A stretch of DNA of 43,765 nt, taken from contig CAIWWN010000180.1 of the NCBI GenBank assembly GCA_903916355.1, positions 1 through 43,765 on the forward strand. Direction: 5' to 3'. Made by a program: the position numbers and the translations under genes. Origin of the DNA: an uncultured Burkholderiales bacterium (GTDB taxonomy: Bacteria; Pseudomonadota; Gammaproteobacteria; Burkholderiales; Burkholderiaceae_C). Below the pieces are notes generated by a model. The model had not been told where the DNA came from. It did no database searches and saw nothing but the letters and a program-made list of their open reading frames with translations. Below are positions 1 through 43,765 of the stretch, piece by piece (positions within the stretch are counted from its first letter, which is position 1; each line of letters begins with the position of its first letter).

Positions 1-2
1 CT

Positions 3-1475
3 TCGGTACAACATGTGATCATTCACGACAACCTGGCCACTGCCGATTTGGCCAGCAGCGAGGTGGCCAGCGCGGTGCGCATGGCACAGACCACGCAGCA
101 GCATGGCGCCGAGGTCGAGGCTTTTGAGCCGATGTGGCTGCCTTTTGACCACCCGTTGTGGATCGTGTATTCCAGCGGCACCACCGGCCTGCCCAAGCCG
201 ATCGTGCATGGCCACGGCGGTACGGTGATCGTGGCGTTGGCTTTGAAAATACTGCACAACGACATTGGCTGCAGCTACCACCCCAACTCTTGGGGCGAGC
301 GCTACCACTGGTACAGCTCCACCGGCTGGGTGATGTGGAACGCGCAACTGGGCGGCTTGCTCAACGGCACCACCTGCATCATTTACGACGGCAACCCCGG
401 TGGCAGCAAAGACAACCCCGATTGGGGCACGCTGTGGCGCTTTGCGGCCGAAATGAAAGTGACCTTCTTCGGCGCCGGCGCGGCCTTTTTTGCCAACTGC
501 CACAAGGCGGGCGTGGACCTGACCCAATGCGGCGACTTGTCGAGCGTGCGCGCTTTGGGCACCACGGGCTCGCCCTTGTCGCCGGACACCCAAAATTGGG
601 GCACCGAGCAGTTTCGCCGTGTGGCGCAAACCTTTGCGCCCGAGCAGCATGTGCCCGACATGTGGTGGTGCAATATTTCGGGCGGCACCGATTTTTGTGG
701 CGCCTTCATTGGTGGCAACCGCGAGTTGCCGCAAGAAGCGGGCGTGATGCAATGCCGCTTGCTCGGCTGCGCGGTCGAAGCCTGGAACGAAGCTGGCGAG
801 CCGGTGCTGGGCGAAGTGGGCGAGCTGGTGTGCACCCAGCCCATCCCGTCCATGCCCTTGTATTTTTGGGGCGACCAGGGCAACGCCCGGTATCTCGCCA
901 GTTACTTTGAGATGTACCCCGCCGGTCACGGCCGCAAACCCGGTGGCGGCGATGCAAGCCCCGAAATGGGCGGCGTCTGGCGCCATGGCGATTGGTTGCG
1001 CATCGGCACGCCCGAGGGCGGTGGCGAAGGCTGTGTGATTTTTGGCCGCAGCGATGCCACCATCAACCGCCACGGCCTGCGCATGGGCACCAGCGAGCTG
1101 TACAGCGCGGTGGAGGCCCTGCCTGAAGTGATGGACAGCATGGTGGTGGACTTGGAATACCTGGGCCGCGAAAGCTATATGCCTTTGTTTGTGGTGCTGC
1201 GCAGCGGCACCACCTTGGACGCGGCCTTGCAAGCCAAGATCAACAACGCGATCAAAACCGCCCTCAGTCCGCGTTTCACTCCCAACGAAATGTTTCAGGT
1301 GGCAGAAATCCCGCGCACCCTGTCTGGCAAAAAGCAGGAGTTGCCCATCAAAAAACTGATGCTGGGCCAGCCGCTGGAAAAGGTGGTGAACAAAGACGCC
1401 ATGGCCAACCCCGGTTGCTTGGATTGGTATGTGGCCTTGGCCCAAGCGCACTTGGCCAAGGCGGCGGTGCACTGA
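3..1475 (+). CDS. Acetoacetyl-CoA synthetase (acetoacetate--CoA ligase), 5' end outside window
   Basis: Frame open from base 3; AMP-binding motif YSSGTTGLPKPIVHGHGG, TTGWVMWN, IIYDGNPG and C-terminal LSGKKQELPIKK typical of acetoacetate-CoA ligases. Confidence 0.9.
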   Translation, partial: SVQHVIIHDNLATADLASSEVASAVRMAQTTQQHGAEVEAFEPMWLPFDHPLWIVYSSGTTGLPKPIVHGHGGTVIVALALKILHNDIGCSYHPNSWGERYHWYSSTGWVMWNAQLGGLLNGTTCIIYDGNPGGSKDNPDWGTLWRFAAEMKVTFFGAGAAFFANCHKAGVDLTQCGDLSSVRALGTTGSPLSPDTQNWGTEQFRRVAQTFAPEQHVPDMWWCNISGGTDFCGAFIGGNRELPQEAGVMQCRLLGCAVEAWNEAGEPVLGEVGELVCTQPIPSMPLYFWGDQGNARYLASYFEMYPAGHGRKPGGGDASPEMGGVWRHGDWLRIGTPEGGGEGCVIFGRSDATINRHGLRMGTSELYSAVEALPEVMDSMVVDLEYLGRESYMPLFVVLRSGTTLDAALQAKINNAIKTALSPRFTPNEMFQVAEIPRTLSGKKQELPIKKLMLGQPLEKVVNKDAMANPGCLDWYVALAQAHLAKAAVH

Positions 1476-1505
1476 AGCGGGCGCAGGCCACGGGGCTTTG
1501 GCGCC

Positions 1506-2747
1506 TTAGGTGTTCTCGGGCAACACCTTGGCAGGGCGGTGTCGCTGCGCCCGGTAAATAGACGCCCGACCCGAAAACAAATAGCTCACCGCGCAGGCCA
1601 GCGCGGCAAACGCCCCTACCTCAACGCCAAACAACTCCATGGCCATCACGCTACAGGCCAAGGGGGTGTTGGCGGCACCGGCGAATACCGCTACAAACCC
1701 GACGGCGGCCATCAGGCCCAGCGGCATTTGCAATGAAGGCGCCAAGGCGTTGCCCAGTGTGGCCCCGATGTAAAACAGCGGCGTGACCTCGCCGCCTTTA
1801 AAGCCCGCACCCAAAGAGGCCACGGTCAGGGCGAGCTTGGCGGCAAAGTCCCAAGGCGCCAGCGGCTGCGAAAACGCCTCAACGATGACGGGAATGCCCA
1901 AACCGATGTAACGGTCGGCCTGGCCCCACCAGACGATGGCGGCGATCAGTGTGCCACCCACCAAGGGCCGCAAGGGGGCGTACGGGATGCGCTGTTTCAC
2001 CCACGCGCTCAGGCCATGGGTGCTGAGGGCAAACACGCGCCCAGTCAGGCCCATCAGGCCGCCGGCCAAGACCATGGCGGTCAGGCTCCAAGTGCCGAGC
2101 GCGGGCAGGCTGCCTGCGCTGTACAGCGTGTGCTGCACGCCCCACCACAGGCCCACGTGGTCCGCCGCCACCGCCGCCACCACACAAGGCAGCAAGGCGG
2201 CCCAGCGCATGTGGCGCAGCGCTGGACCGGCCAACACCTCGAGCGCAAACACCGCACCGGCCAGTGGCGTGCCAAAGACCGAGGCAAAGCCCGCGGCGAT
2301 GCCCGTCATCAACACCACCCGGCGTTGCGGCGCAGACAACTTGAAGTGGTGACACAGCTGATCGGCCAAGGCGCCGCCCATTTGCACCGCCGTACCCTCG
2401 CGCCCCACCGAGGCGCCGAACAGATGCGAGACCACGGTACTGCCCAAAATCAGCGGCGCCATGCGCAGCGGCACCACTTGGCGTGGGTCGTGAATTTCAT
2501 CGATCAGCAAGTTGTTGCCTGCGTCCACCGAGCGCCCCCATTTCAGGTACAGCCAGCCCACGGCAAAACCCGCGAAAGGCAAACCCAAGATCAGCCAGCG
2601 GTGCGCCTCACGTGTGCGCGTGGCCCAATCCAGGCTGAACAAAAACAGGGCCGACGCTGAGCCTGCCAGGAGGGCAACCCCTAGGCACAGACACATCAAC
2701 CAGCCCGCGGCGCGGGCTTTGCTTAAGAAAAAAGACAAGCTTGGCAA
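1506..2747 (-). CDS. CLC-family antiporter/channel, CLC-F (fluoride) like by motif
   Basis: GREGTAVQMGG gating-glutamate motif, GNNLLIDEI at the N-terminal selectivity loop, FGTPLAGAVFALEV; multiple hydrophobic helices. Confidence 0.85.
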   Translation of the reverse strand: MPSLSFFLSKARAAGWLMCLCLGVALLAGSASALFLFSLDWATRTREAHRWLILGLPFAGFAVGWLYLKWGRSVDAGNNLLIDEIHDPRQVVPLRMAPLILGSTVVSHLFGASVGREGTAVQMGGALADQLCHHFKLSAPQRRVVLMTGIAAGFASVFGTPLAGAVFALEVLAGPALRHMRWAALLPCVVAAVAADHVGLWWGVQHTLYSAGSLPALGTWSLTAMVLAGGLMGLTGRVFALSTHGLSAWVKQRIPYAPLRPLVGGTLIAAIVWWGQADRYIGLGIPVIVEAFSQPLAPWDFAAKLALTVASLGAGFKGGEVTPLFYIGATLGNALAPSLQMPLGLMAAVGFVAVFAGAANTPLACSVMAMELFGVEVGAFAALACAVSYLFSGRASIYRAQRHRPAKVLPENT

Positions 2748-2795
2748 TCCAAAAACCTTATTCGCTCGGAACGCAGGAAAAAGTGAGGCAATGAG

Positions 2796-3122
2796 TCAGA
2801 TCACGTTCAAGGTTTGCGTCAGCACACCTTGAAGCCCGCGGTCATCCAGCCATTCGGCCCTGAACTCGGCCGTTTGATCGGCACGCAGGTAAAACTCAAA
2901 GTAGGGATTGGTCGCAATGCCGGAAGACGGCTCCACCCGCAACACCTCTTGTTGGCCCAGTGTACAGAGCAGTTGCCGGATCACATTGCGGGGCACCAGT
3001 TTACCGTTGAGGTCTTGCAAATAGCCTGTGTCCATGGGGTGCTGAATCAACAAGCGCACTTTCACCACATCGCCTGCGGTGATCCGATCGGGCCATTGAA
3101 CGCGAGCGATGGCCATGGTCAT
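2796..3122 (-). CDS. soxZ: SoxZ-like sulfur carrier protein
   Basis: MTMAIARVQWPDRITAGDVVKVRLLIQHPMDTGY... matches SoxZ pattern; ATG overlaps stop of upstream soxY-like gene. Confidence 0.8.
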   Translation of the reverse strand: MTMAIARVQWPDRITAGDVVKVRLLIQHPMDTGYLQDLNGKLVPRNVIRQLLCTLGQQEVLRVEPSSGIATNPYFEFYLRADQTAEFRAEWLDDRGLQGVLTQTLNVI

Positions 3123-3604
3123 GAGGCGTCCACGCAAGCTGATTCCGTGACGATGATTTCCATGCGGTCGTAACGGAACTCGCCGCTCGACAACCTGGCC
3201 AAGGCCACCACGTCCTGGGTGCCGGCCAAGCGCACCCGCGTGCTGATCTCGGCGCGGCCATTCCAGGGCCCCAGCTGAAACACGGCCATGAGGGTGACGG
3301 GGTTTCGCTGTGACAAGAGATGCACATGCGTCACATGGTCTTGCGCGGTCATCGGGCTGTTGACCTGGACTTGCACCGGCACCAAGGAGCCGTTTTCGGC
3401 GAGGATGGGCGCGGTCAGCGTGACATCCATTTTCACCAGCCTGGCCCCAGCCACCCAGGGCTTCACCATCTCTTCAAAAGTCAGCAGATGCCCGGAATTC
3501 ATTTGCTGAGCATGCGCAGAGCGCAGCCCTGCGGCAACCCAGGGCAGTCCGCTCAGCAAGAGGCCCACCAGCCCTCTGCGCCGGGCGTATCCCCTTCGGT
3601 TCAT
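3119..3604 (-). CDS. soxY: SoxY-like sulfur carrier protein lacking canonical GGCGG tail
   Basis: Signal peptide then SoxY-like domain (VNSPMTAQDHVTHVHLLSQRNPVTLMAVFQLGPWNGRAEISTRVRLAGTQDVVALARLSSGEF); C-terminus reads ESACVDAS. Confidence 0.75.
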   Translation of the reverse strand: MNRRGYARRRGLVGLLLSGLPWVAAGLRSAHAQQMNSGHLLTFEEMVKPWVAGARLVKMDVTLTAPILAENGSLVPVQVQVNSPMTAQDHVTHVHLLSQRNPVTLMAVFQLGPWNGRAEISTRVRLAGTQDVVALARLSSGEFRYDRMEIIVTESACVDAS

Positions 3605-5784
3605 GCCGTCTTGCCTTGCACCCTTGCCAAACTCAAACCATGGTTCTTCAAAGGCAAAGAGCGGATGCGTTTGCCCAGCGCCGCAGAAATGGCATTCACC
3701 AAGGCCGGCGCCAAGGGCGCCTGCGCGGGTTCGCCCACGCCGCCCCAAAAGCCGCCGGTGGGGGCAATCACCACCTCGACCTTGGGCATTTCGTTCAAGC
3801 GCATCATGCGGTAGTCATGAAAGTTCGATTGCTCGACGCGGCCTTCCTTGATGGTGTTTTCACCCCAGAAGATGGCGGTCAGGCCGTGCACCACGCTGCC
3901 CTGGAACTGCGCCACGATGTTGTCGGGGTTGACGGCATACCCGGGGTCGATGCCAATCACCACGCGGTGGATCTTGACCTCGTTCTTGGCGTTGACGGAG
4001 ACCTCGCACACGCACGCGGTCCAGCTGCCATAGCCCTCGGTTTCGGCCACGCCGCGAAACACCCCTGGGGGCAAGGCGCTGCCCCAGCCTGCGGCTTTGG
4101 TCACGGCCTCCAAAATGCTGCGGTCGCGTTTGGACTTTTCGTTGTTGGGCAGCATGGCCAGACGAAAGGCCACCGGGTCTTTGCCTGCGGCTTGGGCCAA
4201 CTCGTCAATAAAGCATTCGCGCCCATAGGGGTTTTGCGAATGCCCCACCGAGCGCCAGAAGCCCACCGGCACATTGGTGTTGCGCTGGGCGTAATCGACC
4301 AAGGTGTTGGGAATGTCGTAGGGGTGGTCATTGAAACTGGCGACCGCCTGCCCGTCAATGCCTTTGGGCAAAGGCAGCTTGAGCAGCGTGGCCAGAATCG
4401 ACGGTGCGCTGACGCGGATGTGCAGCGCGTCGACCTTGCCGCTGGCGTCCAGTCCGGCCTTGAAGCGCATCAGGCTGGCAGGGCGGTACAGGCCGTGCTG
4501 GATTTCTTCTTCGCGTGTCCACAGCATCTTGACTGGTTTGCCCGCCATGGCCTTGGCAATCATGACGGCTTGGCGCGTGAAGTCTTGCGGGCTCTTGCGC
4601 CCCAAGCCGCCACCCAGTTGCACCGGATGCACTTTCACATTCGGCTGGGGCACGCCGGCTGTGGCCGCGCCCACAGCCAAGGTGGCCTCAGGGTTTTGCG
4701 TGGACGACCAGATCTCCAGCTTGTCCCCCTGCAGCCAAGCGGTGCACACCATAGGCTCCATGGTGGCGTGGGCCAAATAGGGCGTGAAGTAATCCGCCTC
4801 CACCACTTTGGCCGCCTTGCTCAAGGCTTCAGCTGTATTGCCGTCGTTGCGGGCCACGGCCAGTTCGGTTTGCTCCATGCCCGCCTTGAAGTGCGCCATG
4901 ATGGCCGCGCTGCTCAGTGTGCCGTGCTCGCCCACATCCCAATCCACCACCACTTCGCGCAACGCCTCTTTGGCGCGCCACCAGTTGTCGGCCACCACGG
5001 CCACAAACTCGCCCAGGTTCAGGACCTTGACGATGCCGCGGCGGTTCTCCACCTTGGACGCGTCCATGCTTTTGACCTTGCCGTTGAACACGGGGCAAGC
5101 GGCAACGGCCGCATGCAGCATGCCCGGCAATTGCGTGTCGATGCCATAACGGATACGACCGGCCACGATATCTGGAATGTCCACGCGGGCAATCGGTTTG
5201 CCGATCAGGACCCAGTCTTTGGGGTCTTTGAGCGTGACCTCTTTGGGCGCTTCGAGCTGGGCTGCAGCCTGGGCCAATTGGCCGTAACTCAGGCTGCGTT
5301 TGCTCGGCGCATGGCTGACTTTGCTGAGCGAAGCCTTGCATTCTGCGGCCGGAACGCCCCATTGCTGAGCGGCTGCGGCGACCAGCATGTGGCGCGCAGT
5401 GGCGCCGGCTTTACGCAGGTACTCCTGCGAGTTGCGAATCGTGCGGCTGCCCACCGAGGCCATGTCGCCATAAGCCCGTTTGGTGCGCAAGTTCTCATGG
5501 GCGGTGGCGTACTCGACACGGACCTTTTTCCAGTCGGCATCGAGCTCCTCGGCAATGATCATGGGCGCGGACGTCATGCTGCCTTGGCCCATTTCGGCGC
5601 GCGCGTAGCGGATGACAATGGTGTCGTTGGGCTCGATTTCGACCCACACATTGAGCTGTGGGGCGTTGGCCGCGCTGGCCCGCTCGGGCACAAAAAATCC
5701 CAAAGACAAACCCGCTGTCGTACCGCTGGTGACTTTGAGGAAATGGCGCCGGTCCATGCCGGCGTTCAAGCTGAGTTTGTTCAT
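3601..5784 (-). CDS. Molybdopterin-dependent aldehyde/xanthine dehydrogenase family large subunit (IorB-like), Tat-exported
   Basis: Tat-type N-terminus [61 protein letters not shown] typical of the isoquinoline 1-oxidoreductase beta-subunit type. Confidence 0.88.
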
Positions 5785-6239
5785 GCGCGGGCCCCTTTGT
5801 TGGCCACGGCATGGATGGCCGTGCGGATGCGCGCATAGGTGCCGCATCGACAGATGTTGCTCATGGCCGCGTCGATGTCTTCGTCGCTGGGCTTGGGTTT
5901 TTTCTTCAGCAGTGCCACGGCCGCGAGCATCTGGCCGCCTTGACAGTAGCCACACTGCGGCACCTGGTGGTCGATCCAAGCCTGCTGCACTGCATGCAGT
6001 TGCCCCTTGTTGGCCAAGCCTTCGATGGTGATGACTTTTTGACCGGCCGCCGCCGACACGGGGTAGGCGCATGAGCGCACCGGCTCGCCATTGAGCAACA
6101 CCGTGCAGGCACCGCATTGCGCAATGCCACAGCCGAATTTCGGCCCCTTGATGTCCAACTCGTCCCGCAAAGCCCAAAGCAAGGGCATTTCAGGCTCGGT
6201 GTCGAGCGTGTGGTTTTGACCATTCACTGTCAGCTTCAT
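5781..6239 (-). CDS. (2Fe-2S)-binding small subunit of Mo-hydroxylase (IorA-like)
   Basis: [16 protein letters not shown] and [16 protein letters not shown] ... CRCGTY, the two [2Fe-2S] motifs. Confidence 0.93.
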
Positions 6240-6404
6240 GTCTATCGTCTCCCCATGTATGGATATGGGCAGACTATGACGTGCCGGCGACCTTCATGCA
6301 ATTAGGAAACTACGCACAAAACCAAACGCAATGCTCCAATGAGTCGCTTGCGTGACGGGGCGGCGAAAGCTCTGCCGAACTCGCTCAAACGCCACCGCAG
6401 AGGA

Positions 6405-7493
6405 TCAGGACGCGGCTTCGTTCGTGAGCAACACGCCGCGGCGTATTTGGTCGCGCTCGATGGACTCGAACAAGGCTTTGAAATTGCCTTCACCAAAGCC
6501 ATCGTCCGCGCGCCGTTCAATGAACTCAAAGAACACCGGGCCCAGCTGGTTTTGCGAAAAAATTTGCAGCAGCAGCTTGGCCTGGCCGCCTTGGGTCGAA
6601 CCGTCCAGCAAAATGCCGCGCGTTTGTAAGTCAGGCACATGCACGCCGTGGCCGGGCAAGCGCTCTTGCAGCATCTCGTAGTACACCTCGTTGGGCGCGG
6701 TCATCAGGGGTACGCCCGCCAGCTGCAATCGGTCCACGGTGTCCACCAGGTTGTCGGTCAGCAAGGCGATGTGCTGAATCCCCTCGCCGTTGTAGGCCAT
6801 CAAAAACTCTTCGATCTGGCCCGAGCCCTTGGACGACTCTTCGTTCAGTGGGATGCGAATTTTGCCGTCGGGCGCTGTCATGGCTTTGGAGGTGAGGCCG
6901 GTGTGCGTGCCCTGAATGTCAAAGTAGCGAATCTCGCGGAAGTTGAACAGCCGCTCGTAAAAGCTGGCCCAAAAGCCCATGCGCCCTCGGTACACGTTGT
7001 GCGTGAGGTGGTCGATGAGTTTGAGGCCATGGCCCACGGGGTGGCGCTCAGCGCCGTCCAAAAACTCAAAGTCAATGTCGTAAATCGACTTACCGTCTTC
7101 AAAGCGGTCGATCAAATACAGCGGTGCGCCACCAATGCCCTTGATGGCGGGTAGACGCAGTTCCATCGGTCCGGTCGGGATCTCAATGGGTTGAGCCCCC
7201 AAAGCAAGAGCGCGCGCATAAGCTTGGTGCGCGTCTTTGACGCGAAACGCCATGCCGCACGCCGAAGGCCCGTGCTCGGCCGCAAAGTAGGCGGCGGCGC
7301 TGTTCGGCTCTTGGTTGACGATGAAGTTGATGTCGCCTTGGCGGTACAGCAGCACGTTTTTGGACCGGTGTTTGGCGATGAGGCTAAAGCCCATGGCCTC
7401 AAACACCGGGCCGAGCGCGGCCGGATCGGGGGAGGCAAATTCAACAAACTCGAAGCCGCACAACCCCATGGGGTTGTCAAATAAATCAGACAT
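6405..7493 (-). CDS. hppD: 4-hydroxyphenylpyruvate dioxygenase
   Basis: [16 protein letters not shown]..., [59 protein letters not shown]. Confidence 0.95.
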
Positions 7494-7774
7494 GAGAACA
7501 CTCCAGAAAAAAAGATCAACGAAAAACAACCGGCATCACAAGGATGCAGGCGGTGCGCACGGCTTGCCGCGCGTGCTGCGGGCCAAGTGAACGCCGAAGA
7601 TCAAAATTTGTCTGGACATGTAAGGTGGTTAGAGGGGCCCAAAGTGGCCCGAAAGCTCAGTCTAACGGCTTTCATGCATCTTGTGGCCCTTGCGTGACAG
7701 GGGCAAGGGTTTTGCCTGTCGTGCAGCGCGGCAGATGGTTCAGAATGCATGAGCCGAACCTTTGGAGCATGTGC

Positions 7775-8743
7775 ATGAAAAAATGGGCTTTCACCTTGGG
7801 TGCCTTGTGGATCAGCCTGGCGAGCAGCGCTTTGTGGGCGCAAGACAAATTTCCGAGTCACCCGGTGACCCTGATCGTGCCGCAAGTCGCCGGGGGTGCT
7901 AACGACGCCATCGCCCGCGTCTTGGCGCAAAAATTGACCGAGCAAACCGGCCAGTCGTTTATCGTCGAAAACCGGCCCGGTGCGGGCGGCAATGTGGGCA
8001 CGGTGTCCGCAGCCAAGGCCAAGCCCGACGGCTACACCTTGCTGACCACGGCCGACAGTGTGCAAGTCATCAACCCCGCCCTGTACGCCAAAACCGGTTT
8101 CGATCCGGTGAAAGACTTTGAGCCCGTGGCGCCGCTGGCCAAGGCCGGTTATGTGCTGGTGGCCAACCCCACTTTTGCCGCCAACACGGTGGCCGAGTTC
8201 ATCAGCCTGGCCAAAATGCAGCCAGGCAAATATGCGATTGCCTCCGCTGGCAATGGCACCTTGAATCATTTGATTGGCGAGATGCTGCAAAAAGCCGCCG
8301 ACATCAAACTCCAGCACATCCCCTACAAAGGCGCAGCCGCGGCGGCCACCGACGTGGTCAGCGGCCAGGTGCCACTGTCGGTGCAGAGCATGCCCTCGTC
8401 GATCGCCTTCATCAAGGCTGGCCGGCTCAAGGTGCTGGGCGTGGTGAACGAAAAACGTCTGCCCGCCTTGCCCGATGCGCCGACCATTGGTGAAACCCTG
8501 AAAGGCTTTGGTGCCACGCCCTGGTACGGCTTGTTTGCACCGGCCGGAACGCCCAAGGCGGTGACCCTCTTTTTGCAAAATGAAATTGGCAAAGCGCTGG
8601 ACGATCCCGATGTGCGGGCCAAGCTGGCCAATTTGGGTTGCGAACCGTTCAAAGGCAGTTCTGAGCAACTGGCGCAAATCGTCAAAGACGACTTGACCCG
8701 CTGGGCCAAGATCGTCAAAGAATCGGGCGCGACGGTAGACTGA
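7775..8743 (+). CDS. Bug-family (tripartite tricarboxylate transporter type) substrate-binding protein
   Basis: Signal peptide MKKWAFTLGALWISLASSALWAQ; FPSHPVTLIVPQVAGGANDAIARVLAQKL..., VENRPGAGGNVGT. Confidence 0.9.
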   Translation: MKKWAFTLGALWISLASSALWAQDKFPSHPVTLIVPQVAGGANDAIARVLAQKLTEQTGQSFIVENRPGAGGNVGTVSAAKAKPDGYTLLTTADSVQVINPALYAKTGFDPVKDFEPVAPLAKAGYVLVANPTFAANTVAEFISLAKMQPGKYAIASAGNGTLNHLIGEMLQKAADIKLQHIPYKGAAAAATDVVSGQVPLSVQSMPSSIAFIKAGRLKVLGVVNEKRLPALPDAPTIGETLKGFGATPWYGLFAPAGTPKAVTLFLQNEIGKALDDPDVRAKLANLGCEPFKGSSEQLAQIVKDDLTRWAKIVKESGATVD

Positions 8744-8776
8744 TGCGCCTGCGCGCCAGCCCCATGGGGGGCGCGT

Positions 8777-9388
8777 TCAGGCGGATACGGCGCGCTCTTT
8801 TTTCACCGAGTCACGCGCCAGCACCGGCGCAATGGCTTGCGCCAGGACCGGGTAGGCCTGGTTCCAAGCCAGCTCAGGGAACCTGAAATCCAAATACTTC
8901 AGAGCACAAGCCACGGTGATCTGGCCAATGTGCAGATCGCCCGCCAACACAGCGGGGTTCTGGTTCAAATAACTGAGCGATGTGTGAATCGCATCCAGCT
9001 TGCCCGCCGTCCACTCGGCCCAGCGCAAAGCCTCCGGGCGCACCATGTTTTCATAACGGGTCAGCAAGGCGGCGTCCAAAATGCCATCGCCCAAAGACTG
9101 CAGCGTCATGGCGCGCCACCTGGCGGCGCCACTGGCGGGGAACAGTTTGCCGCCGCCCAGGTCGTTCAAATACTCGCAAATGACGCGGCTGTCGTACAGC
9201 GCCTGCCCGTCATCGGTCACCAAGGTGGGCACTTTGCCCAAGGGGTTGTTGGCGACGATGCTGGCGTCCCGGTTCACCGGGTGCGCGCTCGACGCCAGCA
9301 AGGTGATGCGATCGCTCAGGCCGAGCTCGTCGGCCACCACCATGCACTTGCGGACATAGGGGGAAGTGGGGGCAAAGTGAAGTTTCAT
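8777..9388 (-). CDS. Glutathione S-transferase family protein
   Basis: MKLHFAPTSPYVRKCMVVADELGL, NPLGKVPTLVTDDGQALYDSRVICEYL. Confidence 0.92.
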   Translation of the reverse strand: MKLHFAPTSPYVRKCMVVADELGLSDRITLLASSAHPVNRDASIVANNPLGKVPTLVTDDGQALYDSRVICEYLNDLGGGKLFPASGAARWRAMTLQSLGDGILDAALLTRYENMVRPEALRWAEWTAGKLDAIHTSLSYLNQNPAVLAGDLHIGQITVACALKYLDFRFPELAWNQAYPVLAQAIAPVLARDSVKKERAVSA

Positions 9389-9521
9389 GGCTGCAGTATT
9401 GGCGATGCCATCAGGCGCGGCTGTCACGTAGCTGACCTGAATCCCACTTGTGCAGGCAAACCCGCTTTACCGCCGTTGCAAGCTGTGCGAGCCTTGGACT
9501 TTCTGTTTCACGAGGCTGCAC

Positions 9522-10475
9522 ATGCGCAAGTTACTGGGTTTGTTTTTGGTTGTCGCCATCTCGGGTTGTGCCACCCGTCCCACAAGCGCCGTGGTGGAGG
9601 TGCCTTCGCACATCACACCTGACTTGGCGCAGGGCCTGGCGCAAATCGGCCGCGTGGTGGCACCACCCCCCACCGAAAAACTCTACGCCCCGCTCCATGA
9701 GCGCGAACCCTATGCCGGTGTGCAGGTGCGCCGCGATGTGCGTTACGGCGCCGATGCGCGCCATTTGCTCGATGTGTTTCAGTCGGGCGCACCCCAGACG
9801 GGCAAGCCTGTGCTGGTCTTCGTGCACGGCGGCGCCTTCATGCGCGGCGAGCGCCGCACGGGCGAGAGCCCGTTTTACGACAACATCATGCTGTGGGCCG
9901 TGCGCCAGGGCATGGTGGGCGTCAACATGACCTACCGTCTGGCACCCGCCCACCCCTGGCCGGCGGCGCAGCAAGATATCCAAGCCGCCTTGAAATGGGT
10001 GCGTGAGAACATTGCGGCCAGCGGCGGTGACCCGAGTCGCATCATCCTCATGGGTCATTCGGCCGGAGCCGCGCATGTGGCGCAGTACGTGGCGCACCCG
10101 CAGTTCCATGTGGTGCCCGGCTCGGGCTTGGCTGGTGCGGTGTTGTTGTCGGGCCTGTTTGACCCCGCAACCGCCGAGGCCAACCCCCCACTGCAAGCCT
10201 ACTTTGGCAAAGACACCACGCAGTACCCCGCCCGCTCGGCCGTGCCGGGTCTGGTGGCCTCGCGCGTGCCCTTGCTGATCGCTTATGCCGAGCTCGACCC
10301 CGAAGACTTCCACACCCAAAGCGGCCAACTCAATACCGCCCTGTGCAATGCCGGCCGATGCCAGGGCCTTTACAAACTCAGTGGCCACAGCCACATGTCG
10401 GAGGTCTATTCGATCAACACCGCAGACAAAACGGTGACTAACTTGATCCAGCAACTGATGGACCGGGCGCGTTGA
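9522..10475 (+). CDS. Alpha/beta hydrolase (esterase/lipase-like), predicted lipoprotein
   Basis: Lipobox-like VAISGC; HGGAFMRGER oxyanion motif; GHSAGAAHVAQY nucleophile elbow; catalytic His in LSGHSHMSEV. Confidence 0.88.
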   Translation: MRKLLGLFLVVAISGCATRPTSAVVEVPSHITPDLAQGLAQIGRVVAPPPTEKLYAPLHEREPYAGVQVRRDVRYGADARHLLDVFQSGAPQTGKPVLVFVHGGAFMRGERRTGESPFYDNIMLWAVRQGMVGVNMTYRLAPAHPWPAAQQDIQAALKWVRENIAASGGDPSRIILMGHSAGAAHVAQYVAHPQFHVVPGSGLAGAVLLSGLFDPATAEANPPLQAYFGKDTTQYPARSAVPGLVASRVPLLIAYAELDPEDFHTQSGQLNTALCNAGRCQGLYKLSGHSHMSEVYSINTADKTVTNLIQQLMDRAR

Positions 10476-10601
10476 GCCTTGCTGTAACTTCGAGATTGCA
10501 CACGCAGAACTGGGCGGAGCAGCTCGCAAGGCCGACTGGCTCACTTAGGACGACATCTTGCAGGACGCTTCGCGAAGGTTTTTATCGACCCCCATGTCTG
10601 G

Positions 10602-10970
10602 TTGTCGGCCACGGTGTTTGCGGGCTTGTGTGAGGCAATCCTGATTGAGTGCCATCAGCGCGATTGGCTGCTCACCACCAAATTGGTTCAGTCCGAAGCG
10701 CACGAGGTGCTGAATCGTAAATTCCCGCACTTGCCACAATCACTGGCACTGTTTGACGCCATCTGGTCAGAGGCCACCTGCGTGCAAGACCTGGACGAGC
10801 CAGCAGACGACAACGACGTTCGGCTGGTCAAAGCCGCCAGCTTGGCCGGTGCCGAAGTTTTCATCACCGGCGACAAGCGCGTGCTGACTTGGGGCCGTGA
10901 AGGCAACACGCAAATCCTGAGCCCCCGGGAAGCGTGGATGCAGTTGTTTGCGGGCAATGATGGCGCTTGA
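10602..10970 (+). CDS. PIN-domain protein (toxin-like), annotated from TTG; homologous-looking sequence extends upstream without ATG/GTG/TTG
   Basis: In-frame upstream VFIDPHVWLSA then ATVFAGLCEAILIECHQRDWLLTTKLVQSEAHEVL...DDNDVRLVKAASLAGAEVFITGDKRVL, PIN acidic residues. Confidence 0.65.
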   Translation: MSATVFAGLCEAILIECHQRDWLLTTKLVQSEAHEVLNRKFPHLPQSLALFDAIWSEATCVQDLDEPADDNDVRLVKAASLAGAEVFITGDKRVLTWGREGNTQILSPREAWMQLFAGNDGA

Positions 10971-11112
10971 AAAAGCGCCGATGTGGGCCGTGCAGGTGGT
11001 GCGCCATTTTCGGCACAGCCATTCCTTGGGCGATGTCCAGGTTGCGATGGCGCACGACACTCGATGCGAGCAGCGCTAAGAAAATAATGAACGTATTGGG
11101 ATTAATTTTTCT

Positions 11113-11139
11113 TTGTTTTGAGGCTATAGTAAATATAAT
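11113..11139 (+). promoter_or_regulatory. Candidate promoter upstream of cassette array (TTGTTT - 15 bp - TATAAT)
   Basis: Perfect TATAAT in an AT-rich tract of otherwise GC-rich DNA; short 15-bp spacing makes this tentative. Confidence 0.3.
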
Positions 11140-11337
11140 GAATCAGCACAAGAACTTGATCGAGTGATCGGGCGGACTGCAAAGAAGGAGCACCGGGTTT
11201 CATGCGAAATTTATACCGGTACGAAAACACAGCAATTGAACCTGCAAACCAAGGCGCATGCGGCTTGCAGCCAATTTATCTGAAAGATGTATCGACACGG
11301 CCCGGATGTATCCACCGGGTTTTGCGGTCTACATTAC

Positions 11338-11344
11338 GTTAAGT
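11338..11344 (+). other. Integron core site GTTAAGT (R'-type GTTRRRY) at 5' boundary of cassette 1 (attI or attC remnant)
   Basis: GTTAAGT matches GTTRRRY and is the exact reverse complement of ACTTAAC at 11758-11764. Confidence 0.6.
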
Positions 11345-11360
11345 CGCATAAGGGGACATC

Positions 11361-11729
11361 GTGCGTATTCCAAAGCATCTTGCATTCATTGCCCTTCTGC
11401 TCTTGCCTGGCTTCGCCGCCGCCGATGGGAATACGTTGTTGACACAGTGCACGCAGGTGGAGCGCTTCATGGACAATAAGAAAGCAGGTGCGGAATCGGA
11501 CATCGGCATGTGTTTGGGCTTGGTTCAAGGAGTACGTAACACCATGCTATTTACCGAGCCATTGCTCGATCAGAAGCACCGCACATGTTGGCCAACCGAC
11601 GGAATTGACAACGGTCAGGCGGTTCGTATCGTGCTCCAGTACCTTCGAAGTAATCCGGCGTCGCTGCACCAAGACGAGGTCTTGTTGATGATGCTGGCAT
11701 TTCGAAAGGCGTATCGGTGCGCAAAATGA
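11361..11729 (+). CDS. Rap1a/Tai-family-like immunity protein (integron cassette 1), GTG start
   Basis: Signal peptide, DGNTLLTQC...DIGMCLGLVQGVRNT...CWPTDGIDNGQAVRIVLQYLRSNPASLHQDEVLLMMLAFRKAYRC: conserved Cys and GQAVRIVLQYL pattern. Confidence 0.75.
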   Translation: MRIPKHLAFIALLLLPGFAAADGNTLLTQCTQVERFMDNKKAGAESDIGMCLGLVQGVRNTMLFTEPLLDQKHRTCWPTDGIDNGQAVRIVLQYLRSNPASLHQDEVLLMMLAFRKAYRCAK

Positions 11730-11757
11730 GTCGAACCGACCGTCGCGTCCAGATGCC

Positions 11758-11847
11758 ACTTAACCGGTCAGTCAAGACGGATACACAAATGCGTCCGGCC
11801 GCTTCGCGGCCAGTGCAAATGTGCGCCGCCTACCTCCAACGTTAAAG
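11758..11847 (+). other. attC-like site 1 (90 bp)
   Basis: R'' ACTTAAC ... GGCCGCttcGCGGCC hairpin ... R' GTTAAAG. Confidence 0.7.
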
Positions 11848-11863
11848 CTCAAAAGGAGTCGCT

Positions 11864-12334
11864 ATGACAGTCAACACGTGGCCGAGAAACCAATACACGG
11901 GCGTCGGTGGCGGCCGATACACAGGAGTCGGCGGAGGCCTTTACACCGGTGTTGGTGGAGGCGCGTACACCGGCGTGGGCGGGGGCATGTACACCGGGGT
12001 TGGCGGCGGTCGATACACAGGTGTAGGCGGAGGGCTCTACTCGGGAGTCGGCGGCGGTCTCTATACCGGGGTTGGCGGCGGCCTTTACACGGGCGTTGGG
12101 GGCGGACTTTATACGGGTGTGGGAGGTGGGCTCTATTCTGGCGTGGGCGGGGGCATGTACACCGGTGCCGGCGATCCCTACATGAGCAACATCCCTCCTT
12201 GGGACTTCTTCGTAGAGTATCTGTTCACGCACGGGTATAAGTCACAAGCTGCGCTTATCCTGCGTCACATGCCGAGGCAGTACGGTCAGCCACTGACGAA
12301 GCATCTGCAGGAAAAGTTTGGCGATGAGCTCTAA
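11864..12334 (+). CDS. Octapeptide-repeat protein (Y[T/S]GVGGGx)11 with non-repetitive C-terminal domain (integron cassette 2)
   Basis: AAGGAG RBS at 11853-11858, ATG 11864; 11 full repeats plus a degenerate 12th; C-terminus DPYMSNIPPWDFFVEYLFTHGYKSQAALILRHMPRQYG... Confidence 0.85.
   Translation: MTVNTWPRNQYTGVGGGRYTGVGGGLYTGVGGGAYTGVGGGMYTGVGGGRYTGVGGGLYSGVGGGLYTGVGGGLYTGVGGGLYTGVGGGLYSGVGGGMYTGAGDPYMSNIPPWDFFVEYLFTHGYKSQAALILRHMPRQYGQPLTKHLQEKFGDEL
11894..12157 (+). repeat. 11 tandem 24-bp coding repeats (YTGVGGGx)
   Basis: Direct reading of translation; every repeat is exactly 24 bp and in frame, but codon third positions differ between copies. Confidence 0.95.
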
Positions 12335-12418
12335 CTTGTCGGTCGAGATGGACGCCCACGTGCGTCCGCGCGCCTCGCGTACACCTGGTCTTGGTTGCCA
12401 CTCACCTTTACGTTAGGC
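12329..12418 (+). other. attC-like site 2 (90 bp)
   Basis: R'' CTCTAAC (contains the stop codon of the upstream ORF) ... R' GTTAGGC (exact GTTRRRY). Confidence 0.7.
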
Positions 12419-12421
12419 CGC

Positions 12422-12943
12422 ATGAAACGACCCGAACGACTCCGCCGTGTTGCGCTCCTGTGCTGCCACTGCCTCAGGAACGTGGCTCTGTATCGCTCCG
12501 CCTGGCGCAGACGAGAGCTCATCGTTCGCCGCCAGTTCTGGGTCAATGCCAACGGCAATGCGATAGACATTGCGGTTCTCGAGTGGTGCAAGCTCTTTGC
12601 TGATCGAAAGGGCAAGCATCACTGGACGCGCGTGGTTTCTGATGAGGCCGCATTCCTTGCGCAGCTACTCCGGGCACTCGGATTGTCAGCGAAGGAGTTC
12701 CATGACTTCGCGCGCTCAGTGCTACGCTACCGCAACAAGTTTGTCGCACACCTTGACGACGAACGCACCATGCATATTCCTGCTACACGAGTACTTCGCC
12801 GCAGTGCAGCATTTCTGTATGACTGGCTACGAGCCGACGCAATCGATAGCCAGTACCTTCAGGATGCACCCAGTTGTGCGCGGGAGCACTACTCGGCCTT
12901 TTACTCTCACGGCCGCGCGGAGCACTTGCGCAATGCGGCCTAG
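12422..12943 (+). CDS. Hypothetical protein with HEPN-like R-N-x4-H motif (integron cassette 3)
   Basis: ATG 4 bp after R' of attC2; ...EFHDFARSVLRYRNKFVAHLDDERTMHIP... Confidence 0.7.
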   Translation: MKRPERLRRVALLCCHCLRNVALYRSAWRRRELIVRRQFWVNANGNAIDIAVLEWCKLFADRKGKHHWTRVVSDEAAFLAQLLRALGLSAKEFHDFARSVLRYRNKFVAHLDDERTMHIPATRVLRRSAAFLYDWLRADAIDSQYLQDAPSCAREHYSAFYSHGRAEHLRNAA

Positions 12944-13066
12944 CCCCTTGCTCAAGCAGAGCGCCAACGGCAGGCCACCAGGCCCGGGCCGGTGGTGCGC
13001 GGCACATTTTCACCGGCCCGGGCCTGGCGTCCTGCCGTCGTCGCCCGCTTAGCTCGAACGTTAACC
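12938..13066 (+). other. attC-like site 3 (129 bp) with long imperfect hairpin
   Basis: R'' GCCTAGC; arms 12969-12994 and 13011-13036 complementary at 24/26 positions; R' GTTAACC (degenerate). Confidence 0.7.
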
Positions 13067-13085
13067 CGCACCATCAATTCCGCAC

Positions 13086-13412
13086 ATGTACTCATCGACA
13101 TTCATTTTCTCGAAGAAACAGTACGACAGCGAGTTCTATCGGCTTGATCAAGCTATCGCTGAAGCCGCAAAAGAAATCCCAGGCTATCTTGGTGAAGAAG
13201 CATGGGAAAACACGAGCACAGGATTGGTTTCCAATGTTTATTACTGGCAGACGCTTGAAGCCTTGCAGGAATTGATCAAGCATCCGAAGCATCAGGAAGC
13301 AAAAGCCAAACAAGCAAACTGGCTCGATGGGTATCAAGTGATCATTTCCGAGGTCATTAAATCCTACGGTGACTCCAAACTCACGATGCTGCCCGCGTTC
13401 AATGCGCAGTAA
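13086..13412 (+). CDS. Small ABM-like (antibiotic biosynthesis monooxygenase fold) protein (integron cassette 4)
   Basis: FIFSKKQYDSEFYRLDQAIAEAAKEIPGYLGEEAWENTSTGLVSNVYYWQTLEALQELIKHPKHQEAKAKQANWLDGYQVIISEV pattern. Confidence 0.65.
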   Translation: MYSSTFIFSKKQYDSEFYRLDQAIAEAAKEIPGYLGEEAWENTSTGLVSNVYYWQTLEALQELIKHPKHQEAKAKQANWLDGYQVIISEVIKSYGDSKLTMLPAFNAQ

Positions 13413-13426
13413 ACCAAAAAACCACC

Positions 13427-13485
13427 CATTAACGCCCATTTCAGGACTGCCCGCCATGAATGGGTTTTAGCGCCCCAACTTAGCA
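13427..13485 (+). other. Short attC-like site 4 (about 59 bp), degenerate R'
   Basis: CATTAAC ... CCCATTTCA/TGAATGGG pairing with an extra unpaired T ... CTTAGCA (G of GTT replaced). Confidence 0.45.
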
Positions 13486-13521
13486 ACGCCCCACGGAAAA
13501 CAACTTGAAAGTAATCCAACT

Positions 13522-13947
13522 ATGAATCCGAATGCATTTTTCTGGAAAATCATGCGCGGCGAAATGCCCCCTCCGCCAGCGGCCACAACGCTTGGAATTT
13601 CTTTCAAAAATATCGACGCCAAGATTGGCGCGATCGAAGTCGAGTTCGAAGGAAAAAAGGAATTCACGAATCCAGCAGGCAATATCCAAGGTGGTTTTCT
13701 TGCCGCGATGTTAGACGACACCATGGGGCCGGCACTGGCCTCCACGCTGTCTGAGGGCGAATTTGCGCCAACGCTGAACCTCAATGTTTGTTTCCAATCT
13801 GCCGCGAAGGTTGGTCGCCTTCTGGGCAAAGGCCGAGTCGTCAAGCGCGGCCGAGGCGTCTGTTTCTTGTCCGCTGAGCTTTATCAAGACGGCGAGCAGG
13901 TGGCAACTGCAACGGCCACCGCGCTCATACGTAGCCTGCCGAGATAA
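13522..13947 (+). CDS. PaaI-family hotdog thioesterase (probable last cassette)
   Basis: NPAGNIQGGFLAAMLDDTMGPALAS...LNLNVCFQSAAKVGRLLGKGRVVKRGRGVCFLSAELYQDGEQVATATATA. Confidence 0.85.
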   Translation: MNPNAFFWKIMRGEMPPPPAATTLGISFKNIDAKIGAIEVEFEGKKEFTNPAGNIQGGFLAAMLDDTMGPALASTLSEGEFAPTLNLNVCFQSAAKVGRLLGKGRVVKRGRGVCFLSAELYQDGEQVATATATALIRSLPR

Positions 13948-14012
13948 GTCCTTAGGCCGTTGTCCCAGAAGAATAACTTGATGCCCATACGTTTCGTATA
14001 TACACTCTGTGC

Positions 14013-14288
14013 ATGGAGTTCACTTGGTCAGAAACGAAGCGAGCAGCGAATATCAAAGCCCATGGCCTTGACTTCGTAGACGCCGAAAGTGTTTTTGAAG
14101 GCGTGACGTTCACCTTCGAAGATGACCGTTTCTCCTACGGTGAGCAACGTTTTGTGACACTGGGCTTGCTCGCTGGCATACCTGTTTCAGTCGTACACAC
14201 AGAGAGTGAATATGAAATCCGCATCATCTCGTTCCGAAAAGCAAGCAAGCGCGAGTCGCAAATCTACTACGATGAAATCCAAAACTGA
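14013..14288 (+). CDS. brnT: BrnT family toxin
   Basis: MEFTWSETKRAANIKAHGLDFVDAESVFEG...RFVTLGLLAGIPVSVVHTES..IRIISFRKASKRESQIYYDEI. Confidence 0.9.
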   Translation: MEFTWSETKRAANIKAHGLDFVDAESVFEGVTFTFEDDRFSYGEQRFVTLGLLAGIPVSVVHTESEYEIRIISFRKASKRESQIYYDEIQN

Positions 14289-14526
14289 TTGGGCGCGATT
14301 GCACTCCGGCGCTGGCGATATGAAGCCGACGCCAGAACACCCGGAGACTGACGTAAGTCACATTGTGCGTGGCATGGTTCGCAAAGGTTTGAAGCCAATG
14401 CCTGCCAAGGCATCTATTTCGCTGCGATTGGATCAAGACGTGCTCGAATGGTTCAAGGCGCAAGGGACTGGCTATCAGACGCGAATCAACACAGTCCTGA
14501 GGGCGTTCCGTGACGCTTCGGTTTAG
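14272..14526 (+). CDS. brnA: BrnA family antitoxin
   Basis: Overlaps brnT end; KASISLRLDQDVLEWFKAQGTGYQTRINTVLRAF. Confidence 0.88.
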   Translation: MKSKTDWARLHSGAGDMKPTPEHPETDVSHIVRGMVRKGLKPMPAKASISLRLDQDVLEWFKAQGTGYQTRINTVLRAFRDASV

Positions 14527-14565
14527 CAACTTGCTCGCCAAGGACCTGCCGCCTCAGGTGGTCGA

Positions 14566-14694
14566 ATGGCGGCTCTAGGCTATACAGGGGACCGGCTTTT
14601 TTATGTGGTGTTCGTTGCCCGTGTAGAGACGCGACGAATTATCAGCCTGCGAAAGGCGAACCAACGCGAGGTGAATCGCTATGCCGAAACTTAA
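14566..14694 (+). pseudogene. Truncated BrnT-like toxin (C-terminal part only)
   Basis: Frame reads MAALGYTGDRLFYVVFVARVETRRIISLRKANQREVNRYAET*, i.e. the RIISLRKA..RE..Y end of BrnT; N-terminal half absent. Confidence 0.75.
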
Positions 14695-14971
14695 ACCGAA
14701 CCATATTTCTGTCACGGACACAAAAGATGCCACGATCACCGCTGCTGCGATGACCGACCCTGACGCCTTGCCGTTTACGGATGCGCAGTGGGAGGCGCTC
14801 AAGCCAAAGTTGCGCACCGGGTGCCCAAAGGCCGAGGTGACCAAAGAACGCATCTCCATTCGACTCTCCCGTGATGTGGTGACGCAGTTTCGCGCCACAG
14901 GAGAGGGTTGGCAGACTCGGATGGATTTGGCCTTGCGCCAATACATCGCAGAGCACCCGATCACCCACTGA
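14681..14971 (+). CDS. BrnA-like antitoxin (second copy)
   Basis: Overlaps the truncated brnT; ERISIRLSRDVVTQFRATGEGWQTRMDLALRQYI. Confidence 0.8.
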   Translation: MPKLKPNHISVTDTKDATITAAAMTDPDALPFTDAQWEALKPKLRTGCPKAEVTKERISIRLSRDVVTQFRATGEGWQTRMDLALRQYIAEHPITH

Positions 14972-15027
14972 CTGCTGTCGCTGGCGCTTTACGTATTGCC
15001 CTTGCCGGGCGGTGATCGGAAAAGACG

Positions 15028-15059
15028 AACGGCGTCCCCACTTGCGCAGGCACGCCGTT
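15028..15059. terminator. Inverted repeat AACGGCGT/ACGCCGTT, possible terminator of dapD
   Basis: Perfect 8-bp arms immediately 3' of dapD on the minus strand; weak T tract. Confidence 0.4.
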
Positions 15060-15078
15060 ATTGTTTGAAAGGTCCGAA

Positions 15079-16056
15079 TCAGTTCTTGTGCAACTCAGCG
15101 TTCAACTCGCCCCAGCTCTTGTTACGCGGAATCGCGTGCAACGCGCCGGACTGTGAATCGCGGCGGAACAGGATGCCGTTTTGGCCGGACAGCTCTTTGG
15201 CTTTCATCAGGCTACCGTCAGGCAGTTGCACGCGGCTGCCGCCGGTGATGTAGCAACCGGCTTCGACGATGCAGTCGTCGCCCAGCGAGATGCCGATGCC
15301 GGCGTTGGCGCCCAGCAGGCAGCGCTTGCCGACCTTGATGACTTCTTTGCCGCCACCGGACAGCGTGCCCATGATGGACGCGCCGCCGCCGATGTCGCTG
15401 GCGTCATCCACCACCACACCGGCGCTGATGCGGCCTTCGACCATGCTGGCGCCCAAGGTGCCGGCGTTGAAGTTGCAAAAGCCTTCATGCATAACGGTGG
15501 TGCCGCTGGCCAGGTGCGCGCCCAGGCGCACGCGGTCGGCGTTGGCGATGCGCACACCGGCGGGCACCACGTAGTCGGTCATCTGCGGGAACTTGTCCAC
15601 GCCTTTGATCTCCAGCAGGCGGCCAGCAGCGCGTGCTTTCATGCGGGCGGCGGGCACTTCGCTCACGGCGCAGGGGCCAAAGTTGGTCCAGGCTACGTTG
15701 GCCAGCAGGCCAAAGATGCCGGTCACGTTGGCGCCGTGCGGCAACACCAGGCGGTGGCTCAGCAGGTGCAGGCGCAAATAAGCGTCGTGCGTGTCGGCAG
15801 GCGCGTCGGCCAGCGATTTGATTTCGGTGCGAACGGCGACCACGGTCACGTTGCGCACGGCGCAAGCGACCAGCGCATGGGCAGCTTCGGCGCCCAATGC
15901 GGCCACGGCTTCGGCGGCGGTCAAACGGGTGGTGCCGCTTTGGGCAAGGTCGCCCGCCAGCTCAGGGGCTGGGAACCAGGTGTCCAGCACGGTGCCGTCA
16001 GCGGCGATGGTGGCCAGGCCCGTGGCGCGTGCGCCGGTGGTTTGGAAAGTGCTCAT
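15079..16056 (-). CDS. dapD: 2,3,4,5-tetrahydropyridine-2,6-dicarboxylate N-succinyltransferase, long (Pseudomonas-like) form
   Basis: DKFPQMTDYVVPAGVRIANADRVRLGAHLASGTTVMHEGFCNFNAGT...GGGASIMGTLSGGGKEVIKVGKRCLLGANAGIGISLGDDCIVEAG. Confidence 0.9.
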   Translation of the reverse strand: MSTFQTTGARATGLATIAADGTVLDTWFPAPELAGDLAQSGTTRLTAAEAVAALGAEAAHALVACAVRNVTVVAVRTEIKSLADAPADTHDAYLRLHLLSHRLVLPHGANVTGIFGLLANVAWTNFGPCAVSEVPAARMKARAAGRLLEIKGVDKFPQMTDYVVPAGVRIANADRVRLGAHLASGTTVMHEGFCNFNAGTLGASMVEGRISAGVVVDDASDIGGGASIMGTLSGGGKEVIKVGKRCLLGANAGIGISLGDDCIVEAGCYITGGSRVQLPDGSLMKAKELSGQNGILFRRDSQSGALHAIPRNKSWGELNAELHKN

Positions 16057-16153
16057 TTTTGCTCCGCAAATAAAAACCCGCCCTGCATGTGGCGATGGCG
16101 GGTGGGTGGAAATCTGAAGGCGTGATTATCGGCCAGATGCAATGGTGACGACA

Positions 16154-17485
16154 TTACCTTTTACCCAATAAAGGCGATCGGCCAATTTTGTTCGTCTCGG
16201 TCGTTAGCTTGGATGGGGCAGAAAAACCCTCAAACGCTTTGCTCGCTACCCAATCTCCCACGGCATAAACGCGTTCTTCGCGCAGGCCCTGCACACCCTC
16301 AGCCCAGGCCAGCAGCATGCGTTTGCCAATCTCTTCAAAACTCGGGTGGTCGGCCATGGCTTGGCGCACCTCGCGGCCCACCTCGGCCACCGCATCGCTG
16401 ATGGCTTGCACCATTAGTTGCTGTTCCTTGGGCTGGATGCCGAAGCTTGTGGCGATAAATTTTTGCAGATTTTTACCGGGCAGCCAGGTTTTTTTGCCCA
16501 TGAGTGCAATCCCCGGCGGGTTGTGCGCAAAGCCCGCATACACGCTGGTGGTCAGCATGTCGTAGGCGGGCGACAGGTGCACGTCGGCGCGGCTGGTGTA
16601 GAGCAAGGCCAGGTTTTTGGCGTGGCAGTCGGCGTTGCGCAGTGCATAGGTCAGCAGCAAAGTGGTGGCCAGCTGGCGAAAGGTCTCCAGCCGCTGCGGG
16701 CCAGGCACATGGTCGCGCACGGCTTTGGCGATGCGCTCCCATGTCGTGTCGTATTTGGCGGCGGGGCGCAGGCCCAGCAGGCTGCAAAAATCTTCCATGC
16801 CCCAGTGCGACTGGCCGTTTTCGTCCACGTCAAAGCGGTGCACCACCAGGGCCTGGCCGTCGTCAGACACTTCGGTTTGGGCGGTTGACATGACGCGGCG
16901 GGCCACTTGCATGCACAGGTGTTCGTTCAGGGCGACAAAGGGTAGCTTGGCGCTGGAGCCTTTGATGATGTGGCGCCGTGTGAGGAGGCTGGCTTTTTGA
17001 TGCGGTGCAAGCGGCGTGAGGTGTTGCGCTTGTGCATCTAAAAACTTGGGCACCACACCCGATACACCGCTGGTGGCGTGTTCACGCACCAGTTCGGCAA
17101 AGGCGGCCTCGGAGTTGTCGCCCTTGAGCAGGGCGGCCACTTCGATCGTTTTGGTGGGCTCGCTCAGTTCAGCGCCTGGCGCAGCCACTTGCAAGCGGCC
17201 CACCATATTGCGGCCAATGACCGACAGCAAGGCGATGGGGCTGGCGCCGATGTGCGGGCCAAACTGTTCTTGCAGTACTTGTAGCAAATAGCCTTCGGGC
17301 AGGTTCATTTGCAGCACGGGTGGGAGTTGGTCGTCCCATACATAGCTCTCGGTGCGCACGGGCATGGTGAGAGAGACAAAGTCGTCTGCTGCCACCCGGG
17401 GGTGGTAGGTCAGCACGCTTTTGAAGTCGCCAGATTGCTCTAGCGTTGCGACTTCGCGGCCCAGCACGTAGACCGACAGTTGCAT
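16154..17485 (-). CDS. hipA: HipA family kinase-like toxin
   Basis: MQLSVYVLGREVATLEQSGDFKSVLTYH..., GSSAKLPFVALNEHLCMQVARRV, HRFDVDENGQSHWGMEDFCSLLGL, NADCHAKNLALLY. Confidence 0.88.
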   Translation of the reverse strand: MQLSVYVLGREVATLEQSGDFKSVLTYHPRVAADDFVSLTMPVRTESYVWDDQLPPVLQMNLPEGYLLQVLQEQFGPHIGASPIALLSVIGRNMVGRLQVAAPGAELSEPTKTIEVAALLKGDNSEAAFAELVREHATSGVSGVVPKFLDAQAQHLTPLAPHQKASLLTRRHIIKGSSAKLPFVALNEHLCMQVARRVMSTAQTEVSDDGQALVVHRFDVDENGQSHWGMEDFCSLLGLRPAAKYDTTWERIAKAVRDHVPGPQRLETFRQLATTLLLTYALRNADCHAKNLALLYTSRADVHLSPAYDMLTTSVYAGFAHNPPGIALMGKKTWLPGKNLQKFIATSFGIQPKEQQLMVQAISDAVAEVGREVRQAMADHPSFEEIGKRMLLAWAEGVQGLREERVYAVGDWVASKAFEGFSAPSKLTTETNKIGRSPLLGKR

Positions 17486-17763
17486 CAAGCGGTTCCTGCG
17501 TCGGGTGTAGATGTCTGAGCCCGTTCGGTGCGCAGCGCGTCCAGGTTGCCGGCCTGGCCTTGGGCCATCACGTCGAGTTCGGCGCCCAGCACGGCCAGCA
17601 CGGCCAGCAGTTTGCGCGAGCCAAATTCTGCCGCCCGGCCGCGCTCAAAGCGCGACAAGGACTCCGCCGTGACGCCCGCCATGGTGGCCACGTCGCCTTG
17701 CTTGAGGCCTAGCCGTTTGCGCCGCGTAGCCACGGCTTCACCGAGTTCTTGGAGGGTTTGCAA
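17485..17763 (-). CDS. hipB: XRE/HipB-type HTH antitoxin (TTG start as tracked)
   Basis: GEAVATRRKRLGLKQGDVATMAGVTAESLSRFERGRAAEFGSRKLLAVLAVLG; overlaps hipA start. Confidence 0.85.
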   Translation of the reverse strand: MQTLQELGEAVATRRKRLGLKQGDVATMAGVTAESLSRFERGRAAEFGSRKLLAVLAVLGAELDVMAQGQAGNLDALRTERAQTSTPDAGTA

Positions 17764-17818
17764 TTGATATTTACGTCAAGTTTTATTCGAAAAAATGTAT
17801 TCTTGATCTAAATATCAA
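17764..17818. promoter_or_regulatory. Candidate HipB operator: TTGATATTTA ... TAAATATCAA
   Basis: Perfect 10-bp inverted repeat, arms 17764-17773 and 17809-17818, in AT-rich DNA directly upstream of hipB. Confidence 0.6.
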
Positions 17819-17899
17819 ATAATGCAAGCCAAATTTGCCAATGAACCTTGAAGACAAGCCTCTCTTTTTGACAAGAGACCTCGCTCGGTCACGCGGCTT

Positions 17900-18886
17900 T
17901 TATCCGTTCACGTTCACCACCACCCGCCCGCGCACCTGCCCGGCCAGAATTGCGGCGCCCAGGTCCAGGGCTTCGGTCAAGTTCACTTCACGCGTCATGC
18001 GCTCCAGCTGCGCCGTATCCAGGTCTTGTGCCAAACGGGCCCAAGCGGCCTCGCGCACGGCGCGGGGGGCCATCACGCTGTCAATGCCTGCCAGCGTCAC
18101 GCCGCGCAAGATGAAGGGTGCGACCGAGCTGGGAAAGTCCATGCCTTGCGCCAGACCGCAGGCCGTGACCACGCCGCCGTATTTCGTGCTGGCGCAGGCG
18201 TTGGCCAGGGTGTGGCTGCCTACGGTGTCGACCACGCCGGCCCAGCGTTCTTTGGCCAGCGGTTTACCGGGGGCAGAGAGTTCGGCTCGGTCGATGATGT
18301 CGGACGCGCCCAGCTGGCGCAGGTAGTCGGCTTCTTGCGGCCGGCCGGTGCTGGCCACTACGCGGTAGCCCAGCTTGGCCAAGAGCGCAATCGCCACGCT
18401 GCCCACACCGCCGCCGGCGCCGGTGACCAAGATGTCGCCGCTGCCCGGCATGACGCCGTGTTTTTGCAGCGCCATCACGCACAGCATGGCGGTGTAGCCT
18501 GCGGTGCCAATCGCCATGGCTTGGCGCGTCGTGAAGGCGGTGGGTAGTTTGACCAACCAGTCGCCTTTGAGCCGCGCTTTTTGCGCCAAGCCGCCGCTGT
18601 GGCTTTCGCCCACGCCCCAACCGTTGAGCACGACGTGGTCGCCTGCTTTGAACAAGGGGTGTTGGCTGTCGGTCACGGTGCCGGCCAGGTCAATGCCGGG
18701 CGTGAGCGGGAACTTGCGCACCACGGGCGACTTGCCGGTGATGGCCAGGCCGTCTTTGTAATTGATCGTGGAGTAATCCACCTGCACCGTCACATCGCCT
18801 TCGGGCAGCGCGCTGTCATCGAGTGTCTGCAGGGTGCAGCTGTAACCGGCGTCGTCTTTGTTGATTTGCAGGGCTTGGTAGGTCAT
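17900..18886 (-). CDS. acuI: AcuI/YhdH-type acrylyl-CoA reductase (MDR family)
   Basis: [82 protein letters not shown]. Confidence 0.88.
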
Positions 18887-18925
18887 GTGGGTCTCCAGAG
18901 GGATCAGATAGGGATTAGATAGGGG

Positions 18926-19831
18926 TCAAGCAGGTTTGCGGTTCACCAGCACAATGCCCACCGCCACCAGGGCCATTGCGGCCAGCAGCGTCGGGGTGGC
19001 GACTTCGCCCAAGAGCAGCGTACTGAACAAGAGCGCGAACAAGGGCGTCAAAAACACAAACACCGAGATCTTCGTCGCCGGGTAGCGGCCCAGCATCCAC
19101 ATCCAGGTCAGGTAACTGGCAAAGGCGCCGATCACGGTTTGCGCCAGCACCGAGGCCCAAGCCAAGGCGCTCCAGTCCATGGACCAGGTCTCACCCAAGC
19201 CCCATGACAGCCAAGGCAGTGTCAAGGCGGTGCAAGCGATTTGGTAGAACAAGAGTTTTTCAGGCGAGATGCGGGTCAGGTTGCGCGCCCGAATCACCAC
19301 CGTGGTCAGGCCCCACAAAGCGCCTGCGGTCAAGCCCATCAGATCGCCTACCGCACTGCCGCCGCCCAAGCCCTCGCGCATGGCAAAGGCCACCGCCACA
19401 AAAGCGCAGGCCATGCCCAACCACTGCAGCGGGCGCAAGCGCTCAGAGGGCACAAACAGCGGCACCAGCGCCGCCACCCAAAAGGGCGCGGTGTACAAAA
19501 ACACGGTCAAACGTGAGGCCGAGGTCTGGCGCAGGCCCAAGTAAATAAAAGCGAACTCGGCGGCAAACAGGCCGCCGGCCAGCAAGCCCGCTTTCAGGCT
19601 GCCATCGGGTTCAAACAGGCGCACACCGCGCAGGCGGCACCACACCATGAGCAGAACGCATGCGCCGATGCAGCGCACGCTGGCTTGAAACAGCGGGGCC
19701 ACCTCGGTCATCACGGCTTTGACCAGCACCTGCTGCAGCCCCCAAAACATGCAGCAGGCAAGCAACAGGCCCACGGCCAAAGCGTCCAGGTGGTCTTTGC
19801 GAGGCGAGGGCATGGCGGGAGTGGAAGGCAT
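18926..19831 (-). CDS. EamA/DMT family transporter
   Basis: Multiple TM helices, two EamA-like repeats (FWGLQQVLVKAVM...; GALWGLTTVVIRA...). Confidence 0.85.
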   Translation of the reverse strand: MPSTPAMPSPRKDHLDALAVGLLLACCMFWGLQQVLVKAVMTEVAPLFQASVRCIGACVLLMVWCRLRGVRLFEPDGSLKAGLLAGGLFAAEFAFIYLGLRQTSASRLTVFLYTAPFWVAALVPLFVPSERLRPLQWLGMACAFVAVAFAMREGLGGGSAVGDLMGLTAGALWGLTTVVIRARNLTRISPEKLLFYQIACTALTLPWLSWGLGETWSMDWSALAWASVLAQTVIGAFASYLTWMWMLGRYPATKISVFVFLTPLFALLFSTLLLGEVATPTLLAAMALVAVGIVLVNRKPA

Positions 19832-19888
19832 GGCGACGATTGTGCCGTTGTTTGTGGCGCAACCCTGTCGCTTGTTAACATGCCACAC

Positions 19889-21478
19889 ATGAAAAAGTCA
19901 TCACCTTTGGCCTTCCTGAGTCGCCGTGACTGGGGCCGCGCTGCCCTCGGTTTGGCCTTGGCGCCCTGGAGCCTGTCGGCGCAGCAAGCCCTGGGCTCGC
20001 CAGACGAGGCGCAGCGCCCGGTGCGCTGGCAAAACGACCCCTTTGCCTTGGGGGTGGCCAGCGGTCAGCCGCGTGCCGACAGCGTGGTGCTGTGGACCCG
20101 CTTGCTGGTGCAGGACGCTGACGCTGCCCATAAAGCGGGACCGTTGCCTGTACTTTGCGAGGTGTTTGCCGATGAAGCCTTGCGCAAACGCGTGGGCCAA
20201 TGGACGGCGATGACCGATGCCAGGCGCGGCATGAGCGTGCACGTCGAGGCCAAGGGCTTGCAGCCCGCACGCCACTATTGGTACCGCTTCACCTGCGGCT
20301 CCGTCACCAGCCCGGTCGGCCGTACCCGCACCACCCCGGCGGCGCAAGACAAAGTGGGGTCGCTGCGCATGGCGCTGGCCTCCTGCCAACATTTTGAGCA
20401 GGGTTATTTCACCGCGCACCGCGAGATCGCGCAGCAAGACCTGGACTTGGTCCTGTTTGTGGGGGACTACATTTACGAAAGCAGCAACCCCCGCTACGTG
20501 GTGCGTGCACACCTGGGCGGCGTGCCGCAAACCCTGGACGAGTACCGCGCACGCCACGCCCAATACAAAGGCGATGCCGATCTGCGCGCCTCGCACGCGG
20601 CGCACCCCTGGGTCATGACCTGGGACGATCACGAGGTGGTCAACGACTACGCCAACGATCGCGATCCAAAGTTCACCGATCCGCAAGTGTTTTTGCGCCG
20701 CCGTGCCGCCGCCTACCAAGCCTACTTTGAGCACATGCCGGTGCGCGTCGGCCCGGACGCGGCCAATCCGGCGAACATGCGCATTCACGACCGCATGGCC
20801 TGGGGCCAGTTGGCCGACATTTGGACCTTGGACAACCGCCAGTACCGCAGCTACCACGCCTGCCCCGACCCGCTCAAAGGCGGAGGCCGCGTGGTCATGG
20901 GTTGCAACGAGTTGGCCGACGCACAGCGCAGCATGCTGGGCATGGACCAGGAGCGCTGGTTGAAGCAGGGGCTGAGCGACTCGCAGGCGGCGTGGAAGGT
21001 GGTGGCGCAGGGCACGCAAATGAGTTCCACCGGCCTCGCCACCCCCATGGGGCGCAGCGCGTTTACCGACGGTTGGGACGGCTACCCGCTGGCGCGTGAG
21101 CGCTTTTTGCAAAACATCGCAGACGCCAAGCTGCAAGACGTGTTGGTATTGGGCGGCGATGTGCACATGAACGTGGCGGCCAATCTGCGCGTTCAGCCCA
21201 ACGACGACAAGTCACCCATTGTGGCCAGCGAGTTGGTCACCACCTCCGTCACCTCGCGCGGTATGGGCGAGACCCTGGCAGCGCAGATCCGCAGCAACAA
21301 CCCCGACATTGCCCATTTGCGTGCCGATGAGCGCGGCTTTACGTGGCTGCAGATCACACCCGAAGGTGTGCAGTCGGCCTTCAAGACCACCGCCAACCCG
21401 GTGCAGCAGGCCAGTGCGTTCAGCACCCAGGCGCAGTTTGCGGTGCAGCGCGGCGTGGCGGGGGTGGTCAAGGGTTGA
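19889..21478 (+). CDS. phoD: PhoD-family alkaline phosphatase, Tat-type signal
   Basis: SRRDWGRAALGLALAPWSL; FALGVASGQPRADSVVLWTRL, FVGDYIYES, MTWDDHEVVNDYAND, VLGGDVHMN. Confidence 0.93.
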   Translation: MKKSSPLAFLSRRDWGRAALGLALAPWSLSAQQALGSPDEAQRPVRWQNDPFALGVASGQPRADSVVLWTRLLVQDADAAHKAGPLPVLCEVFADEALRKRVGQWTAMTDARRGMSVHVEAKGLQPARHYWYRFTCGSVTSPVGRTRTTPAAQDKVGSLRMALASCQHFEQGYFTAHREIAQQDLDLVLFVGDYIYESSNPRYVVRAHLGGVPQTLDEYRARHAQYKGDADLRASHAAHPWVMTWDDHEVVNDYANDRDPKFTDPQVFLRRRAAAYQAYFEHMPVRVGPDAANPANMRIHDRMAWGQLADIWTLDNRQYRSYHACPDPLKGGGRVVMGCNELADAQRSMLGMDQERWLKQGLSDSQAAWKVVAQGTQMSSTGLATPMGRSAFTDGWDGYPLARERFLQNIADAKLQDVLVLGGDVHMNVAANLRVQPNDDKSPIVASELVTTSVTSRGMGETLAAQIRSNNPDIAHLRADERGFTWLQITPEGVQSAFKTTANPVQQASAFSTQAQFAVQRGVAGVVKG

Positions 21479-21489
21479 CAGCCCCAGCT

Positions 21490-22329
21490 TCACATGCCTT
21501 TAAAAAGGTGACTCGCGCTGCGGCTGACGGTTAATTTGTCGTGCCGTGCTTTGACGAGGACCTGTTGACGGCCCCGATCATCGCGCTGTATCCCTGCGAT
21601 GGCCTTGACATTCACCAGGGTGCTTCGGTGAATTTGCCAAAACAGTTTAGGGTCCAAGACGTCCACCAGTTCTTTGATGGGTTTGCGAATCAAAAATTCT
21701 TGGCTTGCCGTTTGCACGCGGGTGTACTTTTCATCACTGATGCAAAATAAAACATCGTCGACATCCACCATTTGAACGGTTTGGCCCACACTGGCTTGAA
21801 GCCATTTCAAATACGCCATCGGTTGTCCGTTGAGACGTGCAGACAATGCGTGCAACCACTGTTGCAGTGGCACTGATTCAGAACCGTTTGACGAAGTTCT
21901 TGCGGACTCTCGCTGTCGCAAGCGTTCTTGCAGGCGTTGCGCGGTGATCTGCAATCGATCCGATTCGGCGGGTTTCAAGACATAGTCCGCCACGCCTTGC
22001 TCAAACGCATCGATCGCGTATTGGTCGTAAGCAGTCACAAATACCATTTCTGGTAAAAAACCCTCGTCGCCGACCTCGAGCTGTGCAATGTGCCGAGCCG
22101 CCTCAATGCCTGACAGTCCGGGCATGCGAATGTCCAGAAAAATCACATCTGGGCGCCAAGTCGTGACGCATTCAACTGCCTCGATTCCGTTTTTGGCTTC
22201 TGCAACGATTTCCAAAGCGGGCCAAACCTGCGCCAAGCGTGTTCGAAGTTGATCCCTCATCAATCGCTCGTCGTCGGCGATAACGCCTCGGATGATGGAA
22301 AGCTTGTTGCCGTCGTTCATATCGATCAC
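21490..22329 (-). CDS. LytTR-family response regulator
   Basis: Receiver domain VIFLDIRMPGLSGIEAARHI...FVTAYDQYAIDAFEQGVADYVLKP; LytTR-like C-terminus FLIRKPIKELVDVLDPKLFWQIHRSTLVNVKAI. Confidence 0.92.
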   Translation of the reverse strand: MIDMNDGNKLSIIRGVIADDERLMRDQLRTRLAQVWPALEIVAEAKNGIEAVECVTTWRPDVIFLDIRMPGLSGIEAARHIAQLEVGDEGFLPEMVFVTAYDQYAIDAFEQGVADYVLKPAESDRLQITAQRLQERLRQRESARTSSNGSESVPLQQWLHALSARLNGQPMAYLKWLQASVGQTVQMVDVDDVLFCISDEKYTRVQTASQEFLIRKPIKELVDVLDPKLFWQIHRSTLVNVKAIAGIQRDDRGRQQVLVKARHDKLTVSRSASHLFKGM

Positions 22330-23540
22330 TGTGTTGTGTTGGCCGTCCGGTAAGGCAGGCTGAGTGTCGCTAATGTGCCCTGGCCCTTTGCCTCAGGCAG
22401 TGAGCCGAGGGTCAAGGTGGCTTGGTCGCCGTAAAGCATTTTCAACCGCTCGCGAATATTGTTCAAACCAAAACCAGTGCCATGCGTGATGGCATGCCCG
22501 AATCCCATGCCGTTGTCCTGAACCTGAACGACCAAGCGACCATCGACCACCTGAGCACTAAGAAGCAACTGACCACCTTGTGGTCGCGGCTCTAAACCAT
22601 GTTGGATGGCGTTTTCGATCAAGCTTTGAATCATCATGCTGGGTATGGCCGCGGACTTTAGGCCTTCGGGCACCTCGATGTGGGTTTGCAATCGCTCTTC
22701 CAAGCGCATTTTTTGAATGTCCAAATAGGGCTGTACCACCGCCAATTCTTGTCCCAAACTTCTCATGTTGTTGCCATCTTGGTCGCGCATGGCTGGCAGT
22801 GTGGCTCGCAGCAAGGTGATCAAACTCTTTTGCATTTGACTGGCGCGGGGCGGATCGGTTTCGATGAGGTGATCGATCGAGGCCAGGGTGTTGAATAAAA
22901 AATGCGGCTCCACTTGGGCCTGCATGGCCGCCATGCGCGCCTCGACCAGTTGTCGCTTGAGTTGTTCGGCCACTGCGGTTTGCGTGGCTTCATCCGCTTT
23001 GTGCTCCGCTTGAATTTGATTGTTGTAGGTGATTTTGATCACCATGGACACCAAGATCAGCAGGAAAGCCAATTCAGGCAAAAAGTCGCCCCAACTGATT
23101 TCGTGCTGTTTGAAATGCGCTGCCGCGTGCCGCTCTTCTTGCGCATCCTCCCAATCGCTGAGTTTGTCTTCCAAGACCTGCGCTAATTTATCGGGGTCTG
23201 AAAGGGCCTCCCGAGGTAATGAAATTTGGATGTCGCCCACGGAGATCACCACTTGGGGGGCTTGGGATACGGGTGAGTTTTCAGGGGGCTGTTGAATTTC
23301 CACCTTGGGTTTGCGCAGTTCGGGCGCTGTGATGATCTTGGCGGCGTTAGGCGTTTGAATCCTTTCCGAGTAGCGCCAAGTGAACGGGGGCAAGGACTGC
23401 AACATGCCTGCGGCCATCAAGAACAGGATAGACAAGGCAAAAAATTTCATCCAGCTGATACGGATCAGCCATTTGGCGTAGCTGTGAAAAGTCGATTTCA
23501 AGGCGACAAAACGGGAGGAGTCAGAGGGGTTGGCGTTCAT
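22326..23540 (-). CDS. LytS/AlgZ-type (His_kinase) sensor histidine kinase
   Basis: MQAQVEPHFLFNTLASIDHLIETDP, IPSMMIQSLIENAIQHG, VQDNGMGFG; ATGA overlap with the response regulator. Confidence 0.92.
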   Translation of the reverse strand: MNANPSDSSRFVALKSTFHSYAKWLIRISWMKFFALSILFLMAAGMLQSLPPFTWRYSERIQTPNAAKIITAPELRKPKVEIQQPPENSPVSQAPQVVISVGDIQISLPREALSDPDKLAQVLEDKLSDWEDAQEERHAAAHFKQHEISWGDFLPELAFLLILVSMVIKITYNNQIQAEHKADEATQTAVAEQLKRQLVEARMAAMQAQVEPHFLFNTLASIDHLIETDPPRASQMQKSLITLLRATLPAMRDQDGNNMRSLGQELAVVQPYLDIQKMRLEERLQTHIEVPEGLKSAAIPSMMIQSLIENAIQHGLEPRPQGGQLLLSAQVVDGRLVVQVQDNGMGFGHAITHGTGFGLNNIRERLKMLYGDQATLTLGSLPEAKGQGTLATLSLPYRTANTTQ

Positions 23541-23633
23541 GTGCTGGTGCAGTGAATGGAAGAGGGTTTGAATTTACGAGTTCAGTGCAGCCCTGTCGTT
23601 TGAATTGCGATGTACGGTTGTTTTCAAGGGATC

Positions 23634-23653
23634 AACGGTCATTTTCGACCGTT
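23634..23653. promoter_or_regulatory. Candidate TetR operator AACGGTC-N6-GACCGTT
   Basis: Perfect 7-bp inverted repeat 31 bp upstream of the tetR start. Confidence 0.55.
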
Positions 23654-23684
23654 TCGGCCAAAGGCGCAGACTAAAATCGGGGCA

Positions 23685-24308
23685 ATGCCCTCCAATTCAG
23701 CCCCGCCGGTCAAAAAATCTTTCAAAACCCAGATGCTGCTGGCGCGCGAGTCGGCGATCATTGAAACCGTGAATCGCCTGCTGGCTGAAAAAGGCTTTGA
23801 AGCCATGACGGTGGACGAAGTGGCGGCCGAGGTGGGCATTGCCAAGGCCAGTCTTTACAAGCACTTCAGCAGCAAAGAAGAGCTGGCCTGCGCGGCCATG
23901 GTGCGCGCCATGCAGCGGGCACAGACCTTTATTGCTGAGCTGAACCCGGCCGGCGCGCCTTTGGTCAAACTCAAAGCCGTGACGCGCTGGACCATGCAAC
24001 TCAAGTTGCAAGGCCAAATGCCGTCATTGCCCAGCCAGAACTCCAGTCTGCGCGCCACCTTGATGGCCAGCCCGGCCTATATGAACGGCCTGATCCAGGT
24101 CAGCGACGTGCTGGGCGGTTGGATCGAACAAGCGCAGGCACAAGGTGCGATCAACCCGCAACTGCCGGCCATTGCCGTGCTTTACACCTTGTATGCGCGC
24201 GCCTGTGATCCGGTGCTGGAGTTTCTCAAAATGGGCAACGACTTGAGCGATGATGCCGTGCTGGACATGGTGATGTCCAGCTGCTTTGAAGGCTTGCAAG
24301 CACGTTAA
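23685..24308 (+). CDS. TetR/AcrR family regulator
   Basis: IIETVNRLLAEKGFEAMTVDEVAAEVGIAKASLYKHFSSKEEL HTH. Confidence 0.93.
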   Translation: MPSNSAPPVKKSFKTQMLLARESAIIETVNRLLAEKGFEAMTVDEVAAEVGIAKASLYKHFSSKEELACAAMVRAMQRAQTFIAELNPAGAPLVKLKAVTRWTMQLKLQGQMPSLPSQNSSLRATLMASPAYMNGLIQVSDVLGGWIEQAQAQGAINPQLPAIAVLYTLYARACDPVLEFLKMGNDLSDDAVLDMVMSSCFEGLQAR

Positions 24309-24321
24309 ACCCAACGAACGT

Positions 24322-24744
24322 TCAGCGCACCAGCAACACAGGCACCGTGCAGTGCGCCAGCACCTGGGTGGCCACCGAGCCCATGACCAAATTGCCCAGC
24401 GTGCCGTGGCCGTGCGAGCCCATCACCAGCATGTCGAATTTGCCGGCCTCGGCAAATTTGGAAATGGCTTCGCCGGGGTGCCCCAGTTTCCAGCTGCTGG
24501 CGGGGTTCAGACCGTGGCGCGCCAAAAACTTAAACGCAGGCGCCAACACGCGTTCGGCTTCTTCGGCATGGTACGTGCGGGTGACTTCAGCCCCCACGGC
24601 AGATTTGACCCGCGCTGGAAACGGCTGTTGCACAGTGAACAAGGTGTACTGGTGCGAGGGTGCAAAAAACTCTTCGTGCGTGGCCAGATAAGCCAACATT
24701 TTTTTCGTGTACGAGCTGCCGTCAACGGCCAATAAAATTTTCAT
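24322..24744 (-). CDS. Universal stress protein (UspA family)
   Basis: MKILLAVDGSSYTKKML...DMLVMGSHGHGTLGNLVMGSVATQVLAHCTVPVLLVR. Confidence 0.93.
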   Translation of the reverse strand: MKILLAVDGSSYTKKMLAYLATHEEFFAPSHQYTLFTVQQPFPARVKSAVGAEVTRTYHAEEAERVLAPAFKFLARHGLNPASSWKLGHPGEAISKFAEAGKFDMLVMGSHGHGTLGNLVMGSVATQVLAHCTVPVLLVR

Positions 24745-24799
24745 TAGAACTCCCTGTGGATTGAACGCAGGTTCAGTCTAGGCAGGACAGGGTCTGCGT

Positions 24800-25672
24800 T
24801 TATTGATGCACATCAAGAGAAATCACAAACTCCGGCACAAACTGCGCCTGCTCGCCTTTGCGTGCATAACCCAGTGGGTTGGCCACCACGCGGCAGCCTT
24901 GGTGGCTGTAGTCTGAGGGGCAATGCAAATGCCCGTGCAGCCACAGTTGCGCTTGGGGCAGCAAGTGGTCCAGTGCGTTGCAAAAACCGGCCGTACCTGG
25001 TGAGCGGCCATAGCGCGGGTCGCCGCTCAACAAGCTGGGGGCAAAGTGGGTGACCACCACCGTGGGGCCGGCAAAAGGCACGGCCAATTGCTGTGCCAAC
25101 CAGTCCTGACTTTCCAAGGCAAGAGCCCGCACCGCTTCTGACAAAAAGGCGTGACCCGCGCGTGTCGTGCCTGATTTGCGCAGGTAGTAATCGGCGGCGC
25201 GAAAAGCCTTGTCACGTGCCTTGAGCTGGCGCGTGTACTGGCTGTTGGGATGGTTGAAGTGCGCTGGTATTTTGTCTGGCAGTTCTTGACCGGCCAGCGG
25301 CCCCAAGGCGTCAAAGTCGCTCCACAAGGTGCTGCCCATGAAGCGCACGCCCTGTAGGGTCAGCACTTGGCGGTCCAGCCAGGTGATCTGCAGGCGCTCA
25401 CAGGTCGCTTGCAGTCGCAGGTGGGCTTCGTCCCAGTCCAGGTTGTCGTACTCGTGGTTGCCGGGCACAAACAGCACGGGCGTGGGCCAGCCCTTCAAGG
25501 GTGAAAACCGGGCCAAGCCAAAGTCGGCGTCTTGGTGGTCCAGCAGCATGGAGCCGGTTTGGTACGAACCGATGTCGCCGGCCAGCACCAGCACATCCGC
25601 GCCCACGGCAGGTCGGGGCACAAAGTGGGGGTGGGTTTCCAGATGCAAGTCGGAGAGCAGTTGAATCTTCAT
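24800..25672 (-). CDS. Metallophosphoesterase
   Basis: MKIQLLSDLHLETHPHF, VLAGDIGSY, FVPGNHEYDN, VVTHFAPS, WLHGHLH. Confidence 0.9.
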   Translation of the reverse strand: MKIQLLSDLHLETHPHFVPRPAVGADVLVLAGDIGSYQTGSMLLDHQDADFGLARFSPLKGWPTPVLFVPGNHEYDNLDWDEAHLRLQATCERLQITWLDRQVLTLQGVRFMGSTLWSDFDALGPLAGQELPDKIPAHFNHPNSQYTRQLKARDKAFRAADYYLRKSGTTRAGHAFLSEAVRALALESQDWLAQQLAVPFAGPTVVVTHFAPSLLSGDPRYGRSPGTAGFCNALDHLLPQAQLWLHGHLHCPSDYSHQGCRVVANPLGYARKGEQAQFVPEFVISLDVHQ

Positions 25673-25682
25673 GCGCGGCGTT

Positions 25683-26684
25683 TCACGGGGTGTTGGGCAA
25701 GGGCCCGCTGGCAAAGGCCTGCTGAGCGACCCGGAGCAATGTTTGGCGCAACCAGGTGTGCGCGCTGTCATGCGCCATGCGGCGATGCCACAGCGCCTCT
25801 ACGTGCACAGGCGGCACATCCAGGGGCAAGTCGTGCAGTTGAAACTCACCCGCTAAACCGGTGGTGGGGACAAAGTGCCGTGGCAAGACCGTGAGCAAAT
25901 CGGAGTTGATCACCACCCGTCCTGCGGTGAAAAACTGGTTCACCGTCATCACAATGCGGCGCTGGCGACCCAGCGAGGCCAGAGCTTCGTCCACAAAGCC
26001 ATAGGGTCGGCCCGAAAAACTCACCAGCAAGTGCCGCCCGGCGCAGTAGGCGTCCAGCGTCATGGGTTGTGCGGCCAAGGGGTGGTCGCGCCGCATCACG
26101 CAGACATATTCCCCCGCGTACAGGCGTTGGTGTTCAAAGGACACGGCTTCGTCGGACTGCGCGCGCGCGGTCAAGTCGGCCAGCACCGCCGGAAAGTAGC
26201 CCAGTGCCATATCGGCCATACCGTCTTGCAGCAACTTGCGCGGATCACGGGTCGTCAGCGGCACCACCCGAATGGACACGCCCGGCGCATATTGCTCCAG
26301 TTGTTGCGACAGGCCGCCGATCAATTCAGCGGCAGTGGCGTCCGCCATGGCCAAGACGAAGGTGGTTTGCGCCTGACTGGGTTCAAAAGCGGTGGGCACG
26401 ATGGCCGCCTGCAGTTGGCGCAAAGCCTCCCGGACGCTGGGCCACAGCGCCAAAGCCCAGGGCGTCGGCTCAATGCCGTGGCCTTGGCGTTGGACCAACT
26501 CGTCGCCCAAGGTCTCACGCAAGCGTCGCAGCGCGTTGCTCACGGCCGGTTGCGTCAACGCCAGGTTGCGCGCCGCCTTGGTGAGGCTGCGTTCGGCCAT
26601 CACCTCGTCAAAAACCCGCAGCAGGTTCAGGTCGAGGGTTCGGAAATTGGGGGTCATCGAAGGGTGGACGGGCTTAATCATCAC
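25683..26684 (-). CDS. LysR family regulator
   Basis: FRTLDLNLLRVFDEVMAERSLTKAARNLALTQPAVSNALRRLRETLGDELVQR. Confidence 0.93.
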   Translation of the reverse strand: MMIKPVHPSMTPNFRTLDLNLLRVFDEVMAERSLTKAARNLALTQPAVSNALRRLRETLGDELVQRQGHGIEPTPWALALWPSVREALRQLQAAIVPTAFEPSQAQTTFVLAMADATAAELIGGLSQQLEQYAPGVSIRVVPLTTRDPRKLLQDGMADMALGYFPAVLADLTARAQSDEAVSFEHQRLYAGEYVCVMRRDHPLAAQPMTLDAYCAGRHLLVSFSGRPYGFVDEALASLGRQRRIVMTVNQFFTAGRVVINSDLLTVLPRHFVPTTGLAGEFQLHDLPLDVPPVHVEALWHRRMAHDSAHTWLRQTLLRVAQQAFASGPLPNTP

Positions 26685-26817
26685 TATTGTGAATGAATTA
26701 CATTATAAATATAAAGTTGACTGACACTAGAGTAAACCCTAATATCCATTCATAGGTTTGGCAATTCTGTGAAATTTCTTTGTAGAAGTGCCAAGCCAGT
26801 TGAATAGGGAAACCAAC

Positions 26818-27309
26818 ATGACTAATCATTTCGTACACCTCGAATACTCTACCACCCACGCTGGCGTGGTGCGCGCAGAGCAAGCCGTGCAAAACGTGCG
26901 CGACCTCGGTCACGGCATCACCGCACCTCGCTCTTTGGCCGCTTTGTTGCTGGCCGCAGTGGTGGCCTCTTTGGTGGTGGTCGCTGACCAGATGATGGAC
27001 AGCTGGGCCGATGGCCACATGCTGGCCGCCTGGGTGGCCTTGTGGGCTGTGGCTTTTGCCGCTGTGGGTTTGTTTGCAGGCGCTTCGCGCCACTTGGCTG
27101 CCAAATTGTTGGTCCGCTTGGATGCCTGGTCTGCCAACTTGGCACAGCGTCGTGCCGATGAACGCCTGTGGGCCATTGCGCAAACCGATGCACGTTTGAT
27201 GGCGGAGCTGCAAGGCGCCATGAGCCGTGATGATGCGCGCTTGGACAGCGTCAATCCTGCGCAAGCCCATGCGGCGAGCATCATTCGCGAGCGTTTGAAC
27301 TACGTTTAA
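26818..27309 (+). CDS. Hypothetical membrane protein, two predicted TM segments
   Basis: AALLLAAVVASLVVVADQM and MLAAWVALWAVAFAAVGLFAGA hydrophobic segments; dedicated terminator follows. Confidence 0.75.
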   Translation: MTNHFVHLEYSTTHAGVVRAEQAVQNVRDLGHGITAPRSLAALLLAAVVASLVVVADQMMDSWADGHMLAAWVALWAVAFAAVGLFAGASRHLAAKLLVRLDAWSANLAQRRADERLWAIAQTDARLMAELQGAMSRDDARLDSVNPAQAHAASIIRERLNYV

Positions 27310-27334
27310 TCGCAGCGTATCGACCCCACTTCGA

Positions 27335-27357
27335 GCCGCCTCCGGGCGGCTTTTTTT
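27335..27357 (+). terminator. Rho-independent terminator GCCGCC-tccg-GGCGGC-T7
   Basis: Perfect 6-bp stem followed by TTTTTTT. Confidence 0.85.
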
Positions 27358-27378
27358 CGCCTGCGACTGTGAGGTGCT

Positions 27379-28356
27379 TCAACTGGCCGTGATGCCGGCT
27401 TCTCGAATCAGCTTGGTGTAGCGGCTCAGCTGGTTCTTGAGCAGCACCGCCAGCTCGGCGGGGGAGGTGCCCAAAGGCGTCAGGCCCTGCGCCGCGAACT
27501 GTTCTTTGACGCCCGCATCCGCCAGCGCTTTGACGACTTCGTTTTGGTATTTGTCGATCACGGCCTTGGGCGTGCCCGCGGGCGCCATCACAGCAAACCA
27601 AGAATTCATCTCATAGCCCGGCAAACCCGATTCGGACACGGTGGGGATATCGGGGAACTGCCCCAGCCGCCTGGCTGCGGGAATACCCAAAATGCGCAGC
27701 TTGCCGGCCCGGACCAAGGGGCTGACGGTGGCAATGCCTTGCAAGCAGGTTTGCACCTCATTGGCCGCCGTGCCCACGGCCGCCTGCGTGGCGCCCTTGT
27801 AGGGCACGTGGGTCAGTTGAATGCCTGCTTGCATGGCAAACAAGGCCATGGCAATGTGCTGCGGGCTGCCGTTGCCGCCAGAGCCGTAATTGATGGTGCC
27901 TGGCGCTTTGCGCGCGGCTTCGATCAGATCGGCCGCGGTCTTGATGGGGGAGTCGGCAGGCACGACCAAGGCCCACTCGATGGCGGCCACCAGGGACACC
28001 GGTTCAAAATCCTTGAGGATGTCCCAGGGCATCTTGCTGTGAAAGCTGGGCAGCATGGTCATGATGCTGTCGTTGAAGCCGCCCAAGGTGTAGCCATCGG
28101 GGGCTGACTTGGCCACACGTTCTGCACCGATCAAACCCGATGCACCCGCCTGGTTGTCGATGGCGATGCCCACGCCCATGTTGAGGGCCATTTTTTGCGA
28201 AACGATGCGGGCCGCACTGTCCACCGCACTGCCAGCGGCCAGCGGGATGATCATCTTGATGGCTTTGTTGGGGTAGGCGCTTTGCGCCCACGTGTCGCGC
28301 AAGAGCAGACCCGCGGCTGTGGCGAGACCCGATTGAATGACAAGACGTCTTTGCAT
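27379..28356 (-). CDS. Bug-family substrate-binding protein
   Basis: AYPNKAIKMIIPLAAGSAVDSAARIVSQKM, NQAGASGLIGAERVAKSAPDGYTL. Confidence 0.9.
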   Translation of the reverse strand: MQRRLVIQSGLATAAGLLLRDTWAQSAYPNKAIKMIIPLAAGSAVDSAARIVSQKMALNMGVGIAIDNQAGASGLIGAERVAKSAPDGYTLGGFNDSIMTMLPSFHSKMPWDILKDFEPVSLVAAIEWALVVPADSPIKTAADLIEAARKAPGTINYGSGGNGSPQHIAMALFAMQAGIQLTHVPYKGATQAAVGTAANEVQTCLQGIATVSPLVRAGKLRILGIPAARRLGQFPDIPTVSESGLPGYEMNSWFAVMAPAGTPKAVIDKYQNEVVKALADAGVKEQFAAQGLTPLGTSPAELAVLLKNQLSRYTKLIREAGITAS

Positions 28357-28370
28357 GCGTGTCTCCTGTT

Positions 28371-29435
28371 TCAGTCAGGGGTATCGGCCAGGGTGGGCAC
28401 AGCCAACTGCTGCGCCACGCTATCGAGTTGGCGGGTCAAGGCGGCAGGAATATCAATGCCTTGCTGCAGATGCTTGAGGCGCTTGAGATGGCTTTGCTCA
28501 CCCGGTATCCAAATTTGGTCCACACCCGGCATGCGTTCACTGGCGTGAATTTCTTGCACCAGTTTGTCCACGCGCAGTTTGAAGGCGTGGACGTCACCAA
28601 AAGCGGCGGGGTCAATCACGGCAATGGCCTGGCCGGTGTTGGTCACGCTGGTGTCGTCGTTGTTGAAGTCGATCACCTCCTTGCCCATGGCGGCGCCATT
28701 CAGCGTGCCGGCCAGCAAGCCCACGATCATCGACAGGCCGTAGCCCTTGTAGCCGCCAATCGGCAGTAAAAAACCTTCGTCACTGCGCTTGGGGTCGAGC
28801 AGGGGTTGGCCTTGGCGATCGATCATCCAGCCCTCGGGCATCATTTGGCCCATCATGGCCTTGGCTTTGACTTTGCCGTAAGCGGCCACGGTCGTGGCCA
28901 TGTCCAGCACCACGGGCGCCTCTTGGTGCGTGGGAAAAGCCGCGGCGATCGGGTTGGTCGAGAGCAGCATGTCCAAGCCGCCCCAGGCCGGCAGGTGGTT
29001 GGCATTGCCCACTGCAAAATACAAACCCACCATGTCATGCGCCAGGGCCATGCGTGCATACAAAGAAGCCGGCCCTGCATGGTTGCTGTACCGACTGCCC
29101 ACCCAGGCAATGCCGCAGGTGCGGGCTTTTTCAATCGCCAGTTCGGTGGCGCGTTTCATCACCAAGTGGCCCATGCCGTTGTCGCCATCGACCAAGGCGG
29201 TGGCCGCGCGTTCTTCGACCACGCGGATGTTTGGTTTGACGTTGACCGCACCGCCCAAAATTCGCCGGATGTACACCGGCACGCGAATCACGCCATGGCC
29301 GTCTGAGCCTTGCAGGTCGGCCTCGGCCATGAGTTCGCCCACAGTGCGGGCATCGTCTTCAGGCAGACCCACCGCCTGCATGGTGGCGGTGATGAAGCGG
29401 CTCAACTGTTCGGGAGACACATTCAAATCAGACAT
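28371..29435 (-). CDS. Ldh-family (malate/L-lactate dehydrogenase type 2) oxidoreductase
   Basis: DLQGSDGHGVIRVPVYIRRI, DGDNGMGHLVMKRATELAIEKA, GGYKGYGLSMIVGLLAGTLNGA. Confidence 0.88.
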   Translation of the reverse strand: MSDLNVSPEQLSRFITATMQAVGLPEDDARTVGELMAEADLQGSDGHGVIRVPVYIRRILGGAVNVKPNIRVVEERAATALVDGDNGMGHLVMKRATELAIEKARTCGIAWVGSRYSNHAGPASLYARMALAHDMVGLYFAVGNANHLPAWGGLDMLLSTNPIAAAFPTHQEAPVVLDMATTVAAYGKVKAKAMMGQMMPEGWMIDRQGQPLLDPKRSDEGFLLPIGGYKGYGLSMIVGLLAGTLNGAAMGKEVIDFNNDDTSVTNTGQAIAVIDPAAFGDVHAFKLRVDKLVQEIHASERMPGVDQIWIPGEQSHLKRLKHLQQGIDIPAALTRQLDSVAQQLAVPTLADTPD

Positions 29436-30117
29436 TCATCATCCTTTGGTGCAAGGCCGAAACGGCGCAATCGGGGCTGGACAGAACAGGCACCGTGCTT
29501 TGGCGTTGCGCCCAAGGCTGGGCGGCTGCCATGGAAAACTGGGCCAACACAATGACGTCGCAAAAGGGTAGTTTTGTCACTGCCGCTGCTATTTTCTCGT
29601 GATGCAAATCGGCATGGCCGCGGTTGAGGTCGTCCATCGCCTCAGGCACATGCGCGGTATGGATTTCCAGCGCAATGCCCAGCCGCTCTGCCATGGTTTT
29701 CAGCTCCAAGACCATCGAGGCAATAGAGGGTTCAAAGGTCGCCAACAAGCCAACATGCAACACACCGTTCGGGCGGGGTGTGGCCAGGGCCATGTCGAAC
29801 ATGGCTTGGTTGGGTTTGAAGGTGGGCAAAGGGGTAGCCCGCGAAGCAGCCTCAATCGCAGGACCGAAAGCGGAGCAGGTGAACAAGATCGCTTCACAGC
29901 CGCAGCGCAGGGCGTATTGCGACAAATCGATAAAGCGCTGCGTCATGGCCTCGGTGAGTAGCCCGTCGTGTGCGCGGTCGAGCGACAGGCTGTCGTCCAG
30001 CAGGTTTTGCAGTTGAGCCTGAGGCCATAGCCGTTCAAAAGATGCCGCAATCGGCGCCACCGCCAGCGGCGTGGCGTGGATCAAGCCAATGCGTTTCAAA
30101 TGGCCCATCCTACTCAA
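29428..30117 (-). CDS. Asp/Glu/hydantoin racemase-superfamily protein
   Basis: IGLIHATPLAVAPIAASFERLWPQA, CEAILFTCSAFGPAIE, CDVIVLAQFSMAAA: two-Cys/hydrophobic pattern (second Cys position replaced by Ser). Confidence 0.75.
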   Translation of the reverse strand: MSRMGHLKRIGLIHATPLAVAPIAASFERLWPQAQLQNLLDDSLSLDRAHDGLLTEAMTQRFIDLSQYALRCGCEAILFTCSAFGPAIEAASRATPLPTFKPNQAMFDMALATPRPNGVLHVGLLATFEPSIASMVLELKTMAERLGIALEIHTAHVPEAMDDLNRGHADLHHEKIAAAVTKLPFCDVIVLAQFSMAAAQPWAQRQSTVPVLSSPDCAVSALHQRMMNV

Positions 30118-31082
30118 AGAGGTTTAAACCCCATGCCTTTGACGACCTTGCCCCAGTTTTCAAAATCCTTGTTCATCAGGTCGGTAAAAAATTCGGGTGA
30201 CTCGGTGTGAATGTCCAGGCCCATTTTTTTCATGCGCTCGCGCACGTCGGGTTGTTGCAAAGCCCAATTGACCTCTTTGTTGATGAGGTTGGTGATCTCG
30301 CGTGGCACGCCGGCTGGACCGATGATGCCAAACCAACCCCCTGAGGTATAGCCCGGCACCGTTTCAGCGATGGTCGGGACATTGGGGTAGTCGGGCGAGC
30401 GCGTCGCACGCGCGATGCCCAGCAGTCGCAACTTGCCTGAGTCGGCCAAGGGTTGTACGGAAATAAACGAACCGACCGAGGCGTTGATGTCACCACCCAA
30501 CATTTGCGTGAATACCGCGTTCATGTCACGGTAAGGGATGTGCATGTATTCAAAGCCGCCCATCATGCGCAATTGCTCGGTGGCAAAGTGCAGAAAAGCC
30601 CCTTCGCCATTGGTGCCAAAAGTCAATTTGCCGGGGTTGGCTTTGCCGTAGTCAATCAGTTCTTTGACGGTTTTGAACGGCGTTTTGGGACTGACCACCA
30701 AGGCCACAAAGTTGGATGCCATCATCGCCATGGGGGTGAAATCTTTGCGCGAATCGTAGGCCACTTTGGCATAGGCCAAAGGCACAATCACCATATTGCC
30801 CCCTTGCCCACAGCCCAAGGTGTAACCATCGGCCGGGGCTTGTTTCAGCAGGGTCAAGCCCAACTGGCCGGCAGAGCCTGCGCGGTTGTCAATCACAATG
30901 GCTTGTCCCAGACGCTCCGTCAATTTGGGCGCAATCATGCGCGTCAAAATATCGCAACTGTCGCCAGCGCCTGCCGGCACAATGATCCGAATTGGTTTAT
31001 TGGGATAGCCCTGAGCCATGGCGGGGCCGCCCGTGGCCCCAAGTACAAACACAGCGATCAGTGCAATGAAATTTTTCAACAT
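30114..31082 (-). CDS. Bug-family substrate-binding protein
   Basis: GYPNKPIRIIVPAGAGDSCDILTRMIAPKLTERLGQAIVIDNRAGSAGQLG. Confidence 0.9.
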   Translation of the reverse strand: MLKNFIALIAVFVLGATGGPAMAQGYPNKPIRIIVPAGAGDSCDILTRMIAPKLTERLGQAIVIDNRAGSAGQLGLTLLKQAPADGYTLGCGQGGNMVIVPLAYAKVAYDSRKDFTPMAMMASNFVALVVSPKTPFKTVKELIDYGKANPGKLTFGTNGEGAFLHFATEQLRMMGGFEYMHIPYRDMNAVFTQMLGGDINASVGSFISVQPLADSGKLRLLGIARATRSPDYPNVPTIAETVPGYTSGGWFGIIGPAGVPREITNLINKEVNWALQQPDVRERMKKMGLDIHTESPEFFTDLMNKDFENWGKVVKGMGFKPL

Positions 31083-31137
31083 CGGTCTCGTCCTTCTTGT
31101 CAGTACAAATACAGTCAGTTCAACGCTTCGCTTGAAA

Positions 31138-32130
31138 TCATTCGGCTTTGATGTTGCCGTCGCGAATCACTTGGCCCCAGCGCTGTAATTCCGACTTGAT
31201 ATAAGCCGAGAACTCATCCGCACCTTCGCCGCCGAGTTCATAGCCCAGGCTTTGCGCGTCTTCACGGAAAGCGGGCGTGGCCATGACCGCTGCCACATCA
31301 CTTTGCAGGCGTTGAATCACTGCACGCGGTGTGCCGGCGGGAACAAACAAGCCGTTCCAGCCGGAGGCTTCGACGTTGGGCAAGCCGGCTTCGGCCAGGG
31401 TCGGGACTTCGGGCAAGATGGGAATGCGCCTTGCCCCGGCCACGCCCAAGGCGATCAATTTGCCCGAGCGAATGTGCTGCGCCACCACTACGGGTGCCAG
31501 GTAGGCCGCGCCGACATGCCCCGCCAACAGGTCCGGCAATTCCGCGCCAATGGCTTTATATGGAATTTCTCGTGCCTGAATGCCGGTCACCAAATTGATT
31601 TTGGTGCCCAGCAACTGCGTGATGGAACCATTGCCACCGGAAGCAAAAGTCAAGGTTTGAGGCTGGCTCTTGCCCAGCGCCAAATATTCCTTGAGGGTCT
31701 TCACGCCCACGGCCGGAAAGACCACCAACACCAGCGGTGTGCTGGTCAGTTTGGTGATGGGGATCAAGGCCTCGTTGAGTCGACAGCAAGGATCGTTGCT
31801 CAACAAATCGTTCAGCGAATTGTTGATGTTGGCGTGGAACAAGGTATGGCCATCAGGTGCGGCACGGGCCGCTTCACGTGCGCCAATGGCACTGTTGGCA
31901 CCAGGGCGGTTTTCCACGATCACGCTTTGACCCAAGCGCTGGGCCAAGCCTGTGGTCAGTTTGCGCGCAAACACATCGACCGCGCTACCCGGACCCGCCG
32001 GCTCGATGATGCGCAGCGATTTGCTAGGAAAGCTTTGTGCCATGGCCGGTAAAGCCAACGCCGCCCATAAGCTGAGCCCCGTCAGACAGGCGGCCCCAAA
32101 GCGCACAGTGTGTAAAGTCAATCGGTTCAT
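31138..32130 (-). CDS. Bug-family substrate-binding protein
   Basis: SFPSKSLRIIEPAGPGSAVDVFARKLTTGLAQRLGQSVIVENRPGANSAIG. Confidence 0.9.
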   Translation of the reverse strand: MNRLTLHTVRFGAACLTGLSLWAALALPAMAQSFPSKSLRIIEPAGPGSAVDVFARKLTTGLAQRLGQSVIVENRPGANSAIGAREAARAAPDGHTLFHANINNSLNDLLSNDPCCRLNEALIPITKLTSTPLVLVVFPAVGVKTLKEYLALGKSQPQTLTFASGGNGSITQLLGTKINLVTGIQAREIPYKAIGAELPDLLAGHVGAAYLAPVVVAQHIRSGKLIALGVAGARRIPILPEVPTLAEAGLPNVEASGWNGLFVPAGTPRAVIQRLQSDVAAVMATPAFREDAQSLGYELGGEGADEFSAYIKSELQRWGQVIRDGNIKAE

Positions 32131-32978
32131 GCGTGCGCGCCCCTTTTCACGTTGTTCATGAAATCTGCAAACACGGTGGCCAAAGTGGCTTCGTGCGGTG
32201 CCCAGTCCGAAAACGGCAACAGTGGTACGTCCTGGTCTTGGATCGGCAGCTCGTACAAAATGCTGTTGGGGATCAAGGCGTGTGCGGCATGGCCGTTGAC
32301 GGAGGCATGGGTTTTGTCGTTGCCGGGCACGACGATGGTCGGCACGCGGATCGCGCGCATGACGTCGTCTTCCATGCCCAGTACCGGCTTGCGCGGGCCT
32401 TTGAGAAAGATGGACAGCCAATGCGTCATCACGCGGATGTACTCGGCCGGGTCCATGGCCATCAAGCGCGCCTGGTTGGCGGGGTTGGCTTGAATGCGCT
32501 CACGGTACTGTTCGGTTTCGCACACCGCTTGCATGCCGCCTTGTTCGGCCGCGCGGATGAATTGCTGGTAATACATTTCAGGCAGTCGGCCGGCTGCGAA
32601 GTCGCCGCCTGTGATCCGCATGAGCAACAAACCTTTGACAGATGCAGGATGTCGTTGGTTGAACAACATGGACAAGCGTGCACCGGATGATGTGCCGCCA
32701 ATAAAGGCGGGCGTGGCTTGCAATTTGTCCAGCAGCACGGCCAAGTCGTCGGCCCAGATTTCTTCTTCACCGTCGGCACCGGCAATCAGGACGTCGGTGG
32801 CGCCTGTGTTGCGACGATCGTGCAGCAAGACCCGAAACCCTTTGGCCGCAATTTTTTCAGCAAAGGCAATGAACTCATTGAAACCGCGTCGACCGCCTGT
32901 GATTAAGGCCAGCCAAGGACCGGTTTCACCAAACACACGGTAGTGCATTTGGACGTCGCGAATAGGCAAAAAGGGCAT
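32127..32978 (-). CDS. Alpha/beta hydrolase
   Basis: MPFLPIRDVQMHYRVFGETGPWLALITGG...VLLHDRRNTGATDV, GGTSSGARLSMLFNQRHP, PTIVVPGNDKTH. Confidence 0.88.
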   Translation of the reverse strand: MPFLPIRDVQMHYRVFGETGPWLALITGGRRGFNEFIAFAEKIAAKGFRVLLHDRRNTGATDVLIAGADGEEEIWADDLAVLLDKLQATPAFIGGTSSGARLSMLFNQRHPASVKGLLLMRITGGDFAAGRLPEMYYQQFIRAAEQGGMQAVCETEQYRERIQANPANQARLMAMDPAEYIRVMTHWLSIFLKGPRKPVLGMEDDVMRAIRVPTIVVPGNDKTHASVNGHAAHALIPNSILYELPIQDQDVPLLPFSDWAPHEATLATVFADFMNNVKRGAHA

Positions 32979-32995
32979 CTCAAACTTTCAAAATA

Positions 32996-33481
32996 TCAAC
33001 CGAATGCGGCAAGCACTTTGTCGCCCGCCACCACGGAATGGGCGTGGATCAATATGACAGCCAACAGGCAGGGTTCGGTACCGCGGTTAATCCAGTTGTG
33101 CACGGTGCCACGTTGCACCATCACATCACCCGCTTTGAGATGCACCTCCTCACCCGTTTCCAATTCCATGTCGATCTCGCCTTTCATGACGACGATGTAA
33201 TCGATGGTGTCGGTGCGGTGCACACGTTCTTGAAGGCCGGGGCGGAATTCGAGGATGCGAAAAACCGTGCCATTTTCCACCATCGTGAACTTGCCTTCGC
33301 GCTGGCCAGCGTCATCTGGCTTGGAGTTATTGGCCGGTGAAGAGTCGGTTGTCCACACGTTGCAGACCATGCCGCCTGGCCGGCCTTCGCGGAAGTGGCT
33401 GCAGATTTCGTCAATCTTGACGATGGCCTTGCCATCTTCATCGTGGCCTGTGATGATGCGGCGAACGGAAGGTAAATTCAT
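32996..33481 (-). CDS. Cupin-domain protein
   Basis: HRTDTIDYIVVMKGEIDMELETGEEVHLKAGDVMVQRGTVHNWINRGTEPCLLAVILI. Confidence 0.9.
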   Translation of the reverse strand: MNLPSVRRIITGHDEDGKAIVKIDEICSHFREGRPGGMVCNVWTTDSSPANNSKPDDAGQREGKFTMVENGTVFRILEFRPGLQERVHRTDTIDYIVVMKGEIDMELETGEEVHLKAGDVMVQRGTVHNWINRGTEPCLLAVILIHAHSVVAGDKVLAAFG

Positions 33482-33497
33482 TTCAATCTCCTGAGTT

Positions 33498-34043
33498 TCA
33501 AAGGGGGGTGCAGGTTTCGGGGGTCAGCATATGGCCTTTGACAAAAAGCAAAGGCGGGTGATCGGCCGTGTCAAATTTCAGCACGCGTGCCAGAATAATG
33601 CTGTGGTCTCCACCTTGGTAAATGCGGTCGGTTTCACAGTAAAAGCGGGCCGCACAGCCTTCAATGACGGGCACTTGAAGTTGCGCGTCCATCGCATAGT
33701 CCACGTTGGCAAACTTATCGGATTTGGGGTTCGAGAACTGATAAGCCAAATCTTTTTGCGCATCGGCCAAGATATGGATCACATGTGTTGAACCCACGGT
33801 GAAGGCATCCAGATTGGGCGACTTGTTGGACAGCGACCAGAGGACCAAAGCAGGCTCCAGTGAGACCGAACTGAAGCTGTTGACCGTCAGGCCCACCCAG
33901 CCTTCTTGGGTGGGTTGTTGGGCCGTGATGATGGTCACGCCTGTGGCGAAATGGCCCAATGCGCCGCGCAATGTGCGTTGGGCCGTCAAACGTGTATCTT
34001 GTGCCGATGGAGAGCTTGTTGAAGACATAGAGGACAGGCTCAT
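33498..34043 (-). CDS. Flavin reductase family protein
   Basis: LRGALGHFATGVTIITAQQPTQEGWVGLTVNSFSSVSLEPALVLWSLSNKSPN. Confidence 0.92.
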   Translation of the reverse strand: MSLSSMSSTSSPSAQDTRLTAQRTLRGALGHFATGVTIITAQQPTQEGWVGLTVNSFSSVSLEPALVLWSLSNKSPNLDAFTVGSTHVIHILADAQKDLAYQFSNPKSDKFANVDYAMDAQLQVPVIEGCAARFYCETDRIYQGGDHSIILARVLKFDTADHPPLLFVKGHMLTPETCTPL

Positions 34044-34768
34044 AAGCCCATGTAATATTTTTTAACCAAGTCGCTGCCGTAGAGCTCTTCGGTCGTGCCT
34101 TGCACCGCGATCTCGCCATGCACAATCAGGTAGCCCCGATCCGCCACGCGCATCGCTTGCGTGAAATTTTGTTCGGCCATCAAGACCGTCAATCCGGCCA
34201 TCTCTTTGAGTGTTTTGATTTGACTGATGACATGGTGAACCAAAATGGGCGCCAGTCCCACGGAGGGTTCATCGATTAACAGTATTTTGGGGCGTGACAT
34301 CAGGGCGCGCGCCAAGGCCAACATTTGTTGCTCTCCGCCGCTCATGCTGCCGGCCAATTGCTCGCGGCGTTCTTTGAGAATGGGAAACACCTCGTACGCT
34401 TGCGCCAAAGAGGTTTCAAGCGCGGCCCGCGCAGAGGGTCTGTAAGCGCCCAACATCAAATTTTGAGCCACCGTCATTTTGGGGAAAAGATGACGCCCCT
34501 CTGGCACCAAAGCGATGCCTGCATCCACAATTTGCTCGGTACTCATCTGCCGCAAGTTCAGCGCATGGCCGTCGATCGTGGCCCGTATCTCCCCTTGCGT
34601 GGCACGCACCAAGCCCATGATGCTTTTCATCAAGGTGCTTTTCCCATTGCCGTTGGTGCCCAGCAAGGCCACCGTTTCTGAGTCGTTCACCGCGATCGTG
34701 ACCCCGTTCAGCACCGTGACTGCGCCGTAGCCCGCATGCAAATTCTTGATTTGAATCTCAGTCGCCAA
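34040..34768 (-). CDS. livF: Branched-chain amino-acid-type ABC transporter ATPase (LivF)
   Basis: Walker A GTNGNGKSTLMKSI, SGGEQQMLALARALMSRPKILLIDEPSVGLAP. Confidence 0.93.
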   Translation of the reverse strand: MATEIQIKNLHAGYGAVTVLNGVTIAVNDSETVALLGTNGNGKSTLMKSIMGLVRATQGEIRATIDGHALNLRQMSTEQIVDAGIALVPEGRHLFPKMTVAQNLMLGAYRPSARAALETSLAQAYEVFPILKERREQLAGSMSGGEQQMLALARALMSRPKILLIDEPSVGLAPILVHHVISQIKTLKEMAGLTVLMAEQNFTQAMRVADRGYLIVHGEIAVQGTTEELYGSDLVKKYYMGL

Positions 34769-35495
34769 GGTAAATCCTTTCTACCAGCGGGTCACGCAAC
34801 ACTTCTTGCGTGGGTCCATCGGCAATTTTTTTACCCGCAGCCAGTACCACCAGGCGTTGTGAAAAAGCAGAAACCGCCCGCATGATGTGCTCAATCATGA
34901 TCACCGCAATGCCTTGCGAATTGAGTTGAAACAAGAGCGCCAAGATCTCATCGGTCTCCGAGGTCGCCAATCCGGCCATGGACTCATCGGCGATCAGCAA
35001 TTTGGGTTGTGCGGCAATGGCGCGGGCCAATTCCAGTTTGCGCAAATCGATTTGCGTCAGGCTGCCCGCCAACAGATCGGCTTTGGCCAGCAAGCCTACT
35101 TGCGCCAGGGCTTGGCGCGCTTGGTCTTCCAATTCGGCTTCGTTAAAGCGACGGCCACTGCGTTTCTCAGCGGCAAACATCATCGGGATCTTGATGTTTT
35201 TCAGCACGCTCAAGCGGGCAAAAGGCCGTGGAATCTGAAAGCTGCGGGCCAGACCGGCATAGGCACGCTGATGGGGTTTGAGGCCATCAAGCACCTGGCC
35301 ATCAAAAGTTATCTGCCCGGTGTCGTGACTCAAGACACCTGACAAACAATTGACGGTCGTGCTCTTGCCCGATCCATTGGGCCCAATCAGGCCCAGGCGC
35401 TCGCCGGGATAGACCTCGAAATCAATGCCATCGAGCACGACAAAACCACCAAAGCGCTTGCCTATGCCTTGCACACGCAGCAAAGGAGAGGTCAT
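34758..35495 (-). CDS. livG: Branched-chain amino-acid-type ABC transporter ATPase (LivG)
   Basis: GPNGSGKSTTVNCLSG, LTQIDLRKLELARAIAAQPKLLIADESMAGL. Confidence 0.92.
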   Translation of the reverse strand: MTSPLLRVQGIGKRFGGFVVLDGIDFEVYPGERLGLIGPNGSGKSTTVNCLSGVLSHDTGQITFDGQVLDGLKPHQRAYAGLARSFQIPRPFARLSVLKNIKIPMMFAAEKRSGRRFNEAELEDQARQALAQVGLLAKADLLAGSLTQIDLRKLELARAIAAQPKLLIADESMAGLATSETDEILALLFQLNSQGIAVIMIEHIMRAVSAFSQRLVVLAAGKKIADGPTQEVLRDPLVERIYLGD

Positions 35496-36511
35496 TTCAC
35501 ATCCTTTCCACGCAAGCGTTGCCACAAGCCCAAAATGCCGTTCGGCGCGATCGCGACGAAAACCATCATCAGCACGCCAACAAAGAGAAGACTCAGCTCC
35601 GGCGTGACCATGTTTTTAGAGCCGAAATACTGCTGCACACCGCCCAGCAACACCGCGCCGATCAACGGCCCGGACCAGTGCGTCATGCCGCCAATCAACG
35701 GCATGGCAATGCTGTTGACGGTGTGCACCAAGTTGAAGGCGCCAACCGGGTCGACGAAGGTGACAAAGTAAGGAAACAGCGCCCCTGCCGCCCCCATCAA
35801 GGCGCCGCTGAGCGTGGTGGCTTGCAGTTTCAGTTGCAGCGTCGGCACCCCCGAGCATTCGGCCGAATCTTCGTCGTCCCGAATCGCCTCTAAGCCTGCG
35901 CCCAATTTCTGGTGTTCGACGTTTCGCGCAATCGCCAAGGCCGCCATGGCAATCAGCAGCATGGCAAAGAAGACAAACTCGCTGGTGCTGGCAAAGCCCG
36001 CCACGGCGGGGGGCCGCATCACATAGGCGCCCCGTGCGCCGCCGACAAAAGACCAGTTCAACACCAAGGTTTGAACCACCACCGTCAGGGCCAGCGTGGA
36101 AATGGCAAAGAAGACACCACGCAAACGCAAGGTGAGGTAGCCGGTGGCCAGGCCCATCAAGCCCGAAACCGCGGCACCCATCAGTACCGAGGCGGGAATG
36201 ATCAGGTACGCGATGAAGGGGGCTGTGATGACGAACCCACCGAAATCCAGCGACTTGAGGGCTTGAAGACCGAGCAGCTTGTAAAAGAAGACGGTGGTGT
36301 ATCCGCCCACGGCAAAGAAGCAGGCGGAGCCAAAATTCACATAACCACCGTAGCCGCCCAAAATATTCCAGGCGGTGGCCAAAACAATGTACTGAAGAAT
36401 GTAATAGGCCACCAACAGGTAGTAGCCTTCTGCCAGCGCTTTAACGCCAAAGAAAATCGTCGCGCCGGCGATCAACAGGCCGATGAGAAAACGCGTATTC
36501 GATGTGAACAT
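35492..36511 (-). CDS. livM: Branched-chain amino-acid-type ABC transporter permease (LivM)
   Basis: LATAWNILGGYGGYVNFGSACFFAVGGYTTV, AIRDDEDSAECSGV. Confidence 0.92.
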   Translation of the reverse strand: MFTSNTRFLIGLLIAGATIFFGVKALAEGYYLLVAYYILQYIVLATAWNILGGYGGYVNFGSACFFAVGGYTTVFFYKLLGLQALKSLDFGGFVITAPFIAYLIIPASVLMGAAVSGLMGLATGYLTLRLRGVFFAISTLALTVVVQTLVLNWSFVGGARGAYVMRPPAVAGFASTSEFVFFAMLLIAMAALAIARNVEHQKLGAGLEAIRDDEDSAECSGVPTLQLKLQATTLSGALMGAAGALFPYFVTFVDPVGAFNLVHTVNSIAMPLIGGMTHWSGPLIGAVLLGGVQQYFGSKNMVTPELSLLFVGVLMMVFVAIAPNGILGLWQRLRGKDVK

Positions 36512-37395
36512 CAGTTTCTCCCCATCAGGCCTGCAGGACGCCAAGCCAGGGTGAAAAGCAAAATCCCAAAAGCAACGGCGGGGGACCACGATGGACCGAT
36601 AAAGGTCGAGGTCAAACTCTCAGCCACACCCAGCAAAATGGCGGCGTACAAAGTGCCAGACATGCTGCCCATGCCACCCAGAACGCAGACCGCAAAGACG
36701 CGGCCAATGTACTCGCGTCCCAGGGCGGGTTCAACCGGTTGAATGATGATCAACGCGGCCCCACCCAATGCCGCCGTGGCGACTGAAAGGCCGAAAGCGA
36801 TTTGCTTGATGCGCACCGGATCCACACCCATCAAACGCAAACCCAAAGGCTCTTGGGAGACGGCGGCCACCGCCAAGCCAAAAAACGTGCGCGTCAAAAA
36901 CAGATGCATGCCCGTCACCACCAGCAGGCCAATGAAGAAGGGAATCAACAAACGCATTGGAATGCCCACGACGCCCACATTGAGCACCGTGTCGACATAG
37001 GGGGTTTCAACGCCGCGCAGATCAGCGCCAAAAACCAGGATCAGCGCGACATCGGTCACGAACAACAAGCCAAAGAAAAAGGCCAAGCCGCGGCGCGGAT
37101 CTTTTTCACGGCTTTCAAACAACTGGAAGTAGACCCTGTAAATGCCCATGCCCAAAAGCCCGAACAAAGGCGCAATCAGCAGCATGATCAGTAAAGGGTC
37201 CAAGCCCCAGCGGCTGTTGAGCAGGTAGGCCATGAAAGAGCCCAGCATGATCATGGCGGGGTGCGAGATATTGGCAATGTCGAGCATGCCAAACGAGATC
37301 GAAATGCCGATAGAGACCGCGGCATAAAACCCGCCCAGCATGATGCCCGCCACCAGGGCATTGGCCAGAAGATCAAGAATGGTGCTGAGTTCCAT
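36511..37395 (-). CDS. livH: Branched-chain amino-acid-type ABC transporter permease (LivH)
   Basis: LVAGIMLGGFYAAVSIGISISFGMLDIANISHPAMIMLGSF. Confidence 0.92.
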   Translation of the reverse strand: MELSTILDLLANALVAGIMLGGFYAAVSIGISISFGMLDIANISHPAMIMLGSFMAYLLNSRWGLDPLLIMLLIAPLFGLLGMGIYRVYFQLFESREKDPRRGLAFFFGLLFVTDVALILVFGADLRGVETPYVDTVLNVGVVGIPMRLLIPFFIGLLVVTGMHLFLTRTFFGLAVAAVSQEPLGLRLMGVDPVRIKQIAFGLSVATAALGGAALIIIQPVEPALGREYIGRVFAVCVLGGMGSMSGTLYAAILLGVAESLTSTFIGPSWSPAVAFGILLFTLAWRPAGLMGRN

Positions 37396-37511
37396 GAGGC
37401 GTTCAAGAGCCGTTTAGTGCGTTCGACCCCGCCTTCAAGCGGCCAGGGGATTCGGTTGCAGGTTGGATAACCCCACGCCAAGCACTCGCGCCTTCGCGTG
37501 GGCCGCTTGCA

Positions 37512-38774
37512 TTAACCGCCAATCGGGAAGGGCGCGATCAGGTTGCCGGATTTGAATTTCTCGGGATAAAGAATCACCTGCGTGCCCGGTTGGTCGAATT
37601 GGCCCAACTCTTTGCCATTGACCTTTTGAAATTGCGTCATCAAGATGCGCGGTTCGGCCCACTCCCCACCCGGGGCGAATTTGATATCTCCCGAAACGGT
37701 TTTGAATGTGGTCTTGTGGATGTATTCAGCCAGCACATCGTCTTTCAATGTTTTGGTGGCGGTGACGGCTTGTTCGAGCACTTGCATTTGCGCATAGGTC
37801 GTGGGCGGAACATAAAACCCCAGCGCGTCCAGACCTTGGCCTGCGGTCGCGGTGCGGTAGCGGGTAATCATCTCTTTGATGCCAGGGAACTGCATGCTCG
37901 GCTCGGGCAAATACAGCTCGTAGTTCACCAGGCCGTTGATCACACCCGACAGTTGTTGCTTCAGGGCTGCCACTTGCAGGCCCACCATCGCGCCACCAAA
38001 CATGGTGGCTTTCAGTTTGATTTCAGCGGCTGCGCGGATGAGCCCGGAGCTGTCGGCCACATAAGAGCCAGCGAAAATCAGATCCGGTTTCACCGCCGCG
38101 ATGGCGCGCACCACCGAAGAAAAATCGACCTGGTTGGGGGGATACGATTTGTCATAAACAATCTTGAAGCCCAGCCGCTTGGCATGGTTGCGCGCACCTT
38201 CGAGTGCGTTGTTGGCAAACTCAGAATCTGCGCCCACCAAGGCCACGGTTTGCGGCCTGGGGGTGAGTTTGGCGGCCACTTCAAAGAAGCCGCGCGCCAG
38301 CTCATCTTTGCCATTGGGCCCATATGCCATGATTTGAAAGTACTTGTCGTATTTGAACTGGTCATTCACACCCAAAGCCAGATTGCCCATCAGGAGCTTT
38401 TTCCGCTCCATGATCAAGGGCATGGCCGGTGCAATCAAATTGGTCCCCGTGCCAACCAGCAAGTCCACCTTGTCAATGTCCAACAACTTGGTGAACAAAC
38501 CGGGCGTTAAGGTGGGGTTGGTTTGATCGTCGTAAATCACCAATTCAACTTTGCGACCCAACAGTCCGCCGCGCTTGTTGACGTCATCCAGCCACAGCTG
38601 CATGGTCGCTTGTGCGACCTTGCCGATCGATGCATTGCCGCCCGTCAAGGGCAAGGTGCCGCCCAATTTAATCGGACCTGTTTGTCCAAATCCAGCACCT
38701 GAATAAACCAAGGCTGTCGAGGCAGGCAAGGCCCAAAGGACACGTCTGCGCGAGGGATGAGCGTTGTGGGTCAT
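37512..38774 (-). CDS. Liv-type ABC transporter substrate-binding protein
   Basis: IKLGGTLPLTGGNASIGKVAQATMQLWLDDVNKRGGLLGRKVELVIYDDQTNP. Confidence 0.92.
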   Translation of the reverse strand: MTHNAHPSRRRVLWALPASTALVYSGAGFGQTGPIKLGGTLPLTGGNASIGKVAQATMQLWLDDVNKRGGLLGRKVELVIYDDQTNPTLTPGLFTKLLDIDKVDLLVGTGTNLIAPAMPLIMERKKLLMGNLALGVNDQFKYDKYFQIMAYGPNGKDELARGFFEVAAKLTPRPQTVALVGADSEFANNALEGARNHAKRLGFKIVYDKSYPPNQVDFSSVVRAIAAVKPDLIFAGSYVADSSGLIRAAAEIKLKATMFGGAMVGLQVAALKQQLSGVINGLVNYELYLPEPSMQFPGIKEMITRYRTATAGQGLDALGFYVPPTTYAQMQVLEQAVTATKTLKDDVLAEYIHKTTFKTVSGDIKFAPGGEWAEPRILMTQFQKVNGKELGQFDQPGTQVILYPEKFKSGNLIAPFPIGG

Positions 38775-38821
38775 GGGGTCTCCAATGGATCAAAGAGTTT
38801 GGATAGATGACCGTAGCACAA

Positions 38822-38843
38822 ACCAAATGTACGTGCAATTGGT
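38822..38843. promoter_or_regulatory. 22-bp imperfect palindrome ACCAAATGTACGTGCAATTGGT in divergent promoter region
   Basis: 18 of 22 positions symmetric; lies between divergently transcribed 38774(-) and 38931(+). Confidence 0.6.
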
Positions 38844-38930
38844 CTGATCATGTGAAAACCCTATGTATACGGTCGATTGATTTCGAACTATTCTTGCCTC
38901 CGTAGACAACTTCAAAGAGATGAGTTCACC

Positions 38931-40040
38931 ATGCGTCTTGGTTACTTCACCATGCCCGTTCACCCTGCTTCGCGCAGCCCCACAGAAACCTTGCGCGAGG
39001 ACCGAGACATCATCATCTTGGCGGATCAACTGGGCTACCACGACGCGTTTGTCGGCGAGCATTTGACGGACCTGGTGGAGAACATCACCAGCAGCATGAT
39101 GTTTCAGGCCACGCTGATTCATTCGACCAAGAACATCCGCTTGGGCACCGGCACTTCCAATTTGGCGCATGTGCATCCGGTTTTGGTGGCGTGTCACGCC
39201 GCCATGTTCGATCACTTGTCTGAAGGCCGCTTTATTTTGGGCGTCAGTCCAGGTGCGCTTGCCTCGGACGCGGAGGCGCTGGGCATTTTGGACCAAGACC
39301 GCAATCAGATGTTCGCGGAATCCATCGATGTGATTTTGAAGCTGTGGCAAAGCGATCCGCCTTACAACATTGATTTGCCTGGCAACCGCTTCAAAGTCAC
39401 CACGCAAACGACGCTCGATGAGTTTTGCCACACCGGCAAGATGTACAAGCCTTACCAGCGCCCGCGCCCTGAAATTGTCGGCACCGTGGTGGCGCCCTTT
39501 TCAAAGGGTGTGATTGCCATGGGCGAGAAAGACTTGCACCCTATATCGGCCAACTTTCTGTATGACAAATGGGTGTCTTCCCACTGGGATAACTATGCCC
39601 AAGGCAAAGCCAATGTGGGCCTTGAGGCTTCACGCGCCGATTGGCGTGTGGCACGCACCATCATGGTGAATGATGACGACAAAGTGGCGCGTGATTACGG
39701 CAAGTCGTCGGAGCAAAGTCCGTATCGCTTTTATTACCGCAACTTGGGCTACAAACTGCGCAAAGGCAAGCGCGATGCGGTGTTCACCATGGATGGCAAA
39801 ACGCCGGAAGCCCCGGTGCCCTTGGACGACATTCTCGACCAGCTGGTGATTGCCGGCAGTGTCAGCCATGTGGTCGACGAGATTTTAAAATTGCATGAAA
39901 AATTGGGCGGCTTTGGTGAACTGGTGTATGCCGGTTTAGACTGGGCCGATCCCGTGCTGTCGCGCCGTTCGATGGTGTTGATGGCCGAGCAAGTCATGCC
40001 GCGCGTGCGCCAAGCCTTGGGCTTGCCTTCCGAAATCTAA
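38931..40040 (+). CDS. LLM-class flavin-dependent monooxygenase
   Basis: MRLGYFTMPVHP, LADQLGYHDAFVGEHLTDL, NIRLGTGTSNLAHVHPVLVACHAAMFDHLSEGRFILGVSPGA. Confidence 0.93.
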   Translation: MRLGYFTMPVHPASRSPTETLREDRDIIILADQLGYHDAFVGEHLTDLVENITSSMMFQATLIHSTKNIRLGTGTSNLAHVHPVLVACHAAMFDHLSEGRFILGVSPGALASDAEALGILDQDRNQMFAESIDVILKLWQSDPPYNIDLPGNRFKVTTQTTLDEFCHTGKMYKPYQRPRPEIVGTVVAPFSKGVIAMGEKDLHPISANFLYDKWVSSHWDNYAQGKANVGLEASRADWRVARTIMVNDDDKVARDYGKSSEQSPYRFYYRNLGYKLRKGKRDAVFTMDGKTPEAPVPLDDILDQLVIAGSVSHVVDEILKLHEKLGGFGELVYAGLDWADPVLSRRSMVLMAEQVMPRVRQALGLPSEI

Positions 40041-40051
40041 TTGGAGTATTC

Positions 40052-40648
40052 ATGAGTCAAACTCACCTTGGGTCTGCGGCACTGGACCGCATGCCCGCCA
40101 TTGCCGACGCCGATATGTCGGTCGCCCAAAAAACCGTCATGGACGAAATCGCGGCCGGCCCACGGGGCCGCATTGGCGGGCCCTTCATTCCTTTGATGCG
40201 CAGTCCTGAGTTAATGAACCGTGTGCAAAAAGTGGGTGAATATCTGCGCTTTCACAACACGGTGGGGCTGCGTAATTCTGAATTTGCGGTTTTGATCGTG
40301 GCGCGCCATTGGGGCCAACCGATCGAGTGGGCCATCCACCGCACCATCGCGGAGCGTGAAGGCGTTTTGCCTGCCACCTGTGACGCGATTGCGCAGGGAC
40401 GCCGCCCAGACGATATGACCGCCGATGAGACCTTGATTTACGACACGCTCGAAGAATTGCGCTCCAACCGCTGCTTGAGCGATGTCACTTATGACCGTGT
40501 GCGCCAGCGCTTTGGCGAGCAAGGCGTGATCGATATGGTGGCGCATTACGGCTATTACAGCTTGCTGGCCATGACCATGAATGTGGCGCGCACCGCATTG
40601 CCTGAAGGCACCGAAGGCGTCTCGGGCCTCAAGGTTTTCCCGGGCTAA
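40052..40648 (+). CDS. Carboxymuconolactone decarboxylase (CMD)/AhpD-like family protein
   Basis: GPFIPLMRSPELMNRVQKVGEYLRFHNTVGLRNSEFAVLIVARHWGQPIEWAIH. Confidence 0.85.
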   Translation: MSQTHLGSAALDRMPAIADADMSVAQKTVMDEIAAGPRGRIGGPFIPLMRSPELMNRVQKVGEYLRFHNTVGLRNSEFAVLIVARHWGQPIEWAIHRTIAEREGVLPATCDAIAQGRRPDDMTADETLIYDTLEELRSNRCLSDVTYDRVRQRFGEQGVIDMVAHYGYYSLLAMTMNVARTALPEGTEGVSGLKVFPG

Positions 40649-40711
40649 CGGCCATTCACGTCACGCCATGAAAAACGCCCCGGTTGACGGCCGAGGCGGT
40701 TTCAGAGTGAA

Positions 40712-40727
40712 GTGGCCTTCAGGCCAC
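40712..40727. terminator. Hairpin GTGGCCT-tc-AGGCCAC downstream of pckG
   Basis: Perfect 7-bp stem, no clear T tract. Confidence 0.35.
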
Positions 40728-40735
40728 GGCGCTGC

Positions 40736-42607
40736 TTACAGCGCTGACAAGCGGCTTTCCAGCGCGCCTTTGGTCTCGAGCAAGGCTTTGGGCATGTGGT
40801 AGGCCAGTTGCTCAAAATGGGTGTCGTGGAGTTTGAGCTCTTCAACCCAGGTGGCTTTGTCGATGCTGGTCACGGTTTTGAATTGCTCCTCACTAAAGCT
40901 GATGCCCGTCCAGTTGATTTCAGCGTACTGCGGCGCCACGCCGAACATGGTGTCGTGACCCACGGCTTTGCCTTCCAAGCGGTCAATCATCCACTTGAGC
41001 ACGCGCATGTTGTCGCCGTAGCCGGGCCAGACGAACTTGCCATCGTCGCCTTTGCGGAACCAGTTCACACAAAACATGCTGGGCAGCTTGTGGCCGCCGT
41101 CTTGGCTCTTGGCACCGATATCGAGCCAGTGCTGAAAGTAGTCGCTCATGTTGTAGCCGCAAAACGGCAGCATGGCGAACGGGTCGCGGCGCACCACGCC
41201 TTGTGTACCCACCGCCGCGGCGGTGGTCTCGGAGCCCATGGTGGCGGCCATGTACACGCCCTCCTGCCAGTTGCGTGCTTCAGTCACCAAGGGCACGGTG
41301 GTCGAGCGGCGGCCGCCGAACATGAAGGCGTCAATCGGCACGCCGGCGGGATCGTCCCAAGCGGGGTCGAGTGCCGGGTTGTTGATCGCGGCCACGGTGA
41401 AGCGGGCATTGGGGTGAGCGGCTTTGGCGCCAGTCTCTTTGGCAATTTGCGGTGTCCAGTCCTTGCCTTGCCAGTCGATCAAATGATCGGGCAGTTTGCC
41501 GCTGTCTTTTTCCATGCCTTCCCACCACACGTCGCCGTCATCGGTCAACGCGACGTTGGTGTAAATCACGTTCTTGTCCAAGCTGGCCATGCAGTTGGGG
41601 TTGGTGTGGAAGTTGGTGCCCGGGGCCACGCCAAAGTAACCGGCTTCGGGGTTGATGGCGTACATCTTGCCGTCGGCGTGGGGCTTGACCCAGGCGATGT
41701 CATCACCGATGGTGGTGACCTTCCAGCCGTCAAAGCCTTTTGGCGGCACCAGCATGGAGAAGTTGGTTTTACCGCAAGCGCTGGGGAAAGCCGCAGCCAC
41801 GTGGTACTTTTTGCCTTCAGGGTTGGTCACGCCGAGAATCAGCATGTGTTCGGCCAACCAGCCTTGCTCGCGGCCCATGTTGGAGGCGATGCGCAGCGCA
41901 AAGCACTTCTTGCCGAGCAAGGCGTTGCCGCCATAGCCCGAGCCGTAAGACCAGATCTCGCGCGTCGCAGGGTAGTGCACGATGTACTTGGTGCTGGGGT
42001 TGCAAGGCCAGGGGGTGCTGTCCTTTTGACCCGCGGCCAAAGGCGCGCCCACGGTGTGCATGCAAGGCACGAACTCGCCCTCGGTGCCCAGCACGTCAAA
42101 CACGGCTTTGCCCATGCGGGTCATCAGTTTTTGGTTCACGGCCACGTAGGCGCTGTCGGTCAACTCGATGCCGATGTGGCTGATGTGCGAGCCCAATGGG
42201 CCCATTGAAAATGGCACCACATACATGGTGCGGCCGGCCATGCAGCCGTCAAACAAGGGGCGCAGAGTGGCGCGCATTTGCGCGGGTTCCATCCAGTTGT
42301 TGGTGGGGCCGGCGTCTTCTTTTTGGGCTGAGCAAATGTAGGTGCGGTCTTCCACACGGGCCACGTCTGACGGGTCAGAGCAGGCCAAAAAGCTGCCAGG
42401 GCGCTTGGCGGGGTTGAGCTTTTTGAAGGTACCCGCAGTGACCAGTTCGGCGCACAGGCGGTCGTATTCTTCTTGTGAGCCATCGCACCAGTAGATGCTT
42501 TCGGGCTTGCACAGGGCGGCCATTTCGGCGACCCAAGCCACCAGCTTGGCGTTTTTCACATACGTGGGCGTATTCAGGTTCAGGCCCTGCATCACGGGTG
42601 AGTTCAT
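40736..42607 (-). CDS. pckG: Phosphoenolpyruvate carboxykinase (GTP)
   Basis: [54 protein letters not shown]. Confidence 0.96.
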
Positions 42608-42788
42608 GGGAAAGCTCCTAAGTTTAAAAATCGTTTTTTGAAAAACGCCATGGTTTGAGCCCACTGCTTTTCAGAAATCGATTCCCCTGGGTCACAATAG
42701 TTGCACGCGGTTCGTGTAACGCCGTTGTAACCGGACCTGAATTTTAGGGAGTCGAACCTGTGCGTGCCTTTCAAACAAGGAAATAATT

Positions 42789-43595
42789 ATGCAAAACTTG
42801 CATAGGGTTATGCACTTGGCAAGAGTTGGACTGGGGGTCATGGCTTGTGGCTGGATGATGGGGGTGTGGGCGCAGCCTGGGGGCAGCGCGGCCCCCAAAC
42901 CAGCGATCAAGGTGGCGGCTGCAAGTAATTTGAAATTTGTTTTGACCGATTTACGTTCTTTGTACCGGCAACAAACCGGCTTGGAGGTGCAGCTGAACTT
43001 AGGGGCCTCCGGCGCTTTGGTACAGCAAATCCGCCAAGGGTTGCCGGTGATGTTGTTTGTATCGGCCGATGAGGAGCGGGTCGACGAGCTCGTGAAAGCC
43101 GGATGGACACAAGATGCCGGGCAGCGCTACGCCACAGGCCGTTTGGCTGTGCTGGTGCCCAAAGACAGCCCATTGCCGCTGGAGGGCGGCCTGAAAGCCG
43201 TGGTGCAGGCGCTGCACAAGCAAGACAAGTTGGCTATAGCGAACCCTGAATTGGCCCCTTACGGATGGGCAGCCCAAGAGGCCCTGAACCATGAGGGGGT
43301 GTGGGCGTTGGCGCAGTCCCGGTTGGTCAAGGGCGAAAATATTGCGCAGACCACCCAGTTTGTGGTGACCGGGGCGGCTGCAGCGGGCATCACGGCCCTG
43401 TCCTTGGTGATGTCGCCTGAGGTGGCGCAGCGCACACGCTTCAAGGTCATTTCGGCGGGCTTGCATGCGCCTCTGCACCAAAAACTGGTGCTGCTCAAGG
43501 GCGCCAATCCCGAAACCCGGCAGTTTCGGGATTTCTTGCTCTCGCCGGCAGCGCGGGCGGTGTTCCAGCGGCATGGGTACGATACGAGCCCATGA
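42789..43595 (+). CDS. modA: Molybdate ABC transporter substrate-binding protein
   Basis: IKVAAASNLKFVLTDLRSLYRQQTGLEVQLNLGASGALVQQIRQGLPVMLFVSADEERVDEL. Confidence 0.93.
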   Translation: MQNLHRVMHLARVGLGVMACGWMMGVWAQPGGSAAPKPAIKVAAASNLKFVLTDLRSLYRQQTGLEVQLNLGASGALVQQIRQGLPVMLFVSADEERVDELVKAGWTQDAGQRYATGRLAVLVPKDSPLPLEGGLKAVVQALHKQDKLAIANPELAPYGWAAQEALNHEGVWALAQSRLVKGENIAQTTQFVVTGAAAAGITALSLVMSPEVAQRTRFKVISAGLHAPLHQKLVLLKGANPETRQFRDFLLSPAARAVFQRHGYDTSP

Positions 43596-43765
43596 TGGAT
43601 TGGCACGCTGCGCAAGTTTCCCTGACCTTGGCCGTTTTGACGGCGGGCCTGTTGCTGCCCGTGGGCTTGTGGCTGGCCCGCTGGTTGGCAACCACGCATT
43701 GGGCCGGCCGCCCCCTGGTGGAGGCCCTGTTGTTGCTGCCTTTGCTGCTGCCGCCGACCGTGATC
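43592..43765 (+). CDS. modB: Molybdate ABC transporter permease, 3' end outside window
   Basis: ATGA overlap with modA; MMDWHAAQVSLTLAVLTAGLLLPVGLWLARWLA...VEALLLLPLLLPPTVI. Confidence 0.85.
   Translation, partial: MMDWHAAQVSLTLAVLTAGLLLPVGLWLARWLATTHWAGRPLVEALLLLPLLLPPTVI

Follow-up and report, generated by a model that had tools for sequence, protein, structure and literature searches.

Is an integron array that has lost its integrase a dead remainder, or is it still in use? This unsettled question is raised by a locus within 43,765 nucleotides of DNA from an uncultured Burkholderiales bacterium of the freshwater genus Limnohabitans (hereafter the window), in which an array of short cassettes is present without an intact integrase gene. 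In genome surveys such arrays are met with about as often as complete integrons (PMC9024848). An earlier note, made from the sequence alone, had described the locus as a CALIN-like array of four cassettes and a probable fifth, with no integrase ORF in the window. We are highly confident that the region is a chromosomal integron with a dead integrase gene, retaining a stub of this gene, attI and three cassettes. In its layout the intI stub on the minus strand, containing a probable cassette promoter Pc, is followed by attI, three cassettes with an attC each and host DNA towards dapD.

Three attC sites delimit three gene cassettes

To avoid a circular test of attC identity, the sites for training covariance models were taken from outside the window: model R1 was trained on 17 attC that accompany an intact intI in family members of other genera, and the wider model R2 on 61 attC with the window sequence left out. 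Plain folding heuristics produced dozens of false sites and were dropped in favour of these models. In the 43.8-kb window R1 ranked the site at 12329-12418 first (E 2.4e-4), that at 12938-13066 second (E 0.13) and that at 11759-11847 fourth (E 3.2). R2, applied to both strands, identified exactly three attC, all on the same strand (11758-11848, 12329-12418 and 12938-13066; E 3.8e-6 to 3.3e-9, next best match 2.5), thereby recovering the sites that the earlier note had read from motifs, all of which are present where it placed them, including GTTAAGT at 11338 and ACTTAAC at 11758. No Rfam family was matched in the window. The cassettes, their sites and their genes are as follows.

11339 to 11841, plus strand: cassette 1, between the attI GTT and the R' GTT of attC1; own ends matching at 13/16 positions
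11361 to 11729, plus strand: cassette 1 ORF, secreted protein of the Rap1a family (PF18602; Pfam 51.9 bits, cut-off 27.7)
11758 to 11848, plus strand: attC1, R'' ACTTAAC at 11758 and R' GTTAAAG at 11841; R2 E 3.8e-6
11842 to 12412, plus strand: cassette 2, between the R' GTT of attC1 and that of attC2
11864 to 12334, plus strand: cassette 2 ORF, about 13 YTGVGGG-type repeats and a C-terminal domain
12329 to 12418, plus strand: attC2; R2 E 3.3e-9
12413 to 13060, plus strand: cassette 3, between the R' GTT of attC2 and that of attC3; own ends 11/12
12422 to 12943, plus strand: cassette 3 ORF, weak HEPN/AbiU2 similarity with an RNKFVAH motif (Pfam E 0.031, below cut-off)
12938 to 13066, plus strand: attC3, 129 bp; R2 E 5.3e-9

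Bottom-strand hairpins, which the earlier note had proposed to look for at all three sites, are unusually stable compared to shuffles at site 1 (z -2.7) and site 3 (z -7.9) but not at site 2 (z +0.2), so that the identity of attC2 rests on the covariance model and on its R''/R' boxes. The third site belongs to an attC family common to Limnohabitans arrays, copies 79-95% identical being present in other leader-bearing arrays with the homology confined to the attC. A 134-bp stretch including it (12937-13070) is also 75% identical to DNA without annotation on an Aminobacter plasmid (NZ_CP062120.1).

A cassette excises at G^TTRRRY and its own 5' end and own R'' are contiguous in the circle, for which reason the two are expected to be complementary. 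The complementarity reported in the earlier note is present, with 13/16 matches over the extended ends of cassette 1, 9/10 for GTTAAAGCTC/GAGCTCTAAC and 11/12 for GTTAGGCCGCAT/ATGCGGCCTAGC. Over 51 cassettes of related arrays, 10.3 of 16 positions match between own ends, compared with 7.6 against the next cassette and 7.9 when ends are swapped. The signal extends beyond the 7-bp core, 0 of 20,000 permutations reaching the observed value. The relationship between own 5' end and R'' that marks an integron gene cassette is thus found here. Only three cassettes are supported (11339-13060): for the proposed cassette 4 (ORF 13086-13412) and the possible fifth we detected no attC at any usable score, the suggested fourth attC neither matching a model nor folding with unusual stability (z +0.45).

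The cassette 2 ORF matched no Pfam, NCBIfam or PADLOC family and has a homologue in genome G168, 67% identical, while the cassette 3 product is possibly a HEPN protein, its similarity lying below threshold. No homologues of these two ORFs were found adjoining attC elsewhere in the family. Between the last attC and the following toxin-antitoxin genes (13086-13947), the window contains an ORF without annotated function and a hotdog thioesterase, and no attC; a BrnT/BrnA pair (14013-14526) and an orphan BrnA (14681-14971) follow. In G272 only the end of the orphan BrnA is kept, directly after an attC.

A conserved leader contains an attI-like site and the remnant of an integrase gene

Upstream of the cassettes lies a leader (11103-11341) that ends at the first GTT, and the homology of relatives to the window stops at its last position. 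It contains three features.

11103 to 11203, minus strand: intI fossil, the 5' end of a divergent gene; ATG at 11203, 33 codons MKPGAPSLQSARSLDQVLVLIHYIYYSLKTKKN, then a stop
11125 to 11130, plus strand: TATAGT, probable -10 of Pc, inside the intI fossil and kept in aligned leader copies
11265 to 11344, plus strand: attI-like site, ending in GGTCTACATTACGTTAAGT, with direct repeats GATGTATCGAC/GATGTATCCAC

The leader is present in 35 of 90 genomes of the genus, and often more than once per genome. The 34 genome-contig stretches in which it was found carry, with few exceptions, the label Limnohabitans or Comamonadaceae; in viral contigs the leader pattern had no match. Across 41 leader loci, every one of the 62 attC matches lies downstream of the leader and on its strand. 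As an origin of the leader, a mobile unit was set aside: the left edges of the copies scatter between about -213 and -277, a pattern more in line with separate deletions than with the end of one element.

The leader end GGTCTACATTACGTTA is apparently laid out like the simple site of an integron attI, with L and R boxes, and the direct repeat ahead of it is presumably equivalent to those of known attI sites. Over about 40 loci the attI-like core is 89% conserved compared to 67% for the adjacent spacer; among the copies of the dapD locus, which are three only, attI (88%) does not exceed the intI fossil (85%) in conservation to a degree that would point to selection on attI after the loss of intI. 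Nearly all leader copies lose homology at the GTTA at 11338-11341, and with a different cassette following in each genome this suggests that IntI recombined cassettes into attI at the GTT.

The 33 residues of the fossil are identical at 22 positions to the same reading in locus L105, where intI continues, showing that the window holds the stub of an integrase gene; weaker similarity to intI extends to about 11076. At the DNA level the fossil region is 84% identical to L104 from position -239, and intact intI genes of other genera align to positions -231 to -160 of ext104. The earlier note was right that the window has no integrase ORF and had missed this fossil of the first codons. With a fossil of 33 codons instead of a functional intI with its additional domain, the locus is not a complete integron; with attI beside an intI remnant and cassettes divergent from it, it is a degraded one.

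Within the stub, TATAGT would represent the -10 element of Pc. All 19 aligned leader copies, from two leader lineages, have TATAGT or TATAAT at this position, including the second lineage in which the intI coding sequence is barely recognisable; a scan for Pc revealed no clear -35 and no consensus promoter match at TATAGT. Its retention is compatible with selection acting on the leader. The second lineage, 246 bp in length (L060 3195-3440, L101, L103, L053, L088, L075 and L071), has the same attI end and TATAGT/TATAAT box and at most traces of intI.

Intact integrase genes were not found in 90 genomes of the genus

Pseudogenes of intI adjoin the same leader in L104, L105, L106, L096, L086, L083, L057 and L094, mostly at one chromosomal site flanked by a gene that we take to be hisF from the end of its sequence, and read away from attI and the cassettes as in canonical integrons. 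They represent various stages of decay, L104 being nearly complete with a broken frame, L105 and L096 having internal deletions, L106 deletions and a frame break, and the remaining four being shorter.

No intact IntI was detected among the 90 genus genomes, many of which are drafts or MAGs, so that an unassembled intI is possible in any given genome; the model cut-off is passed in two of them, by a broken gene in either case. In a sample of the family 105 of 251 genomes (about 42%) pass this cut-off (p 3e-15 for the difference). Nor did any of 26 genomes fetched via leader loci contain an IntI over the cut-off. The search of the rest of the own genome suggested in the earlier note yielded no match over the TIGR02249 cut-off, the matches examined further being Xer-type or Xer-like, and did reveal a further array on contig C103. 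This second array (L051) has its own leader copy at 147-361 and attC at 615, 1140, 3085, 3670 and 4775. At C270:10144-10212 (L121 6145-6213, minus strand) there is a solitary attC, without a leader in the region retrieved; it follows an apparent BrnT-type toxin-antitoxin pair and possibly belongs to a single stray cassette.

A tyrosine recombinase on contig C95 of the own genome (L001 1462-2337) was rejected as the missing integrase. It resembles IntI and Xer models to about the same degree, lacks the integron additional domain (model positions 182-237 unmatched) and is below all NCBIfam cut-offs; of the 90 genus genomes a single one has it.

Cassette content changes precisely at attI

If the ORFs of the window were conserved in synteny across relatives, this would speak against a cassette array, as pointed out in the earlier note; the comparison shows that cassette content is not conserved. 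On the dapD side the flank and the truncated intI junction are common to the window, L052 (G272) and L084, but no cassette is, each of the three diverging exactly at the attI GTT. With flanks 79-92% identical at this syntenic site, the window has three cassettes, G272 one unrelated cassette and L084 others, only the 129-bp attC being common to the window and L084 within the cassette region. The locus of the window's array also carries a different or no array in L055, as in L052 and L084, and G257 has neither leader nor array at the syntenic site.

Cassette 1 of L059 (Limnohabitans sp. 2KL-17) is 96% identical over 645 bp from the GTT to cassette 3 of L073, a MAG. The leaders of the two can be aligned over 65 bp, with about 85% agreement, and no IntI was detected in either genome. 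Together with the divergence of L052 and L084 from the window, this constitutes GTT-precise presence and absence of cassettes between relatives. Between the two copies of this cassette the match breaks off early within the attC, which are 117 and 86 bp in length, indicating from this sequence pair that the interior of an attC evolves more quickly than its ends.

The differing cassettes behind one truncated intI, and the cassette shared by L059 and L073, suggest that cassettes continue to be exchanged among the arrays, perhaps through an integrase supplied in trans. The sharing may alternatively reflect exchange before the loss of intI, homologous recombination or an unassembled intI.

Origin and present state of the array

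Active IntI inserts circular cassettes at attI. In the model we favour, IntI would have inserted the cassettes singly at the attI GTT, the newest probably lying nearest to attI, before a deletion removed the whole of intI except its first codons. Stub and attI would have been retained, probably because the stub holds the promoter transcribing the cassettes. An outside integrase placing stray cassettes at a non-classical site (attG), with no integron ever having been present, is very improbable: CALINs can arise in this way and the own genome has the leaderless attC at C270:10144, but the array begins at a conserved attI-like site beside an intI fossil, which largely refutes such an origin, and in relatives the same leader is joined to intI pseudogenes. 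A reading of the palindromes as terminators or REP-like repeats that separate ordinary small genes has a negligible probability. Imperfect inverted repeats between short ORFs would look alike, yet the attC-trained models, the R''/R' architecture, the own-end complementarity and the leader all fit attC and no terminator-like match coincides with the three sites.

More weight has to be given to the array being a frozen relic in which no cassette has moved since intI died, the differences reflecting older polymorphism, deletion or homologous exchange. We consider this quite possible, if somewhat less than evenly probable. The failure to find an intact IntI in the genus supports it, as do Xanthomonas strains with a common intI lesion, which usually carry identical arrays (PMC12444791), and near-identical copies of the 129-bp attC could support homologous recombination. 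Against it stand the window, L052 and L084, changing exactly at the attI GTT behind one truncated intI junction without any common cassette, and the cassette that is first in the array of L059 and third in that of L073. Rather doubtfully, we propose that Limnohabitans maintains living arrays without an integrase of its own, integrases of other bacteria or transient plasmids exchanging cassettes at attI in trans.

Limnohabitans is a freshwater genus with cultured strains and a useful test case. Within this one genus many stages of intI decay are found with the promoter-attI end kept and different cassettes behind the same dead integrase, making it directly testable whether integrase-less arrays are dead or in use. 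Degraded integrons and CALINs are already known (PMC9024848, PMC2426708, PMC12444791) and this locus adds another member; the genus-wide loss of intact intI with retained and multiplied Pc-attI leaders and continued cassette turnover may be new, no description of Limnohabitans integrons having been found in the literature searched.

Comparison with known systems

A CALIN, as defined in IntegronFinder, is a cluster of attC sites lacking an integron integrase, and degradation of complete integrons has been proposed as its origin (PMC9024848). Three clustered attC on one strand (at least two being needed), cassette ORFs and no neighbouring intact intI place the locus within this operational definition. 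The label CALIN-like used in the earlier note is therefore applicable but incomplete, since the attI/Pc end and the intI stub, which the definition does not require, remain and make the locus a degraded integron instead of a mere group of stray attC.

The Xanthomonas integrons at the ilvD locus likewise descend from an ancestral chromosomal integron with repeated lineage-specific inactivation of intI and extra arrays elsewhere, and genomes with the same lesion usually keep identical arrays (PMC12444791). In Limnohabitans, by contrast, we found no genome with an intact IntI, the attI/Pc leader is present at several loci per genome, and genomes with the same truncated intI carry unrelated cassettes. 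In a survey of pseudo-integrons about one third of intI genes were pseudogenes (PMC2426708), decayed by frameshifts and deletions as in Limnohabitans; unlike these, gene loss in Limnohabitans is nearly complete genus-wide, with the attI end being retained.
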